From Terriglobia bacterium (GTDB taxonomy: Bacteria; Acidobacteriota; Terriglobia; Terriglobales; Acidobacteriaceae): 64,000 nt of DNA. The notes under the pieces are model-generated. The model ran no database searches. It saw nothing but the letters and a program-made list of their open reading frames with translations, and was not told the origin of the DNA. Each line of letters opens with the position of its first letter. The first letter of the stretch is position 1. Shown here one piece after another: positions 1 through 64,000 of this stretch. A program made the translations under genes and the position numbers. The DNA is taken from assembly GCA_020073165.1 (NCBI GenBank), contig JAIQFP010000007.1, forward strand, positions 124,001-188,000, written 5' to 3'.

Positions 1-1
1 G

Positions 2-52
2 CTCAAGAAGGAGTTACGGCAGCGCAATCAGGATTGGAAGTGGGAACCCTAG
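2..52 (+). CDS. C-terminal end of a gene cut by the window edge (partial)
   Basis: The second forward frame is open from the first base and reads sixteen codons ending in ...DWKWEP before TAG at 50-52. The composition is charged and aromatic, as in a protein tail. Too little remains to name a family, and the frame could be accidental. Confidence 0.35.
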   Translation, partial: LKKELRQRNQDWKWEP

Positions 53-110
53 CCAGGCAGTCCCCGAGACCGCAAGGCAAGCCTACCACCGGACCGCCGA
101 AGCACCCGCT

Positions 111-548
111 TCACTTGGCCTGCAGCGACTCAATGTAGCGATTCAGATTGGAGATGCGCTGCGTGACTTCGCCCTCGTGGCCGCCGCTCATGCGAAAGAA
201 GACCGGCCCCCACACCGGCATCTCCTTGTTGCCATGGGCCGCAAGATTGGCCTCGCCGCGGAGGACGCTGGTCACCCTCATCGCAGGATATTTCCCGCCG
301 TTCTTTCGGGCGAGCCCGGTCAAGTCCGCAGGCGCCACCGAGAGCGCAGAGGCGGCAGGCCCGTCGCCCTTGGCGTCGGTGCCGTGGCACGACGCGCAGT
401 AGCTCACGAACATGTCCTTGCCGGAAGCCGCAGAAGTAATTGGCGCGGGTGCACGCTTGACCTCTTTGGCTTTCTGCTCCTGGGCCCCGGAGAACATCGC
501 CACTACGAAAAAGAATAGAGCAACGCAGAATGCGCAACGACTAGCCAT
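111..548 (-). CDS. Secreted class I c-type cytochrome
   Basis: A 145-residue protein with a hydrophobic signal peptide (residues about 5-22, ending near FSGAQ) and one heme-binding motif, CASCHG, at residues 51-56. A later NKEMPVWG segment offers the distal Met ligand. It should be a periplasmic electron carrier. I chose the start at 548, not the upstream ATG at 602, because the signal peptide begins directly there. It lies downstream of the TonB receptor gene on the same strand, separated by a hairpin terminator, so it is probably a separate unit. It could accept electrons from the PQQ alcohol dehydrogenase of this island, but nothing in the sequence proves that. Confidence 0.85.
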   Translation of the reverse strand: MASRCAFCVALFFFVVAMFSGAQEQKAKEVKRAPAPITSAASGKDMFVSYCASCHGTDAKGDGPAASALSVAPADLTGLARKNGGKYPAMRVTSVLRGEANLAAHGNKEMPVWGPVFFRMSGGHEGEVTQRISNLNRYIESLQAK

Positions 549-626
549 AAATGCCTCCTCTCGCTGCCAGTAACCGCCTGACTTCCCAGGACTGTTTTCC
601 ACTCATCCGACAAAAGACTAAAGGGA

Positions 627-660
627 GGGCTGGCCGTTCCCAAGTTTTGACGGCCAGCCC
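627..660 (-). terminator. Hairpin terminator after the TonB receptor gene
   Basis: An 11-bp perfect stem (627-637 with 650-660) encloses a 12-nt loop just past the stop codon of the receptor gene. On the minus strand it is followed by CCCTTTAGTCTTTTG, a moderately T-rich tract, consistent with an intrinsic terminator. Confidence 0.65.
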
Positions 661-673
661 CCGGTGGATCGTT

Positions 674-3600
674 CTAGAACGAAAACTTGAGCGAAATCTG
701 TAACTGTCGCGGGTTCAGCATGGCTCTGGGTGTCCCCAGAAAAGCATTCGGTGGCGGCACAAAAGCACTCCCAGTGAGCCATGGTGCGTCCGCCGGCGGA
801 GGTGGCGGCGCGGGCGGCAGCGGAGCAGGCGCCGCTGTACACGACACTTGACCTGCCTGGATGGCGCGCGTAGCCGCGTCATTGAAGCGTGTTGGGACTG
901 CTCCGCAGATCTCCGGACCGCCGTAGACACTTACCACTTCGTCTATGTTTTGCCGGTTAAGCAGGTTGAACGCATCGAAGGCAATGTCGAGCCGTTTGCG
1001 CTCGCCTAACTGGAAGTATCGCGACACGCGCAGGTCCCAAGAATACAGGTGGTCACCGTAATACGTGTTTCTCCCGACCAGGCTCGGACGGTCGGTTACG
1101 GGATTGGAATCGCCATTCGAGTCACCGGTTCCTGTGAACAAAGTGAAGGGGCGCCCCGTCTGGGCGTTGATGATGCTGCTCAACGCGAAGTTGCGGAGAA
1201 AACTATTCTTTGGCCCCTCGGCGGTAAAGTTCAGCACAAAGCGGTGGCGGACGTCCTGATTGGAGTTGGCCCGCTCCGCGGCCGGGTCAAACTGGTTCTG
1301 CGGGAGGTTGATGAAGGTGGTGAAATTTCCTGAATCGATGGTGTGCGAGAAAGTGTAGTTGGCATCCAGGGTGAAGTAGGTACCCATTTTCTCTCGCGCG
1401 TGGATCGTCAGGCCATGGTAGATGGCGTTGTCGACGTCGTTGTTGTAATCCAAGAACCCGGCATTTTGGAACTCCAGCCCATTGCCGGGAAAATACGGCT
1501 TGCCGAATAGGAGCGGACCGGGCGTTCCGTTGCAATTGCTGAGCGTGCCGTTGGCATTGAGAAGCCCCTGGGCGTTGGGATCGGGCTTGCTCGTACCCAC
1601 AGGGCAGGCTTCGTTGATGCCATTGCCCTGGACCAGGCGGTGCGACTGCACCATCAGGTACCCAGCCCCAAGGGTCAGCCCCTTGCCAATCTCGCGCTCG
1701 ATCTGCAGGCTGGCCTGCTCCGCATACGGGGGCTTGCTGATGTGGCGATCCACCCCGCCAGCGCCGGCATAGCACGCTAGCCCGCCGTCCGTCAGGCAGA
1801 GGTCTGTAATAAACTCCAGCGGGTACTGGCCGGTCGTGAGTATCGACGCGGCCAAGTCAGCCGCCGACGAGAAGCAGGGCGTAACGCCCGGGATGGAGTT
1901 GGTACAGTTTATCCCCGGCGGAACAAAGCCAGGGGCAACGTTGAGGTTTAGTTGCCATCCCCCCTGGGCCGCTTCCGACTGGACCATGGGCAGGGTTATA
2001 CCCGGCAAGTACCCGGAGACCGTCTTCTGGTTTCCAGGAGTGAAGAAGAAAACCAGGTTCACCCGATCGACAAAGATTCCAAAGCCGGCACGGATGACGG
2101 TCTTATTGTCCGGCGAGTAGGCGAATCCGACCCTCGGTTGAAAGCTCTTGTAGTAGGAGTCGATCTCCCTCCCCAGGCCCGTCTCGAAGTCCCAACGTAA
2201 GCCGTAATTAAACGTCAGCTTGGGAGTCACCCGCCACTGATCCTGGAAGAAGAATCCCTGGTAGCCATGATTGAGCTTGAAGTCATAGCTCGAGCTTAGC
2301 TGCGGGGGATACGCGTTTGACCAAGTCGCGGTGTCCAATGGGAACTGATTATTGAGGGGAAATTGCCCATCCGTGTAGTTGTTCCGGGAGAGAGCCACGC
2401 CATAGAAAATGGCCGCTACCCCTTCAAGATTGACGAACGGTTCGCCGGGGATCGTGCCATTGGGCAAAGGACAAGGCGCGCCCGGCAGCGGGTCAAGCCC
2501 GCCGCCCGCCAGCGCCATGAAGTTGGCAAAATCAATGAAGCAGTTCAGATCCGGGAAAATGATTCGCGCCGGCGTGAACCCGGGATAATTGACTCGATCC
2601 TGGATGTAGTTGGAATCGTACCCGAATTTGACGACGTGCTTGCCTTTAACCCATGCGATTGAGTCCGAAAACTGCTCGCGGGTCTCAAAAATGCCATCGT
2701 ACGTGCCGAAGTTATGTCCAAACTCCAGATCGTTGCCAAAGCTCAAATCGGGTTGGCCGGTTGCCCCGAGGAAATTGTAGTGCCGCCTGGCATACTGGGC
2801 CAGGACGGTATTGACCAGGTTCGGCCTGATTACCGTGTTCAGCGTACCCACCAGGGACTGATCGCGGATGAAGAGATTGCGCCCGGCGCTCGGAGTGCCG
2901 ATGCCGCCACCGTCCTCGGTCTGGCCTACCAAGGCGTTCAGGTCCCGCGCGTCCTCCACGTTATAGCGGACGGTAAAGCGGTTGTTGTTGTTGATCTGGT
3001 GGTCCAGCCGGGCAAAGCCGTAGTCATTGTCGTTCGTCTTGAGCACCCCCAGATTCTCAGGCACATTGATGCCAATGTTCGCCTTCGCCAGATTGAGCTC
3101 TTGAATGTTGAGCAAAAGATCCAATGGGAGCGTGGGCGCCTCCGCGCGCCGCAGGCCCTCGTAGTTCATGAAGAAGAAAGTCCTGTCCTTAACGATCGGG
3201 CCGCCGAGGGTGCCTCCGAATTGATTCTGCCGGAGGGCAAACGCCGTCCCCGGTGGCTGCAGCAGCGAGCGCGAGTTGGCGGCGCTGTTTTGCAGGTAGT
3301 CGTAGATCGAACCATGCAGATCGTTGGTGCCCGACTTGGTGACCACGTTGACGATCCCGCCCAGCGCCCGGCCATACTCGGAGCCAAAACTGTTGTTCAC
3401 CACGCGGAATTCCTGCACCGACTCCTGCGGAGGCGTGGAGCGCTGCACCCCGCTCACGGTATTGACGAAGTCTGCGCCGTCCACGGTGATGATGTTGCTG
3501 AACGAGCGCATGCCGCCGAACGAGAGTTGGGTTGCCTCGAACTCGGTAAAGGTGCTGCCGAAGCCGGTCCGGCTGCTGGCTACGCCGGGAGTTAAGAGAG

Positions 3601-4081
3601 CAAAGTCCGTGAAACGCCGGTTGCTGATGGGCAGAGACTGGATTTGCTGGGTATCGATCACCTGGCTGATTTCCGTTCGCGTCGTCTCGATCGGCGGCGC
3701 TTCGGTGGTGACCGTCACGACTTCTCCTGTTGCTGCCACCTTGAGCGTGACATCGTTCGTCGCCGTTTGCCCCACCGACAGGACGATCCCGGTCTGCGTG
3801 TACTTGGCAAAGCCCGCAGACGATACCGTCAGTTCGTACCGCCCGGGCGGGAGAAGAGGGATGGCGTAGAAGCCCGTAACATTGGTCGTGGTCGTGTAGG
3901 TCTGGTTGGTGTCCACAGAGCGCAAGCTGACATCGGCCTTGACGATGGCCTTGCCCGATGGATCCAGAACCGTTCCGTTAAGCACCGCGTAGCTGATGGT
4001 AGCTTGCGCCAGGGACTGAACGCTGAGAAGAACAACCAGAAAGGAAACGCCAACGACGGTGAACAGCAGACGTAGTCTCAT
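674..4081 (-). CDS. Oar-like TonB-dependent outer-membrane receptor
   Basis: 1,135 residues. A signal peptide (about 1-26) is followed by a carboxypeptidase-regulatory-like beta-sandwich (about 30-120, containing DPSGKAIVKADVSL and GFYAIPLLPPGRYELTV). A plug domain (about 130-280) comes next, then a long beta-barrel ending in the C-terminal aromatic residue typical of outer-membrane proteins (KFSF). Such receptors are expanded in Acidobacteriota and import or bind large or aromatic substrates using the TonB system. A GGGAGG ribosome site precedes the ATG. The upstream region carries two copies of the palindrome also found at pcaH, so it is probably co-regulated with protocatechuate catabolism. 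Its substrate is unknown; an aromatic or lignin-derived compound is an inference from context. Confidence 0.9.
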   Translation of the reverse strand: MRLRLLFTVVGVSFLVVLLSVQSLAQATISYAVLNGTVLDPSGKAIVKADVSLRSVDTNQTYTTTTNVTGFYAIPLLPPGRYELTVSSAGFAKYTQTGIVLSVGQTATNDVTLKVAATGEVVTVTTEAPPIETTRTEISQVIDTQQIQSLPISNRRFTDFALLTPGVASSRTGFGSTFTEFEATQLSFGGMRSFSNIITVDGADFVNTVSGVQRSTPPQESVQEFRVVNNSFGSEYGRALGGIVNVVTKSGTNDLHGSIYDYLQNSAANSRSLLQPPGTAFALRQNQFGGTLGGPIVKDRTFFFMNYEGLRRAEAPTLPLDLLLNIQELNLAKANIGINVPENLGVLKTNDNDYGFARLDHQINNNNRFTVRYNVEDARDLNALVGQTEDGGGIGTPSAGRNLFIRDQSLVGTLNTVIRPNLVNTVLAQYARRHYNFLGATGQPDLSFGNDLEFGHNFGTYDGIFETREQFSDSIAWVKGKHVVKFGYDSNYIQDRVNYPGFTPARIIFPDLNCFIDFANFMALAGGGLDPLPGAPCPLPNGTIPGEPFVNLEGVAAIFYGVALSRNNYTDGQFPLNNQFPLDTATWSNAYPPQLSSSYDFKLNHGYQGFFFQDQWRVTPKLTFNYGLRWDFETGLGREIDSYYKSFQPRVGFAYSPDNKTVIRAGFGIFVDRVNLVFFFTPGNQKTVSGYLPGITLPMVQSEAAQGGWQLNLNVAPGFVPPGINCTNSIPGVTPCFSSAADLAASILTTGQYPLEFITDLCLTDGGLACYAGAGGVDRHISKPPYAEQASLQIEREIGKGLTLGAGYLMVQSHRLVQGNGINEACPVGTSKPDPNAQGLLNANGTLSNCNGTPGPLLFGKPYFPGNGLEFQNAGFLDYNNDVDNAIYHGLTIHAREKMGTYFTLDANYTFSHTIDSGNFTTFINLPQNQFDPAAERANSNQDVRHRFVLNFTAEGPKNSFLRNFALSSIINAQTGRPFTLFTGTGDSNGDSNPVTDRPSLVGRNTYYGDHLYSWDLRVSRYFQLGERKRLDIAFDAFNLLNRQNIDEVVSVYGGPEICGAVPTRFNDAATRAIQAGQVSCTAAPAPLPPAPPPPPADAPWLTGSAFVPPPNAFLGTPRAMLNPRQLQISLKFSF

Positions 4082-4101
4082 AAGCCTCCCTGCTCTCCGA
4101 G

Positions 4102-4115
4102 CGAACGTACGTTCT
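4102..4115. promoter_or_regulatory. Palindromic operator, copy 1 (CGAACGNNCGTTCG type)
   Basis: The site reads CGAACGTACGTTCT, a palindrome with one mismatch in the last base, 21-34 bp before the receptor start codon. It matches the second copy at 4239 and the pcaH copy at 15778. The form fits a TetR-type dimer operator. A GAAC-N4-GTTC SOS box is an alternative reading. Confidence 0.6.
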
Positions 4116-4238
4116 AGGGATCCGCAGATACCTCGAAAGACCTTTTGCCGACAAAACGGAGAACCATACCTTGACGCGAAAGTGGGTTCGCCCCCACGCA
4201 GAACCCATTGAAACTTCTCGGTACCGTTACGTCCTATC

Positions 4239-4252
4239 GAACGTCCGTTCGC
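4239..4252. promoter_or_regulatory. Palindromic operator, copy 2
   Basis: The site reads CGAACGTCCGTTCG, with perfect six-base arms around a two-base centre, about 160 bp before the TonB receptor start and between it and the MetE-like gene. Two spaced copies at one promoter region are typical of a repressor-controlled unit. Confidence 0.6.
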
Positions 4253-4354
4253 TTACGCTCTTAAGCCGCAGTATTTTGCACATCTCCAGCCCACTGTCAA
4301 GGACGAAATGCGCGACCCGACCTCGCGAAGGCATAACACCAGCGTCGAATTCCC

Positions 4355-5461
4355 CTAGGCGCTATGCGCCAGCGGCACCGACTTCCCCCAAACCTCATTG
4401 GCGGTTTCCGCCACCAGGCGCAGCTTGGCTTCCTGCTCGGCGGGAGTCAGAAGGTTTCCTTCCATGGTTGAAGCAAAACCGCACTGCGGACTCAGCGCCA
4501 GTCTGTCCAGCGGAATAAAAGCCGCAGCGGACGCGATTCGGGACTTCAGCTCATCCTTGCTCTCCAGCGTTGCCTTCTTCGAACTGACCAGCCCCAGCAC
4601 TACGGTCCGGCCTTCCGGCATCTGGCGCAACGGTTCAAAGCCGCCGGAGCGCTCGTCGTCGTACTCGAGCAGGAAGCGCTGAAAGTGGGTATTGCGAAAC
4701 ACCTTGGTGATCGGGCCGTAGTCCCCGGCAGCGTAAAACTTGCTTTGATTGTTTCCCCGGCACAGGTGCAGCCCGAAGCTAATTCCGGGATGATTTCCGA
4801 TCACCGCGTTGTCCATCTCGATCGACAGGTCGAGCAAGCGATCGGGATCATTGCCACGCTGCCGGTAGCCTTCGCGCAATTGCGGATCGAGCAACGCGGT
4901 GTATTGCGGGGAATCGATCTGAATGTAGGTGCAGCCGAGGCGGATCAACTCCTCGACTTCGTCCCGCAGGATGTCCACCAGGTCCGCGAGGTACGCGCTC
5001 ATCGAGGGGTAGGCCCCCGCCGACTTCTTGCTGTCGTAGTAGGCGGCCGCCTGCTGTGCGCTGATCATTGTGGTTTTTGCTGGACGCTGAGTGCGCGCGC
5101 GCAAATAGGTGAATTCTTCCGCGCACAGCGGGCGCTTGCGCCGCAGCTTCGAAACCACGACCGGGCGTGGCAGAACCAACTCCTCGCCCTTTTCGTTGCG
5201 GAAAGGAATGGCCCAGCCGCCGAACTTGTCGAATCCTTCCACCGCGTCGATGAGGTGCCCGAAGAATGCATAGCGGCGCATCTCGCCGTCGGTGACCACA
5301 TTCACGCCGGCACGCGTCTGCAACTCAACGGCTTCGTCCACGGCTCGATCTTCGGCCCGCTTGAACTCCACTGCGGAAAGTTTTCCCGCCTCGTAACTCT
5401 CGCGAGCATCCTTCAGGTACGCTGGACGCAAGAGACTGCCAACCACATCGCTGCGATACAT
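4355..5461 (-). CDS. MetE-like cobalamin-independent methyltransferase (C-terminal barrel only)
   Basis: 368 residues, half the length of full MetE, corresponding to its catalytic C-terminal TIM barrel. All zinc ligands of the family can be placed: His232 and Cys234 in GLHLCRGN, Glu266 in FLLEYDDE, and Cys327 in LSPQCGF. The enzyme should therefore bind Zn and activate a thiol for methyl or alkyl transfer. The substrate is unknown; stand-alone barrels of this type include the epoxyalkane:coenzyme M transferases as well as methionine synthases. The start at 5461 has a strong GGAAGGAG ribosome site; an upstream in-frame ATG has none. It is divergent from a second MetE-like gene at 5731, and the two flank an intergenic region of about 270 bp. 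Confidence 0.85.
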   Translation of the reverse strand: MYRSDVVGSLLRPAYLKDARESYEAGKLSAVEFKRAEDRAVDEAVELQTRAGVNVVTDGEMRRYAFFGHLIDAVEGFDKFGGWAIPFRNEKGEELVLPRPVVVSKLRRKRPLCAEEFTYLRARTQRPAKTTMISAQQAAAYYDSKKSAGAYPSMSAYLADLVDILRDEVEELIRLGCTYIQIDSPQYTALLDPQLREGYRQRGNDPDRLLDLSIEMDNAVIGNHPGISFGLHLCRGNNQSKFYAAGDYGPITKVFRNTHFQRFLLEYDDERSGGFEPLRQMPEGRTVVLGLVSSKKATLESKDELKSRIASAAAFIPLDRLALSPQCGFASTMEGNLLTPAEQEAKLRLVAETANEVWGKSVPLAHSA

Positions 5462-5730
5462 GAGCAACTCCTTCCTCTCGCGAATTCGGCCCTCTGACTG
5501 CCAGCGGCCTGGGTCCGCACCCAGCCACCCATAAGCGGTCCAGCGCCTACGGCGCAACAGATTACTTGGAAATGCGTCCCCTCACAAGCTAAATTTGTTC
5601 CCTCAGGGCCGTATAGGAAGGTACGGTATCAAAACGATCCTATGGCATAATTCGGCAGCAAGCGGACGACTGCGTTTGACAAACGGGCCCCCCTGCGGTT
5701 ATCCCGGATGCGCAAGCGCAGGAGGGATTC

Positions 5731-6735
5731 ATGACTCCACGAATCAAGGCGACGGTCGTAGGCAGCTACCCCGTTCCCTCGTGGCTGATCGGCAACACAT
5801 CGCGTCTGGTATTGCGGGATGCCATCATGGCGGTGCTGAAGACCCAGGAACTGGCCGGGATGGATGTAATCAGCGACGGTGAGTTGATGCGTTTCGATCC
5901 CAGCCATCCCGAAACCAACGGCATGGTTGATTACTTCGCCTCCCAACTGGATGGCATTCGCAAGCATTTCTCGGTGGCCGATTATGACCGCTTCCGCTCC
6001 GACCGCGCTTCGGGATACCGTCTGCTCACCGCCGGAATGGTTGTCGGCAAGATTCGCGATGGCACGCTGAATCTGGCCCGGGATTACGATTTCGTGCGCC
6101 CTCTGACCAAGGTCCCGCTCAAATTCACCTGCACCGGTCCGCACATGCTCTCGCGCGTGCTGACGAACTGCTTTTACAAGGATCTGCCGGAACTCGCGAT
6201 GGACATCGCCGTGGTCTTGCGCCGGCAACTGGAACTGATCGAGGCGGATATAGTCCAGTTGGACGAGGCCTGCATCGCCGGCTTCCCTCAGGATGCGGCC
6301 TGGGCCGCAGAAGCGATCAACCACGTTCTCGATGGCGTAGCGAATGAGCGAGCCGTCCATATCTGCTTCGGCAACTATGGCGGCCAGCCCATGCTGAAAG
6401 GGTTCTGGCGCGATCTGTTGCCCTTCGTGAATTCGCTGCGCGCCGACCATCTGGTGCTGGAGTTTGCGCGCCGCGGTTACGACGAGCTTGCGATCTTCTC
6501 GGATCTCAATCCCAAGATCGCGCTGGGCGTCGGCCTGATCGACATCAAAGACAACGAAGTCGAGACTCCCGAACTGGTTGCAGCGCGCATCGAGAAGGCG
6601 GTGAAGACCCTTGGGGCCGAGCGCTTGCGGTATGTGCATCCGGATTGCGGTTTTTGGATGCTGCAACGAAGCGTCGTGGATCGCAAGATGCGCGCCTTGG
6701 TGGAAGGCAGAGATTTGTTCGAAGGCCGGGTGTAA
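5731..6735 (+). CDS. Second MetE-like methyltransferase (C-terminal barrel only)
   Basis: 334 residues beginning with the barrel motif VVGSYPVPSW. The zinc ligands His210 and Cys212 (VHICFGN), Glu244 (LVLEFARR) and Cys306 (HPDCGF) are intact, as is an Asp in VQLDEA (178). It is only distantly similar to the first copy, so the pair is not a recent duplication. It has a ribosome site (AGGAGG) and starts a tight three-gene run with a methyltransferase and a Rieske oxygenase, with gaps of 12 and 30 bp. The context suggests methyl transfer linked to methoxylated aromatics, but the acceptor is not known. A methionine synthase role is possible. Confidence 0.85.
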   Translation: MTPRIKATVVGSYPVPSWLIGNTSRLVLRDAIMAVLKTQELAGMDVISDGELMRFDPSHPETNGMVDYFASQLDGIRKHFSVADYDRFRSDRASGYRLLTAGMVVGKIRDGTLNLARDYDFVRPLTKVPLKFTCTGPHMLSRVLTNCFYKDLPELAMDIAVVLRRQLELIEADIVQLDEACIAGFPQDAAWAAEAINHVLDGVANERAVHICFGNYGGQPMLKGFWRDLLPFVNSLRADHLVLEFARRGYDELAIFSDLNPKIALGVGLIDIKDNEVETPELVAARIEKAVKTLGAERLRYVHPDCGFWMLQRSVVDRKMRALVEGRDLFEGRV

Positions 6736-6747
6736 GAAGACTCAGCT

Positions 6748-8409
6748 ATGGCGGGTGTCGCAACCATCGAAGATGAGCGGGCCCAAGTGCGGGCCGCGGT
6801 GTTTAGTCATCTCGCGGGAATAGTGTTGGCGCCCACCGTCAAAGCGCTCTGGGAACGCGGGGTCTTCGAGGCGTTCGAAGGTTTCTCTACCTGGATCGAC
6901 CTCGACCGGGTTCTAGCCCGCACCAGCGCCAACCGCGGGTATTTGCGGGTCGCCCTTCGCCTCCTGGCCGCCTGTGGCTGGCTGGAGCAGCGCGTCGAGC
7001 AAAACGGGAAGTATTCCCGGTACCGCCTGACCACAGCGGGCAGGATCGCCCTGGAAGTGGCGCCGTCGCTCTACGCAGAGATTGTCTCCTTCATCCCCAA
7101 GGCTTTGTATCTCGACGACTTTCTGTTCGGAGAGTCGGATGAGCCGATCCTGCCCTCGCTGCGCGCGCTGGTGCAGAGAACGCACGAGGGCTGGGGCCTC
7201 AGCCCGAGGCCGGACCCAATCGCCGCTGCCGTCTGTCAGCAGATTCGTGGGCACCTTGACGGCATTGTCATCGCTCCGGCCATGGTAGCGCTGGCTCGTG
7301 GCGGGGTGCTCGACAAGCTCGAGCACGGACCAGTGGACCCCGGCGCCCTGCCCGGCAACCACGACAGTCTGATGTGCCTGCTGGAGTTTCTCGCGACCCA
7401 GGGCTGGGTCACGCAAGCACACAACCAGATTGCGTTGACTCCAGGTGGACGTTACGCCGCCCAGATTGCGTCCTCGTACGGCGTGACCGTCTCCTACCTC
7501 GCGACTTTTGAAGTGGTGAGTACGCTGCTCTTTGGCGACCCCCGCATTCCCCGCCTGGACGAAAGCGGCGTCGAACTGCTGGTCGATCGCGGCATGAACG
7601 TTTGGGGAAGTGGTGGCGCTCACCGAACTTATTTCAAGAAAGTGGACGAGATCATCATTGAGATTTTCAACCGCCCGCTGGATCGCCAGCCGCAGGGTAT
7701 CTGCGACATGGGGTGTGGCGACGGCTCGTTTCTGGAGCACCTGTATTCCGTGGTGAAGAGCCGCACTGCTCGTGGTCAGGCGCTGGACAAGCATCCCCTC
7801 GTTCTTGTCGGCGTCGACTTCAACAAGGTGGCGCGGCGGGTGGCGAAGCAAACCCTGCGCCGGGCGGGAATTTCCGCCTGCCACGTCATCGCCGGCGACA
7901 TCAACCGTCCTGCCCAGCTAGCCGGCGACCTGGAAGGCCTCGGGCTCGACATTCATGACCTGCTACACGTGCGCTCTTTCCTGGATCACAATCGCCCCTA
8001 TGTGCCGCTGGCGAATTACGCCCCTGGAACCCGCAAGGGAAAGTCGAGCGGATCTTTCGCCCACCTCGGACAGGAAATCCTCCCAGATGAATTAGAGGAG
8101 AACCTGGTGCGCCATTTGCGGCGCTGGGCGCCCTATGTCGGCCGCTTTGGCTTGCTGGTCCTGGAGCTTCACACTCTGCCCCCCGAAGTGACGGCCGCAA
8201 ACCTCGCTCGGACGTCAGCCGTGGCCTACGACGGCACCCATGGATTCTCCGATCAGTACCTGGTTGAGCTGCCGATTTTCCTGGAGAGCGCTCGCGAAGG
8301 CGGCCTGAAGGCCGACGAGCGTTATCAGGCCAAGTTTCCGCCGTCGGAGTTAGCTACCGTCAGCATCAACTACTTCACCGCGCTGACCAGTCCCGATTAT
8401 GCGATCTGA
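6748..8409 (+). CDS. SAM-dependent methyltransferase with two winged-helix domains
   Basis: 553 residues. Residues about 20-105 form a winged-helix segment of the O-methyltransferase dimerisation type. A second related segment follows at about 168-243: compare LAGIVLAPTVKALWERGVF with LDGIVIAPAMVALARGGVL. The C-terminal part is a Rossmann methyltransferase with the SAM-binding motif ICDMGCGDGSF at 318-328. Family members usually carry one such N-terminal domain, so this is an enlarged version. It starts 12 bp after the MetE-like gene and is followed 30 bp later by the Rieske oxygenase. The methyl acceptor cannot be deduced; small aromatic or polyketide-like substrates are common for the family. 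Confidence 0.8.
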   Translation: MAGVATIEDERAQVRAAVFSHLAGIVLAPTVKALWERGVFEAFEGFSTWIDLDRVLARTSANRGYLRVALRLLAACGWLEQRVEQNGKYSRYRLTTAGRIALEVAPSLYAEIVSFIPKALYLDDFLFGESDEPILPSLRALVQRTHEGWGLSPRPDPIAAAVCQQIRGHLDGIVIAPAMVALARGGVLDKLEHGPVDPGALPGNHDSLMCLLEFLATQGWVTQAHNQIALTPGGRYAAQIASSYGVTVSYLATFEVVSTLLFGDPRIPRLDESGVELLVDRGMNVWGSGGAHRTYFKKVDEIIIEIFNRPLDRQPQGICDMGCGDGSFLEHLYSVVKSRTARGQALDKHPLVLVGVDFNKVARRVAKQTLRRAGISACHVIAGDINRPAQLAGDLEGLGLDIHDLLHVRSFLDHNRPYVPLANYAPGTRKGKSSGSFAHLGQEILPDELEENLVRHLRRWAPYVGRFGLLVLELHTLPPEVTAANLARTSAVAYDGTHGFSDQYLVELPIFLESAREGGLKADERYQAKFPPSELATVSINYFTALTSPDYAI

Positions 8410-8439
8410 CCGGTTCGAGGGTTGAAGGGAAGGGTTGCA

Positions 8440-9459
8440 ATGTTTCTGCAGAACTATTGGTACGCCATAGCCTGGGACCACGAGATCACACGCGCGCCCT
8501 TCGGACGCACCGTCTGCGGCGAAGCGATTGTGCTCTATCGCCAAACCAGTGGCGCCCTATCGGCTTTCGAGGACTGCTGTCCGCACCGGTTGCTGCCGTT
8601 GTCGAAGGGACTTCTGAAGGGCGATCACCTGGTCTGCAAGTACCACGGGCTGGAGTTCAATGAAGGCGGCCAGTGCGTTTGGATGCCCGGCCAGCAAGGC
8701 ATCCACAAGGACACCAATCTCCGCACCTACCCCGTCGCCGAGAAACACCGTTTCGTTTGGGTCTGGATCGGCGATCCAGCGCACGCCGACGAGAGCAAGA
8801 TTCCTGACATGCACTGGTGCTCAGACCCGAAGTGGGTCTTCGAGGGCAGCACCTACCACATCAAGTGCAACTACCAGCTGCTGGTGGACAACCTGATGGA
8901 CCTGTCGCACGAAACTTACGTCCATCCCTCCAGCATCGGTCAGCACGAAATCCTCGAAGCGCCAGTGCACGCTACCTCCGACGAAACCTCGGCCACGGTC
9001 ACCCGCTGGATGTACAACATCGATCCGCCGCCGTTCTGGGCGGCCAATTTGCGGTCCTTTGCAAAATGTGATCGCTGGCAGATTTGCCGCTTCTCCCTAC
9101 CGGCGAACGTCATGATTGATGTCGGTGTTGCTTTGGCAGGAACCGGCGCCCCCCAAGGCGACCGTTCGCAAGGCGTTACCGGAATCGTGGTGAACCTGAT
9201 GACCCCCGAATCCGAAACCTCGACCTGGTATCACTGGGGCATGGTGCGCAATTTCCAGACCGAAGATCGAGGCTTGACCTTCCGCATCCGCGATGGCCAG
9301 GCTGCCGTTTTTACAGAAGACATGGAGATCCTGGAGGGGCAGCAGGAGAACATTCTGCGGCGCCCCGACCGCCAACTGCTGAACCTGAAGATTGATGCTG
9401 GTGGGGTAAATGCCCGCAGGATTATTGACCGTGAATTAGAGCGGACAAGACAGAAATAG
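8440..9459 (+). CDS. Rieske-type aromatic oxygenase, VanA-like
   Basis: 339 residues. The Rieske [2Fe-2S] ligands are Cys47-Pro-His49 and Cys66-x2-His69 (LVCKYHG). The mononuclear iron site is seen in DNLMDLSHETYVH (Asp154, His157, His162). The opening MFLQNYWYAIAWDHE resembles vanillate O-demethylase oxygenase subunits, so I start at 8440 rather than at the upstream ATG at 8422. VanA converts vanillate to protocatechuate plus formaldehyde, which fits the adjacent protocatechuate genes, but other substrates are possible. No VanB-type reductase gene is adjacent, so electrons must come from another locus. Confidence 0.87.
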   Translation: MFLQNYWYAIAWDHEITRAPFGRTVCGEAIVLYRQTSGALSAFEDCCPHRLLPLSKGLLKGDHLVCKYHGLEFNEGGQCVWMPGQQGIHKDTNLRTYPVAEKHRFVWVWIGDPAHADESKIPDMHWCSDPKWVFEGSTYHIKCNYQLLVDNLMDLSHETYVHPSSIGQHEILEAPVHATSDETSATVTRWMYNIDPPPFWAANLRSFAKCDRWQICRFSLPANVMIDVGVALAGTGAPQGDRSQGVTGIVVNLMTPESETSTWYHWGMVRNFQTEDRGLTFRIRDGQAAVFTEDMEILEGQQENILRRPDRQLLNLKIDAGGVNARRIIDRELERTRQK

Positions 9460-9540
9460 ATGAAACGGCAGGGCCCGACGTGGCACATCGTGTTGGTGCA
9501 CTTGGCCCAACCGTTTTGATGCAACTGGCCCAACCGATGA

Positions 9541-9606
9541 TGGCGTCATCCCGAAGCCCGGCGTAGTTCAGCCGGGCGACGGATCTCGCGCGGAGTGACA
9601 AAACTG
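9541..9606. repeat. Dispersed intergenic repeat, family A (copy 1)
   Basis: The segment GGCGTCATCCCGAAGCCCGG, then GCCGGGCGACGGATCTCGCG, closely resembles parts of the elements at 39607-39714 and 46407-46458. It lies between convergent genes and contains a small hairpin around CCCGGCG. It is probably a non-coding short repeat. Confidence 0.55.
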
Positions 9607-9627
9607 TGGGGCCTCGATATTCGGACC

Positions 9628-11781
9628 TTAATGATGACTCCCTGCCCCGTTCTCCGCTTCCCCCTTGCTCTGGTTCGCCCGGAAAATCACATACGCGCGA
9701 ATAGCCGCGGCGTCTTCGTGGGATAGCTCTTTCTTGAATGACACCATTCCGTTCTGCTGTAGGATCCCGCCCAGCACCACGTAGAACCAGCCATCACTGG
9801 CGAGCGTGTCCGAGTAGCGCAAGTCGGGCAGCACGCCTCCGCCCACTGCAACGTCGCCGTGGCACACCGAGCAATACCGCTGAAAGATCGCCTCACCCTT
9901 ATGTATCGTCGCTGCGCTCGCCGTCGACGCCGGCGGATTCAACTTCGGCGGCTCGACCTCGGGCAGCGGCGGCAGCTTCGCCTTACCTCCAAGCTTGAAG
10001 ACCAGCATGCGGCTCACATTGCGCACCTGCCCGGATTTGAACGCGACCTCGCCCGTAACCAGGGGAAACACGCCTCCCCATCCCGCCTCGACCGCAAGGT
10101 ACTGCTCGCCATTCACGGCGTAGGCAACAGGTCCCGCCATCACCCCGGTCTGCGCGTCGAATGACCAGATTTTCTCGCCGCTATCGGCACGATATGCCTC
10201 GAAGCGTCCGCCGGCAGTTCCTTCGAAGACGAGGTTTCCCGCCGTTGCTAGAGTTCCGCCGTTCCACGGCCCTGGGCGTTCTATCGCCCACGCTTGCTTC
10301 TGCTGGACAGGATCCCATGCCACCAGTTTCCCCTTGATGCTGTCCAGAATCGCTTTCTTGATCTTGGGATCCTGCGGCATGCCGACGGCAACCGGGTCGA
10401 TGCCCCAATTCGCCGCCAGCTTCTTGGGCTCAAACCGCGCTACCGATTTGTACAAGAAGCCTACGTCGTTGACAGGAATGTAGACCAGGCCGGTCTGCGG
10501 GCTGAACGACATCGGCTGCCAGCTATGCGCACCCAGCGGACCGGGAACCACCGGCGCGGGATTGTCCCCCGGGTAGCGTGCAATGCCGGTTTCGATGGGG
10601 CGCCCCGTCTTCATGTCCACGCCCGTGGCCCAATTCACATATGTGCACGGCTTCGCCGAAATCAGCGTGCCCGTGGTTCGGTCCAGGACATAAAAGAAAC
10701 CATTCTTGGGCGCGTGGAAGAGTACCTTGCGGATTTGCCCATTGATCGTGATATCCGCAAGCGTGATTTGCTGTGCCGCAGTGTAGTCCCACATCTCACC
10801 CGGAGTTTCCTGGTAGTGCCAGACGTACTCTCCGGTATCGGGCTTCAACGCGACAATCGAGGAGAGAAACAGATTGTCACCGCCACCGGGGCTGCGGAAG
10901 CGCTGGTTCCACGGTGAACCGTTGCCCACCCCGATGTAGAGCAGATCGAGTTCGGGATCGTAAACGATCGAATCCCAAACCGTCCCCCCGCCGCCAAGTT
11001 TCCACCACTCACCCGTCCACGTCTTAGCGGCCTTTTCCAGAATCGGACTTTCGAACGGCTTCGAAGGATCGCCCGGCACCGTGTAAAAGCGCCAGACCAT
11101 GCTGCCCGTATCGGCGTCATAGGCGGACACGTAACCGCGCACGCCCATCTCCGCGCCGCCATTGCCGATGATCACCTTGCCTTTCACCACACGCGGCGCA
11201 CCGGTTATGGTGTACCGATAGTTGGGATCGATGGTGAGCTTGTCCCAGATGACTTTGCCGGTGGCTGCGTCAAGCGCCACCAGCCTGCCATCCAGCGTGC
11301 CCAGAAAAAGTTTGCCCTTCCACGCCGCCACGCCCCGATTCACCACATCGCAGCAGGCATTCACTCCCCACTCCGGCGGAACCTTGGGATCGTAGGTCCA
11401 CAGCAGTGCACCCGTGGCCGCGTTGACCGCCACCACTTTGCTCCAGGCGGTGGTGAAGTACATGACGCCGTCGACCACAAGAGGAGTCGCCTCCTGACCT
11501 CGGTGCGTGTCCAGATCGTAGTACCACGCCAAGCCCAATTGACCAACGTTGCCCTGGTTGATCTGTTTGAGCGGGCTGAAACGCTGTTCGCTGTAGGTAC
11601 GTCCGTGCGTCATCCAGTTTCCGGGCTCGCGGTCGGCATTCACGATGCGCGCTCCGTCCACGTCCGCCGGCTTCGTGCGCGCTGATTCCGACGAACTGGG
11701 CCCACGACACCCGACGCCCGCGACGAGAACTGCAACCATCACCAAGACACCCGCCCTTGGCCGAAACATGGAGTCCGTCAC
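9628..11781 (-). CDS. PQQ-dependent alcohol dehydrogenase, quinohemoprotein
   Basis: 717 residues. A hydrophobic leader ends near Cys25 (a weak lipobox, AGVGC). An eight-bladed PQQ propeller follows, with the adjacent-cysteine pair of quinoprotein dehydrogenases at Cys143-Cys144 (NACCDVV). The C-terminal cytochrome domain has heme motif CSVCHG at 637-642. This is the type II quinohemoprotein layout: alcohols are oxidised in the periplasm and electrons pass through heme c to a carrier. Its location after pcaL on the same strand, with a gap of about 120 bp, suggests an aromatic or methoxy-aromatic alcohol, but the substrate is inferred. The cytochrome c at 111-548 is a possible acceptor. Confidence 0.9.
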   Translation of the reverse strand: MTDSMFRPRAGVLVMVAVLVAGVGCRGPSSSESARTKPADVDGARIVNADREPGNWMTHGRTYSEQRFSPLKQINQGNVGQLGLAWYYDLDTHRGQEATPLVVDGVMYFTTAWSKVVAVNAATGALLWTYDPKVPPEWGVNACCDVVNRGVAAWKGKLFLGTLDGRLVALDAATGKVIWDKLTIDPNYRYTITGAPRVVKGKVIIGNGGAEMGVRGYVSAYDADTGSMVWRFYTVPGDPSKPFESPILEKAAKTWTGEWWKLGGGGTVWDSIVYDPELDLLYIGVGNGSPWNQRFRSPGGGDNLFLSSIVALKPDTGEYVWHYQETPGEMWDYTAAQQITLADITINGQIRKVLFHAPKNGFFYVLDRTTGTLISAKPCTYVNWATGVDMKTGRPIETGIARYPGDNPAPVVPGPLGAHSWQPMSFSPQTGLVYIPVNDVGFLYKSVARFEPKKLAANWGIDPVAVGMPQDPKIKKAILDSIKGKLVAWDPVQQKQAWAIERPGPWNGGTLATAGNLVFEGTAGGRFEAYRADSGEKIWSFDAQTGVMAGPVAYAVNGEQYLAVEAGWGGVFPLVTGEVAFKSGQVRNVSRMLVFKLGGKAKLPPLPEVEPPKLNPPASTASAATIHKGEAIFQRYCSVCHGDVAVGGGVLPDLRYSDTLASDGWFYVVLGGILQQNGMVSFKKELSHEDAAAIRAYVIFRANQSKGEAENGAGSHH

Positions 11782-11900
11782 CTTTTGTCCGAAAAAGTGT
11801 TAGTGCGTCCAGAGTCTAGCACTTCTGATTTGTGGAAACAGCGAGGAACCGGAATGTGACTTAGGAGCAAGGATGGAAACAGTCGAAAGTTCGGCATCGC

Positions 11901-13076
11901 TCAGCCCTGGTCCGTCCGAGCCTTCTCCATCTCCTCATTCGCAATGTGGAAGCCGGTGTTGGCAACGGGCACACCGGCATAGATGGCCGCTTGCAGCAGC
12001 ACCTCTTTCAGATCACACGGTTCCAACTCATGCATCAGTCCGGCGCGGACGTGCATGCCGAATTCCTCCCACCGCCCCAGGGCCAGCATCATGGCCAGCG
12101 TCAGCAGGCGGCGCGTACGGCGGTCGAGGCCGGGACGGGTCCAGATACTTCCCCACGCATAGCGCGTGATCAGCGTTTGAAAGTCGCGATTGAAGTCGTT
12201 GGTGGCGGCGGTGGCCCGGTCCACGTGCGCATCCCCCAGGACGGCACAGCGCACCTCGTATCCCTGCTCCCAGGGATCGGTGTATTTGTCGGGACCTGAC
12301 AACAGAAAGCCAAGCAGCGCCGCGCTGAACGATCTCGGCCGTTCCAGGTTGGAGAGATGGGCGGCCGGCAGGGCGACCGACTGCGCCCCCGGAATCCGAT
12401 TCGCCAGAACCTCGCCGTGCCCGTCCCAAGGTGTGGACACGTCTTTGTCCCCGACGATCACCAGAGTGCGAGCCTTGATTTTGTGCAGCAGTTGAGTGTG
12501 GTCCGTGTCGCGCAGCGCCGCGCAGCAGCCCACGTAACCAACCGGATCGGTCCCGAGTAAAACTCTTCGAGCTGATGCGGCGTAAGCATTCTTCTGGGCC
12601 AATGTCTCCGGAGAAAAGAACCGCTGCATCGCCATGTCCACAATCGCCGCCATCCCACCGCTGGACACGGCTTGAATACGAGTTTCCCAATTAGTGCGAG
12701 GCCCAAATTGCGCTGAGGTGTCGGCCAGGATGAGATGCGAAACGCGTTCAGGCGCGTTCAAGGCAATCCATTCCCCAATGGCTCCGCCGAGCGAAAGGCC
12801 GCAGAATGCAAACTTCGATATCCCCAGTGCATCCGCGAGTGCCAGCACGTCACGGCCCAGCAGTTCCATCGAGTACTCGCCCCTGGGCGCATCCGACGCG
12901 CCATGGCCGCGAATGTCGTAACGCAGGAGTTGAAAATGCGGCAATAGATCAGCCGCCTGCGGAGCCCACATGCTGTGGTCTGCGCCGATCGAGTGAGACA
13001 GAATCAACACTGGCCGTGCTTCATCGCCCTCAAGCCGGTAGAACAAACGCGTGTTGTCAACCTTCACGAAGGGCAA
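11901..13076 (-). CDS. pcaL: PcaL: 3-oxoadipate enol-lactonase fused to 4-carboxymuconolactone decarboxylase
   Basis: 391 residues. Residues 1 to about 260 are an alpha/beta hydrolase (PcaD) with nucleophile Ser95 in GLSLGG and a late His in LPAAHLSN. Residues about 270-385 are the carboxymuconolactone decarboxylase domain (PcaC), with RWEEFGMHVRAG and GVPVANTGFHIANEE. The fused enzyme converts 4-carboxymuconolactone to 3-oxoadipate enol-lactone and then to 3-oxoadipate. The hydrolase-then-decarboxylase order matches PcaL of Rhodococcus and Streptomyces, whereas many Proteobacteria keep two genes. It begins 6 bp after the pcaB stop and is therefore co-transcribed with it. Confidence 0.93.
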   Translation of the reverse strand: MPFVKVDNTRLFYRLEGDEARPVLILSHSIGADHSMWAPQAADLLPHFQLLRYDIRGHGASDAPRGEYSMELLGRDVLALADALGISKFAFCGLSLGGAIGEWIALNAPERVSHLILADTSAQFGPRTNWETRIQAVSSGGMAAIVDMAMQRFFSPETLAQKNAYAASARRVLLGTDPVGYVGCCAALRDTDHTQLLHKIKARTLVIVGDKDVSTPWDGHGEVLANRIPGAQSVALPAAHLSNLERPRSFSAALLGFLLSGPDKYTDPWEQGYEVRCAVLGDAHVDRATAATNDFNRDFQTLITRYAWGSIWTRPGLDRRTRRLLTLAMMLALGRWEEFGMHVRAGLMHELEPCDLKEVLLQAAIYAGVPVANTGFHIANEEMEKARTDQG

Positions 13077-13082
13077 GGTGGA

Positions 13083-14438
13083 TTACTCCTTGTTGCCTGA
13101 AGTTTTGTTTTGAGAGAGCAATCTGGCGCGAAAGATATCCGCCGCTCCTAAATACTGTGCAGGGTCTTCCAGTTGGCGAAGCACGTCGGCACCAAGCTGT
13201 TTGACCTCCGGCATGTCCCCCAGGACTTGAGCCAGATGTCGTTTCTGCGTCACACTTCGACGCGTCGCCTCTTCCATCACTCTATGCGCGACGTCACGTC
13301 CCAAGCTCGGCCCCAGCAGCATCATGGCCTTTTCGGCGAAAATTACTCCCTGCGTTGCCTCGATATTCGCGCGCATGCGCGCTTCGTCCACCGTCATCCC
13401 CTCCGCCACCTCCGCCATGGCAGCAACCGCGACACCGGCTGCCTGCACTACCGCAGCGATCGTCGGCCACTCCGCCTGCCATGGCCCCAGCCCGCGTTCG
13501 TGTTCCTGCACCATGCAGGAGAGGAATGTGCCCACCAGCCCGGGGACACGACTCGCTGCAGCCAGGGCAACCAGACAGCCGCTCGGATTCCGCTTGTGCG
13601 GCATCGTGGAAGAGCTGCCTCTCCCCTCTCCGCTGGGCTCCGATGCCTCCGCCACTTCGCCTTGCATCAGCAAGCTGATGTCACGCGCCATTTTTCCTAG
13701 CGAGCCGGTTAGCACCCCGAGCGCGCATACCAACGCTGCCAGCCGGTCGCGATGCGTGTGCCAGGGCGCATCGGGCAAACCGAGGCCCAACTCGTGCGCC
13801 AGCGCCTGCCCGATGGCGGGCCCGTACTCACCTAATGACGCCAGCGTTCCACTCGCGCCTCCCAACTGCAGCACTAGGACATCGTCGAAAGCCGCCCTCA
13901 GCCGCGTTCGATCGCGTCGTAGCGCGCCCAGCCAGCCCGCCGCCTTGAGCCCGAAGGTGACGGGAGGTGCAGCCTGCATCAGCGTACGCCCCAGCATCAC
14001 CGTCTTTTCGTGCCGCTCCGCCAGTCGACGCAGAGCTTCTTCCAGCCTCGCCACATCCGCATGCAACAGGGGCCGGGCCTTCTTCAACAGCAGAACGATT
14101 CCTGTATCCGCGACATCCTGGCTGGTCGCTCCCCAATGAACAAACTTGGCCGCCGCCGCATCTATCTCCCGCACCCGCTCGGTCAAGGCTTTCACCACCG
14201 GGATGCTGGGAGAACCTGCGCGCAGCGTTTCCCCTGTCAGCGCAGCGACGTCAAACGCGTCCGCCTTTGCCACTTGCCCGATCACGGCAGCGGCCGCCTG
14301 CGGCACAACACCTACCTGCGCCTCCGCTCGCGCCAGCGCGGCCTCGAAATCCAGCATGGCTTGCAGCAGCGATGGGTCGGCGAACAAATCGGCTAGCGGA
14401 CCCGTAGTTGCCAGACTTTCGATCAGCCGCGCCGGCAT
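13083..14438 (-). CDS. pcaB: 3-carboxy-cis,cis-muconate cycloisomerase
   Basis: 451 residues of the fumarase/aspartase superfamily, with the signature GSSSTMPHKRNP at about 274-285 and the early TSQDVADTG motif at about 105-113. It performs the second step of the protocatechuate branch, cyclising 3-carboxymuconate to 4-carboxymuconolactone. The length is usual for the family. It lies between pcaG (63 bp upstream) and pcaL (6 bp downstream). Confidence 0.93.
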   Translation of the reverse strand: MPARLIESLATTGPLADLFADPSLLQAMLDFEAALARAEAQVGVVPQAAAAVIGQVAKADAFDVAALTGETLRAGSPSIPVVKALTERVREIDAAAAKFVHWGATSQDVADTGIVLLLKKARPLLHADVARLEEALRRLAERHEKTVMLGRTLMQAAPPVTFGLKAAGWLGALRRDRTRLRAAFDDVLVLQLGGASGTLASLGEYGPAIGQALAHELGLGLPDAPWHTHRDRLAALVCALGVLTGSLGKMARDISLLMQGEVAEASEPSGEGRGSSSTMPHKRNPSGCLVALAAASRVPGLVGTFLSCMVQEHERGLGPWQAEWPTIAAVVQAAGVAVAAMAEVAEGMTVDEARMRANIEATQGVIFAEKAMMLLGPSLGRDVAHRVMEEATRRSVTQKRHLAQVLGDMPEVKQLGADVLRQLEDPAQYLGAADIFRARLLSQNKTSGNKE

Positions 14439-14501
14439 GCAGAGTTTTTCCTCAGTCCGGGATTATAGACGTTGGGAATGGATGCTGAGTGCTGACTGCT
14501 C

Positions 14502-15077
14502 TCAGACATCAAAGAAAACGGTCTCTTGCTCACCCTGCAGATGGACTTGAAAGCGCCAGTGTCCTGGACGGGCAGGATCACTCAGCGCCATGAGAGTCCC
14601 GCGCCGCTCCGCGGGTACCAGGGCAAGGACTGGATCTTGCTGATTGGCTGGATCGCCCGCAAAGTAGACTCGCGTGTAAAGCTGCCGGAGCAACCCACGA
14701 GCATAAACCGCAACGTTCAGATGCGGCGCCTGGAAAACATTGCCCGGACCAGGAACCCGCCCGGGTTTGATGGTCTCGAACTCACACATCCCGTTCTCGT
14801 CCGTTCCCAGCCGTCCGAAACCGGTAAACGTGGGGTCCTTGGCGCTTATCCGCGGGTCGTCGGGATGGTTGTACTTGCCCTCCGCATTCGCCTGCCAGAT
14901 CTCAATCATGGCGTCGTTGAGCGGCGCTCCATCACCGTCCAGTACGCGGCACATCAGCCACACCCGTTCACCCGGTGCCTGAGGACCGGCGATACATCGC
15001 ACCGAATGGGCTGCCGTCGTAAGGCTGAAGTGGAAGAACGGGCCGACCGTCTGTGAAGGATTGGGAACCAGGTCCAT
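14502..15077 (-). CDS. pcaG: Protocatechuate 3,4-dioxygenase alpha subunit
   Basis: 191 residues starting MDLVPNPSQTVGPFF, typical of PcaG. An in-frame upstream start at 15119 would overlap pcaH and has no ribosome site, while GAGGGG precedes the chosen ATG. The alpha subunit resembles PcaH but lacks the complete iron-ligand set. It supports ring cleavage of protocatechuate in the alpha-beta heteromer. The pcaH stop and this start are one base apart (TGACATG), indicating translational coupling. Confidence 0.92.
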   Translation of the reverse strand: MDLVPNPSQTVGPFFHFSLTTAAHSVRCIAGPQAPGERVWLMCRVLDGDGAPLNDAMIEIWQANAEGKYNHPDDPRISAKDPTFTGFGRLGTDENGMCEFETIKPGRVPGPGNVFQAPHLNVAVYARGLLRQLYTRVYFAGDPANQQDPVLALVPAERRGTLMALSDPARPGHWRFQVHLQGEQETVFFDV

Positions 15078-15078
15078 G

Positions 15079-15804
15079 TCACCCCTCGAATGGAGTCGCC
15101 TCCGGGCCGCGCAGCACAATATCGAACTTGTAGCCGGTCGCCCAATTTGGCTGGGTCGTTTCCAGATCGAACTTGGAAATCATGCGCTGCCGTGCCTTCT
15201 CGTCCGGCACCGACTGGAAGATCGGGTCGTACGGGAAGAAGGGATCGCCTGGAAAGTACATCTGCGTGACCAGGCGCGTCAGAAACGCCCTGCCAAAAAG
15301 CGAGAAATGAATGTGCGCCGGACGCCAGGCGTTGTAGTGATTGAACCAGGGATAGGGCCCGGGCTTGAGGGTGACGAAGCGGTAAACTCCGTTCTCATCC
15401 GTCAACGTGCGCCCAGCTCCGGTGAAATTGGGATCGAGCGGTGCCGGATGTTGGTCCCGTTGGTGAATGTAGCGTCCCGCCGAGTTCGCCTGCCAAACCT
15501 CCACAAGGGCTTGCGGCACCGGACGCCCATTGCTGTCCAGCACCCGTCCGGTCACGATGATGCGTTCGCCGATGGGCTCTCCCCCATGCTGGCGGGTTAG
15601 GTCGTTATCGGTTTCGCCAATCTCCCCATGGCCATAGATCGGGCCAGTGATCTCCGACAGCGTGTGTGGCAGAAGAATTAGCGGCTTGGTGGGTGCCCGG
15701 CGCACGTTCGACTGATACGCGGGATAAGACAAAGGTGGCTGGCTGCCTGCCTCGTGCCGCCGATACGGCGTGATGATCGAACGTTCGTTCGCTAACGGGC
15801 CCAT
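15079..15804 (-). CDS. pcaH: Protocatechuate 3,4-dioxygenase beta subunit
   Basis: 241 residues with all four non-heme Fe(III) ligands at the family spacing: Tyr112 (GRYIHQ), Tyr151 (GPYPW), and His164 and His166 (PAHIHF). The enzyme opens the protocatechuate ring between C3 and C4 to give 3-carboxy-cis,cis-muconate. It is probably the first gene of the run pcaH-pcaG-pcaB-pcaL. The 14-bp operator-like palindrome overlaps codons 5-9, so either a repressor acts just past the transcription start or the annotated start is slightly early. The family LSEITGP segment is present, and the N-terminal length is normal. Confidence 0.94.
   Translation of the reverse strand: MGPLANERSIITPYRRHEAGSQPPLSYPAYQSNVRRAPTKPLILLPHTLSEITGPIYGHGEIGETDNDLTRQHGGEPIGERIIVTGRVLDSNGRPVPQALVEVWQANSAGRYIHQRDQHPAPLDPNFTGAGRTLTDENGVYRFVTLKPGPYPWFNHYNAWRPAHIHFSLFGRAFLTRLVTQMYFPGDPFFPYDPIFQSVPDEKARQRMISKFDLETTQPNWATGYKFDIVLRGPEATPFEG
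15778..15791. promoter_or_regulatory. Palindromic operator, copy 3, at the pcaH start
   Basis: The site reads CGAACGTTCGTTCG, with six-base arms identical to the copy at 4239. It overlaps the first codons of pcaH. Three copies of one 14-bp palindrome within 12 kb, at an uptake gene and at the ring-cleavage operon, point to a shared regulator. None is encoded in the window. Confidence 0.6.
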
Positions 15805-15894
15805 ACTGCAACCTCGATTCTCTTCACTCCTGGAAGCGAATTCCTCTAGCTTTGCGCTGAATCTTATCTCACTGCGAAAGCTTTGTCAGTAGGT

Positions 15895-17391
15895 TCACGC
15901 CCGCACCCAGCCATACTGTGTATTGCTGGGCGTGGGATCCCCCGCCTGCTTGTAGAGCTTCTTCATCTGGTCCACGTAGTCTCCCGGAACCGGATTCCGT
16001 TTCGCTTTCGGGTCGACGCCATATACTCGCGCCGCGTTCAACCCGAAGATTCTTGCCTTCACCTCGACGGTAAGCGGCGCATAGCCAAACTGCTTGGCCA
16101 ACGATTCCGGCATTTCCAGGCGCCGCAGCGCCTCAATCTGCCATTGCGGCGAACCCCACCACACCGAATCCGTGCCCCAGAGCACGTGGTCATCCCCAAA
16201 TGCCTGGATGATCATCCCCAGGACATGCGCGGCCAACAATGGATGTGTAATTACCATAGTCCCAAACGACGTCCCCAGTTCCATGTAGACGTTCGTCATG
16301 TGCGGATGCTGCTTGCGGTACTGGCACAGATCCGACACCCACGGCACATAGGGATTCTTCTTAAACCCCTCTTCCGCCGCCGGGAGTGCATCGTCCACCG
16401 ACTTGAGGCCGGAGTGGTAGATCAGGAAATTCAGGTCAGGAAAGTCCTTCGAAGCCTTCACAATATCTTTGGGATGGCAGTGCGCCTCGTTAAATGCGCC
16501 GATTGCCAGGCCTTTGTGCAAACAGATGTTCTTGACCTTCCTCTTGCGGGCGTATTCCAGACTCGGATAGGCGACTTTCTCGTCATCCACCCACCAACCC
16601 TCTTTGGCCGGGCCCAGGCCCAGACCGGTGTACCCCTTCCAGGCGTCAATCTTCAAGATCTCGGACTGCCGGTGCATCTCTTCCAGGTTCTTGGTGCCCA
16701 TGTCCGGCGAGAAAAGACCGTGGCTGATCATGCGCTGCGAGTGGGTCAGTTCGTTGATCAGATTGCGCGCCCATACCATCTTGTCTGGCGGCAAGAGTTC
16801 ATCCTTCTCCTCCATTGCCGGGACCCCGCTGATACAGGCAATGGACGTATCGCTGTCGAGAAACACTTCTTTGATGTAGTTCTCCAGGTACAGGTCCGTA
16901 ATCTGCGGATCGCGTCCCTTCAGTGCAGGATTCCACGCGGCCGCCATCCGCCGGGCATCCAGAAAATCCAGTTGTCCGAGCGTGTGATGTCCGGACACCA
17001 CGTGATGGGTCTGCACATCGAAGATGAAGTAATCGATCTTCTTCTCAGCCGCCGCTGCCGCATCGAACAACTCGGCTGCATGCACGCTGAAAAATCGTCC
17101 GAACACCGTATTGAGTGCGGCAAAGCCGGCAGCCATCCCGCAACTGGTGCGCAGAAACTGGCGGCGGTCCATGCCGAGCTGTTTCGCGTTCCGAGTGGCA
17201 GTCTCCACCAGGTGATGCTCGACCGCGTGCTGCTTCGCCGTCTGCGGCAGGGGAATAAACTCCTCGTTTGATACCACTTGCGTCGGGATGGGAAGGTTGC
17301 AGTCCAGGTATGCATCCACATCGCACTTGCGCACCCAGCCATTCTGCGCGACAGGCTTGCTGGCAGTCGGGACAGTCTTCGTGTTTGGCAT
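15895..17391 (-). CDS. Amidohydrolase-family metalloenzyme with internal Tat-like segment
   Basis: 498 residues. After about 70 N-terminal residues there is a twin-arginine-like segment, MDRRQFLRTSCGMAAGFAAL, then a TIM-barrel of the Amidohydro_2 type. Likely metal or catalytic sites are DVQTHH, CLHKG and the late Asp in WGTDSVWWG. Enzymes of this superfamily include decarboxylases such as gamma-resorcylate decarboxylase and hydrolases of aromatic intermediates. It lies 90 bp upstream of pcaH on the same strand, so it may feed the pathway, but its reaction is unknown. The Tat-like segment is internal, and export is doubtful unless a later start is used. Confidence 0.75.
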   Translation of the reverse strand: MPNTKTVPTASKPVAQNGWVRKCDVDAYLDCNLPIPTQVVSNEEFIPLPQTAKQHAVEHHLVETATRNAKQLGMDRRQFLRTSCGMAAGFAALNTVFGRFFSVHAAELFDAAAAAEKKIDYFIFDVQTHHVVSGHHTLGQLDFLDARRMAAAWNPALKGRDPQITDLYLENYIKEVFLDSDTSIACISGVPAMEEKDELLPPDKMVWARNLINELTHSQRMISHGLFSPDMGTKNLEEMHRQSEILKIDAWKGYTGLGLGPAKEGWWVDDEKVAYPSLEYARKRKVKNICLHKGLAIGAFNEAHCHPKDIVKASKDFPDLNFLIYHSGLKSVDDALPAAEEGFKKNPYVPWVSDLCQYRKQHPHMTNVYMELGTSFGTMVITHPLLAAHVLGMIIQAFGDDHVLWGTDSVWWGSPQWQIEALRRLEMPESLAKQFGYAPLTVEVKARIFGLNAARVYGVDPKAKRNPVPGDYVDQMKKLYKQAGDPTPSNTQYGWVRA

Positions 17392-17590
17392 TTTCCCCCT
17401 GGGAATCGTCCGGCAGAGTTCTCTCCACGGCCCGTTTTCGCGAGAGCGTACTCCCTCCCCAATGCGGCGTCAAGCGGCTTGAGAGCATTGGGGGGGCTGC
17501 TAGGTTACGAAAAGGTGCCTACTGGCGAAAATGAAACTTCTGGATACAATGGCGGCTCGGCGGGCAGCAGTACCCGCGCCCTCCCCAAAG

Positions 17591-17619
17591 GGGTACGGCT
17601 TGGAGCCGTGCCCTTTTCT
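17591..17619 (+). terminator. Intrinsic terminator or attenuator in the leader of the TIM-barrel gene
   Basis: GGGTACGGCT pairs with AGCCGTGCCC (ten pairs, one G-T) around a three-base TGG loop, followed directly by TTTTCT. This is a textbook intrinsic terminator, but it lies about 65 bp upstream of the start codon at 17685 with no other gene before it on that strand. It may be an attenuator, or it may end a short leader RNA. Confidence 0.6.
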
Positions 17620-17684
17620 ATCTGGACTTTGGTCGCGATGAGGGTTCGAATAGCAGCATCTTTGTCGGACGGCAGGACAGAAGC

Positions 17685-18554
17685 ATGAACAGCAATGTCG
17701 AGTTGCTGGCCTCCTATTGGACGATCTCCGGCGGCGCCCTGCCTCACACCGATCGGGAATACAGCCCGTTCGATTTCAAAGATCGCGTGGAAGCCGTGGC
17801 CCGGGCCGGGTTCAAGGGGTTCGGTCTGTGGCATGCCGACCTCGACCACATTCTCGAGCGCAGAACGTTGCGGGAGATGAAGCAGATCTTCGACGATAAT
17901 GGCATCAAGCACATTGAACTCGAGTTCCTCACCGACTGGTTCCTCGACGGCGAACGCAAGAAGCAATCCGATCTGCGCAAGAAATCGCTCCTCGCAGCCG
18001 CGGAGGCCTTGGGGGCCCACCACGTCAAAGTTGGAGATTTCTTCCGCGAAAAGTACTCCATGCCGCAGCTGATCGATTCCTTCGCTGCCCTCTGCGCCGA
18101 CGGCGCCAGGCATGGCACCAAGATCAGCTTCGAGCTGATGCCCTTCTCCATGCTGACCACTCTGAAAGACTCGCTGACGATGGTCGAAGGCGCGGGCGCT
18201 GCCAACGGCGGAATCTCCTTCGACCTTTGGCACATCGTGAAGCTGGGAATTCCCTACGAGGAAGTGGCCCGCGTCCCGCTGCAATACATCGTCAGCGTCG
18301 AACTCAACGACGGGACCTTCCAGGCCCCGTGGGATCTGCACGAAGACACAGTGAACCACCGGCGGTTTTGTGGTGAAGGAGAATTCAACGTAAGAGGATT
18401 CATCGCCCAACTGCTAAAAGCTGGCTACAACGGCCCTTGGGGAATCGAAGTGTTGTCCGAGAAACTGCGCAAGATGCCGCTGGAAGAAGTGACCGCAAGA
18501 GCCTTCAACACCACCATCGCCCAATTCAGCCGAGCCGTAACTGAGGAAGCGTAG
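17685..18554 (+). CDS. TIM-barrel sugar-phosphate isomerase/epimerase-like protein
   Basis: 289 residues of the xylose-isomerase-like AP endonuclease 2 superfamily. Candidate metal ligands are Glu in ISFELMPF, Asp in FDLWHI, and the later His/Glu in GPWGIEVL. The family includes epimerases, and some members are 3-dehydroshikimate dehydratases that produce protocatechuate. In this neighbourhood that role is attractive but unproven. The gene faces away from the amidohydrolase and is preceded by a terminator-like leader hairpin. The next gene is convergent. Confidence 0.7.
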   Translation: MNSNVELLASYWTISGGALPHTDREYSPFDFKDRVEAVARAGFKGFGLWHADLDHILERRTLREMKQIFDDNGIKHIELEFLTDWFLDGERKKQSDLRKKSLLAAAEALGAHHVKVGDFFREKYSMPQLIDSFAALCADGARHGTKISFELMPFSMLTTLKDSLTMVEGAGAANGGISFDLWHIVKLGIPYEEVARVPLQYIVSVELNDGTFQAPWDLHEDTVNHRRFCGEGEFNVRGFIAQLLKAGYNGPWGIEVLSEKLRKMPLEEVTARAFNTTIAQFSRAVTEEA

Positions 18555-18690
18555 CGCCGGCGTCCCGCCGGCTGTCGCGGGGGCGTGCCGCCCCCACCCC
18601 CGTCAAGTGCGCCAAACCCAGCCGCGGAGCGGCGACATGGCCGGCACGGGAGTGCCGGGTATCCGGGGCCTAAGCGCGATTGAGTCCCTT
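18555..18690. repeat. Hairpin-rich intergenic repeat segment, family B
   Basis: The segment contains several short palindromes (GCCGGCGTCCCGCCGGC and GGGGGCGTGCCGCCCCC). At its right end is GAGTCCCTTTTAGGGAC, which recurs in nearly the same form at 20003-20018 on the other side of the FMN enzyme gene. It looks like short non-coding repeats, and it may also act as a terminator between convergent genes. Confidence 0.5.
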
Positions 18691-19890
18691 TTAGGGACGA
18701 CGCTCCGGCTGCGACACAGCCCCCAACGCACCCACGTAAGACCTCCCCAACTCCGCAACCGATCCGCACCCCAACAACCTCAGTGTTCGCTCCAGATCCA
18801 CCCGCAAAATTTCCAGCGCCCGCGCAACCCCCGGCTCCCCCGCTGCGGCCAGCCCATAGGCATACGCTCGACCCACCAGCACGGCCCGAGCGCCCATGCA
18901 TAAGGCTTTCACGACATCGGTGCCGCGTCGCACTCCGCCATCCATCAGCACTTCAGTCCGTCCAGCCACCGCCGTCACAACCTCCGGCAGGGCTCGCAGG
19001 GTGGCGGGAAGGTAATCCAGTTGCCGTCCTCCGTGATTCGACACCACAATCGCCGCCGCCCCCTCATCCACCGCTCTCCGCGCATCATCGCCGGTGAGCA
19101 CACCCTTGATCACAATGGGCCCGTGCCATGACTTCCTGATCCAACCCAAGTCTTCCCAGGTAATTGTGGAGCGCGCCAGGGCCGCATTGATGTCCACCAG
19201 CGGCATCGGCCCCTGGCCGGGAATGACCACGTTGGGCAGGTGCGGCAATCCTCCATCGAGCAAAAACCGAACTAGCCATCGCGGACGCGCGAACACCTGC
19301 GGCAGATATGGCAGCTTCTCCAGCAAGCTTCCGCTGATAAGCTCCTTCATGCCGTTGCGATAGTCGCGCTCCCGCATTCCCGAGACTGCGGTATCAATCG
19401 TAAGCACCAGTGCGGCGAATCCCGCCACCCGCGCGCGTTCGAGCGTAGCCTCCGCCGCTTCCCGCCCGCCCATCAGATAAAGCTGATAGAACACCGGCCC
19501 GGAGGAAGCCGCCTTCACATCCTCCAGACGATGCCCGGAGATGGTCGAAAGAATGTACGCTGTGCCCGCCGCGCCGGCCGCGCGGGCCGCCGCCACCTCG
19601 CCACCGGGATGCATCAACCGGCTGTAGCCCACGGGAGCTAGCAGAATAGGGAGGGCCAAATCGAAACCCAGAACGCGCGTGCGCAGATCGCACTGCGGCA
19701 CGGCCACTGCGTGTCGTGGACGAAAGGTGACGTCCTCAAAGGCTCGCCGATTTTCCCGCAGCGTGACCTCGCCCTCCGCGCCGCCGTCGAGGTAATCGAA
19801 AACTGCCTTCGGAAGCCTGCGCCGGGCCAGCGGCCGAAAGTCCTCAACGCAAACCACCCGTGGAGATGCCACCGCGCGTGCTGCTTTCAT
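18691..19890 (-). CDS. FMN-dependent alpha-hydroxy-acid dehydrogenase
   Basis: 399 residues of the lactate dehydrogenase / glycolate oxidase / mandelate dehydrogenase family. The active-site signature VVSNHGGRQLD supplies His and Arg, and VLMDGGVRRGTDVVKAL plus VLVGRAYAYGL form the phosphate-binding region. It oxidises an L-2-hydroxy acid to the 2-oxo acid at FMN. In this context mandelate-like aromatic hydroxy acids are possible substrates, but lactate cannot be excluded. It is convergent with the TIM-barrel gene and flanked by family B repeats on both sides. Confidence 0.88.
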   Translation of the reverse strand: MKAARAVASPRVVCVEDFRPLARRRLPKAVFDYLDGGAEGEVTLRENRRAFEDVTFRPRHAVAVPQCDLRTRVLGFDLALPILLAPVGYSRLMHPGGEVAAARAAGAAGTAYILSTISGHRLEDVKAASSGPVFYQLYLMGGREAAEATLERARVAGFAALVLTIDTAVSGMRERDYRNGMKELISGSLLEKLPYLPQVFARPRWLVRFLLDGGLPHLPNVVIPGQGPMPLVDINAALARSTITWEDLGWIRKSWHGPIVIKGVLTGDDARRAVDEGAAAIVVSNHGGRQLDYLPATLRALPEVVTAVAGRTEVLMDGGVRRGTDVVKALCMGARAVLVGRAYAYGLAAAGEPGVARALEILRVDLERTLRLLGCGSVAELGRSYVGALGAVSQPERRP

Positions 19891-19961
19891 TGCGTTGACA
19901 TTCTACGGGAATTGACGCAGGAGGAGATCACCTTTGGGGATTGGCTGAAGAAAAGACATTA

Positions 19962-20018
19962 GCCCCGGACGTAAGTCCGGGGCCAGGAGTGGGGCATACC
20001 ATGAGTCCCTTCAGGGAC
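19962..20018. repeat. Hairpin repeat, family B (second copy)
   Basis: GCCCCGGAC-gtaa-GTCCGGGGC (19962-19983) is followed by GTCCCTTCAGGGAC (20005-20018). The second element matches the end of the 18555-18690 repeat. It is non-coding and resembles REP-type hairpins. Confidence 0.5.
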
Positions 20019-20053
20019 GGCACTGTTCTCGTGCACAGGGCAAAGAACGCCCG

Positions 20054-23000
20054 TCAGTCCGCGGCCATCCCCTGTGCTTCTTGTGCAAACTGCGCCCGCA
20101 ACTGCTCTTCCATCGCGGCCAACTGCGCTTCGATGTCCTGCACGGCCTTGCGCTTCTTGATGATCTCCTCGCGATAACGCCGCAGGAAATAATCAATCGT
20201 CTCCACGCGGATCCGTATTGAACCCGACGGCTTGTTCTCGTCAAGATCCTTGAAGCAGAAATACGGAGTACCCGACTTCTCGATAATCCCCTCGATCACG
20301 CCGTAAATCGGCGCATCGTGGCCGCATTTGAAGCTGGAGATTTCCAGCGCCACCAGGTTGGGATGCCGCGCCGTAAACTTCGCCGCCCACACCTTGTGGT
20401 TGGTACTGCAGGAGTACGAATTCTTCCACGCGTCGGTGATATCCAGCGGATGGCTGATCACACCCGCCCGCACTTCCTCGCCGAACAGCCGCTCCAGCAT
20501 GTCTTCATCGAGCGGCAGTGTGTTCTGCGAGAAGATGGGATAGCCCAGCTTCTGGAACTCTTCCATGATTTCGTGATTCAAACCCGGATCGTGGTGATAC
20601 GGCCTCCCCAGCATCACGATGCCGATGCGGTCTTCACGCTCCAGTTGGTCCAGCACCTGCCGCGCCCGCTGCCGGATGCTGGTTTCGTAGTCTGCCAGGC
20701 ACTGATATCCAACTTCGACCGCCCGATCGTTCTCTTCCTGGGATAAGCCCAGCACCGGCTGCCATGCCTGTAGCATCTGGTGGGCAAACAGCTTCCGGTC
20801 GGCAAAATTCAGGATCGGATCCAGATACTTCACATTGTGCTCGGCGAAGACGTCGTTTTCCTTGGTGAACGCCGCTTTCACCGTCTCCGGCGTTGCAGTC
20901 ACCGTCGGACAGGCATTCGCACCCACGATCTTCACCAGTGGAGAAGTCAACACGTCGTACATCGGGAAGAAAATCGCATCCAGCGGCTTCTTGCGGTGTT
21001 TCTCCTGGATCAGGTTGTAGACGTGCGAAATTCCGATCTTCGCCGGGAAGCAGGGATCAATCGCGCCCCGGCTGGCGCCCGCCCGGTACAGCTCCGAACT
21101 GGTGTAGTCGGAGTAGATGATGTTCTCCGGTTGTACTCCCAGGCTCTCCAGATACCCATTGAACAGCGGCGCGTAGGTATAGATATTCAGTACGCGCGGA
21201 ATGCCGATACGGATGTCTTTCCGGCCCTGCATCAGCGCGATGCGCTCCTTCACTGCTTTGCCCCACCCGCGGGGCGGAAGCGGGTCGGCCACACTCTTGG
21301 GATTCGTCGGCCGGAACACTTCCTTGGACGCCATGTCCACGAAGTTTGGATGTGCATCCTTCAGTTGGTCGAGACCCTTCTTGATCTCCTTCATCTCGTT
21401 GACGTCTTCGACCGTGCCCTTTTCACAGGTGGCGATGATCAGGCGCTGCTCGCCTTCCATGAGCGGCACTTTGGTCTTGCGCGGCTGCGGAGCCGGGGCG
21501 ATCGCCGCCATCGCCACAAAATTCGGCTGCTCGGTCTTGATGTCAATGAAGGTGCGCAGGCAATTGTTCTTGCAGAAATTGCAACGCGTGTTCTCGTCGC
21601 GGGTAGTGCGGTATTCGATCTTGCGCACCGCGTCGAGGCCAACGAAAGTCGTTTGCAAGCCGTTGCGCCAGAGCCGCAGCGATTCCTGCGCCGCGCCGAT
21701 CGCCCCGGATTCGCCGCAGTGCTCGTGCACGATGATCTCGGGCTGCTTCCCGGCCGCGCGAAAGCTGCTGCGGATGAAATCCACTTCCGCCTTGACCACC
21801 GCCAGATTGTTCTGCGTTCCGCCTTGCAGGACGAAGCGCGAGCCCAGCGCCGCCAGGTTCGGAATGCTGGCCACGTACAGGAAGACATTCTTCGGCAGCA
21901 CGGCAGCCAGTCCAGCCAGAATCTCTTCCGCTCTCCAGCCCTGACGCTGGAAGTTCACGATGTCGGACTGCATGAACACCGCGCAGCCATACCCGAACAC
22001 CGGCATGGCCGTAGCCGAGAAGGCGAGATCAGCATACTGCTCGACCGATAGGCCGAATCCTTCGGCCGTGGATTGCAGGAAGTAGCCATTCCCCGCCGAG
22101 CACTGGGTATTGAGCTTGAAATCCTTCACCCGCCCGTTGTGCAGGACGATCAGCTTGATGTCCTGGCCGCCCACGTCTACGATGACGTGCGGATCGTCAT
22201 AAAATTTCAGTGCCGACTCGGTGTGCGCCACGGTCTCAACCAGCGCCACGTCGGCCTTAAGAACATCCTTCAGAATGTCTTTGGCGTACCCGGTCGTGCC
22301 CACGCCCAGGACTTCCAGCTTAGCGTTCTGCGCTTCGACCTGCTTGCGCAGGTTTTCGAACATCTCGATCGTGTCCTGGATGGGATTGCCGTTGGAGAGC
22401 TGGTACGACTTGCAGAGGATGTCGCCGTTCTCATCCAGCAACACCGCCTTGGTCGAAGTGGACCCGCCATCCACTCCCACAAAGCCGGCCACGGTAGTCC
22501 CGCTCTGAAACGTCGCCGGAATAAACTTCTTGCGGCGATAGGCCTGCTTGAACGCGTCCAGTTCGGGAACATCTTTGATCAGACCTGTAGCGCCCGACTT
22601 GGCCTTCTCCTCCTGCCGTCCAAACTCAATGTAATGGACCAGTTGGTCTATACCGCGATAACAGCCCACGCAATCTTCTTCGCCCTTGCCGAACTCAATC
22701 GAGCCCAAAGCAGCGAAGTATTGCGCGTTCTGCGGGACCTTGATCAGTTCCTCAGGCTTGGCCCCGGCCGGAACTTCGACTTTGCGCTCCTCCCACATGC
22801 GAGGAATGTTGGCCTGCCAGGCCTCGCGCATACCGCGAATGAAAGTATTCGGGCCACCAAGAAGCAGCACATGTGGACGGAGCGTGTGACCGCGCGTCAG
22901 CACGCTGAGGTTCTGCAGAATGATGGCCTCAAAGAGCGACGCCATCAGCTCGTCCGGAGGCGTGCCCACCTTCTGCAGGCTGTTGATGTCGGTCTCGGCA

Positions 23001-23560
23001 AACACGCCGCACTTCCCCGCCACCCTGTGCAGTTTGATGTTGTGATATCCCTGCTCCGCCAGTTCCGCGACCGGAATCTTCAGCTTGGCATTAATCTTGT
23101 CGATCACCGCGCCCGTGCCGCCGGCGCACTTATCATTCATGGACGGAATTTTCTTCTTGCGTCCCGACTCGTCGTCATCTTTGAAGACAATGATCTTGGC
23201 ATCCTGCCCACCCAACTCGATGACCGAATACACCTCGGGATGCATCTTCTCGACGGCCAGCGAAACCGCGGTCACTTCCTGCACAAACTTGGCACCAATT
23301 TGCTCAGCAATCGAGCCGCCGCCTGATCCCGTCAGGAACATGCGGGTGTTGTGCCGGCTGATGCCGACGTCGCCTTCCATGCGGCGCAGAAATTCCAGCG
23401 TCTTCTCCGGCTGCTTGGTCTCGTGGCGCTGGTAGTCCTGCCAGAGAATCTCATCCGTGGCCGCGTTGACCACAACAGCCTTTACCGTGGTAGAGCCCAC
23501 ATCAAGCCCGACCATGAATTTCGCGTCGCGATCGTGACCGTGTACCAGGTGGTCTGACAT
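20054..23560 (-). CDS. Double-domain acyl-CoA dehydratase activase (2-hydroxyglutaryl-CoA dehydratase activator type)
   Basis: 1,168 residues. Two ASKHA ATPase domains occur in tandem: one near the start (MVGLDVGSTTVKAVVV, with cysteines in NDKCAGGTGAV and GKCGVFAETD) and one at about 345-640 (VGVDGGSTSTKAVLLD, with NTQCSAGNGYF and YGCAVFMQSD). A cysteine-rich segment, CNFCKNNC, and a DUF2229-type C-terminal region follow. Single activases are dimers with one [4Fe-4S] cluster between subunits, so this tandem form may carry the cluster within one chain. They use ATP to inject an electron into a dehydratase. The gene is downstream of the dehydratase-like gene, 106 bp away, on the same strand. 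Confidence 0.85.
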   Translation of the reverse strand: MSDHLVHGHDRDAKFMVGLDVGSTTVKAVVVNAATDEILWQDYQRHETKQPEKTLEFLRRMEGDVGISRHNTRMFLTGSGGGSIAEQIGAKFVQEVTAVSLAVEKMHPEVYSVIELGGQDAKIIVFKDDDESGRKKKIPSMNDKCAGGTGAVIDKINAKLKIPVAELAEQGYHNIKLHRVAGKCGVFAETDINSLQKVGTPPDELMASLFEAIILQNLSVLTRGHTLRPHVLLLGGPNTFIRGMREAWQANIPRMWEERKVEVPAGAKPEELIKVPQNAQYFAALGSIEFGKGEEDCVGCYRGIDQLVHYIEFGRQEEKAKSGATGLIKDVPELDAFKQAYRRKKFIPATFQSGTTVAGFVGVDGGSTSTKAVLLDENGDILCKSYQLSNGNPIQDTIEMFENLRKQVEAQNAKLEVLGVGTTGYAKDILKDVLKADVALVETVAHTESALKFYDDPHVIVDVGGQDIKLIVLHNGRVKDFKLNTQCSAGNGYFLQSTAEGFGLSVEQYADLAFSATAMPVFGYGCAVFMQSDIVNFQRQGWRAEEILAGLAAVLPKNVFLYVASIPNLAALGSRFVLQGGTQNNLAVVKAEVDFIRSSFRAAGKQPEIIVHEHCGESGAIGAAQESLRLWRNGLQTTFVGLDAVRKIEYRTTRDENTRCNFCKNNCLRTFIDIKTEQPNFVAMAAIAPAPQPRKTKVPLMEGEQRLIIATCEKGTVEDVNEMKEIKKGLDQLKDAHPNFVDMASKEVFRPTNPKSVADPLPPRGWGKAVKERIALMQGRKDIRIGIPRVLNIYTYAPLFNGYLESLGVQPENIIYSDYTSSELYRAGASRGAIDPCFPAKIGISHVYNLIQEKHRKKPLDAIFFPMYDVLTSPLVKIVGANACPTVTATPETVKAAFTKENDVFAEHNVKYLDPILNFADRKLFAHQMLQAWQPVLGLSQEENDRAVEVGYQCLADYETSIRQRARQVLDQLEREDRIGIVMLGRPYHHDPGLNHEIMEEFQKLGYPIFSQNTLPLDEDMLERLFGEEVRAGVISHPLDITDAWKNSYSCSTNHKVWAAKFTARHPNLVALEISSFKCGHDAPIYGVIEGIIEKSGTPYFCFKDLDENKPSGSIRIRVETIDYFLRRYREEIIKKRKAVQDIEAQLAAMEEQLRAQFAQEAQGMAAD

Positions 23561-23625
23561 TCGGCTTTCCTTTCAACTGAGAACTGATATCTGACAACAG
23601 AGAACTGGGTTTCTTAAACGATTTT

Positions 23626-23654
23626 GGGAACTGACAACCCAGTTGTCAGTTCCC
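23626..23654. repeat. Perfect 13-bp inverted repeat between the dehydratase and activase genes
   Basis: GGGAACTGACAAC pairs with GTTGTCAGTTCCC around a CCA loop. Related fragments (GAACTGATATCTGACAAC, GGTTCTCAG) surround it, so the spacer is built of short related repeats. It may attenuate expression of the activase relative to the dehydratase, or it may be a mobile repeat. Confidence 0.55.
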
Positions 23655-23666
23655 GGTTCTCGGTTC

Positions 23667-25460
23667 TCAGTCGCCGCTGGCGGCTGCGGGAACCTGGACT
23701 CCAGGGACCCGCGAGCGCTTCCAGAAGCGCGTGTCTTTGTTGATGCGGTCGCTCACATGCAGCACGAACTGCGCTGCGGTCCCAGTCACGCCCTCGCGGT
23801 GCGGAACGTGGTAGAACGGCCGCTTCAGTTCAGGATGCTCAGCGACGTATTCCCGGACTTGCGTAATGGTCTTCCCGGTGGAATGGAGTACCTGCTCGAA
23901 CTCGCCCTTGGCCTTCACCTTGGCCTCGCCCAGCGCCATCTGCACCCGGCTGTGAGCGTTGACTTCGCCTTCGCCGGAAGTTTCGATGGGCAGGAAAATC
24001 ATGTCCTTGAACTTGTTGATCACCGCCGACTGCACGCCGTCCGACTGCGACGACGGCATGCACCCGAACGGCTTCAGCGCCAGCACCATGTGGGCCATGC
24101 GATGCACCGTGTAGTACACATTCTTGCCCACCTCCAGGTGCCCTTCGCCGCCGCGCGCGAACTGGTTGTAGAACGGATGCGCCATCTCGGCCAGTTCCCT
24201 CTGCGGAACCAGGTGGTGGGTCAGCCCGCCCAGGTGCTTGATGGTGCGATGGTAGAAGAAGTTCCACATCTTCTCGCCCACGCCGATTCCCATCAGCTTC
24301 TTACGCAATCCCAAGTCATTCGCGAGGTGCTTCTTCAGTTCCCACCACTGCGGATTGCGATACGGACGGTTCACCGGCCACTTGGCCTTGGCATGCGCCT
24401 TCGCCTGGTACATCAGGTAAGCAACCCAGGTGGCGATCGGTTCCACCATCACCTGCGCGCCTTCGCGCTCCAGAAATTGGAACATGTTGAAGTTGCCGTC
24501 ACCCTCGGTGATCTGCGCCCAGAACTCGCCCGTGATCTTTACCACCGGCTTCACCTTGGTACGGTCCACCTCAATGGAGTTCATCCGCTCGCGCGCCGTG
24601 TGCAGGGCGTTCAGGTAGTCCTTGCCCCACATGTGCTCGTGCCACTTGCCCAGCACGTTGAAGGTATTGCGCAGGACGGCGTTCTTCTTGAACTTCGGCT
24701 TGGCCCAGTCCGGAGCGATCTGCTCGATCTCGTAGGACTTCCTGTTCTTCAGGTCTTCGCACAAGCCGTCCACAGTCTCGCGGAAAACGCGATTAGTCTC
24801 GCCCGGGTTCACCTCAAACGGACGGATCTGGTAGATCAGGTCGTTCATCACGTCGCCCAGGTGCATGGCGTTCAGCATGCCGAAGCCGAAATCCACCGTG
24901 AACTTGAGCCCGGGCTCGCCAGAAGCCGCTTTGATCCCATCACTGTCCTTGAACAGCAGCACGCGGAAGCCGTCAAAGCCGGCATTCTGCAGCGCGAAGC
25001 GGTACTCCGCCTCATACATGCCGAAGCGGCACGGCCCGCACGAGCCCGCGGTGAAGAACACGTAGTTGTCCAGAATCTGCTGGCGCGGAATGCCTTCCTT
25101 CTCCAGGAACTGCAGATACTGGACCAGGTTCCCGACCGTGAAATAGGTCGGATTGCACTGCCCGTTGTTGCCGAACTCTTTGCCGGTCTGGAAGGCGGCG
25201 ACGTTCGGAACCGGCAGCTTCTCGCAGCGATAGCCGCAGCCCTGGAAGACGGCACGAATCAGGTCTTCGTGCTTCCAGGTGAATCCGCCAAACAAGATTG
25301 TGACCTTGTTCCGCTCCTCGGCGGTAAAGGCTCGTTCCACCGGTCGATGGAAATGGGTCGGCTGGTCAAGCCCGGCAATCTTGCGCAGGCGCGCGCGCTC
25401 GGCTTCGAGGCGCTGCTTGATTTCTTCATCCTTCTCGATTTGAACGAAATTCGTCGCCAT
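23667..25460 (-). CDS. 2-hydroxyacyl-CoA dehydratase-like protein
   Basis: 597 residues. Cysteine motifs NNGQCNPTYF and GSCGPCRFGMYEAEYRFAL resemble the iron-sulfur regions of the HgdB/DUF2229 type. The start at 25460 has a very good GGAGGAAG site; the longer upstream frame does not look coding. It is the first gene of a two-gene unit with the large activase. The pair probably performs a radical-type, ATP-primed reduction or dehydration of an acyl-CoA, but I cannot name the substrate. Such systems are oxygen-sensitive, which contrasts with the oxygenases upstream. Confidence 0.75.
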   Translation of the reverse strand: MATNFVQIEKDEEIKQRLEAERARLRKIAGLDQPTHFHRPVERAFTAEERNKVTILFGGFTWKHEDLIRAVFQGCGYRCEKLPVPNVAAFQTGKEFGNNGQCNPTYFTVGNLVQYLQFLEKEGIPRQQILDNYVFFTAGSCGPCRFGMYEAEYRFALQNAGFDGFRVLLFKDSDGIKAASGEPGLKFTVDFGFGMLNAMHLGDVMNDLIYQIRPFEVNPGETNRVFRETVDGLCEDLKNRKSYEIEQIAPDWAKPKFKKNAVLRNTFNVLGKWHEHMWGKDYLNALHTARERMNSIEVDRTKVKPVVKITGEFWAQITEGDGNFNMFQFLEREGAQVMVEPIATWVAYLMYQAKAHAKAKWPVNRPYRNPQWWELKKHLANDLGLRKKLMGIGVGEKMWNFFYHRTIKHLGGLTHHLVPQRELAEMAHPFYNQFARGGEGHLEVGKNVYYTVHRMAHMVLALKPFGCMPSSQSDGVQSAVINKFKDMIFLPIETSGEGEVNAHSRVQMALGEAKVKAKGEFEQVLHSTGKTITQVREYVAEHPELKRPFYHVPHREGVTGTAAQFVLHVSDRINKDTRFWKRSRVPGVQVPAAASGD

Positions 25461-26147
25461 TATCTTCCTCCGGCGTATGGAATTAGGGATGTCTGCTGGA
25501 GCCTTTGAGTGGGATGGCAGGTGGCGGGACGGCCATCGAGTGGAAAGCGGTGTGGAGCAACATGCAGTCTTTGCCCGAGGCCTGGACTCAAGCCCAAGCT
25601 CGGACACAGTGGAGAGACGTCACGACGCATTGTCGAACTCCCTAGAGCGAACTGCAAGGAGTGTCGAAGCCTTGCACCGGGAAGAAACTCAACCTACAAA
25701 AAATCGATCTCCCCTGTGCCGGATCTGAGCGATATAACCTGGCAGCCCGCACTACACGCTGCCTATACTTAAGTTGTCCCTAGGGCCGAAGTTGCCACCT
25801 ACCCCATGGAGGTGAGCAGTTCGTTTGAGAACCCAGTGGATTTTCCCCTTTTACCAGAAATCGAGGCTGTGATTCAAGGTCAACAGGTATTAGGTAGGCT
25901 ACATCCTCTTGGTTTCGTCTAATTGTGAGACACGAACACGCACAAACCCTCCCCCGGCCCGGCGAGGCCCACCCCAACACCGCTCTCCACTGAACGGCCC
26001 CTGTCGAGGCCCGGAGAGGTGCGACCTCTCAACTGGAAGGGCGAATCCACCCAGTCGAATAGCCACACCGTCCCCCGGGCATGGGCGCTGAACGGTGGCA
26101 CCGAACCAACGCGGCGCACTGTCGGGTCCGCGGCCTGAGCACCGCGG
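25461..26147. other. Intergenic region of about 690 bp, no gene recognised
   Basis: Apart from the ribosome site of the dehydratase gene at its left edge, I see no convincing gene. The forward frame at 25477-25728 has a composition unlike a protein and no ribosome site. The right part (about 25930-26140) is C-rich. No strong terminator, tRNA or repeat was found. Confidence 0.5.
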
Positions 26148-26489
26148 CTAGTTCTTGATGATGATCTCTGGATCCACGATCAGTTTGTCTCTGCTGTTCC
26201 TGATCTCGTACTTGTAGTGGAAGTGAGTCCCCGCTGGTTGCGGCTTGCACTTCTGGCAGATCACGGCGTGCCCGCCGACCGATCCGGATTTCTTGCTGCC
26301 GTTCTTGGGCACCTCGAACTCGGGGTCCTTAAAGGGCGTTCTGTTGTCTAGGAAGTGCACGGTTACTTTGTCAGTAGAAGACCACTCCACCTCGTCGCCG
26401 GCATCCTTACTCAAGAATATGGGATCCGGAACTACCGTCTTCGTCGCGACGTCAATGCGGGCTTTAACCAAAGTGACTTGCGGTGCCAT
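26148..26489 (-). CDS. Small cupredoxin-like protein, function unknown
   Basis: 113 residues, starting at a GGAGGTGG ribosome site. No signal peptide is seen. The order of beta-strand-like segments (VTLVKARIDV, EVEWSS, VTVHFL, THFHYKYEIR) suggests a cupredoxin-like beta-sandwich. A CQKC pair and HFHYKYEI could bind metal, but a full blue-copper set is not clear. It stands alone, upstream of the kinase stop. The fold call is weak. Confidence 0.55.
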   Translation of the reverse strand: MAPQVTLVKARIDVATKTVVPDPIFLSKDAGDEVEWSSTDKVTVHFLDNRTPFKDPEFEVPKNGSKKSGSVGGHAVICQKCKPQPAGTHFHYKYEIRNSRDKLIVDPEIIIKN

Positions 26490-26538
26490 AATCCACCTCC
26501 TGGATAGGGCTGTCTGAATACTTCTCGTTATGTTGAGA

Positions 26539-29175
26539 TCAGTTCGAAAGGGGCCGTTTGTCTGGGTCCGCAGGCTTCTTCTGCCGCAGAAGTTCTTGAA
26601 ATGGTTGACTGGATCGCAAGTTGTCGAAGTTGGGGTTGTTACGGATCTGGTCCGCCTGCAGGCCGGCATCGAGCGCCTGCCGCAGCCAGGCTACGGCTCT
26701 GCTTTGATCTCCGAGCTGGTTGGCGACCAACGCGCCGTTGAACCGGACCTCAGGATTGCCCGGAGCCAAGACCAACGCCTGCTTCAGGTCGGCCCGTGCC
26801 GCCTCCTTCTCCCCGAGCATGGCGCGATACAACGAGAGATAGCTCAACAGAATCGGGTTGCGTGGGTTGACGCGTAATTGCTCTTCGCCCAGCGCCAGCG
26901 CCATGCGATAGGCGGGAACGGATTCCTGACGCCGTCCCGGAATCCAGTAATACGCATCGCCCAGGTTGCCCCACAGGTAGCGTTCGCGCTCATCCATCTT
27001 CACAGCCCGTTCATACGCGAGCGCAGCCTCCGGGAAGCGCCGCAGGTAGAAATACACCGTACCCATCTGGGAATAGGCGTCCGCGGTGGGGCGCATACCG
27101 ATCGAACGCTCGCACGGGGGAACCGCATCGGCGTAGCGGCCCAGCGCGATGTAGGCGCCGCTCAGGTTGTTGTAGCCGCGGAAATTGTCCGGAGCCAGTT
27201 CGGTGACTTGGGTGAACTCCCGTGCCGCCTCCTCGTAGCGCCCTTGGCGATACAAGAACCCACCCAGCCAGTTGTAGCCCGCCCAGTATTCCGGGCGCAC
27301 CCGGATGGCGCTGCGATACGTTTTCTCCGCCTCCTCCATTTTGCCCATGTGCTCATAGGCGAAGGCCAGTCCCCGATAGGCGTCGTCGCTGGTGGCATCG
27401 GCCTGCACCGCCCGCTGGAATTCGGTCGCAGCCTCCTCGTACTTTCCGGTGCCGTTGTACACCGTGCCCAGGCAGGCGTAGCCGTAGCCGCCGCTGCCGG
27501 CCAGTTGGCAAGCCTCCAGCGCCTTCGCCACCCACTCGCGGTCATGAGAGACCTCGTATTTCTGCCAGTAGCTCTCGCCCAGCCCGGCGTAGGCCAGGGC
27601 AAACTTTGGATCGCTCTCCAGCGCACGATGGAAGAGTTCGATCGCACTCTCGACATTCTCCGGCTTCTGGTATTCCTGCAGATAACCGCGGCCGCGCAGA
27701 TAGAAGTCATACGCTGCGGGCTGGCTGGTGCCATGCGTCGCGAGTGCATTTCGCTCCTGGGCGTTCAACTCCAGATCCAGAGCATGAACGGCGCTGTCCA
27801 CCACGCGGTCTTCCAACACAAAAGGATCGGCGGTATCGGCCGTAATCGTGTCGGCACGCAGCACCCGCTGGGTGCGCGCATCCACCAGGTTGTAGACCAC
27901 GCGCGTCCTCGACCCGGATTGATGAAAGCTGCCCTCCAGCACCAGGTTCACTCCCAGCTCGGACCGCGCCTGCGCCACCGAAGCGGTGGACAGCTTCCCG
28001 ATTTCGCTCGGAGACACCACCTGAATGGGATACCGGTCGGTGAGTTGCGTCAGCTTGGCGGTCAGGGTTTGAGTCAAGCCTCGAGAGAAAGCGCGTGCTT
28101 CGGGATCGTCCGCGGCAGGCACGAATGGCAGGACCGCGAGGTTTTTCTTCTCCGGCAGAGGTGGCTTGGTTGGCCAGGGGATCGTCGAAAGCGCCAGCAC
28201 CACCAACAGCAGGGCGAGGCTGGGGCGAGTTGCGCTCTTCAACGGCCGTCGAATCTGCGGGTGGCTCAGCCATAACGACTGATGGCTCACGTCCCCCTGC
28301 AGCACGCGCAGATCCACCAGCAGATCGGCAGCGCTGGCGTAGCGCCCCCTCGGATCCTTCGCCAGCATTCTCGAAACAATCCGCTCCAATCCCTCCGGCA
28401 CTCCGTCCACCAGCTTTCCCATGGGCGGAGGCTGATGATGCAAAATGTGGTCCGTCGTCCCAATCAGTCGCTTGGTCTCGAAGGGGTGCTGCCCGGTCAG
28501 CATCTCGTAGAACACAATCCCCAGAGAGAAGATGTCCGCTCGACCGTCCATCTCCTGCTCCAGCAGTACTTCCGGAGCCATGTAGCCTGGGGTACCGACA
28601 CAGCCCAGGCTCTGGCTCTCCGCGCTGGCTGTCATTGCCACCGGGTCAGACACCGGGAGGCGCCGCGCCAGGCCAAAGTCGAGGATTTTGACGTGGTCGG
28701 CCCCGGTGAGCATGATGTTGTCCGGCTTGAGGTCACGATGAACGATGCCTTTCTGCTGCGCTTCGACGAGCGCCTCCGCACTCTGCACGGCTATGTGGAG
28801 AAAGGAATCCAGGGTCAGGTGGCCTGCACTCTGTAGCCGCCGCCGCAGCGTAACGCCTTCGACGTACTCCATCACCAGAAAGAGTTCGTCGCGGTCTTCG
28901 ACCACGTCGTAAACGCTCGCGATGTGCTCTGAACTGAGGGCGGAAGCGCGCTGCGCTTCTCTCAGGATGCGACGCCGAGCCTCGGGGTCACTGCGCAGCT
29001 TCTGGTTTACGCGCTTGAGAGCCACCGGGCGCTGCAGCTTGGTGTCCTCGGCGTAATAAACCTCTCCCATGCCGCCGGCGCCCAGCTTGGAGCGGATGAC
29101 GAACCGGCCTACCCGGCTGCCCGCCAGATCCTCGGGGGGAGGAAATAGTATCGGTGCTCTGCGGGCAGTGCTCAT
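26539..29175 (-). CDS. Membrane Ser/Thr protein kinase fused to TPR repeats
   Basis: 878 residues. An N-terminal Hanks-type kinase domain shows the glycine loop KLGAGGMGEVYYAED, the ATP lysine in VALKRVN, catalytic HRDLKPDN, DFGLARR and the APE motif. A transmembrane helix follows (SLALLLVVLALSTIPWP), then a FlgO-like sensor segment and at least seven TPR-like repeats to the C terminus. This arrangement is very common in Acidobacteriota, where substrates are mostly unknown. I start at 29175, which gives a compact N terminus directly before the kinase. It probably senses or scaffolds outside partners. Confidence 0.9.
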   Translation of the reverse strand: MSTARRAPILFPPPEDLAGSRVGRFVIRSKLGAGGMGEVYYAEDTKLQRPVALKRVNQKLRSDPEARRRILREAQRASALSSEHIASVYDVVEDRDELFLVMEYVEGVTLRRRLQSAGHLTLDSFLHIAVQSAEALVEAQQKGIVHRDLKPDNIMLTGADHVKILDFGLARRLPVSDPVAMTASAESQSLGCVGTPGYMAPEVLLEQEMDGRADIFSLGIVFYEMLTGQHPFETKRLIGTTDHILHHQPPPMGKLVDGVPEGLERIVSRMLAKDPRGRYASAADLLVDLRVLQGDVSHQSLWLSHPQIRRPLKSATRPSLALLLVVLALSTIPWPTKPPLPEKKNLAVLPFVPAADDPEARAFSRGLTQTLTAKLTQLTDRYPIQVVSPSEIGKLSTASVAQARSELGVNLVLEGSFHQSGSRTRVVYNLVDARTQRVLRADTITADTADPFVLEDRVVDSAVHALDLELNAQERNALATHGTSQPAAYDFYLRGRGYLQEYQKPENVESAIELFHRALESDPKFALAYAGLGESYWQKYEVSHDREWVAKALEACQLAGSGGYGYACLGTVYNGTGKYEEAATEFQRAVQADATSDDAYRGLAFAYEHMGKMEEAEKTYRSAIRVRPEYWAGYNWLGGFLYRQGRYEEAAREFTQVTELAPDNFRGYNNLSGAYIALGRYADAVPPCERSIGMRPTADAYSQMGTVYFYLRRFPEAALAYERAVKMDERERYLWGNLGDAYYWIPGRRQESVPAYRMALALGEEQLRVNPRNPILLSYLSLYRAMLGEKEAARADLKQALVLAPGNPEVRFNGALVANQLGDQSRAVAWLRQALDAGLQADQIRNNPNFDNLRSSQPFQELLRQKKPADPDKRPLSN

Positions 29176-29460
29176 AGTTGAACACCCGCATTGCTGATCA
29201 CTTGACGCTGTGATCTCAAGTGACTGGGAATGTGCGGCCCAAATCCGCGGCGCAGTCAAACCTGGTGACACACGTGGCGGACGTGGACTCCAAACAACTA
29301 CCGTTCGACCGGGCCGATTTCACATTCATTCTCTCGCAGACCGCGAGGGCAAAGGGGACCAGCCCCAAAATTAGGGGCGCGGGGTTCCCAGAATGGGAAA
29401 AACAGAGACGGTTCCGTAAAATGAAGCCACCGCTCTTTGTATCTTGCTGGAGCTCCACCG

Positions 29461-29784
29461 ATGAAGAACTTCTTCCACGCATTTGACTTGCTGCAGCAGC
29501 GTACCCAACTGGGTAAGCTGTACCTGGAATTTCTCCGCGTCCCCGCGATGAGCGCGGGCTTCTATGTGGTCCCTGCGGGGGGCACTGACCCGCAAAAACC
29601 CCATAAGGAAGATGAGGTGTATTACGTGGTCCGCGGCCGCGCCCGCATGCGGGTGGGCTCGGAAGACCAGGCGGTGAACGAAGGCAGCATCATCTTCGTG
29701 GCCGCCAACGTCGAGCACCGCTTCTACGACATCGAGGACGAGTTGGTCGTGCTGGTTTTCTTCGCCCCCGCCGAGAGCAGTTGA
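29461..29784 (+). CDS. Small cupin-domain protein
   Basis: 107 residues forming a single cupin barrel: PHKEDEVYYVVRGRARMRVG is motif 1 and NVEHRFYDIEDELVVLVFF holds motif 2. The metal ligands of the first motif include His, Glu and a partner residue; His is present in VEHRF. Cupins of this size bind small metal-coordinating ligands or act as isomerases or dioxygenases. No partner gene is adjacent; it converges with the ferredoxin reductase gene. Function is unassigned. Confidence 0.8.
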   Translation: MKNFFHAFDLLQQRTQLGKLYLEFLRVPAMSAGFYVVPAGGTDPQKPHKEDEVYYVVRGRARMRVGSEDQAVNEGSIIFVAANVEHRFYDIEDELVVLVFFAPAESS

Positions 29785-29817
29785 TCCGGTCACCGCCATC
29801 GGCACAATCGGGGCGGA

Positions 29818-30594
29818 CTACACTGCCGCTTCCTTGCCCGGAATCCAGTAAATCTCTTCCTTCAGCACTTCTTTGCTGAAACCGATCCGCTTCAGGATGC
29901 CCTTGCCGTGCTCAATCATATCCGGATGTCCGCACAGGTAGCCGACGGCATTAGAGCCGTTCAGGCCCCACATGTCAGCATACTTGCGTATGACGTCATC
30001 TACGCGGCCGGTTTCGCCCTTCCATTTCTCGTCCTCCCAGGGACGGCTGACCATGGGCACATACTTCAGCCAGGGCACTTCGCTCGCGAACTTCTGCAGT
30101 TCCTCGAGATAGCCAAACTCCCACGAGCGGCTGGCGCCGTTCAACAGAAAGAGTTTTTGCTCCCCCGCGAACTTGCCTTCTTTCCAATCTTTGTAGAGCG
30201 TGCGCACGTAGCTCACGAACGGCGCAATCCCAGTGACCGTACACACCAGCAGATGGTTGGTGCGGCCGCTCTTGGTGTCCAGCGTGAACCGCCCCTTGGA
30301 GGCCTTGCGCATGAGCAGTTCGTCGCCCAGTTGTAACTTGTAGAGCTTTGGCGTCAGTTCCCCCTCAGGAACTAGTTCAAAGAAGAATTCGATCTCATTC
30401 TCATACGGCGAAGAAACAATGGAATAAGGCCGCTCCGAGCGCTTGTCGGGACCATCCACGCCCAGCGTTGCATATTGACCGGGAGCAAACTTGAACTCAC
30501 CCCCCGCCTGGATGCGGATCATCCACAGGTCGGGAGCAAAATCCACCCGCTTGGTAATCTTGGCGTGGTAGAACTTCTCATCGGCTGTGGCCAT
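29818..30594 (-). CDS. Ferredoxin/flavodoxin-NADP+ reductase-like flavoprotein
   Basis: 258 residues with the FAD motif RPYSIVSS and the NAD(P)-binding motif CTVTGIAPFVSYVRTL, closely matching the short bacterial Fpr subfamily. It transfers electrons between NADPH and ferredoxins or flavodoxins. It stands alone. As it is the only such reductase in the window, it could serve the Rieske oxygenase, but it lies over 20 kb away and no link is visible. Confidence 0.88.
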   Translation of the reverse strand: MATADEKFYHAKITKRVDFAPDLWMIRIQAGGEFKFAPGQYATLGVDGPDKRSERPYSIVSSPYENEIEFFFELVPEGELTPKLYKLQLGDELLMRKASKGRFTLDTKSGRTNHLLVCTVTGIAPFVSYVRTLYKDWKEGKFAGEQKLFLLNGASRSWEFGYLEELQKFASEVPWLKYVPMVSRPWEDEKWKGETGRVDDVIRKYADMWGLNGSNAVGYLCGHPDMIEHGKGILKRIGFSKEVLKEEIYWIPGKEAAV

Positions 30595-30857
30595 ACTTCA
30601 CCTCGCAGTTTCGGTCAGCAACCCTCGCTTAGTTTACAGGAGTCCAGGGCAGCGCCGCTGCCGGAACCACGAGCGACGATCTCCGCAACCCCATTTTGGG
30701 GAACCTAAACTCACACCGCCTCGTATCGACCACCATGTCGCTCGTTGACAGCCCCCGCTGTGCAGCTATATCGTTTGTTTTCCGTAATTCCACCGCTCTT
30801 GCATCCAGCAACGGGTTGCAATCCGTTGTGCATTCGCGGAATCCTCAAGGAGAAATC

Positions 30858-31661
30858 ATGTTTCGGAAGCTCTGTGTGAGTATGGTTTTCGTTGTCCTCC
30901 TGGCACCGGCCGTCCTGGCCCAAACGGTGGACGAAATCGTCGCCAAGAACATCGAAGCGCGCGGCGGCCTGGACAAGATCAAGTCGGTACAAACTATGCG
31001 CGCAACCGGCAAGATGGAGTTCGGTCCCATGGAGGCCCCCGGACTCTACGTCCAGAAGCGTCCGGACATGGCGCGCCTGGATTTCACGATACAGGGACTC
31101 ACGGCAACCCAGGCCTACGACGGCAAGTCCGGCTGGGCCATCATGCCCTTCACCGGCAAGAAGGATCCTGAGGCCATGACGGCTGACGACACCAAGGAGA
31201 TGCAGGAAGAGGCTGACATCGATGGGCCTCTCGTGGATTACAAGGCCAAAGGCAACCAGGTGGAACTGGTGGGTAAGGAAAAGGTCGAGGGAACCGACGC
31301 CTATAAGCTGAAAGTGACTCTGAAAAACGGTGACGTGAAGTACATCTATATCGATAGCGACAGCGGTCTGGAAATCAAGGAAGAATCCAAGCGCATGGTG
31401 CGCGACACTGAGCAGGAGACCGAGACTTCCCTCAGCGACTACCGCGAAGTCAACGGCCTCATGTACGCCTTTGCCAGCCAAACCGGTTTGAAGGGCAGCC
31501 CGCAGGTGCAGAAGTTGACCATCGAGAAGATCGAGCTGAATGTTCCGGTCGACGATGCCACCTTCAAGATGCCCGCGGTCGCACCCAAGCCGGCGGCTGC
31601 GCCTGCCGCCAAGCCAGATGCCAGCAAGCCGGAAGAAAAGAAGGAACCACCCAAGAACTAG
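30858..31661 (+). CDS. Secreted outer-membrane lipoprotein-sorting-like protein
   Basis: 267 residues with a clear signal peptide (about 1-22, ending APAVLAQ). Residues 25-235 resemble the LolA/LolB-like incomplete beta-barrel of periplasmic lipoprotein-handling proteins: DEIVAKNIEARGGLDKIKSV, then repeated strands. The C-terminal 30 residues are rich in Ala, Lys and Pro and likely disordered. It has an AAGGAG ribosome site. The next gene on the same strand is a large propeller protein, about 180 bp away. Exact cargo is unknown. Confidence 0.8.
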   Translation: MFRKLCVSMVFVVLLAPAVLAQTVDEIVAKNIEARGGLDKIKSVQTMRATGKMEFGPMEAPGLYVQKRPDMARLDFTIQGLTATQAYDGKSGWAIMPFTGKKDPEAMTADDTKEMQEEADIDGPLVDYKAKGNQVELVGKEKVEGTDAYKLKVTLKNGDVKYIYIDSDSGLEIKEESKRMVRDTEQETETSLSDYREVNGLMYAFASQTGLKGSPQVQKLTIEKIELNVPVDDATFKMPAVAPKPAAAPAAKPDASKPEEKKEPPKN

Positions 31662-31838
31662 CCGGCTGAATTTGGCCGCGCTCTGCGGGACCGGTTCGTC
31701 CGGTCCTGCAGACGCCGTGATGTCCCGGGCCTCGATGTCGCTGAGTGTTCAGTACAACATCTGACCATGCGATTCTTCATCGCAGTCGAACAATCCGCTT
31801 TCCGCCATCACAATTCCATTTCATTGCGAGGTTCAAAC

Positions 31839-34800
31839 ATGCTGAACCGTCTTTCTACCCTGATCGCTATCTGCGTCGTCATCGCCCTGTGCCTCTCCGC
31901 CCTTCCGCTGCTGGCGCAAACCGTGCCCATTGATTCCGACACCTTCAGCGGATTCCAGGCCCGCTCCATCGGTCCCGCGGTCATGGGCGGCCGCATCGCC
32001 GACATCGCCGCCATCCACGAAGGCCAGCGCCTCACCGTTTACATCGGCGCGGCCAGCGGCGGCGTTTGGAAGTCGCTCGACGGCGGCACCACCTTCAAGT
32101 CTGTCTTTGACAAGCAGCCGACCCAGTCCATCGGCTCCATCGCCATTGATCCCTCCAACCCGCAAATCGTCTGGGTCGGCACCGGGGAAAGCTGGGTGCG
32201 TAACAGCGTTTCCGTCGGCACCGGTCTTTACCGCACCCGCGACGGCGGCGACAACTGGGACCTGATGGGCCTCGCCGACTCCGAACACATCAGCCGCGTG
32301 CTCATCCATCCCAAGGACGGCAACGTCGTCTACGCCTGCGCTCTCGGACATCTGTGGAACTCGAACGAGGAACGTGGCGTCTTCAAGACCACCGACGGCG
32401 GCAAGACCTGGAAGAAGATTCTTTACGTGGACGACAAGACCGGCTGCGCCGAAATGGCGATGGACCCGCAGCAACCCGACACCCTCTATGCCGCCATGTG
32501 GCAGGTGCGGCGCGAGCCTTGGACCTTCACCTCCGGCGGCCCCGGCAGTGGCTTGTTCAAGAGCACCGACGGCGGCGCCACCTGGCATCCCATTCGCAAA
32601 GGATTCCCCGACGGCGATCTCGGCCGCATTGGCGTGGCGGTCGCCGCTTCCAAGCCTTCGCGGCTCTATGCGGTAGTGGAAGCCAGGAACCACACTGCGC
32701 TGTTTCGTTCCGACGACTCCGGCGACAGTTGGACGGAAGTGAACAACTCCTTCAATGTCAGCGGGCGTCCATTCTACTTTGCCCGCCTGGCGGTCGATCC
32801 CAACAATCCCGACCGCGTCTACAAACCGGGCTTTGGACTCACTGTGAGCGACGATGCCGGCAAGAGTTTCAGCGCCGTGTTCTCCACTAGCGACGACTCT
32901 GGCGGCGTGCACGGCGACCACCACGCTGTGTGGATCAATCCCAAGAATTCCGAAGAAATCTTCGATGGCGATGACGGCGGCGTGTACAAGTCGCTCGACC
33001 GTGGCAACCACTGGCGCTACCTGCAGTCGTTGCCGGTCGCGCAGTTCTATCACGTCAGTTACGACATGGAGCGCCCCTACAACGTCTACGGCGGCCTGCA
33101 GGACAACGGCACTTGGATGGGTCCCTCGCGCGCTGTAGGTGGCATCGCCAATCGTGACTGGCACAACATCGGCTTCGGTGATGGGTTCTGGGCATTCAGC
33201 GATCCCACCGATCCCGACACCGCCTACGTGGAGTACCAGGGCGGCCACATCTCGCGATTGCGCAAGTCCACGCACGAGCAGAAGGAGATCAAGCCCCTGC
33301 CGCGCGCCAACGAGCCGGAATTTCGTTTCAACTGGAACTCTCCCATCCACGTCAGCCCCAACCACCCCGGCACCATCTATATCGGCGCCCAATTCCTGTT
33401 TCGTTCCCGTGACAAAGGTGAATCCTGGGACCGCATCTCGCCCGACCTGACCACCAACGATCCCGACAAGCAGCATCAGGAGAAATCCGGCGGTCTTACC
33501 ATCGACAACTCCGACGCGGAGCGCTACGAAACCATCTACACCATCTCCGAGTCGCCGAAGAATGGCGACGTGATCTGGGCCGGCACCGACGACGGCAACG
33601 TGCAGATCACCCGCGATGGCGGCAAGAGTTGGGCCAACGTGGTGAAGAACATTCCCAGTCTGCCCCCTCACACCTGGGTCTCCACGATTGAGGCAGGCCA
33701 CTTCGATGCCGGCACCGCCTACGCCACCTTCGATGGCCATGCCACCGGCGACATGAAGACCTATGTTTATAAGACGACGGATTACGGCCAGACCTGGACC
33801 GCGCTCTCCACGCCCGATCTGAAGGGATACGCCCACGTCGTCCGCGAAGACCTGATCAATCCCAACCTGCTGTTCGTGGGCACGGAATTCGGCCTTTTCC
33901 TCACCGTGGATGGCGGCAAAGACTGGGCTCAGTTCACCGGCAAGCTGCCAAATGTTGCCGTGCGGGATATGGCGATTCAGCCGCGCGAGTCCGACTTGCT
34001 GATTGCCACTCACGGGCGCGGCATTTACGTCCTGGATGATCTGACCTCGCTGCGCGCGATCACCCCGGAAATCCTGGCCCAGGATGTGGCGCTGCTGCCT
34101 GCCCGGCCGGCGGAGTTGGCCCTGCCTGCCTTCGAGCAGCGTTTTGATGGCGACGCCGAATTTGTTGGCCGCTCGCTTCCTGAGACCGCGCCCATCGTTT
34201 ACTACCAGAAGAAACGCAACATCTTTGGCACGCTGAAGATTGAAATCTACGACGCCCAGGGCAACCTGGTGAATACGCTGCAAGGCGACCCACGGCGCGG
34301 GGTAAGTCGCGTGGGATGGGCCGAACGCCTGAAGCCGCCCAAGGTGCCACCCGCGGCCTCGCTGGTGGAGCAGCCGTTTGCGTTCTTTGGTCCCCAGGTC
34401 GAGCCCGGCACCTACACCATAAAACTCATCAAGGGCAAACAAACCTACGCCGGGAAGATCGATCTGGTGCCCGATCCCCGTTCCAACGCCACCACTGCCG
34501 ATCTCGACCTGCAGCACAAGGCGGTAATGCAACTCTACGACATGCTGGCGCAATTGACCTACGTCGTGGACGCTACGGTTGATCTGCGTGACCAGGTGCG
34601 CCAGCGCGCCGCCCAGGCCACCAGCGACCGCAAGCTCAAAGCCCAGCTCGACAAGTTGGCTGCCCAACTCGAAGACTTCCGCTCCACGCTGGTCTCGGTG
34701 AAAGAGGGAGGCATGATCACCGGCGAGCACAAACTCCGCGAGAATCTGGGTGAGTTGTATGGCGGGGTCAACGGCTACGAAGGCCGGCCCACGCAATCGC

Positions 34801-34967
34801 AGATCGAGCGCACTGCCGTCTTGAAGAAGCAGCTTGACGACGCCACCGCGAAGTTCCAGGACATGTCCGCCAAAGATGTCCCCGCGGCCAACACCGCGCT
34901 GGCTAAGTCCAAACTGGAAGCACTGAAAGTGCTCTCCAAAGACGACTGGAGTAAGAAACAGCAATAA
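31839..34967 (+). CDS. Secreted Asp-box propeller protein (sortilin/VPS10-like)
   Basis: 1,042 residues with a signal peptide ending LLAQ at about residue 27. At least nine Asp-box motifs (SxDxGxxW) are visible, for example SLDGGTTF, TTDGGKTW, STDGGATW, SDDSGDSW and TVDGGKDW, giving a sortilin-like beta-propeller of about 700 residues. The C-terminal third has a beta-sandwich (NIFGTLKIEIYDAQG) and a helical part (DLRDQVRQRA...). Proteins of this type are abundant in Acidobacteriota, with mostly unknown roles; protein or glycan binding is likely. It may be co-transcribed with the preceding gene. Confidence 0.88.
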   Translation: MLNRLSTLIAICVVIALCLSALPLLAQTVPIDSDTFSGFQARSIGPAVMGGRIADIAAIHEGQRLTVYIGAASGGVWKSLDGGTTFKSVFDKQPTQSIGSIAIDPSNPQIVWVGTGESWVRNSVSVGTGLYRTRDGGDNWDLMGLADSEHISRVLIHPKDGNVVYACALGHLWNSNEERGVFKTTDGGKTWKKILYVDDKTGCAEMAMDPQQPDTLYAAMWQVRREPWTFTSGGPGSGLFKSTDGGATWHPIRKGFPDGDLGRIGVAVAASKPSRLYAVVEARNHTALFRSDDSGDSWTEVNNSFNVSGRPFYFARLAVDPNNPDRVYKPGFGLTVSDDAGKSFSAVFSTSDDSGGVHGDHHAVWINPKNSEEIFDGDDGGVYKSLDRGNHWRYLQSLPVAQFYHVSYDMERPYNVYGGLQDNGTWMGPSRAVGGIANRDWHNIGFGDGFWAFSDPTDPDTAYVEYQGGHISRLRKSTHEQKEIKPLPRANEPEFRFNWNSPIHVSPNHPGTIYIGAQFLFRSRDKGESWDRISPDLTTNDPDKQHQEKSGGLTIDNSDAERYETIYTISESPKNGDVIWAGTDDGNVQITRDGGKSWANVVKNIPSLPPHTWVSTIEAGHFDAGTAYATFDGHATGDMKTYVYKTTDYGQTWTALSTPDLKGYAHVVREDLINPNLLFVGTEFGLFLTVDGGKDWAQFTGKLPNVAVRDMAIQPRESDLLIATHGRGIYVLDDLTSLRAITPEILAQDVALLPARPAELALPAFEQRFDGDAEFVGRSLPETAPIVYYQKKRNIFGTLKIEIYDAQGNLVNTLQGDPRRGVSRVGWAERLKPPKVPPAASLVEQPFAFFGPQVEPGTYTIKLIKGKQTYAGKIDLVPDPRSNATTADLDLQHKAVMQLYDMLAQLTYVVDATVDLRDQVRQRAAQATSDRKLKAQLDKLAAQLEDFRSTLVSVKEGGMITGEHKLRENLGELYGGVNGYEGRPTQSQIERTAVLKKQLDDATAKFQDMSAKDVPAANTALAKSKLEALKVLSKDDWSKKQQ

Positions 34968-35086
34968 CCACTCACCAAGAAGTTCGCGGAGGAAATTCGC
35001 GCAGGCAGCTTGGGTTTTTCTTCCTTAGCGCCCTTTGCGAAACCTTCGCGATCTTTGCGGTTGAGGATTTTGCCCTGTAAATCCCC

Positions 35087-35788
35087 ATGCCTCAACCGCC
35101 CTCCTTCGCCCGAGTCCTGAAGACTCTGGAGAAGTTCTACGGCCACCCCAAGCCCCCGAAAATCACCGACCCCCTCGAGTTGGTTCTCTGGGAAAACGTC
35201 GCCTATCTCGCCGATGACGAAAAGCGCGCCGCGGCCTTCGCCGCGCTGAAAAAGAACATCGGCACCCACCCCAGGCAAATTCTCGACGCCTCCCCCGCAG
35301 ACCTGCTCGAAATCACCAAACTCGGCGGCATGGTTCCCGAACTCCGCGCCCAGCGCCTGCGCCAGATCGCCGAACTCGCGCACTGGATTTTCAAAGATGA
35401 TCTGAAATCTGTGCTGAAGAAACCGCTACCTCAGGCGAAGAAAGACCTGAAGCGCTTTCCCACTATCGGCGACCCCGGGGCCGAGAAGATTCTGATGCTG
35501 ACCCGCACCTGTCCCCTGCTCGCGCTGGAGTCCAACGGCTTGCGCGTCCTGCTGCGCCTTGGTTTCGCAGAAGAGAAGAAGAGTTACTCAGCCAGCTACC
35601 GCGCGGTGCAGGAGGCGTTGAAAGATCAGCTCCCGTCCAGCTACGACGCGCTCATCGCCGCTCACCAACTTCTGCGCCAGCACGGACAGGAACTCTGCAA
35701 ACGCTCGCTGCCACTGTGCGCGACCTGCCCGCTGCAGTCTACCTGCCGGTATTTTCAGGGCCGCGGATCCGCCGCCATCCCGGAATAA
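35087..35788 (+). CDS. Endonuclease III-like HhH/[4Fe-4S] protein lacking usual catalytic residues
   Basis: 233 residues. The C-terminal C-x6-C-x2-C-x5-C cluster loop (Cys204, 211, 214, 220) and the helix-hairpin-helix FPTIGDPGA (124-132) identify the endonuclease III/MutY superfamily. By alignment, the lysine of the bifunctional enzymes in LPGVGRKTA is replaced by Pro130, and the catalytic Asp is Glu148 (ALESNGLRV). It may be a DNA-binding relic, a different glycosylase or a non-catalytic factor. Upstream, the large propeller gene ends about 120 bp away. Confidence 0.82.
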   Translation: MPQPPSFARVLKTLEKFYGHPKPPKITDPLELVLWENVAYLADDEKRAAAFAALKKNIGTHPRQILDASPADLLEITKLGGMVPELRAQRLRQIAELAHWIFKDDLKSVLKKPLPQAKKDLKRFPTIGDPGAEKILMLTRTCPLLALESNGLRVLLRLGFAEEKKSYSASYRAVQEALKDQLPSSYDALIAAHQLLRQHGQELCKRSLPLCATCPLQSTCRYFQGRGSAAIPE

Positions 35789-35791
35789 CCA

Positions 35792-36817
35792 TTACCTGCC
35801 CACGACCAGCACCACAAATGAATCCGGCACAATCGCGGGCCGGGGATGCGGATTATCTGCCGTCGGCGCCGGCCGTGGCCCGAACTTCGCCGTCACCGTG
35901 TAAACCTGGTGCGTCTTGGGATCGAGCGCCATGGTGCGCGCCCCCTCCTGCGTCGTCACCGTCTCCGCCACGCTGAACTTGTTCGGGGACTCCTCCTGGA
36001 TCACGGTCAGCTTGCCGTCATGGCACGATGCAAACGCCAGATGAGTTTCATCGTCGTAGGCCGTAGCGTCCACGCCGTCACAGATCGGCAGCGTGCTCAC
36101 AATCTTGCCGCTGTCCGCGTCCACAATCGCCATCAGCTTGTCGCACCCGGAGAAGAGCCGCCGGTTCTTGCGGTCCATGGCTAGGCCGCTCGGTTCTTCA
36201 CACGGCGCCAGCGGCCAGCGCGCCTTCACCACCAGCTTGTCGGGATCGAGCAACACCAACTCGCTCTTGTCTTCAATATTCACGAACACCCCGCCTTTGC
36301 CGTCGCTCACCGCAAATTCCGGTTTCCCGTCGAGCTTGATGGTTCCCACTACCTCGCCCTTGGCCGCGTCCAGCACACTCGAATCATGGCTGCGCCCATT
36401 GAACGTGAACACCCGCTTGCTCGCCGGGTCGTAAAGAATCGCATCCGGATTTTCCCCCACCTTTACCTTGTTCAGGGTCTTCAGCGTGCTCACGTCGAAG
36501 ATGCTCACTGTGCCTTCGCGGCCATCGCTCACAAACCCGCGCCCCGCGGCAGTGTCTAAAGCAACGCCGTGTACCCCGGGCGTATCCGTAATCTCGCCCA
36601 CCGCCTTGCCCGAATCCGCATCGATCACGATCACGTGGGTCGCACGGGAAATGTACAGATGGCGCGAAGCACTGTCCAGGGTCAGATAGTCCCAGCCGCC
36701 TTCCCCACCCAGCGTGTAGGTTTTGATCACGTGGTAACCCGCACCAGCAGCAAGCGCAGCCGTAGCTGCCAGAAAAGTAACCGCCAAAACGCCTGTCATG
36801 AATTGTGCCCGTTTCAT
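35792..36817 (-). CDS. YncE-like secreted beta-propeller protein
   Basis: 341 residues with a signal peptide (VLAVTFLAATAALAAGA). Repeated blades show the pattern VIDADSGKAVGEI, IFDVSTLKTLNKVKVGENP and VLDAAKGEVVGTI, as in the YncE / surface-antigen propellers of bacteria. I start at 36817 because the signal peptide fits better than from the upstream ATG. It is convergent with the endonuclease III-like gene. The function is probably ligand or DNA binding or cell-envelope scaffolding. Confidence 0.83.
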   Translation of the reverse strand: MKRAQFMTGVLAVTFLAATAALAAGAGYHVIKTYTLGGEGGWDYLTLDSASRHLYISRATHVIVIDADSGKAVGEITDTPGVHGVALDTAAGRGFVSDGREGTVSIFDVSTLKTLNKVKVGENPDAILYDPASKRVFTFNGRSHDSSVLDAAKGEVVGTIKLDGKPEFAVSDGKGGVFVNIEDKSELVLLDPDKLVVKARWPLAPCEEPSGLAMDRKNRRLFSGCDKLMAIVDADSGKIVSTLPICDGVDATAYDDETHLAFASCHDGKLTVIQEESPNKFSVAETVTTQEGARTMALDPKTHQVYTVTAKFGPRPAPTADNPHPRPAIVPDSFVVLVVGR

Positions 36818-36929
36818 GCGAGACTGCCTCGCTTTCAAGGAATTTAGGGGCTTCCGTAACCGTTGGTAACCCCAGAATTACTCCGGAAGTAACTTTACCG
36901 CATTTCGACACCCAACCTAGACTTCCTGT

Positions 36930-37910
36930 ATGCACACGTGGGAGGGCAATCCCGACCTGAAGCCTGCGCCCGACTTCGGCACCTTGGGGCCCGGCTCGGA
37001 CCTGCAACCCCGCGCGCCTCGAGATCCGCAAGCTCTAAGGGTGCGCGTGATTGCTGTCCTGGTGGCCGCCGCCCTCATGGGATTGTTGTTCGCGGGAACC
37101 AAGAACGCTCGGGCCGCCTGGAGCCAGATTGCAGAGTTGCTGAGTCTGCATGGCAAGCCGCAACCCGCGTCTCCCGCCATCCTGTCCGAACATGAGATCG
37201 AGCAGCTAGGCCAGCACAGCGTGCAAAAACAGGCCGAGCTTCTCCTGGAGCGCGCCATCAATCACTACGACGGCGCCAACGACCAGATTGCGGCGCGCGT
37301 CGATCGCTGGCGCGGAAGCCTCAAACTCACCTCACAGTTGAATTCGCAGATCACCACCGGAATGAATTCCAACGACCTGCGCGTGCGCGCGGCCGCCATC
37401 GAAGTGGACCTCGCCGCCCTCGACCAGGCCAAAACTCCAGCGAACGTCGACCGCTTGGCGCAGGAAGCAGAGTCGGGCTCCCAGCAACAGCGCATCTGGG
37501 CGTTGTGGACGCTTGGTCTACTCGGAAACCGCGGAGTGGAGCCAGATCGCGTCAGCCAGGTGCTGACCAGCCAACTGCACGACTCGAATCCCGAGGTTCG
37601 CCACTGGGCGGTCGAAGGCCTGGCCTACCTCGGCACCGATGACACCATCGCTCCCCTGCTCGAAACCTTCCACGATGATCCCTCGCCCATGGTGCGCGAG
37701 CGCGCCGCCTGCAGCCTGGCCCAGTCCGGCATGCTCAACGAGCAGCAGCGCCGCAGTGTCGTCCCTAAACTGCTGGACTACGCGGAAGATACCGCTCTCG
37801 ATGCTCAGACCCACGCCTGGGTCTACCACGCCCTGCGCGACATCACCGGCCAGAACCTGCCCGCCGACCCCGCCGCCTGGCGAAACTGGTACAGCACATC
37901 GCAAAACTGA
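36930..37910 (+). CDS. Membrane-anchored HEAT-repeat protein
   Basis: 326 residues. One transmembrane helix lies near residues 35-52 (VIAVLVAAALMGLLFAG). HEAT-like repeats then follow from about 120 to 315 (SNDLRVRAAAIEVDLAAL, SNPEVRHWAVEGLAYLGT, DDPSPMVRERAACSLAQSG). It should be a protein-binding scaffold with a small cytoplasmic N terminus. The final segment (YHALRDITGQNLPADPAAW) resembles a cap common to these proteins. It stands alone and is read from an ATG without a strong ribosome site. Confidence 0.8.
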   Translation: MHTWEGNPDLKPAPDFGTLGPGSDLQPRAPRDPQALRVRVIAVLVAAALMGLLFAGTKNARAAWSQIAELLSLHGKPQPASPAILSEHEIEQLGQHSVQKQAELLLERAINHYDGANDQIAARVDRWRGSLKLTSQLNSQITTGMNSNDLRVRAAAIEVDLAALDQAKTPANVDRLAQEAESGSQQQRIWALWTLGLLGNRGVEPDRVSQVLTSQLHDSNPEVRHWAVEGLAYLGTDDTIAPLLETFHDDPSPMVRERAACSLAQSGMLNEQQRRSVVPKLLDYAEDTALDAQTHAWVYHALRDITGQNLPADPAAWRNWYSTSQN

Positions 37911-38027
37911 CCCCCTCGCCAGCCTACCCTCACCCCAACTCAACGCCCACCCCATGGGGTCTTTCAGCCTACTTGACACCCTGACCCACACGCCTCATTC
38001 TGCAACGTCTACTACACCCCGTAGTTC

Positions 38028-39569
38028 TTGCTCGGGTTGCAGCTGGCGTTCTTTTCGCAAAACCCAGTTTCCCTGGAGGCCAATTTGTCTCATGAAACCG
38101 CCGCCCTACTCCTGCTGAAGAATCAGAAGTCCACCCTGCTTCTTACTGTCGTACTCGCAGTTGTGGCACTGTCCGTGACAACCCAGGCTCAGGTGCCCCT
38201 GAACAAGATCAGCACCGACCCCTTCACCAACTCCGACAGCCAGCACGCTACGGAAGTGGAAGCCGACACCTTCTCCTCCGGCAACACCATCGTGACTGCC
38301 TTCCAGCAGGGACGGTTCAATACCGGCGGCGGCTGTTCTGACATTGGCTGGGCAACTTCACTAGACGGCGGCCAGACCTGGCAGCACGGTTCTCTGCCTG
38401 GCCTCACCACCATCGAAGGCAGCGGTCCCTACGATCGTGTGTCCGATCCAGCCGTGGCTTTTGATGCCCTCCATGGCACCTGGCTCATCGGCACCCTGCC
38501 GCTCTCCGAGAGCGGGAGCCCGCTCCCGCCCATGCTCATCAGCCGTTCTACGGATGGAATCAACTGGAACAACCCGGTGAAAGTGGCAGGCACTCTCACC
38601 AAGCCCGACAAGACCTGGGTCGCTTGTGACAATAACTCCGGCAGCCCGTTCTTCGGGCACTGCTACGCCGAGTTCGACGATAACGGCATCGGAGACGTGA
38701 TCTTCGTCAGCACCTCTACCGATGGTGGTTTGACCTGGAGCAACCCGGTCGAGCCAAGAGGGGCTCCCATCGGCCTGGGTGGCCAGCCGCTGATCAAGCC
38801 GAATGGCGTTGCCATCGTTACCAGCAGCGACGCCTTCCTCAGTTCGGAGATCTCTTACGGCTCCAAGGATGGCGGCAAAACCTGGGGTCCGGCTGCCACC
38901 ATCGCTTTTCCCGTGACTCATGCCATCGCCGGAGGCCTGCGCGACCTGAATCTTCCCTCCTCGGCTATGGACTCGAACGGCCGCACGTTCGTTGTCTTCC
39001 ACGACTGTAGTTTCCGGGTGGGCTGCTCGTCGAACGACATTGTCATCAGTGCCTCCCGCGACGGCAAAACCTGGTCGCCGATTCATCGGGTGCCCATCGA
39101 CCCAACCAACAGCACAGTAGACCATTTCATCCCCGGCATCGAGATTGAGCCGGGGACGGGTGGAACCAGCGCCCACATCGGCATCACTTACTATTTCTAT
39201 CCCCATGCGAACTGCTCCACTTCCACCTGTCAGCTCATGGAAGGGTTTATTTCCTCCCCTGATAGTGGCCGCACCTGGACCGCTCCCACCACGCTGGCGG
39301 GCCCGATCCAGTTGAGTTGGCTGGCGAATACGGACCAGGGATTCATGGTCGGCGACTACCAGTCACTCTCCTACACCATTAGTGGGCTGGCCCACCCGGC
39401 AATTGCCTCTGCCAGCGCGAAGTCAGGCAACACCTTCAACGAAGCCATGTTTAGCCCGGTGAACGGATTGACCGATGGTCTGGCCCTATTCACCTCGGAT
39501 GAGGACAAGCCCGTGCCCAACGCCCATTCCGATCACCCGCCGCGTACCACGCCAGCCCACGGGCGCTGA
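38028..39569 (+). CDS. Secreted sialidase/neuraminidase-like Asp-box propeller protein
   Basis: About 513 residues from a TTG at 38028. Several Asp boxes are present (SLDGGQTW, STDGGLTW, SKDGGKTW, SPDSGRTW), and LLTVVLAVVALSVTTQAQ looks like a signal peptide. There is no ATG in frame near the start; the true start could be a later non-ATG codon just before the signal. Sialidases show an RIP arginine motif, which I do not see, so enzyme activity is uncertain. The family is glycan- or surface-related. Confidence 0.72.
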   Translation: MLGLQLAFFSQNPVSLEANLSHETAALLLLKNQKSTLLLTVVLAVVALSVTTQAQVPLNKISTDPFTNSDSQHATEVEADTFSSGNTIVTAFQQGRFNTGGGCSDIGWATSLDGGQTWQHGSLPGLTTIEGSGPYDRVSDPAVAFDALHGTWLIGTLPLSESGSPLPPMLISRSTDGINWNNPVKVAGTLTKPDKTWVACDNNSGSPFFGHCYAEFDDNGIGDVIFVSTSTDGGLTWSNPVEPRGAPIGLGGQPLIKPNGVAIVTSSDAFLSSEISYGSKDGGKTWGPAATIAFPVTHAIAGGLRDLNLPSSAMDSNGRTFVVFHDCSFRVGCSSNDIVISASRDGKTWSPIHRVPIDPTNSTVDHFIPGIEIEPGTGGTSAHIGITYYFYPHANCSTSTCQLMEGFISSPDSGRTWTAPTTLAGPIQLSWLANTDQGFMVGDYQSLSYTISGLAHPAIASASAKSGNTFNEAMFSPVNGLTDGLALFTSDEDKPVPNAHSDHPPRTTPAHGR

Positions 39570-39606
39570 GGGCAGCTGGTACGCGGGAATTAGGAATTAG
39601 AAAAAA

Positions 39607-39714
39607 ATCGGCGTCATCCTGAACCCCGCGTAAGCGGGGTGAAGGACCTCGCGCGTATCGGCATGCTCTCCGCTGCACGCGAGATCCTTCGCGCTCTCGC
39701 GCTCAGGATGACGC
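39607..39714. repeat. Dispersed intergenic inverted repeat, family A (copy 2)
   Basis: About 105 bp with inverted ends: GGCGTCATCCTGAACCCCGC at the left and CTCAGGATGACGCC at the right. The centre includes AAGGACCTCGCGCG and its partner CGCGAGATCCTTCGCG. Similar pieces occur at 9541 and 46407. It lies between convergent genes and resembles MITE-like or REP-like elements. Confidence 0.65.
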
Positions 39715-39741
39715 CACTCACTACGCACTACTCGCTACTGG

Positions 39742-40842
39742 CTACTCCGCCATCTTCGCCACATGCAGGTCAAACCCGGTCTTAGGCAGCAAGGACGTCA
39801 GCTCAAATGCCTTGAACCCATCCCCGGTGATCTCCGTGTGACGATAGAGTCCGGGCTCGCTCTCCACCATTTGGCGGCGGCCTTCCATGTTGTCGAGAAA
39901 CTCCTGTGCCGACTTTACGCTGGATTCCCCGTTCTTCGTCCTCGTCACCACCGCTTCCGCCGCGTAAGAGCGCACCAGCTTGGGCCAGTATTTTTCCAGC
40001 AGGCTGGTGCTGGCAAACAGGTCGGCCCAGATGATCTCGCCATTCACCGCCACCACCACGCCGATCGCATTGCGATCGCGCAATTGCGTGATCACGCTCT
40101 GGTAGTTGCGCTCGATCGGTGCAGCGACCGAGTCCACCTTATGCTGCACCTCCTGGTTCTGCATAACACCGGCGTATGAACTGGTATTGCCCAGTTCCCG
40201 CGCCGCCGGCGCCGGCACCGCCTCCGCCATCGCCGTCTGCGACTTCCTCACCTCCGACCACACCTTGCTCTGATCCTTATCGGCCATGGCGCGCGCGCGC
40301 ACCGCCGGCTGCGCCATCGCGCTGTAGAACGAGCCAAACTTCGCGGAACTGCCGGTCCACCGCCCCGGCTCCACGCAGAACACGCCCAGATCAATCGGAT
40401 CACTCTCCGCCGGCACCAGGCGATCCTTCCCGATCACGCGATCTTGTTTTCCCCCGGTGACGATCTCCCCCGCCAACAATATCAGCGGCCGCTTGGAGTT
40501 ATTCACCAGTACCAACTGGTTGACCTGTGCTCCGCCTTCGCGAATCGGCCGCTCGCTCTGCCCCGGGTGCCGCGGCCGCACCAGCGGCGAAATGTTCCCC
40601 GATTCCGTCACGACCACCTCGCCCGAGCGCAACCCCTCGTCCAGGGTCAGAAACTCTCTTGTGTCATGTGCATTCGCAGCCACCACCGGGAACACTGTCA
40701 AATTCCCCTGGCGGATGGGCGCCAGCACCTTGTAGCCCGATGCCGAAGGGACCTCCCCGGCCTCGACCCCACCCCACGTGAACAACCCGACCGCCGCCAT
40801 CGTCATTCCCGCCAAAACTGGCGCCAAGAACTTGGACATCAT
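39742..40842 (-). CDS. ARPP-1-like exported protein of unknown function
   Basis: 366 residues with a signal peptide (APVLAGMTMAAVGLFTWGG). The central region (LTVFPVVAAN ... REFLTLDEGLRSGEVVVTE ... LVLVNNSKRPLILLAGEIV) matches what I know of the ARPP-1/DUF6569 family, whose function is not established. The start at 40842 has a GGGAGG site six bases before an ATG pair. It is divergent from the sigma-factor gene, so the two may be under common control. Confidence 0.75.
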   Translation of the reverse strand: MMSKFLAPVLAGMTMAAVGLFTWGGVEAGEVPSASGYKVLAPIRQGNLTVFPVVAANAHDTREFLTLDEGLRSGEVVVTESGNISPLVRPRHPGQSERPIREGGAQVNQLVLVNNSKRPLILLAGEIVTGGKQDRVIGKDRLVPAESDPIDLGVFCVEPGRWTGSSAKFGSFYSAMAQPAVRARAMADKDQSKVWSEVRKSQTAMAEAVPAPAARELGNTSSYAGVMQNQEVQHKVDSVAAPIERNYQSVITQLRDRNAIGVVVAVNGEIIWADLFASTSLLEKYWPKLVRSYAAEAVVTRTKNGESSVKSAQEFLDNMEGRRQMVESEPGLYRHTEITGDGFKAFELTSLLPKTGFDLHVAKMAE

Positions 40843-41002
40843 GTGACGCCTCCCCGGGTCTGCGAGACACCCCGGCCAGCAGGCCCGTGAGCCCGTTCTC
40901 CGGGGTGTCCTCTTAGCACCCACTACTAGGCGAACGGCAAAAATCGATCTTCTTGCGTCTAAAAAGTTGGTAGCATCGAGACTGGGAGCGCGCGCCATCT
41001 GG

Positions 41003-41929
41003 ATGAACGACGCTATCCAATCCGTAGCAGAACTGCCTGCTGGCTTGGAATCCTGCGTGGCCGAGCTTTATGCCAAAAGCGCCGGAGAAAAATACAGCGT
41101 CACTGCATCAGAGTTCTCCGCCATCCTGCTGGAGGTGCGCAAGAAATACCTGGCGCCGGATGCCAGCACCGACGCCATCCGCGAACTCTATCTCAGCTTG
41201 CGCGTAGAAGACCTGGCGCTGGCGCGTGCCTGCGCCGCCGGCAACGAACGCGCCTGGGAAGTTTTCATGGCGCGCTTTCGCGAGAAGCTCTACGACGTCG
41301 CCGGCTACATTGCCAAAGAAAGTTCCGCGGCACGCGAACTCGCCGACTCCCTCTACGCCGATCTTTACGGCACCACCACCCGCGATGGCCAGCGCGTCTG
41401 CAAGCTCTCCTCCTACACCGGCCGCGGCTCCCTCGAAGGCTGGCTGCGCACCGTGATGGCGCAGGAGTACGTCAACCGCTATCGCCGCCAGCGCCGCCTG
41501 GTCAGCCTCGACGAAGAAAATGAAGAAGGAAAGCAATTCGCTGCTCCCGATCCAGCTCCAGTGGCCGCCGTAGACCCAAGAATTGAATCCGCCACCGACG
41601 AAGTTCTGTCCGCCCTTTCGGCCGACGACCGCTTTGTGCTCGCGGCTTACTACCTCGACGAGCGCACCTTGGCCGAGATCGCCCGCATCCTCGGCGTGCA
41701 CGAGTCCACCATCAGCCGCAAGCTGGATAAGATGGCTCGATCCTTGCGCAAGCAGATTCTGTCCGCCCTCGGCCGCCGCGGCATGAGCCGCCGCCAGGCC
41801 CAGGAGGCCCTGGAGGTCGACGTGCGTGACCTGCGTGTGAATATTCGCTCCCGCCTGGCGCAAGAACGGGATACCACCGCGTTCCCAGATAGGAAGGCGG
41901 AAGCCCGGGCGGGAGATGGATCGGGATGA
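41003..41929 (+). CDS. RNA polymerase sigma factor, sigma-70 (ECF-like) family
   Basis: 308 residues from the ATG chosen. A region-2-like segment is seen in NERAWEVFMARFREKLYDVA. Region 4 has the helix-turn-helix LDERTLAEIARILGVHESTI. It is longer than a normal ECF factor owing to an N-terminal extension and a basic C-terminal tail. The next gene, 93 bp downstream, has a zinc-anti-sigma-like motif and a membrane helix and is probably its partner. It likely directs a stress or envelope regulon. Confidence 0.85.
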   Translation: MNDAIQSVAELPAGLESCVAELYAKSAGEKYSVTASEFSAILLEVRKKYLAPDASTDAIRELYLSLRVEDLALARACAAGNERAWEVFMARFREKLYDVAGYIAKESSAARELADSLYADLYGTTTRDGQRVCKLSSYTGRGSLEGWLRTVMAQEYVNRYRRQRRLVSLDEENEEGKQFAAPDPAPVAAVDPRIESATDEVLSALSADDRFVLAAYYLDERTLAEIARILGVHESTISRKLDKMARSLRKQILSALGRRGMSRRQAQEALEVDVRDLRVNIRSRLAQERDTTAFPDRKAEARAGDGSG

Positions 41930-41934
41930 ACCGA

Positions 41935-42013
41935 GCCCCGAAGGGGCGGAAATATAAAGCCCATGGCGTAAGCCATGGGAATGCGCGGAAAGCGACATAA
42001 GCCCCGAAGGGGC
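41935..42013. repeat. Intergenic hairpin repeat cluster, family C
   Basis: GCCCCGAAGGGGC occurs at 41935-41947 and again at 42001-42013, with CCCATGGC-gtaa-GCCATGGG (41960-41979) between them. It lies between the sigma gene and its putative anti-sigma gene, ending 9 bp before the start codon, so it may affect translation of the second gene. Confidence 0.65.
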
Positions 42014-42022
42014 GAAAGAACC

Positions 42023-43297
42023 ATGGAGCAGCTCCCCAAAATCGTGACGCAGCGCCTGCAGGCGATGGCCAAGGCCGGGCCGCATCCCGATCCCAACCTG
42101 CTCACGGCCCTCGTCGAGAAATCCCTGGCGGAGCGTGAGCGCATCCAGGTGCTGACACATTTGGCGCAATGTGCCGACTGCCGCGACATCGTCGCGGTGT
42201 CGCTGCCCGAGATCGAAATGGCACGTGCAGCCGCACCCGCAAAATCCGGATGGCTCAGCTGGCGGGTGCTGCGCTGGAGCGCGGCAGCGGCATGTGTCGT
42301 GGTCGTGGGTACAGCCGTCTCCCTGTACAGGCGGGCAAACCCTCTTAGCGAAGCGCCACGCAAGTACTCCGTCGTGGCTGAAAAGGAGGCCGCCAGTCCA
42401 TCTCCGCAAGGCCTGACGGCGCAACCACCGGAAGCCACCCGCCGTGACGCGGGCACCCGGTCCCCTGCAGAGGATAAGCTGATCGCGAACGCGGCGCCCG
42501 CACCGGCTTCACCAGACCAGCAGGCCGCCGCGGCGAAGGGTGACCTGAGTCCGGCCGGTCGCGCCTTGTCAAAGCAGTTTGGCAGGGAGGGACCCGCGAA
42601 ATTGCAAGAGGCAGCGTCGTCTCCTGAACACGCTCGAGCGGACAATCGCCCGCCAATTCCGGCAGCTTCGCAAGTCACCGACGCCGTGGCGTCGGGCACT
42701 AGCGCCGGAGAGTTGGATACCAAAGCAGAGCAACGGAACAAACAGGTGGATGAGTTCTATTTCAAGGACTCTGGTCAGTTGGCCGACAAAGCCACGCCTA
42801 CTCTCGCAGAAGGAGTAGCCGGCAAGGCGAAAGACACTGCGCAGCGTGCCAAAGCTCCCGCCGCAGGTATGGTGGGCGGCGCTATGGTGGCCAACGGGAA
42901 GCTGGCACGTTCGGAAGCGGCTGAAAACGAGCTGAAGTCCAGCTACGCCTCGAATCTGGTTCTCCCGCGTTGGACCCTATCTTCCGACGGCTCTCTGCAG
43001 CGCTCGCTCGACGCCGGAAAGACCTGGCAAGCCATCCCCGTCCCCGGTAACGTCACCTTCCGCGCCTTGGCAGCGGTGGGCGTCGAGATCTGGGTCGGAG
43101 GCGCCAAGGGCACGCTTTACCACTCGTCCGACGCCGGTGAACATTGGGTGCAAGTGAAACCAACCGCCGGTGGCAAGCCCCTCACCGCCGACATTATCGG
43201 CGTCGAATTCACCGATGCCCGCCACGGCAAGCTGACCACGGCCGCCAACGAGACCTGGACCACCGCCGACGCCGGTCAAACTTGGGACAGGAAGTAG
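42023..43297 (+). CDS. Putative anti-sigma factor with zinc motif, membrane helix and YCF48-like sensor
   Basis: 424 residues. The N terminus has an HxxxCxxC motif (HLAQCADC) like zinc-binding anti-sigma domains. A transmembrane segment follows (WSAAAACVVVVGTAVSLY), then a low-complexity linker of about 190 residues and a C-terminal Ycf48/Asp-box propeller (SLDAGKTWQ, SSDAGEHWV, TADAGQTWD). It probably holds the upstream sigma factor inactive at the membrane and responds to an external signal through the propeller. The pairing with the sigma gene is inferred from adjacency. Confidence 0.75.
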   Translation: MEQLPKIVTQRLQAMAKAGPHPDPNLLTALVEKSLAERERIQVLTHLAQCADCRDIVAVSLPEIEMARAAAPAKSGWLSWRVLRWSAAAACVVVVGTAVSLYRRANPLSEAPRKYSVVAEKEAASPSPQGLTAQPPEATRRDAGTRSPAEDKLIANAAPAPASPDQQAAAAKGDLSPAGRALSKQFGREGPAKLQEAASSPEHARADNRPPIPAASQVTDAVASGTSAGELDTKAEQRNKQVDEFYFKDSGQLADKATPTLAEGVAGKAKDTAQRAKAPAAGMVGGAMVANGKLARSEAAENELKSSYASNLVLPRWTLSSDGSLQRSLDAGKTWQAIPVPGNVTFRALAAVGVEIWVGGAKGTLYHSSDAGEHWVQVKPTAGGKPLTADIIGVEFTDARHGKLTTAANETWTTADAGQTWDRK

Positions 43298-43364
43298 TCT
43301 GGTTCTCCCCACCGCCGCCGTATCCAGTAAGATTGTCGTCCCGGCAACTCGGAGGATCCGCATC

Positions 43365-44315
43365 TTGGAGCAGTTTCAGAAACAATACGCTCTCGCATTT
43401 CTGTTGACGGTTCTTACTTGCGCTTGTGGGTTCGCCCAAACCTCGACGGGCGAACCGCTGCGTCCTCAATGGTGCCGCGAACTCCCCCGCCCCGAGTACG
43501 CCAAACTGGAACGCGTCAACATTAACGCCGACTGGTTCGAGGTGTACCGCATCCGCCCCGGTGTCTTCGCCATCTACGAACCGCACCAGTTCGAAGAAGT
43601 CATCTCCTACCTCATCCTCGGCAGCAAACGCGCCTTGCTGTTCGACACCGGCCTGGGCATCGGAAGAATCAGCGACGTCAGCGCCCGCCTGACCAGGCTG
43701 CCCATCACCGTGCTCAATTCGCACACCCATTTTGACCACACCGGCGGCAACGCCGAATTCTTCGACATCCTCGACGAAGACACGCCCTTTACCCGCACCA
43801 ACGAACAAGGTCAGTCCAATATTTATTCGCGCGACGCTCTCGCCCCCGAACGCATCTGCGGACACCTGCCTCCCGGTGTGCAAGCCAACTCGTACTCCAT
43901 TCGGCCGTTTCGCGTCTCGCACCGCGTGCAGGACGGAGAACGCATTCGACTTGGCAATCGCGAACTCGAGATCATCTTCACCCCCGGACACACTCCCGAC
44001 TCGCTCTCCCTGCTCGACCGCAAGCACGGACTGCTGTTCACCGGCGACACCTTCTATCCCGGTCCGATCTACCTCTTCACGCCGGAGACGGACTTCGATG
44101 CCTACACCAAATCCGTCGCCCGCCTGGCCAAGCTTGCTCCCAAATTGAAACTGCTTTTGCCCGCCCACAACGTGCCCGTGGCCACCCCGGAATTCCTCGA
44201 CCGGCTCGAAAAAGCCGTCGCCCAGGTGCGCTCGGGGGCGGTAAGACCGATGGTAACCGAGGGCCGCCGCGAATATTCCTTCCAGGGATTTTCTCTTTTG
44301 CTGGCAATCAATTAG
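43365..44315 (+). CDS. Exported metallo-beta-lactamase-fold hydrolase
   Basis: 316 residues starting at TTG with a GGAGG site nine bases upstream. The signal peptide ends near CGFAQ. The metal motif HTHFDHTGG is intact, with later His and Asp residues (GHTPDSLS, FTGDTF, PAHNVPV) completing a dinuclear metal site. It should be a periplasmic hydrolase, perhaps of lactones, thioesters or phosphoesters. No genomic partner suggests the substrate. Confidence 0.85.
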   Translation: MEQFQKQYALAFLLTVLTCACGFAQTSTGEPLRPQWCRELPRPEYAKLERVNINADWFEVYRIRPGVFAIYEPHQFEEVISYLILGSKRALLFDTGLGIGRISDVSARLTRLPITVLNSHTHFDHTGGNAEFFDILDEDTPFTRTNEQGQSNIYSRDALAPERICGHLPPGVQANSYSIRPFRVSHRVQDGERIRLGNRELEIIFTPGHTPDSLSLLDRKHGLLFTGDTFYPGPIYLFTPETDFDAYTKSVARLAKLAPKLKLLLPAHNVPVATPEFLDRLEKAVAQVRSGAVRPMVTEGRREYSFQGFSLLLAIN

Positions 44316-44735
44316 CCGTAACGTCCCCAACCGATGCGCAGCCCCTAGCCATTACTTCCGGGACCATGGTGCCGATTACTCATGCAAAAGGCAGGAGTTA
44401 CTGAAGTGACGTTTACACCCAAATAGGCCCGTCGTACTATCCACTCGTGGTTTGGCAGTTCTGGGGGAGGGCTGCCGAGGCGTCCTGAACTGAAAAGTTT
44501 AGGGCGCTTTTTAATTTTAGGTCGCAGGTGTCAGCTCGCAGCTCTCAGGACTGCATGTGCAGGGCAAGGCCCGACACCCGAGACCTGCCACCCGCATTGC
44601 GACCTCTGCCGCTGCACCGCATCTAATCCGAGTGTTAGGATAGTAGGCTCATCTTCCGGGAAGCACTAATACTGATTTGCCTCCGGGAACGCCGGCAAGC
44701 CATGCGGCGCCGAGCGACTACAACTGGAGAGAACA
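44316..44735. other. Intergenic region of about 420 bp, no gene recognised
   Basis: The stretch lies between the metallohydrolase stop and the thioredoxin start. It includes a short hairpin-like run and a T-rich TTTTTAATTTT near 44510 that may end the upstream transcript. The right part should contain the thioredoxin promoter. No tRNA or small gene is evident. Confidence 0.5.
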
Positions 44736-45068
44736 ATGGCAAGCAACGCGATTCTTGAAGTAACCGACGCCAACTTCGATCAGGATGTTCTGAAGTCGGA
44801 CCAGCCGGTGCTGGTGGATTTCTGGGCGACCTGGTGTGGCCCCTGCCGCGCCATCGCCCCCATCGTCGAGCAACTGGCCGCCGAATACCAGGGCAAGGTG
44901 AAGGTCGGCAAAATGGACGTGGACCGCAACGGCGCCACCCCCATGCGCTACGGTGTGCGCGGCATCCCCACCCTGCTCGTGTTCAAGGGCGGCCAGGTGA
45001 AGGAACAAATCGTAGGCTACGTCCCCAAAGAGCAGATCCAGAAAGCCCTCGACAAGCATTTGGGATAG
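44736..45068 (+). CDS. trxA: Thioredoxin
   Basis: 110 residues, the usual size, with the active site [10 protein letters not shown] (Cys34 and Cys37) and the cis-proline segment [10 protein letters not shown]. It is the cytoplasmic disulfide reductant that supports ribonucleotide reductase, methionine sulfoxide reduction and general redox balance. A GGAGAG ribosome site precedes the ATG. A strong terminator follows 18 bp after the stop. Confidence 0.96.
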
Positions 45069-45086
45069 TAGTGAGTAGCAAATGAG

Positions 45087-45114
45087 AAACGCCCGGGACC
45101 AGCCCCGGGCGTTT
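45087..45114 (+). terminator. Terminator of trxA
   Basis: AAACGCCCGGG pairs with CCCGGGCGTTT (11 perfect pairs, six-base loop), followed by GTGTCTGTG. The stem is strong, although the T tract is short (the TTT is inside the stem). Confidence 0.65.
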
Positions 45115-45167
45115 GTGTCTGTGGGTTTCGGGGGAGGACGGGCGTCCTCGCCCGTCCAGACTCTCAC

Positions 45168-45689
45168 CTACTCAAAACGCTTCCGTCTTTGCAGAGCTGC
45201 AACTTTATCTCCAAGCCACTGTGCGGCATTTCTTCGCGCACCATCCCCTTCGTTCGAGCCTGCACGCGGATGGTAGGGGATATCTAGGGCGATGTAGCGA
45301 AACCTTCCTTTGGTACTCTCTTGAACGACTCGACCCAACCGTTTTGCAACCTTAGCTTTCAGGCTGCGATTGTGGTATTTCCGTGAGCTGTACACCTGCG
45401 AGAATCCCTGCAGCAGCACGACACCGTGGGGGTAGGCGCCGTCAAGGAAACGATTCCACACCTTGAGAATGTTCGACGCCGGATCTTCGCGTCGAAGTTC
45501 CACTTCGATGAGGACCGGCCGCAGACGGCTCCCTTTCGGAGGTCTGCGCCCGACGTCAACCGCCTCCCTTGAGCCGCCACCGATTCGCAGTTCAGCTTGC
45601 CACGTGTACCCTGGCATCACTTGGTTGAGCTTTTTGCCTTGGTTGAGCTTCTTGCAAAGATCCTGGTTGAAACGCGCTGGTAGGCTCAT
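45168..45689 (-). CDS. Hypothetical protein, possible PD-(D/E)xK nuclease, in operon with lexA
   Basis: 173 residues. A central segment, RPVLIEVELRREDP, carries acidic residues on a beta strand and could be a PD-(D/E)xK nuclease core, though the family assignment is weak and the Lys is not obvious. The C-terminal half is rich in Arg and Lys, as in DNA-binding proteins. Its ATG at 45689 has an AGGAG site that begins right at the lexA stop, so it is translationally linked to lexA and probably SOS-controlled. I do not recognise a named family. Confidence 0.65.
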   Translation of the reverse strand: MSLPARFNQDLCKKLNQGKKLNQVMPGYTWQAELRIGGGSREAVDVGRRPPKGSRLRPVLIEVELRREDPASNILKVWNRFLDGAYPHGVVLLQGFSQVYSSRKYHNRSLKAKVAKRLGRVVQESTKGRFRYIALDIPYHPRAGSNEGDGARRNAAQWLGDKVAALQRRKRFE

Positions 45690-45703
45690 CAGACCCACTC
45701 CTG

Positions 45704-46324
45704 CTAATACTTCCTCAGCACCCCAATCACCCGCCCCTGAACCTCCACCGCCGACGCCGGCTTGATGATGGGTTGCATGTTCGCATTCGACGGCTGCAGG
45801 CGAATGTTGTCGCCGTCGCGATAGAAGCGCTTGAGCGTGGCATCACTTCCCTGCACCAGCGCCACCACAATGTCGCCGTTGTGCGCCGTCCTGCTCTTCT
45901 CCACCAGCACGTAATCGCCGTCGAGAATGGCTTCGTCCTGCATGGAATCGCCACGCACCTCGAGCACGAACACTTCTTTCGAGCGCACGAAATCCGCCAG
46001 CGAAATCGTCTCCGGATTCTCCACTGCCTCAATCGGCTGGCCCGCGGCAATGCGTCCCAACAATGGCAAGACCATCCCCGTGTTCACCGACATGGCCTGC
46101 TTCAGGCGTCCTTTGGGGGGCAGCAGGTCAATGGAGCGGCTGCGGTTGTAGTCACGGGTGAGCAGCCCCTTTTTCTCCAGGTTGGAGACGTGTTTGTGCA
46201 CCGTGGCCAGCGAACTCAGGCCCAGGCCTTCGGCAATTTCCTCGAAGGATGGGGAATAACCCTTCTCCGCCACGAAGCGCGAAATGAAGTCATACAACTC
46301 CCGCTGACGCCGGGTGATAGCCAT
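45704..46324 (-). CDS. lexA: LexA SOS repressor / autoprotease
   Basis: 206 residues. The N-terminal winged helix (SFEEIAEGLGLSSLATVHKH) binds DNA. Self-cleavage would occur between Ala94 and Gly95 in RIAAGQ, with catalytic Ser127 (RGDSMQ) and Lys165 (ATLKRF). RecA-stimulated cleavage derepresses DNA-repair genes. A direct repeat TTCGCT-N5-TTCGCT lies 13-29 bp upstream and may be its own operator. A probable nuclease gene follows on the same transcript. Confidence 0.95.
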   Translation of the reverse strand: MAITRRQRELYDFISRFVAEKGYSPSFEEIAEGLGLSSLATVHKHVSNLEKKGLLTRDYNRSRSIDLLPPKGRLKQAMSVNTGMVLPLLGRIAAGQPIEAVENPETISLADFVRSKEVFVLEVRGDSMQDEAILDGDYVLVEKSRTAHNGDIVVALVQGSDATLKRFYRDGDNIRLQPSNANMQPIIKPASAVEVQGRVIGVLRKY

Positions 46325-46336
46325 GGCCCCATTGTA

Positions 46337-46353
46337 AGCGAATAAAAAGCGAA
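46337..46353 (-). promoter_or_regulatory. Direct repeat before lexA, possible LexA operator
   Basis: AGCGAA on the given strand occurs at 46337-46342 and 46348-46353, an 11-base period, so on the lexA strand it reads TTCGCT twice. One-helical-turn direct repeats at a lexA promoter could be a lineage-specific operator. No classical CTGT-N8-ACAG or GAAC-N4-GTTC box is visible there. Confidence 0.4.
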
Positions 46354-46406
46354 GTCAAGCGCCTCGAGCAGTTGCCCGCGGTCCGGCTTGCCCGCGCGGC
46401 CCGGAG

Positions 46407-46458
46407 GACGTAATCCCGAAGCCCCGCGCTTTCTCCAGCGGGGCGAGGGATCTTGCGT
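46407..46458. repeat. Dispersed intergenic repeat, family A (copy 3)
   Basis: GTAATCCCGAAGCCCCGCG, then CGGGGCGAGGGATCTTGCG, matches the copies near 9541 and 39607. It is non-coding and may end the lexA upstream region or act as a mobile repeat. Confidence 0.55.
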
Positions 46459-46612
46459 GCGGCGGCAAGACTTTGCGCGCACGAACCGTGAAATGACCAG
46501 TCAGCACCGGTTTTCGCCCGAATCTTTTTACTTAGTCTTAACATTTTCCCTCTTGCGAAAAACTCCAACTCATGTCATCTTCAGACATCTTCTCAAGAAA
46601 GGACGCCCGTTT

Positions 46613-46702
46613 ATGAAAAGCACAATTCTCCCCGTGCCGCGGACGCAAGGACCGGTAGACGGTCGACTGCGTTTCCGGGCGTCATCCGATCGCGCTAACT
46701 AA
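46613..46702 (+). CDS. Possible 29-residue peptide before the Y RNA
   Basis: ATG follows a GAAAGGA-type ribosome site, and the reading frame ends at TAA at 46700. The peptide is basic (MKSTILPVPR...). Strikingly, after this TAA the same frame stays open for 75 more codons to a TGA at 46928, across the Y RNA region. I do not know whether the peptide is made. It may be a leader peptide or noise. Confidence 0.35.
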   Translation: MKSTILPVPRTQGPVDGRLRFRASSDRAN

Positions 46703-46820
46703 GCCTCGGCGCTCCGAAACGCAGATTCAACCACAACTTCGCTGGGTGGCGTAGACCGCAGCTACTTCGACTGCTACTCGACCATGCTGCTGTCGCTTGT
46801 TCCCCCAGCACTAAACATCA

Positions 46821-46929
46821 CAGGGTCAGTGGCGATTGGCCACGGATACTTCTTAGGCGAAACAGCCTTCGGGCTGGGAGGTTCGAATCCTCATGGGCGC
46901 AAGCCCTTTCCGTGTCCGCATGTACCCTG
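46821..46929 (+). ncRNA. Candidate bacterial Y RNA (YrlA-type) with tRNA-like module
   Basis: The folded elements seen are as follows. The outer stem is CAGGGT (46821-46826) with ACCCTG (46924-46929). A hairpin GTGGC-gattg-GCCAC spans 46829-46843. An acceptor-like stem pairs CGGATAC (46843-46849) with GTGTCCG (46912-46918). The anticodon-arm position has CAGCC-TTCG-GGCTG (46863-46876). The T arm GAGG-TTCGAAT-CCTC (46878-46892) carries the canonical T loop. An extra hairpin is GGGC-GCAA-GCCC (46895-46906). Known bacterial Y RNAs pair the RNA ends for Ro60 binding and mimic tRNA in the rest. The gene lies on the same strand as, and 1.3 kb before, the Ro60 gene rsr, which strongly supports the call. 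The exact ends are approximate. Confidence 0.75.
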
Positions 46930-47011
46930 ACCAGAAAGTTCATTGGAGACACAGGCGCCCGTGGCAACGTGCGCCCACAACCGGGCAGATGCCCTTAGAT
47001 CGGAACCACGT

Positions 47012-47809
47012 ATGGATGTCTTGGAACGCGCATTCATGAAGATGGGCGCGCGGGTTAAGTTCGGCGCAGCGGCGCCGCGCTGGCTCGGAGGCCGGCGTGT
47101 GCTTACTGATCTTGCGCTGGACGTCCGTCGGGACCAGTGGGGAGAGTACTTTCTCATTTCACGCAATCCCGGCTCCGCGCCCGACTTGGTTGTACTTGAC
47201 GTTCAGCCCAAGGATCGCCATCTGGTGCTGATGAGCCGCGCGGGGCAGGAGAAGCATCGCTACCTGCTCGGTCATGACGAGCGCCACTGGTTTGTCGCCG
47301 GCATTCCCGAATCCACGCCGGTCAGTCGGGTCAGAGATGCCAAGCAAGCCCTGAAGCCCGAAGCGGTGCAGATCAGGGAGCGGGGTCTGCGTTCGAAGGA
47401 CTGCGAGCGCCGGAGCAATGCTGCTCGCATTCGCCAAGGCGAGTGGTTCTTCGTCGCTGCTCCGCAAGCGTCTGTGCCGGCGTGGAAGGTCCTGCGCAAC
47501 GAACCGCTGGTTCGTAGCCGGGGAGGGAAACCCCATATGTGCCAGGAACTCTTCCGGTTCGGCGGGGAAACAGTGTACGTCAGTCCAGGCGCTCCGAACG
47601 GTTTAACCGAGGTCGAGTACGCAGCGCTCTCGGACCAAGCGCTGCGGCGCTGGAACTGGCGCGTGATGACGCGCAATCCCACTGTCTACGCGCGGGGAAC
47701 GGTACGCCATCCCGATCACAAGACTGTGGTATTGGATGGGTGGCACGAGGTCCTGAGCAACACCGAACACTTGTCCTACGCCATGCGTGACATCGTGTTC
47801 TTGGACTAA
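47012..47809 (+). CDS. Rsr-linked conserved hypothetical protein
   Basis: 265 residues from an ATG 82 bp after the Y RNA. No domain is recognised with certainty. The protein mixes beta-strand segments (LVVLDVQPKDRHLVLMSR, HWFVAGIPE, GEWFFVAAP) and ends with RHPDHKTVVLDGWHEVL and YAMRDIVFLD. No signal peptide or membrane segment is seen. Its position between the Y RNA and rsr suggests a role in Ro60 RNP function, but that is inferred from location only. I have an impression of similar proteins beside TROVE genes, unverified. Confidence 0.65.
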   Translation: MDVLERAFMKMGARVKFGAAAPRWLGGRRVLTDLALDVRRDQWGEYFLISRNPGSAPDLVVLDVQPKDRHLVLMSRAGQEKHRYLLGHDERHWFVAGIPESTPVSRVRDAKQALKPEAVQIRERGLRSKDCERRSNAARIRQGEWFFVAAPQASVPAWKVLRNEPLVRSRGGKPHMCQELFRFGGETVYVSPGAPNGLTEVEYAALSDQALRRWNWRVMTRNPTVYARGTVRHPDHKTVVLDGWHEVLSNTEHLSYAMRDIVFLD

Positions 47810-47877
47810 CGATGACTTCACTTGTCCCTGGCTCAGGCCAGCCACTACGGCCACGCGCCGGTTAGAAAGTGCTTGTT

Positions 47878-48114
47878 ATGGATAACAATCAGATAGCCGA
47901 TGAGGGTGTACATCGCGACCTCCAATACGGCGCCAACGGCCATACCGCCGTGTTCTGCACCTTCGGCGGCGGGGTGCGTCCCGTCCAGATCGATGTGATG
48001 TACTGCACCGACTACCGTGACCGGAGCACGCCTCTTCGCCTGGTGCGCATTGGTTTCGTAGGGAAACACGCGGCTCTCGAGCCCGTCGCGGAAGTCGCAA
48101 CCGCGGAGCGCTGA
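47878..48114 (+). CDS. Small hypothetical protein in the Ro60 module
   Basis: 78 residues, about 70 bp after the preceding gene and about 125 bp before rsr. It starts MDNNQIADEGVHRDL and contains the beta-like stretch TAVFCTFGGGVRPVQIDVMY. No recognised domain and no strong ribosome site. Whether it is a real protein is uncertain, but the reading frame, spacing and same-strand position favour it. Confidence 0.5.
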   Translation: MDNNQIADEGVHRDLQYGANGHTAVFCTFGGGVRPVQIDVMYCTDYRDRSTPLRLVRIGFVGKHAALEPVAEVATAER

Positions 48115-48240
48115 CGTGCTCCGCGAGTTGTTTTTCCTACTTCGCCGGGGGACCGAGCATCGGAACAATACCGTCGTCGCCCGATTCCCCGGCAATATTT
48201 TGAATGCCAGCAGCTGGTAGCCAGCAGCAAGGAGCAGACT

Positions 48241-49545
48241 ATGTCTCGACTCAACACACTCAGCCTCGGCCCCCGCACCCACGAGGGTGCCCCTGCCCGC
48301 CACCTCTCGCCTGAGCTCCAGCTCCGGCGCTCGGTGCTCGCCTGCCTGCTCTGGGAGAGCCAGTTCTACGAGGACGGTGTCGAAATCTCCGGCCGCATCG
48401 CGGAACTCGTCCCCAAGGTCGCACCCGAGAAGGTCGCGGCTCTGGCCGTCGAGGCCCGCCAACAGATGAACCTGCGGCACGCGCCGCTGCTGCTGGTCCG
48501 CGAAATGGCTCGTCATGCGACCCATCGCCGTCTGGTGGCCGACACGCTCGCCACCGTCATCCAGCGTGCCGACGAGCTCGCCGAGTTCGTCGCCATCTAT
48601 TGGAAGGACGGGCGTGTCCCGCTCTCCGGCCAGGTCAAGAAGGGGCTGGCCGCGGCGTTCCCCAAATTCGACGAGTATCAGCTGGCGAAGTACGATCGCG
48701 GCGGGCCGATCAAGCTGCGCGACGTACTCTTTCTCTGCCACGCCAAGCCGCGGGATGCGGCCCAGGCCGGCGTGTGGAAGAAGCTGATCTGGGGTCGCAT
48801 GGCCACGCCCGACACCTGGGAGGTCGCACTCTCCTCGGGCGCCGACAAGCGCGAAGCCTGGCAGCGTCTGCTCGCCGAGAACAAGCTGGGAGCGCTGGCC
48901 CTGCTCCGCAACCTGCGCAACATGAAAGAAGCAGGGGTGGAGGAAGATCTAGTGCTCTCAGCCCTGCGCTCCATGAAGACGCAGCGCGTGCTCCCGTTCC
49001 GTTTTCTTGCTGCGGCCCGTTACGCGCCCCAGTGGGAGGAAGCGCTCGAGCACGCCATGCTGGCTTGCGTCGCCAGCCAGGAGAAGCTCCCCGGCAAGAC
49101 CATCGTGCTGGTAGATGTTTCCGGCTCGATGACCGCGCCGCTCTCCCGCCGGTCCGAGATGCAGCGCACCGACGCGGCTTATGGTCTAGCCGTATTGCTG
49201 CGTGAGATCGGCGAGAAGGTTGCGGTGTTTTCCTTCTCGAACGCTCTGGCCGAGGTGCCAGCGCGGCGCGGCTTTGCCCTGCGCGACGCCATCGATGCCT
49301 CTCAGCCGCATGGCGCTACGTATCTCGGCAAGGCGGTCGAGGAGCTGAACCAGAACGAACCCTGCGATCGCCTGATCGTTATCACCGACGAGCAGGCCCA
49401 TGACACCGTGCCCGCGCCGTGCGGCAAGGGCTACGTGCTCAACGTAGCCAGCTACAAGAACGGAGTCGGCTACGGCAAGTGGACCCACATCGACGGCTGG
49501 AGCGAGTCGGTGGTCGATTACATCCGCATGCTGGAGACCACCTAG
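48241..49545 (+). CDS. rsr: Rsr, bacterial Ro60-type TROVE domain RNA-binding protein
   Basis: 434 residues. The N-terminal TROVE segment is helical repeats (about 30-280). The C-terminal von Willebrand A domain carries the MIDAS motif VLVDVSGSM. Ro60 proteins form a ring that holds misfolded RNA ends and Y RNAs and works with exoribonucleases such as PNPase. The start has an AAGGAG ribosome site. With the tRNA-like RNA upstream this gives a complete Ro60-Y RNA module. RtcA, RtcB and RtcR are not seen in the window. Confidence 0.93.
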   Translation: MSRLNTLSLGPRTHEGAPARHLSPELQLRRSVLACLLWESQFYEDGVEISGRIAELVPKVAPEKVAALAVEARQQMNLRHAPLLLVREMARHATHRRLVADTLATVIQRADELAEFVAIYWKDGRVPLSGQVKKGLAAAFPKFDEYQLAKYDRGGPIKLRDVLFLCHAKPRDAAQAGVWKKLIWGRMATPDTWEVALSSGADKREAWQRLLAENKLGALALLRNLRNMKEAGVEEDLVLSALRSMKTQRVLPFRFLAAARYAPQWEEALEHAMLACVASQEKLPGKTIVLVDVSGSMTAPLSRRSEMQRTDAAYGLAVLLREIGEKVAVFSFSNALAEVPARRGFALRDAIDASQPHGATYLGKAVEELNQNEPCDRLIVITDEQAHDTVPAPCGKGYVLNVASYKNGVGYGKWTHIDGWSESVVDYIRMLETT

Positions 49546-49662
49546 TGCCGAGGCCCGGGCATCAGGCGCCGTGTGATCTCGCTCACGATGCCAGGTGACG
49601 CCAGACACCATCGGGAACCGGCCGATGGCGCAACAATGGGCCTCACTGCCATTCATTCCAGA

Positions 49663-49698
49663 GGCCCCGCGCTGAAAGAAGCTGGGAGACGCGGGGCC
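49663..49698 (+). terminator. Hairpin after rsr, possible terminator
   Basis: GGCCCCGCG (49663-49671) pairs with CGCGGGGCC (49690-49698) across an 18-base loop, followed by CATCTTTCG. It lies 118 bp past the rsr stop. The T tract is weak. Confidence 0.45.
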
Positions 49699-49829
49699 CA
49701 TCTTTCGCCCCCCGCTTTGCGGGAAGACAAGACGAGCAAAGGGCTTAGCATGGTAACCTCACGGAAGGACAGGGTGGCGTGCGGGATTCGGCACTTGACG
49801 CGCGTCAGGGTTAAGGATAGATATCAGTC

Positions 49830-50690
49830 ATGAGAAGAGGGCGCGCCTCAATCGCCGCCCATGCGATTACTGGAGGCGCTGGAAGCATAGACGTGAGTTC
49901 GAAAACTCCGCCGAAGGCCCGCTTCATTCCCCATGAAGAGATCCCTTCCCCCCTCCCCATCTGCTGTGAACCATTGGCTCTGCTGGAATTGGCCACGCTG
50001 CGGCTCTCGCCGATTTACTACGGCATGGGGGTTCCTGCCGGAGATGGAACGGCGGCTGTCATCGTCCCAGGTTTCTTGGGGATGGATCTAACCCTCTTTG
50101 AACTCCACGCCTGGCTCGCCCGTATCGGCTACCATCCGTACTTTTCCGGTATGGGTTTTGCCGCCGACTGCCCCAACCTGATGGCGCAGCAACTGGCAGA
50201 GACTATCGACCGCGCGTACACAGAAACAGGACATCGGGTGCATTTGGTGGGGCATAGCCTGGGCGGGATCTTCGCCCGTTCCGCGGCCGTCCGCATGCCG
50301 GACCGCATCGCTTCCGTCACCACCTTGGGCTCTCCTTTCCGGGGCCTCGTCGCGCATGGACTCGTGCTCTCTCTGGCCAGCCTGGTGCGCCGCCGGATCC
50401 GCCGGCGGTACCGGAACCCGCCGGAGGGATGCGCGACCAGTCGGTGCTCGTGCGCGTTCGGGCGCTCTCTCGGCCGGAAATGGCCGCGATCGGTCGCTCA
50501 AACCGCCATCTATACCCGTGACGACGGGATCGTTGACTGGCGCTACTGTCTGACCGGTGACCCGAGCGTGGACGTGGAGGTCGGCGGGACGCACCTCGGC
50601 CTTATCTTCAACTCGAATACCTACCTGCACATTGCAGAGCGCCTGGCCACCCGTTCCGGAAAACGCGCCTCCAAACACACCCGGTCCTAA
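49830..50690 (+). CDS. Alpha/beta-hydrolase, lipase-like
   Basis: 286 residues. The nucleophile elbow GHSLGG (Ser near residue 142), a later Asp in YTRDDGIVDW and a His in VGGTHLGLIF give the catalytic triad of lipases and esterases. The first 60 residues, with no clear signal peptide, may be a helper segment. It is likely an esterase, lipase or acyltransferase of unknown substrate. It stands alone after rsr. Confidence 0.82.
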   Translation: MRRGRASIAAHAITGGAGSIDVSSKTPPKARFIPHEEIPSPLPICCEPLALLELATLRLSPIYYGMGVPAGDGTAAVIVPGFLGMDLTLFELHAWLARIGYHPYFSGMGFAADCPNLMAQQLAETIDRAYTETGHRVHLVGHSLGGIFARSAAVRMPDRIASVTTLGSPFRGLVAHGLVLSLASLVRRRIRRRYRNPPEGCATSRCSCAFGRSLGRKWPRSVAQTAIYTRDDGIVDWRYCLTGDPSVDVEVGGTHLGLIFNSNTYLHIAERLATRSGKRASKHTRS

Positions 50691-50921
50691 GTCGGACTTG
50701 TCCACCGTCGGGCCCATTCAAGTCTGATTCAAACTGCAACACTGTGCCCGGGAATGGGAAGATTTGACAATCTTTTTGCAATTCTCCGGCGACTTCCGGG
50801 GAGGAATCGTCGCAGAATAGACAGGCCATTTCAGACTTCCCTTGCCACCTCCGCGGAGTTGGGACGGATGGCGCACTGAGATGCATGTGGCCGGTTCGAC
50901 CGCGGCCCGGAGGAACCCGGA

Positions 50922-51176
50922 ATGAGTGACACCAGCCAATATTGCTGGGTAGTGCTATGCAAGAACCACAGGTTCCACAATCGGCAGAACCTGTTCTCTG
51001 GCCATCGTATCCCCCTTGGTGAAACCGACGCCTTCATGCCTCCGCCGGCGCTGAGCGGCGGCTTGCAGGTGCGCTGCGATGACTGCGGGCAGCAGCACTC
51101 CTACCAGGCCAAGGATGTGCTGAGAACCCAGTTGGAGTTGCCTCCCTCGTTCGCGCCCCATCCCCTGTTTCGGTAG
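50922..51176 (+). CDS. Small zinc-ribbon-like hypothetical protein
   Basis: 84 residues with a GGAGGAAC ribosome site. The cysteines in VVLCKN and RCDDCG, with His residues around NHRFHN, could bind one zinc ion. No domain name applies; it could be a small adaptor or DNA-binding protein. The ribosome site supports that it is real. Confidence 0.55.
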   Translation: MSDTSQYCWVVLCKNHRFHNRQNLFSGHRIPLGETDAFMPPPALSGGLQVRCDDCGQQHSYQAKDVLRTQLELPPSFAPHPLFR

Positions 51177-51213
51177 TCAGCTGCCACGCCGCAAGCGCAC
51201 CGATTCGTATATC

Positions 51214-51495
51214 ATGCCGCCAATGGCTCTCCACGAACTCCACCCTTTGTGCGATGCTGAGATCGCCCAACTCCCCGAAAAGCCGGGAGTGTTCGTTCTC
51301 TTTCAGATTGAAGTTGCAGTGCATGCCGATCAGGCTGCAAATCTCCGCAAGGCATTACGCACAGCCAAAGCGAGCTTTCCCAGCGCCAGCCACTTCTCCG
51401 TGGAAACGCTGGCCCCGCGTGCCCTGGCTCCCCGGGTGCAGCAATTGAGGAAACAACTCCGGCTGGTGCGGACCGCATCCTTCGTCGGACGCTGA
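51214..51495 (+). CDS. Small protein resembling the start of a GIY-YIG nuclease
   Basis: 93 residues. LPEKPGVFVLFQIEVAVHAD resembles the first strand of GIY-YIG domains in UvrC-like proteins, but the rest of the catalytic residues is missing. It may be a truncated relic or a different short protein. The start is uncertain (ATG at 51214, or one at 51223). Confidence 0.45.
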   Translation: MPPMALHELHPLCDAEIAQLPEKPGVFVLFQIEVAVHADQAANLRKALRTAKASFPSASHFSVETLAPRALAPRVQQLRKQLRLVRTASFVGR

Positions 51496-51674
51496 AACCG
51501 TCGGAAAGCTCCCCCATCAGAAATAGGAGTCTGGCCCTCATGGTCCCCCACGCCAGCCTCCGTTGACGGCCCGGGAGCCGGCTGGCACAATAGCCCTCCG
51601 CCACGCAGCGCGCCCACGAAGCCTTTGGCTGGATGCGGCATCAAACGAAAGGTTCAGATACTCGAGGGGGAATC

Positions 51675-52352
51675 ATGAGAACACTACACACAGTGCTGAT
51701 CGTCTGCTTGGGGACATTCATGCTGGCTGCTGTCGCCATGGGGCAAGCCAGCAAAGACGGGGTCATCACCATCAACGGCGGCCGAACTACGGTGTACATG
51801 AAGCCGCCGTCGCCGGTTGTAGCGCCGGCGCAGCCGCCCTCCGCAGACCTGGTTACCATCTACAGCAATTTGGGAACGGGCAGCAATGTATACAACGCCA
51901 TTGCAGGCTCCGGCGTTCTGGGAAGGCAGGTGCCCGGGCAGCCGCGGCCGGAATGGCTCGCCAACGGTTTCACCCCCACCGCTGATCACACCGTCACTGA
52001 AATCCAGGTGGGAGTGACTTATGTCAGCGGCGACAATGAAATGGTGTTGAGTCTGAATGAAGACAACGGAGGAGTACCCGGGAAGGTCCTTCACACCTGG
52101 CACTTCGCCAACCTGTCGGCTTTTGGAACCTGCTGCACTCTACAAACCGCCCGCTTGAAAACCGGGATCCCCGTGAAGAAGGACACCCTCTACTGGGTGC
52201 TGGTACGCACCTCCAGACAGGGAGTAGACACCTGGGACGTCTGGAACAACAATATCAGCGATTTTCAGGGCTCGTTCTCCAATAACACTGGCCAGGGCTG
52301 GAACCAGAAGAGCATTCAGGAACTGGGCGCCTTCGGGGTTTTTGGGCAGTAG
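51675..52352 (+). CDS. Secreted hypothetical protein, jelly-roll type
   Basis: 225 residues with a signal peptide (VLIVCLGTFMLAAVAMGQA). The C-terminal 160 residues show a beta-sandwich pattern (ADHTVTEIQVGVTYVSGDNE, TLYWVLVRTSRQGVDTWDV) seen in choice-of-anchor proteins of extracellular type. It is probably exported and surface-associated. A GAGGGGGAA ribosome site precedes the start. It stands alone and is convergent with the next gene. Confidence 0.7.
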   Translation: MRTLHTVLIVCLGTFMLAAVAMGQASKDGVITINGGRTTVYMKPPSPVVAPAQPPSADLVTIYSNLGTGSNVYNAIAGSGVLGRQVPGQPRPEWLANGFTPTADHTVTEIQVGVTYVSGDNEMVLSLNEDNGGVPGKVLHTWHFANLSAFGTCCTLQTARLKTGIPVKKDTLYWVLVRTSRQGVDTWDVWNNNISDFQGSFSNNTGQGWNQKSIQELGAFGVFGQ

Positions 52353-52371
52353 CCTGGGATGGCTCCTGCCC

Positions 52372-53703
52372 CTATCCCGCTGGCGAGTTCGAGACCTCAC
52401 ACCTACTGCAGCGCATACAAGTTCCCATCCATGCTGCCGAAGTAGACCACACCCTTGTCAACCACGGGGGCGAGGACATGATGGCCCCAATTGAGATGAA
52501 CCGGTAGAAGTCAACGTACATGTCCTCGAAGTCGCCAAAGATCGGCGCGAAGGCATCCTGGTTCAGGCTTCCGTCAGGATTCAGGATCTTTAGCGTGTCT
52601 TTCTTCGCAGCCTCGGTCTGGAATTCCCAGGCGAGCTTGCCGGACTTGGCGTCGATTGCGTAGAGCTTGCCGTTGTGATCGCCGACGTAGGCGAGGTCGC
52701 CCGCCAGTGCAGCCGAGGAAAACATGTAAGCCTTGGCATCGAAGTTGAAACGCAGCCGCCCCGTCTTGGCGTCAAGCGCCATAAAGCGCGCACTGTCGGA
52801 GGTGCCCACGTACACCACGCCATCGCGCACCGCAGGCGTGCCGTTCACCCACGACTTGCTGGTGGGATAATCCCACTTCTTGCGGCCGGTAGCGGCGTCC
52901 ACCGCATAGACGTGGGCGTCACGGCATCCCACGTACACGACCCCGTCTACCACTGCCGGTGAGGATTGAAAGCCAACTTGGTTGTGAATGACCGGATCCT
53001 CACCGGTTTTCAGCGACCACTTTTCCTGCCCCGTTTCGGCATCGATGGCATACAGATAGCTGTCCCAGCTGCCGATGTAAACGGTGTTGTTGTAGATGGC
53101 CGGAGAGGCATGCACGACATCCTTGGTCGGAAACTTCCACTGCAGCAAGCCGCTCTGTGCGTCGACCGCATAGACGTTGCCGTCACCGCTGCCAAAATAC
53201 ACTTTGCCGTTTGCCACCGCCGGCGAGGACAGCCAGACGTCCCAGGCATCAGGCACGGTCTGGGCTGCGGACGGGTATCCGTGAAGGTTCTTGGCTTCGA
53301 ATTTCCTCTCGTATTCGGTAGCAAATGCCCACTTGATCTTGCCGGTCGCGGTATCGATGGCAGCGAGAGCACCGCTGGAAGAAACAAAGTAGAGCGTCCC
53401 GCCAGCCACCGCCGGAGAGGAGGCAATCGGCATCCGTGACTTGAACTTCCACTTCTCCTTACCCGTCTCCTGGTCGATGGCGTAGAGATAGGTATCCATG
53501 CTGGCGATGTAGACGACGCCATCTGCCACGGCAGGCGAGGCTACAATCGGGCCCCCGCTTTTGAAGGTCCACTTCACGCCGTTCAGCTGTCTCGGCCCCG
53601 GCGATTCATACACGCCGGTGCGAGCCACGTTGCCGTGGAAGGTGGCTTGGGCCATTGCACTGCTTGTGCCGAGCACTAGAAAAAGAACCAAAACTCGCGT
53701 CAT
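52372..53703 (-). CDS. PQQ-like beta-propeller protein with C-terminal frameshift
   Basis: 443 residues as read. A signal peptide (VLVLFLVLGTSSAMA) is followed by repeated blades (AVADGVVYIASMDTYLYAID, AIYNNTVYIGSWDSYLYAID), a classic PQQ-like propeller. The last 30 residues, after about residue 405, lose this pattern. Shifting the frame by one near the five-G run at 52466-52470 restores a blade (VVYFGSMDGNLYAL) ending at TAG 52404-52406. Either the copy is frameshifted or a base is missing. It may assemble proteins or bind ligands; enzyme activity is unproven. Confidence 0.75.
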   Translation of the reverse strand: MTRVLVLFLVLGTSSAMAQATFHGNVARTGVYESPGPRQLNGVKWTFKSGGPIVASPAVADGVVYIASMDTYLYAIDQETGKEKWKFKSRMPIASSPAVAGGTLYFVSSSGALAAIDTATGKIKWAFATEYERKFEAKNLHGYPSAAQTVPDAWDVWLSSPAVANGKVYFGSGDGNVYAVDAQSGLLQWKFPTKDVVHASPAIYNNTVYIGSWDSYLYAIDAETGQEKWSLKTGEDPVIHNQVGFQSSPAVVDGVVYVGCRDAHVYAVDAATGRKKWDYPTSKSWVNGTPAVRDGVVYVGTSDSARFMALDAKTGRLRFNFDAKAYMFSSAALAGDLAYVGDHNGKLYAIDAKSGKLAWEFQTEAAKKDTLKILNPDGSLNQDAFAPIFGDFEDMYVDFYRFISIGAIMSSPPWLTRVWSTSAAWMGTCMRCSRCEVSNSPAG

Positions 53704-53956
53704 CGGGCGTTTCTCCGGTGTTGGAACCGCCACATCGATTGCGGATTCGTGCTTCCGCACGCAGCTCATGGGCTGGTCATGTATCTGACGTGGTGAAGAG
53801 GTTCTCGTTAGCGGGACGCGTGGACGCGCATTGAGATTCATGCAGCCGGCTTTGCGGCCTCCGCGGTGGAACGTCCCACACGGAATGCGATACACTGCGG
53901 AGTCTTCCCGCAGCCGGTGTAAGCCACCGTGCTACCTTTTTCGGACAGCATCCAAC

Positions 53957-55168
53957 ATGACCGTCTCTGCCGAAACCAAACCCGGCCGTTCCGCCGAGGC
54001 CGGCCATTGGGGCAAAGACATTCGCTCCGACCTGCATGTGGCGCTGGAGCCGCGCGACCGGGGCGGCCTGGAGATCACTCTGGAGTCCCGCGTTGCCGCC
54101 TATTATGGCGATTCCATCGTGGCGCAGACGCGGCAAGTGTTGGAAGCACTCGGCATAAAACACGCCCGGGTTTCGCTCCACGACGAAGGCGCGCTGCCCT
54201 TCGTCATCTCGGCGCGGGTTGAGACTGCGGCGAAGCGCGCCGGCCTGGGCGCCGGACAAAAATCGCCGTCCGACAAATTACCCCTGCCTCAGCCCTCCGC
54301 GCGCGACCGCCTGCGCCGTTCACGCTTGTATCTGCCCGGCACGGAGCCCAAGTATTTCATCAACGCCGCGCTGCACGGGCCCGACGCTATCATTCTCGAC
54401 CTCGAAGACTCCGTTCATCACGCCGAGAAAGACGCTGCTCGCATCCTGGTCCGCAACACCCTGCGGGCCGTGGATTTCGGCGCCTGCGAGCGCATGGTGC
54501 GCATCAACCAGTTGCCCCTGGGCCTTGAGGATCTGGCGGAAATCATCCCGGAGGCGCCCGACCTCGTGCTCCTCCCCAAGACCGAGAACCCGCAGCAGGT
54601 CGCGGAAGTGGACCGGATGATCGGCGAACTTAAGGTCCGCAACAAGATCGATCGTCCCATTTGGTTGATGCCCATTCTCGAGTCCGCGCTCGGGATTGAG
54701 AATGCTACTGCTATTGCCAATGCCAGTCCAAACCTGGCCGCGCTGACCATCGGCCTGGAGGATTACACCGCCGACATGGGTGTGGTGAAGACGGTGGAAG
54801 GCCGCGAATCACTCTATGCCCGCACCCGCCTGGTGAATGCCGCTAAGGCCGCGGGGATCCAGGCCATCGATTCTGTATTCGGAGATGTCGGCGACATGGA
54901 CGGTCTGCGGCGCTGGGGAGAGAATTCCCGCGCCCTTGGCTTCGAAGGCATGGGCTGCATCCATCCCACGCAGATTCCGCTGATTCATGAAGCCTTTGCC
55001 CCCTCGCAGGCGGAGATCGAGAAAGCACTGAAGATCGTCGCCGCCTTCGAAGACGCGCAGCAGCGCGGACTGGGCGTTGTCAGCCTGGGATCCAAGATGA
55101 TTGACCCACCGGTAGTGCAGCGCGCGCTGAAGTTGGTTGCTCGCGCCAAACAGATGGGCAAGGCGTGA
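53957..55168 (+). CDS. Citrate lyase acyl-carrier (CitD) fused to beta subunit (CitE)
   Basis: 403 residues. Residues about 15-92 match CitD: a possible prosthetic-group Ser24 in IRSDLHVAL and the family pattern ITLESRVAAYYGDSIVAQT. Residues about 115-400 match the HpcH/HpaI-type CitE lyase (SRLYLPGTEP, ILDLEDSVHHAEK, IGLEDYTADMG). CitE cleaves citryl-ACP into oxaloacetate and acetyl-ACP. The usual operon has separate citD and citE genes, so this is an uncommon fusion. The next gene is the CitF alpha subunit, 64 bp away. Confidence 0.85.
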   Translation: MTVSAETKPGRSAEAGHWGKDIRSDLHVALEPRDRGGLEITLESRVAAYYGDSIVAQTRQVLEALGIKHARVSLHDEGALPFVISARVETAAKRAGLGAGQKSPSDKLPLPQPSARDRLRRSRLYLPGTEPKYFINAALHGPDAIILDLEDSVHHAEKDAARILVRNTLRAVDFGACERMVRINQLPLGLEDLAEIIPEAPDLVLLPKTENPQQVAEVDRMIGELKVRNKIDRPIWLMPILESALGIENATAIANASPNLAALTIGLEDYTADMGVVKTVEGRESLYARTRLVNAAKAAGIQAIDSVFGDVGDMDGLRRWGENSRALGFEGMGCIHPTQIPLIHEAFAPSQAEIEKALKIVAAFEDAQQRGLGVVSLGSKMIDPPVVQRALKLVARAKQMGKA

Positions 55169-55232
55169 CTCATGTGGAGACGGGCGCCTCGCCCGTCTCG
55201 GTCGGGCAAAGCCCGGCAGTGTACGGAGAAGA

Positions 55233-56795
55233 ATGACCGATCGCGTGGAACTCGCGCAGAATGCCGCCGGACGCATGGTACCCGCCATGGTCAACGGCAA
55301 GCCCCAGATCCCGTACATCGGCGTCGGCAAGTATCAACCCCGCGGCCGCAAGCAAGCCCCGCCGATCCGATCGAATAAAGACTTTCCCGAGAACGGCGAC
55401 AAGCGCGTGCCCGATCTCCAGACTGCTTTGCGCAACTGCGGACTGCGCGACGGCATGGTCCTCTCCAACCATCACCACCTGCGCGACGGCGACCGCGTCG
55501 CGCTCATGGCACTTGAAGCCGCCGCCCGCCTCGGCGTCAAAAACCTGATGTGGTTCCCCAGCGCATCCTTCCCCTCGCAGCAGGGCGCCATTGACCTGAT
55601 GCAGAAAGGCGTCATCCATCACATCGAAGGCTCGATGAACGGCCCGCTGGGCGACTACTGCACCCAGGGCAACATGCGCGGCATGGGAGTCCTGCGCTCT
55701 CATGGCGGCCGTTGGCAGGCCATCCAGGACGGTGAGGTACACATTGACATCGCGGTGATCGCCGCGCCTACCGCCGATCCCTTCGGCAACGCCGACGGCT
55801 CCCACGGCACATCGGCCTGCGGTTCGCTCGGCTTCGCCCTGGCCGACTCGATGTATGCCGACCACGTCATCGTGGTCACCGATAACCTGGTGCCGTTCCC
55901 CTGCATCCCCTGGCAGATTCAGGGCAACAACGTGGACTACGTCGTCGAGGTCGATTCCATCGGCGATCCCGCGAAAATCGTCTCCGGCACCACCCAGATC
56001 ACACGCTCGCCCGACCGCCTGCGCATCGCCGAGTTCGTGGCTCGCTTCCTCCGTGACGCCGGCATCATGAAAAACGGCTTCTCCTTCCAGGCGGGTGCCG
56101 GAGGCATCGCCCTCGCCTTCGTGGACTACCTCCGCCGCATGATGAAAGACGCCGGCGTCAAAGCCCGCTTCGTGCGCGGTGGCTCCACCAAGTATCTGGT
56201 CGAACTCCTGCAGGGTGGGCTTACCGACTACATCCTCGACGGGCAGACCTTCGATCTCGACGGGGTAAAGTCCATCGCCAACGATCCGCGGCACGTGCCC
56301 ACCTCGCCGTTCACGTCGTACAACTACCACGGCAAAGGCTCGTTCGCGTCCATGGTGGACGCGGTAGTGCTGGGCGCGACCGAAGTGGACGTGAACTTCA
56401 ACGGCAACGTGGTCACCCACTCCGACGGCCGCCTGCTGCACGGTATTGGAGGCTGGCAGAACTGCCTCGCCGCCGGATGCACCATCCTGGCAGTGCCCTC
56501 CTTCCGCGACCGCATTCCGGTGATCGTCGACCAGGTGACTACGCTCACCGGCCCCGGCGAACTCATTGACGTAGTAGTCACCGAACGCGGCATCGCCATC
56601 AACCCGCGCCGCCAGGACCTGCTGGATGCGGTCAAGGGCTCGAGCCTGCCCATCCGCCCCATTCAAGACATCAAAGCCGAAGTGGAGCGCATCTGCGGCG
56701 GCAAGCCGGCTCGCCCCAAGCTCGGGGATCGCCCCGTGGCCGTGGTGAAGTGGGTGGATGGGACCGTGCTGGACACGGTCTGGCAGGTCGGATAA
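55233..56795 (+). CDS. citF: Citrate lyase alpha subunit (citrate CoA/ACP-transferase)
   Basis: 520 residues, the usual size of CitF. It begins MTDRVELAQNAAGRMV after a GGAGAA ribosome site. The family pattern is clear: LRDGMVLSNHHHLRDGD, NMRGMGVLRSHGG and FNGNVVTHSDGRLLHG. CitF exchanges acetyl-ACP with citrate to form citryl-ACP. Together with the fused CitD-CitE it should make a complete lyase. The ligase/maturation genes citC, citG and citX are not in the window and should be sought elsewhere. Confidence 0.92.
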   Translation: MTDRVELAQNAAGRMVPAMVNGKPQIPYIGVGKYQPRGRKQAPPIRSNKDFPENGDKRVPDLQTALRNCGLRDGMVLSNHHHLRDGDRVALMALEAAARLGVKNLMWFPSASFPSQQGAIDLMQKGVIHHIEGSMNGPLGDYCTQGNMRGMGVLRSHGGRWQAIQDGEVHIDIAVIAAPTADPFGNADGSHGTSACGSLGFALADSMYADHVIVVTDNLVPFPCIPWQIQGNNVDYVVEVDSIGDPAKIVSGTTQITRSPDRLRIAEFVARFLRDAGIMKNGFSFQAGAGGIALAFVDYLRRMMKDAGVKARFVRGGSTKYLVELLQGGLTDYILDGQTFDLDGVKSIANDPRHVPTSPFTSYNYHGKGSFASMVDAVVLGATEVDVNFNGNVVTHSDGRLLHGIGGWQNCLAAGCTILAVPSFRDRIPVIVDQVTTLTGPGELIDVVVTERGIAINPRRQDLLDAVKGSSLPIRPIQDIKAEVERICGGKPARPKLGDRPVAVVKWVDGTVLDTVWQVG

Positions 56796-56824
56796 GAAAC
56801 CGGCAGTTCTCAAGTCAAAAAAAT

Positions 56825-56855
56825 CAGGGCGACGCTCAGCCGAACGTCGCCCTGA
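56825..56855 (-). terminator. Terminator of the repeat lipoprotein gene
   Basis: CAGGGCGACG pairs with CGTCGCCCTG (ten pairs). On the minus strand it is followed by ATTTTTTTGACTT, a strong T tract. It therefore ends the minus-strand gene and may also shelter citF on the other side. Confidence 0.8.
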
Positions 56856-56874
56856 AACACGCACGCATCTTGGC

Positions 56875-58350
56875 CTACTGCTGCAACTCCGTGATCCCAT
56901 CAATCTCAGTGCTGGCATCGTTCTGTAGAATGTACGCCTTGCTCCCAGAAACTAGGTAGAACACCATATTGTTGGAAACGGTGCTGATCGTGCCCGTGGT
57001 CCGCCCGTTGCTTCCCACTGAATAGGTTCCCGACAGAGGACCTGGGACATTGATTGTTCCCGATGCGTTCACCAACTCATTCAAGCTGAGGTTCCCGGCG
57101 CCGTCCCAATTCAACGTGGCCACCCGGTCAATGAAGAAGCTGGAGTTGAATCCGTCCATTAGGAACGCAAACTGCCCGTTCATGCTGGCATTGGTGAACG
57201 AACTCGAGCTCTGCAGGTCCGCGCTTCCTTCCGCCACCGCACCCGCATCGGTAACCAGGAAGAACGCCCGCGACGGGCTTACCAGGTACACCACTTCGTT
57301 GGTGAGCACGCCCCCGGTCAGGGTCACGGCGGTACGCCCCGTAGTCGAGTCGACGTTCGAGTAGGTGCCCGTAATGGCCACGTTCGAAGCCGTTGTGCCG
57401 TCCACCGCCGCATCCAGAGCGCCGGAACTGATGGTGCCGTCGCCCATGGCGTCAAACTGCCCCACCGCCCGCAGGTTGCCGATGCTCGTGGGAGTGTCGC
57501 CGTTGCCGCCAAAGGCATAGTTCCCGGAGAGCGACGCGTTGCTGAACGGGGCCCCGGTCTGTTTCTCTGCCCGGCCCAAGCCCAGAATGCCGATGTCCTC
57601 GGACAGGAAGCGTATGTTGTTGGCATCGACCACGTAGTAAATGAAGCTGGAGGTAGCGGGCGAACTGTCGGTCAGCGAGCCTGTCGCCCGTCCGTTACCA
57701 TCCGGCGTATTAAACAAGCCCGCGGTTAGCGTCAGGCTGCCCGCGGCTCCGCCGTCGCTCACGTCTTCGCTGCCTGACGTCACCACCCCGCCGGCAATCG
57801 TAAGCACGCCCACATTGCCGGTTGATCCTGCCGACGTAAAAGCCCCGTTGGTGGTGTGCATGCGGAACACGAATGTGCCGCTGGGAGGTGCACTGAACGC
57901 CGCGGCGGTTTGTTTCTCCGCGACCCCGGCCCCGGTCGCAAACGTGTCGGCTTCGACCAGGTAAGCCTTGGAAGTACTCTGCAGGGTCATCGCCAAGGTG
58001 ATGGCGCTGGTGTCAGAAAAGTTCAAGAAGACAGTGGCGGTTCCGTCATTGCTGATGGAGTAGGTGGAGGTGTTCAAGATCGTGGTCGATGCGACACCCA
58101 GGCTGCCATCCACAAAATCATCCGAGCCTCCCGTGATGTGGCCCGCTCCATCCGCGGTAAACGAACCTATTTCGCGGAACTCCACGCCATTGAACAGGTC
58201 TTCGCCCGCCAACTGGTAGGCGTATTGCCCGCTCAGGCTGGCGTTGGAGAAGTTGCCTGTGGGCGGCGGCCCACCATTGTTGTTACTTGTTCCGCAGCCC
58301 ACGCAGAACGCCAGGGAAACCAAAGCCAACGTCAGACCCAATGTCTTCAT
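56875..58350 (-). CDS. Repeat-containing lipoprotein of unknown function
   Basis: 491 residues with a lipoprotein signal (LVSLAFCVGC, Cys near 19), followed by a Gly/Asn/Pro-rich linker. Four similar units begin NASLSGQYAYQL, SNASLSGNYAFGG or NASMNGQFAFLM, each with about 110 residues of beta-strand-like sequence rich in Gly, Thr and Ser. It should be a lipid-anchored, surface or periplasmic protein with tandem beta domains. No enzymatic motif is seen. A strong terminator follows. Confidence 0.8.
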   Translation of the reverse strand: MKTLGLTLALVSLAFCVGCGTSNNNGGPPPTGNFSNASLSGQYAYQLAGEDLFNGVEFREIGSFTADGAGHITGGSDDFVDGSLGVASTTILNTSTYSISNDGTATVFLNFSDTSAITLAMTLQSTSKAYLVEADTFATGAGVAEKQTAAAFSAPPSGTFVFRMHTTNGAFTSAGSTGNVGVLTIAGGVVTSGSEDVSDGGAAGSLTLTAGLFNTPDGNGRATGSLTDSSPATSSFIYYVVDANNIRFLSEDIGILGLGRAEKQTGAPFSNASLSGNYAFGGNGDTPTSIGNLRAVGQFDAMGDGTISSGALDAAVDGTTASNVAITGTYSNVDSTTGRTAVTLTGGVLTNEVVYLVSPSRAFFLVTDAGAVAEGSADLQSSSSFTNASMNGQFAFLMDGFNSSFFIDRVATLNWDGAGNLSLNELVNASGTINVPGPLSGTYSVGSNGRTTGTISTVSNNMVFYLVSGSKAYILQNDASTEIDGITELQQ

Positions 58351-58543
58351 AATGATGGTGTGCAGCCGGTAGAAACCGCACCACTCCTTTGAAATTCGTC
58401 TCTTGGAAGACGTTATCCCTTTCTAACACAGGCAGGGCAGGAAAGTTCCTCCGGGAGGAGCCTTTTCAGTACACCAACGTGCCGGCCGCGGGAATTGACA
58501 TATGGCAGGTGTATGAGATCCGAGAACTGCGAACCGGCAACGG

Positions 58544-59176
58544 TTATTCGTGCGAAAACTCGGCGGGACCGGATGAAAGCGCAGCCGCCTGCCTGACTTT
58601 CGGAACAAGCCACACCGCCAGCCGGCACCCGAGCAGTATCAAGAGCACAAAGGCATACTGCAGCGGCTTGCGCAGGTCCGCTTTCACCAGCCACACATAG
58701 TGGATCACTCCGGCGATTGCGCTGATGTAAATCAGACGGTGCAGCAGTCTCCAGCGCCGCCCGCCCAGGCGGCGAATCCAGCCGCTGGTGGAAGTAATCG
58801 CCAGCGGAATCAGCAGTACGAATGCGGTGAAACCAGCGGCGATGAAACGGCGCTTGCCCACGTCAGCCAGCATCTCGCGCAGATCAAAGAACTTGTCCAG
58901 CCAGATGTAGGTCAAGAAGTGCAGCAGTCCATAGAAAAACGCGAACAGCCCGAGCATGCGGCGAAAGCGGATCATCCACAACTGTTTTGTCAACTTGCGC
59001 AGCGGCGTCACCGCCAGCGTAATCAGCAGGAAGATCAGCGTCCAGTCGCCTGTTGCGTGGGTGATAGCCTCGATGGGATTCGCGCCCAGATTCCCCGAGT
59101 AGGCCTTCCACCCCAGGCGCTCCAGCGGAGCCAGGCAAGCAAGAAACCCAGCGACTTTGAGCCAGGACAGTTTCAC
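58544..59176 (-). CDS. msrQ: MsrQ, heme-binding membrane subunit of methionine sulfoxide reductase
   Basis: 210 residues with about six hydrophobic helices and a ferric-reductase-like pattern. Likely heme histidines are in FYGLLHFLTYI, in LLHRLIYISA and in GVIHYVWL. MsrQ takes electrons from the quinone pool and passes them to MsrP. It is 10 bp after the msrP stop on the same strand, so the two form an operon. The usual size matches the family. Confidence 0.9.
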   Translation of the reverse strand: MKLSWLKVAGFLACLAPLERLGWKAYSGNLGANPIEAITHATGDWTLIFLLITLAVTPLRKLTKQLWMIRFRRMLGLFAFFYGLLHFLTYIWLDKFFDLREMLADVGKRRFIAAGFTAFVLLIPLAITSTSGWIRRLGGRRWRLLHRLIYISAIAGVIHYVWLVKADLRKPLQYAFVLLILLGCRLAVWLVPKVRQAAALSSGPAEFSHE

Positions 59177-59186
59177 GGCAGCCTTG

Positions 59187-60146
59187 TCAGAAATATTTCT
59201 TCAGGTCCATGCCGCTGTACAGGCTGGCTACCTGGTCATACCCATTGAACATCAGCGTAGGACGCTTGAAGAACTCACCCAGTCGCCGCTCTTTGGCCTG
59301 GCTCCAGCGGGGATGGTCCACGTTGGGATTCACATTGGAGTAAAAACCGTACTCGCTGGGTGCGGCCTTGTTCCAGGTATTGATCGGCTGCTCTTCGGTG
59401 AAGCGGATGCGCACAATCGCCTTGGCGCTCTTGAAGCCATATTTCCACGGCACTACAATGCGCAGCGGTGCGCCGTCCTGGTTGGGCAAGACTTCGCCGT
59501 ACATGCCGAAGCACAAGAGTGCCAGCGGGTGCATGGCTTCGTCCATGCGCAAGCCCTCCACGTACGGCCAGTCCAGCACCGGCACCCGCAGGCCGGGCAT
59601 CTGCTGGGGATCGTTCAGCGTGGTGAACTCGACATACCTGGCTTTGGGAAGTGGTTCGGCCCGCTTGATGAGTTCACTCAATGAGAACCCCACCCACGGC
59701 ACCACGATGGACCAGCCCTCCACGCAGCGATGCCGGTAAATGCGCTCCTCCGGCGCCGCCATTTTGAGGATTGTGTCCACGTCGAGCACCTGCTTCTTCT
59801 TCACCAAGCCATCAATGGTCACAGTCCACGGACGTGTCTTGAAGTTCTTAGCCAGCTCCGCAGGCCCTTCTTTGTCGGTCGAGAACTCGTAATAATTGTT
59901 GTAGTTGGTGACGTCCTTGTAGGGCGTGATCTTTTCCGTCGTCGAAAAAGAGCTTTTCCTGATGCCATCAATCTTGGCATTCGCCTGGACGACTTCCGAA
60001 GGCGAAGCCATCTCCTGCACACCCACTCCGGCCACCGCAACTGCTCCGGCGATTGCCGTACCGGCCAGAAATGCCCGCCGGTTCATATACAAACTCTTGG
60101 GGGTAATCTCCGAAGCCAGGATATCCGCAGCTTTCTTGATCAGCAT
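59187..60146 (-). CDS. msrP: MsrP, molybdopterin periplasmic methionine sulfoxide reductase
   Basis: 319 residues. The twin-arginine signal is [14 protein letters not shown]. The cysteine that binds molybdenum is in RHRCVEGW, and the sulfite-oxidase-like fold is seen in [11 protein letters not shown] and [16 protein letters not shown]. It reduces oxidised methionine in periplasmic proteins. The start at 60146 has an AGGAA site and gives the normal N-terminal extension before the Tat signal. It is followed by msrQ. Confidence 0.92.
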
Positions 60147-60303
60147 GAAAACAATTCCTCTATGACAGGTACGGGCAGCGCAACCCTCACGGATGTAGCT
60201 TGAATCTCTATTAGATAAGACGCGGATAACCTGGAAAAGTTGCACGGGAGGGTGAGCTGGACACTTGCCAGCCGCGAGGCTTCGGCAAATCCCTCAGCCA
60301 GAC

Positions 60304-62838
60304 TTAGCGTTGCGCGCTGCTCAACACTTCACGCACCTTGCGTGACAGCATCTGCAAGGTAAACGGCTTTTGCAGGAACGCGGTGCCGGGATCGAGCACT
60401 CCCTGGTGAACGATCGCGTCTTCGGTATAGCCCGACAAATAGAGGACCTTGGTCTGCGGATGTGAGGTAGAAAGCTGTTTGGCCAGTTCGCGCCCGCTCA
60501 TGCCCGGCATGACCACGTCAGTAATCAGCATATCGATGGTGCCCTGGTGGGCAGCTGCGATCTGCAGAGCAGCGGCTCCGTGGTCGGCCTCGAGTACTTT
60601 GTAGCCTTTGGCCTCCAGAGTTTCGCGCACCAACTGACGCACCGATTCTTCGTCCTCCACCAGCAGCACGGTTTCCGAGCCACCCGACGCGGCTTGGGCA
60701 GCCCGCACATGGCTCAGTGGTTCGGCCGCATCTTCCACCCGCGGCAGGTAAATGCGGAACGTCGTCCCCCGCCCCACTTCGCTCTGCACAAAAACATAAC
60801 CCCCGCTTTGCTTGACTATGCCGTAGACCGTGGACAGTCCCAGCCCCGTCCCTTTGCCTTTTTCCTTGGTCGTGAAAAAAGGCTCAAAAATGCGCGCCTG
60901 GGTCTCTTTGTCCATGCCGTGCCCGGTATCGCTCACCGAGAGCATGACGTACGGTCCCGGCTGGATGTAGCTGTACTCGCGGCGAAGGTCATCATCCAGG
61001 CTGGCGTTTGCGGTTTGGAGGGTGATCCTCCCGCCGTCCGGCATGGCGTCCTTGGAGTTGACCACCAGGTTCATGATCACCTGTTCGATCTGCCCCGCAT
61101 CGGCGCGCGTACGGCCGAGGTCGGACGCCAACCGCGTGATCAACTCGATATTTTCCCCGATCAGCGGACGCAACAGGCGCTCGATATCGCCCACGATTGC
61201 GTTCACGTCCACCACCTTCAGTTCCAGCAGTTGCTTGCGGCTGAAGGCCAGCAGTTGCCGGGTCAGCGTGGTGGCTCGATCCGCGGCCTGCTGGATGGCT
61301 TCGATCTTGGGATAGACCGGGCTGTCCCGTTCGGTCCGCTCCAGTAGAACTTCGGTGTATCCGCTGACCACCATCAAAAGATTGTTGAAGTCGTGGGCCA
61401 CGCCCCCGGCCAGCCGTCCCACCGCCTCCATCTTTTGCGCCTGGCGAAACTGGTCTTCCAATACCCGCCGTTCGGTCACATCTTGTGCAATGATTTCCAG
61501 GACCTGGTCGGTTTCTTCCGGTGTGTTCACGGCGCGGCCACTGAGGCGCACGGTGATGGCATTGCCATCCTTGCGTCTCCACCGCACTTCCACGTCGTCC
61601 AGCCGTCCGCTGCGTTCAAATTCCTTCATCAGCCGCGACTGCTGCCCCGGATCCAGGAACACATCCCGCGTCGGATCCAGCCCCAACACTTCCTCGCCGG
61701 AGGCATACCCCAGCATGGCAATCAGCGCGGGGTTCACATCGAGGAACTTGCCCTCCAAACTGGAGCGATAAATGCCATACACCGCGCTCTGCACCAGCGA
61801 CCGGTAGCGCGACTCCGAACGCCGCAGCGCCTCTTCATGTTTCTTGTGTTCGACCGCGCTCGCCAGTTGCTGGGAAACGAAGGTGAGAATTTCTCGGTCC
61901 TTCTCCTGATAGCGAACATTGTCGCTGTAACTCTGCACCACCAGCACGCCGAAGGTGTTATTCGCCGCCTTCAGCGGAACTCCCATCCAGTCGACCGAAG
62001 GCGCGCCAATCAGCTCGACCTCGCCCTGTGCCAGCAGCGCATCGAAGACTTCCGGTGTGCACAGCAGCGGTTCCCCCGTGCGCAGCACGTGCTCGGTGAG
62101 CCCGCGCCCCTGCTTCTTGGGCGCGGGAGTGGGATCCTGCTCGTCCACGAAGTAAGGAAAACTGAGTAGCTGGGTCAGCGGATCGTAGAGCGCGATGTAG
62201 AAGTTGCGCGCGTACATCAGTTCTCCCACGATGTTATGAATCGCGGCATAGAACTGCTGCAGATCGACGGCGGAACTGGTCTTCTCCGCAATCCGGTAGA
62301 GTGCCGAGCTCAGCGTTTCTGCCCGCTTCTGTTCGGAGATGTCCCGGTAAAGCACGTACGACGCAACCCGGTTGCCGCCGATCATCACAGGAGCGGCAGA
62401 GATAAAAACGTCCACCAGGCCACCGTCCTTGTGCAACCTCTTGGTCTCCAGCATCACCTTCTCGCCCTTGGCGAGCATCTCCCCGATCCAGAGGGTTTCC
62501 GAGCCCCGGTCAGGCGGCACGATCAGGGAGTCAATGCGGCGGCCCAGCGCCTCCTCGGGCCGATGCCCGAACATGCGGGTGAACTCGCTGTTAATACGCA
62601 GGATCTGGTAGCGATCGAGGATACTGATCGCCTCGGGGGTACACTCCACCAACTGCTCAAGATAGGCCCGCTGTACCTCGACATCGTCGGAAGCAAACGC
62701 TGGAGTAGGTGGAGGCTCTACGGGCGTGGGATCACCCGGGCATGAAAGCGTGGGAGTGCCGTGCTGCAGTGCCTCCTTAAGAAACCTGGCGCGCACAAGC
62801 TCAGCCAATTTCGCTGGCCGGGTGATCTTGTCACCCAT
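60304..62838 (-). CDS. Hybrid sensor histidine kinase with PAS, GAF and receiver domains
   Basis: 844 residues. Order: PAS (about 50-165), GAF (about 190-335), PAS (about 345-470), HisKA with the phospho-His in GGVAHDFNNLL, HATPase_c (SDTGHGMDKETQARIFEPFF and GTGLGLSTVYGIVKQ), and a C-terminal receiver with phospho-acceptor Asp in ITDVVMPGMSG. No membrane helix is clear, so it should be a cytoplasmic sensor, perhaps of redox or ligand state. No response-regulator gene is adjacent; the internal receiver may pass the phosphate on. Its partner is unknown. Confidence 0.92.
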   Translation of the reverse strand: MGDKITRPAKLAELVRARFLKEALQHGTPTLSCPGDPTPVEPPPTPAFASDDVEVQRAYLEQLVECTPEAISILDRYQILRINSEFTRMFGHRPEEALGRRIDSLIVPPDRGSETLWIGEMLAKGEKVMLETKRLHKDGGLVDVFISAAPVMIGGNRVASYVLYRDISEQKRAETLSSALYRIAEKTSSAVDLQQFYAAIHNIVGELMYARNFYIALYDPLTQLLSFPYFVDEQDPTPAPKKQGRGLTEHVLRTGEPLLCTPEVFDALLAQGEVELIGAPSVDWMGVPLKAANNTFGVLVVQSYSDNVRYQEKDREILTFVSQQLASAVEHKKHEEALRRSESRYRSLVQSAVYGIYRSSLEGKFLDVNPALIAMLGYASGEEVLGLDPTRDVFLDPGQQSRLMKEFERSGRLDDVEVRWRRKDGNAITVRLSGRAVNTPEETDQVLEIIAQDVTERRVLEDQFRQAQKMEAVGRLAGGVAHDFNNLLMVVSGYTEVLLERTERDSPVYPKIEAIQQAADRATTLTRQLLAFSRKQLLELKVVDVNAIVGDIERLLRPLIGENIELITRLASDLGRTRADAGQIEQVIMNLVVNSKDAMPDGGRITLQTANASLDDDLRREYSYIQPGPYVMLSVSDTGHGMDKETQARIFEPFFTTKEKGKGTGLGLSTVYGIVKQSGGYVFVQSEVGRGTTFRIYLPRVEDAAEPLSHVRAAQAASGGSETVLLVEDEESVRQLVRETLEAKGYKVLEADHGAAALQIAAAHQGTIDMLITDVVMPGMSGRELAKQLSTSHPQTKVLYLSGYTEDAIVHQGVLDPGTAFLQKPFTLQMLSRKVREVLSSAQR

Positions 62839-63275
62839 CGAATCTCCTCCCGCTTCGATACCAGAGCCAATTCGGATGGTAGATGGCCCGCTGATTGCTC
62901 GAAAGTTACGGAGGTAATTCGGCGCCAGTTGCGCCGCGGAGCGGCGCCGGAATACCGCCCGGGGTCAGAAGTGAGGCGCAATGAGCAAGCCCGGGAAAAG
63001 CAACAGAGTGGTTGTGACACAGATGCGTCGGTGACAACCGCCAGGGCGCCGAGGAAAGCAGATCAACAACTCCACCCCATCTCCATTCGCACCCGTATGC
63101 TGGTCGAGAAACCACTGGTGCTGTGGAGTTTGCTCGCCTACTACCCGCGGTTGACACTCTCAACATCCAAGTGTCAACGGGCCGCCGCGCGCCGGCACCC
63201 CGGGCCGTGCTTTTTCAGGGAATTGCGCTAACCAGTACCCCCTCCATCAGTCCAACGCAGCGGCGGCCTATCCCT
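62839..63275. other. Intergenic region of about 435 bp before the permease gene
   Basis: It contains an inverted repeat TTGACACT (63151-63158) with AGTGTCAA (63170-63177) separated by 11 bases, which may be an operator or a hairpin near the permease promoter. The left part has GC-rich hairpins such as GGCGCCAGTTGCGCC. No other gene is convincing. Confidence 0.5.
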
Positions 63276-64000
63276 ATGCGCATGCTGCTGGACACCTTCG
63301 GTCAGACCTTGCGTACTCTGTGGGCGCACAAGCTGCGCTCGTTCCTGACCATGTTCGGGATCGCCTGGGGTGTCGGCTCGCTGCTCCTGCTGGTCGGTGT
63401 GGGCGAGGGGTTCCGCAACGGCAATCGCAAGCAACTCGAAACCTTCGGTAAGAACATCATCTTCTTCTTTGGCGGGCGCGCGCCGGCGGTCGAGGGCAGC
63501 TTCAGTTCCATGAAGTGGTTCAACCTCACTTATGACGATTACCTGGCCATCCAGAACGAGAGCAAGCTCGCAATCCATATTTCGCCGCTGATCGCCCGCG
63601 ACGACATCCGCGCCGTCAGCGACTACACCAGCACCAACGGCCAGGTCTCCGGGGTGCCACCTGTCTACAGCCAGGTGCGGACCATTCCCTTGCAGGTGGG
63701 ACGCTGGATCAACGATGAAGACAACACCGAACGCCGCCGGGTGTGCGTCCTGGGCCGGGAAATGACCCGCAACATGTTCCCCGGCCGCCCCGCCGTGGGC
63801 AGTTCGATCCTTCTCAATGGCATTCGCTTCGAGGTGATCGGCGTGCTGTCCATGATCGGTCGCGAAGAGCAGAATGCCACCAATGTCCGCATCTTCGTGC
63901 CCTTCAACACCATGCGCGAGCTCTTCCCGCTGAAGGGCGATAACTCACAGGAAGGCAATGCCCTTTCGTTCATCAACTACCAGCCGCGCAGCTTCGACGA
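63276..64000 (+). CDS. ABC transporter permease, MacB-like (partial)
   Basis: An open frame from ATG at 63276 to the window end (241 codons), with no stop. A first membrane segment (SLLLLVGVGEGF) follows the conserved LRSFLTMFGIAWGV, and a periplasmic MacB_PCD-type domain lies after it (DDIRAVSDY, LGREMTRNMFPG, EVIGVLSMIG). The gene is cut by the edge; the ATPase partner should lie outside. Function is likely drug, peptide or lipoprotein export. Confidence 0.88.
   Translation, partial: MRMLLDTFGQTLRTLWAHKLRSFLTMFGIAWGVGSLLLLVGVGEGFRNGNRKQLETFGKNIIFFFGGRAPAVEGSFSSMKWFNLTYDDYLAIQNESKLAIHISPLIARDDIRAVSDYTSTNGQVSGVPPVYSQVRTIPLQVGRWINDEDNTERRRVCVLGREMTRNMFPGRPAVGSSILLNGIRFEVIGVLSMIGREEQNATNVRIFVPFNTMRELFPLKGDNSQEGNALSFINYQPRSFD

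Follow-up and report, generated by a model that had tools for sequence, protein, structure and literature searches.

A predicted bacterial Y RNA with tRNA-like arms in unpermuted order, in an array upstream of the Ro60 gene rsr of an acidobacterium

The window, 64,000 nucleotides of DNA from a soil acidobacterium, very probably encodes a bacterial Y RNA at 46824-46932 on the plus strand, upstream of rsr, the gene for the Ro60 orthologue. The candidate RNA has a conserved structure, shares a core with neighbouring RNAs, is linked to rsr and is absent where rsr is absent. An earlier note on this DNA had proposed a Y RNA with a tRNA-like module upstream of rsr, and the covariation, the shared core and the linkage to rsr support this; it had missed that the RNA belongs to an array, with a neighbour at 46741-46809, and that its arm order is unlike that of YrlA. 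The best reading of the sequences is a Y RNA of a new architectural variant. Its transcription, its binding to Rsr, its partner and its function are what we infer from them.

The candidate RNA is 109 nt long and obtains 109.8 bits with the covariance model R1, whose training set includes the window. It consists of a basal stem, a second stem, a D-like arm, an UUCG arm, a T-arm and a GCAA hairpin. The 5' strand of the putative Rsr-binding stem (46824-46845) is formed by GGUCAG, a bulged U, GG, an internal loop and GGCCACGG, and the 3' strand (46910-46932), placed by alignment A1, covariation and the closing-stem count, reads CCGUGUCC...CC-CUGACC. The basal stem is then GGUCAG-(U)-GG/CC-CUGACC, while the acceptor-like stem is 46838-46845/46910-46917. 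Inside it lies a D-arm-like hairpin (46850-46861, UUC-UUAGGC-GAA, helix 3) with GG in the loop, which the earlier note did not describe; it is present in the minimum-energy fold of 46825-46933 and paired in 93.6% of the alignment cells. The UUCG-capped arm at the position of the anticodon arm (46863-46876, helices 4-5) differs in length among relatives. The T-arm (46878-46892, GAGG-UUCGAAU-CCUC, helix 6) is paired in 100% of cells, with one pair changed from A-U to G-C in four sequences. On its 3' side is a short GCAA-capped hairpin (46895-46906, helix 7), possibly an acceptor stub, with 93.3% of cells paired and no two-sided changes; it is missing from loci L064 and L062. The UUCG hairpin, T-arm, GCAA-capped arm and acceptor-like stem claimed earlier are thus all present in the sequence, within 46838-46917.

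The closing stem GGUCAG/CUGACC (46824-46829/46927-46932) has six of six pairs in 14 out of 14 sequences. The stem CAGGGU/ACCCUG, implied by the span 46821-46929 given in the earlier note, is complete only in the window and has 2-5 of its six pairs in the 13 relatives (five in four of them, fewer in nine). Therefore we place the element at 46824-46932, as does the calibrated R1 model. The minimum-energy fold of 46821-46934 alone closes with CAGGGU/ACCCUG, and because four relatives also keep five of its six pairs, this alternative closing stem may form in the window RNA. The folding energy of 46821-46934 departs only mildly from expectation (z -2.37; 3 of 200 shuffles are equally low), and that of 46825-46933 has a z of -1.67 (12 of 200 shuffles as low). 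Single-sequence folding energy is insufficient to carry the claim of a structured RNA; the comparative evidence is strong. On the opposite strand R1 gives 16.9 bits (E 0.096), due to the inverted repeats in the candidate RNA.

Covariation was measured on alignment A1, which holds 14 sequences of the candidate's class, with a structure of 34 pairs. In these homologues 92.3% of the cells are paired, and pairing falls to 40-55% when the pair partners are slid along the alignment. Two-sided changes occur in nine of the 34 pairs and in 19 cells, and each of these levels was reached by 0 of 500 shuffles, which ignore the relatedness of the 14 sequences. Of the five measures, the number of further pair types does not stand out: 104 of 500 shuffles reach the same level. 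Helix 1 is paired in 100% of cells and has two pairs with changes on both sides. The weakest are helix 2 (84.9%) and helix 4 of the UUCG arm (82.1%, partly misaligned). The candidate is a conserved structured RNA with clear covariation, and the compensatory changes that the earlier note had proposed to look for are present, both here and in the second stem across a larger set of elements described below.

The candidate shares a core with a 69-nt neighbour: X5-UGG[CU]GNAG, the second stem, NUNCUUC, the module and UUCC-X5', in full X5-UGGYGNAG...GGNUNCUUC...UUCC-X5'. It departs from this core by GAU for NAG and UACC for UUCC. The neighbour (46741-46809, plus strand) is a second Y RNA of the array with the same core, and it lacks the tRNA-like module. 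It is matched by our finder (the core pattern plus the closing stem), its region 46740-46810 folds with a z of -2.93, and nhmmer profile B detects homologues in the same order in relatives. Upstream of both RNAs is a conserved leader block (46545-46734, plus strand), found in the same position in relatives by nhmmer profile A and aligned in A2. The leader block may contain a promoter: a promoter-like TTGCGA-N17-CATCTT at 46553-46581 is conserved, though picked by eye only, and a promoter scan listed a single site, which is on the minus strand, with no sense-strand site ahead of the array. Read together, the conserved block aligns as leader, 69-nt element and candidate RNA. By blastn several loci have this block, 46541-46937, complete or partial, ahead of rsr at variable distance, and most of the DNA between it and rsr is unmatched among loci (blastn, and tblastn of the ORFs). 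Just before rsr there is a remnant of a third Y RNA, of YrlA order (48144-48193, plus strand), in which the closing stem and the 3' part are kept and the 5' core and T-arm are gone; 48143-48200 folds as a hairpin with a z of -3.07. The 39 bases at 48155-48193 share 92% identity with the 3' part of the array member that stands last in L004, and they also resemble sequence in L008, L005, L002, L006 and L061. Apart from the candidate, no intact Y RNA carrying a tRNA-like module was found in the window genome.

The gene rsr itself (48241-49545, plus strand) encodes 434 aa with a TROVE domain (PF05731, E 6.6e-18) and a VWA_2 domain (E 2.6e-06), and matches the solved TROVE-domain proteins 9l5y and 9kop (E 1.4e-33). 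The earlier note placed the candidate before rsr; it is upstream and on the same strand, but 1.3 kb away, with two ORFs (46943-47809 and 47869-48114) between. The first of these encodes 288 aa and has no Pfam match up to E 0.1, and its start may be the ATG at 47013, judged by eye. Among the rsr loci compared, a homologue (71%) is found only in L009, amid the array members there. A lexA gene (45704-46324, opposite strand) adjoins the array in the window and in L004, L008, L014 and L062, and in L028 and L030 the gene neighbours rsr remnants. A connection with DNA damage may exist. 

The comparison across loci drew its rsr relatives from two sources, 29 loci on named genome contigs and 150 genomes of the order. 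The finder sets no pairing condition on the second stem. In its strict form it gave 139 matches in 988,619 bases of loci, a set that includes three duplicate loci, and none in mononucleotide-shuffled sequence. A looser form found 174 elements in 55 of 62 loci, all in sense, upstream of rsr and within 4.4 kb of it, and none on the other strand or downstream of rsr in 1,218,888 control bases. Left out of the 62 loci are the duplicates L060, L063 and L069 (of L002, L010 and L020) and L095, whose rsr fragment falls below the tblastn limit. Longer stretches took the place of the short loci L001 and L031-L059; the exception is L040 (genome G125), which lies at a contig end and was omitted. The seven loci free of elements comprise five with rsr remnants only and two with just 0.4-1.0 kb of upstream DNA. 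Counting only the 45 acidobacterial loci with at least one element and over 4.5 kb of upstream DNA, the number of elements per locus ranges from one to six and is two to five in 43. The finder counts are lower bounds, since some genuine members escape it; one is the L002 RNA without a module, which the nhmmer profiles do show. In the second stem, 82 of the 174 elements have eight of eight pairs and 65 have seven, and with partners swapped between loci the shares are 3% and 21%.

The arrays also contain a long class without T-arm, about 150-190 nt, to which 25 of the 174 elements belong by rule (for example L009:3218-3405; also in L007, L004 and L075). These RNAs have an inner structure of their own that looks conserved, and the long element had no Rfam match in L009 3180-3680 at E up to 1. 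In L020 (Granulicella aggregans) the Y RNA array is preceded, at a distance of about 0.5 kb, by six consecutive tRNA genes on the minus strand (3755-4415).

Linkage to rsr was also followed genome by genome. An rsr match is present in 38 of the 150 genomes of the order, as fragments only in three (G121, G137, G145) and in two pieces in two (G078, G118). R1, run with stricter filters and 25 candidates scored per genome, matches 25 of these 38 genomes and none of the 112 others; six of the 25 had supplied sequences for R1 itself, and the matches include array members of other classes. All 35 matches share a contig with rsr and stand no more than about 5 kb from it. Of the 13 genomes with an rsr match that R1 does not find, three have rsr fragments only. 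Adjacency to rsr in related genomes, on which the earlier note had staked its proposal, was therefore found both in this search (25/38 vs 0/112) and by the finder (55/62 loci). The core pattern alone matched 39 of the 150 genomes, 34 with rsr and five without, and its backward control four. By eye, three of the five rsr-less matches (L097, L098, L099) are broken-looking Y cores and two (L096, L103) look unrelated; the finder gave no element in any of the five. The broken-looking Y cores in rsr-less genomes, together with the five rsr-remnant loci that have no elements, suggest that rsr and the Y RNAs are lost together.

Among 297 genomes of the phylum the core pattern matched 15 (backward control 3 of 297), eight of them from the window family. 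The seven in more distant genomes were judged from their letters to be chance, and in two of these, L105 and L106, the finder gave no element.

The linkage is not absolute: besides the five rsr-less genomes that the core pattern matched, two rsr-bearing genomes have intact Y-like RNAs away from rsr. These are module-less Y-type RNAs (L100:1325-1391 and L101:3010-3077), each between two tRNA-Gln genes inside a tRNA cluster, with 22 and 13 tRNA genes in the stretches examined. A further copy, at G118:C29:13698-13773, is seen as a 93% match only.

Vertebrate Y RNAs are not known to have a tRNA-like module. They resemble the candidate in their paired ends and in the single bulged base of the Ro60 site, as described in passages of PMC4726728, which also call the bacterial Y RNAs non-homologous to them, and they have no Rfam match in the window. 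YrlA (RF02553; Salmonella, PDB 6CU1 according to passages of PMC11472068 and PMC8394870) has, like the candidate, a basal stem and a tRNA-like module and lies near rsr. Both RNAs have a T-arm with a UUCGANU-type loop and a D-arm with GG. YrlA is a circularly permuted tRNA according to passages of PMC11472068, whereas the candidate is unpermuted and has no RF02553 match. In the Y RNA of Deinococcus radiodurans (RYPER complex) the stem binds Rsr and hairpins, including a T-arm-like one, bind PNPase according to passages of PMC6181284; for the candidate, comparable binding is predicted. The candidate and tRNA (RF00005) have T-arm, D-like arm and anticodon-position hairpin in common and arrange them alike; the candidate differs by a 3-bp D stem, a 1-nt variable region and an extra hairpin before the 3' strand. 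Proximity to rsr, a bulged basal stem, a tRNA-like domain and a length of 109 nt, inside the range of about 90-150 nt for Y RNAs given in passages of PMC8394870, are all found in the candidate.

At gathering scores Rfam finds only Acido-Lenti-1 in the whole window (RF01687, 41934-41979, minus strand, 51.6 bits) and nothing at the candidate RNA. The earlier note had suggested a check with covariance models of Y RNA or tRNA; over 46500-48300 there is no Rfam YrlA or tRNA match. At E up to 10 this region gives two chance-level matches, of which WT1-AS_2 overlaps the candidate (E 2, 16.9 of the 45 bits required). RF02553 has no match in the window, and none in the window genome at E up to 0.001.

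A 2014 survey by Chen reportedly found Y RNAs close to Ro60 genes in over 250 species of bacteria and phages, with at least one per species carrying a tRNA-like domain, and an acidobacterial Y RNA with several per locus would fit this known kind. Our literature search found nothing on acidobacterial Y RNA with Ro60; it did not reach that survey. Likewise the literature searched holds no description of an unpermuted or D-arm-opened Y RNA, which is weak evidence of novelty as the specialist papers were outside its reach.

By rule, the 168 acidobacterial elements divide into 79 without a T-arm, 46 with T-arm, acceptor hairpin and D-arm in the circularly permuted tRNA order of YrlA, 40 with a hairpin before the T-arm, and three others. 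The candidate is in the hairpin-before-T-arm group, and its D-like arm, hairpin and T-arm follow each other as in an ordinary tRNA. These rules are regular expressions and they differ, giving 23 elements of the candidate class against 40 hairpin-then-T elements of all kinds, and some members are misfiled, such as L144, which looks YrlA-like. RF02553 aligns on L009 3563-3619 with its T-arm, acceptor and D-arm (40.8 bits), and matches array members in three of four searched genomes with 37.8-54.1 bits, below the 69-bit cut-off. Because seven of 14 control genomes likewise give matches below the cut-off, the score by itself is weak, and the likeness to YrlA rests on place and arm order.

Among the hairpin-before-T members near rsr, GAGC before the T-arm goes with AGCU after the acceptor hairpin in 10 of 13, and members with GAAG or GAAC have AGCU in none of six (p 0.003), in counts that ignore relatedness and whose last cell includes two elements of the candidate class (10, 3, 0 and 4 without them). 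This co-occurrence points to two ways of making the D stem, across the Y stem or locally, the latter with the core UACUUC; the candidate RNA has the local form. 

A shared Ro60-docking stem with differently arranged tRNA imitations suggests that bacteria built tRNA mimics in more than one way. More tentatively, and with slightly less than even confidence, we read the acidobacterial Ro60 loci as a kit of up to six Y RNAs, in which a common Rsr-binding stem would be plugged into a tRNA opened at different points, so that each opening would show a tRNA face of its own to a partner of its own. The openings would then be at the anticodon arm (YrlA order), at the D-arm (D stem of GAGC and GCUC from opposite ends) and at the junction of acceptor and D-arm (window RNA), where the core UACUUC would double as the 5' strand of the D-arm; we hold these details with the same reserve. 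If the kit reading is true, the unpermuted or D-opened forms would be a new architecture of tRNA mimicry. That Y RNAs of bacteria mimic tRNA is already known. The loci combine one docking stem with tRNA-like modules in at least two orders, often at the same locus, besides module-less forms and long non-tRNA forms, and such natural variants could be used to test which tRNA face recruits which partner. The core motif can moreover be used to find Ro60-linked RNAs that Rfam at its cut-offs does not name.

In Deinococcus, passages of PMC6181284, PMC8394870 and PMC4726728 describe a Y stem that binds Rsr and a T-arm-like hairpin that binds PNPase, forming an RNA-degrading complex. The Salmonella operon responds to DNA damage and tRNA fragments, according to passages of PMC7790460. 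The ends of the candidate RNA pair into the bulged basal stem, and Rsr would bind this stem. The Y stem stands in the place of the acceptor stem, with the GCAA hairpin as a possible closed acceptor stub. The RNA would act in trans as a scaffold for Rsr, its T-arm/D-arm face recruiting a partner that recognises tRNA, most likely PNPase as in the Deinococcus RYPER, and structured or damaged RNA passing Rsr would be degraded or refolded. The neighbour at 46741-46809, lacking the module, would take up Rsr but bring in no such partner. The window genome has a gene for PNPase, and we give PNPase an even chance of being the partner of the tRNA-like module.

A Y RNA that does not tether PNPase is a possible though lesser alternative. 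Its tRNA face would serve as decoy or recruiter; the targets would be enzymes that modify tRNA, or anticodon nucleases and repair enzymes at work after DNA damage. YrlA is modified by DusA and TruB in passages of PMC8394870, and those of PMC7790460 propose a decoy role for YrlA. The arrays offer several different tRNA faces, which a single partner would not need, and lexA adjoins the array. On the other hand, PNPase tethering is the mechanism with biochemical support in the passages of PMC4726728 and PMC6181284.

We consider it improbable that the elements are cis-acting, that is, parts of the 5' leader of the transcript running to rsr, serving in RNA processing or as regulatory elements that Rsr binds for autoregulation, rather than free Y RNAs. 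That all 174 finder elements are upstream of and in sense with rsr would agree with this, in a search region made up of rsr loci, as would the conserved leader block that precedes the elements in relatives. However, the DNA from array to rsr differs among loci and its length varies, the distance from element to rsr being 23 to 4,258 nt; intact single elements sit in tRNA clusters away from rsr; and known Y RNAs are separate RNAs in the literature. A decayed tRNA gene or mobile-element attachment site, near rsr by chance, would explain the canonical UUCGAAU T-loop, the paired stem and the varying DNA around the array, but it is highly improbable, being contradicted by the compensatory changes kept in 14 homologues and the second-stem pairing in 174 elements, while ARAGORN finds no tRNA in the window, Rfam finds no tRNA in 46500-48300 at E up to 10, and the module-less neighbour has the core without any T-arm.

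Relatives of rsr are common in viral contigs, with 51-65% identity among the best 80 of 199. In these best 80 of 199 viral rsr loci the finder gave 113 elements in 49 loci, with 14 control-side matches, so the viral control is not clean. The 105 distinct elements from the same loci include 63 without a T-arm, 29 in YrlA order and six with hairpin then T-arm, at least one of these six being doubtful. The six suggest that the candidate's arm order probably extends beyond the phylum and looks rarer in the viral set. A blastn search of 46730-46940 against 50,697 phage records gave no match. At the protein level, Rsr relatives are present in 89 phage records (best 59.3%) and in 23 bacterial and archaeal plasmid records, 22 of them at 26-33% and the other, from Deinococcus gobiensis, at 57.6%.
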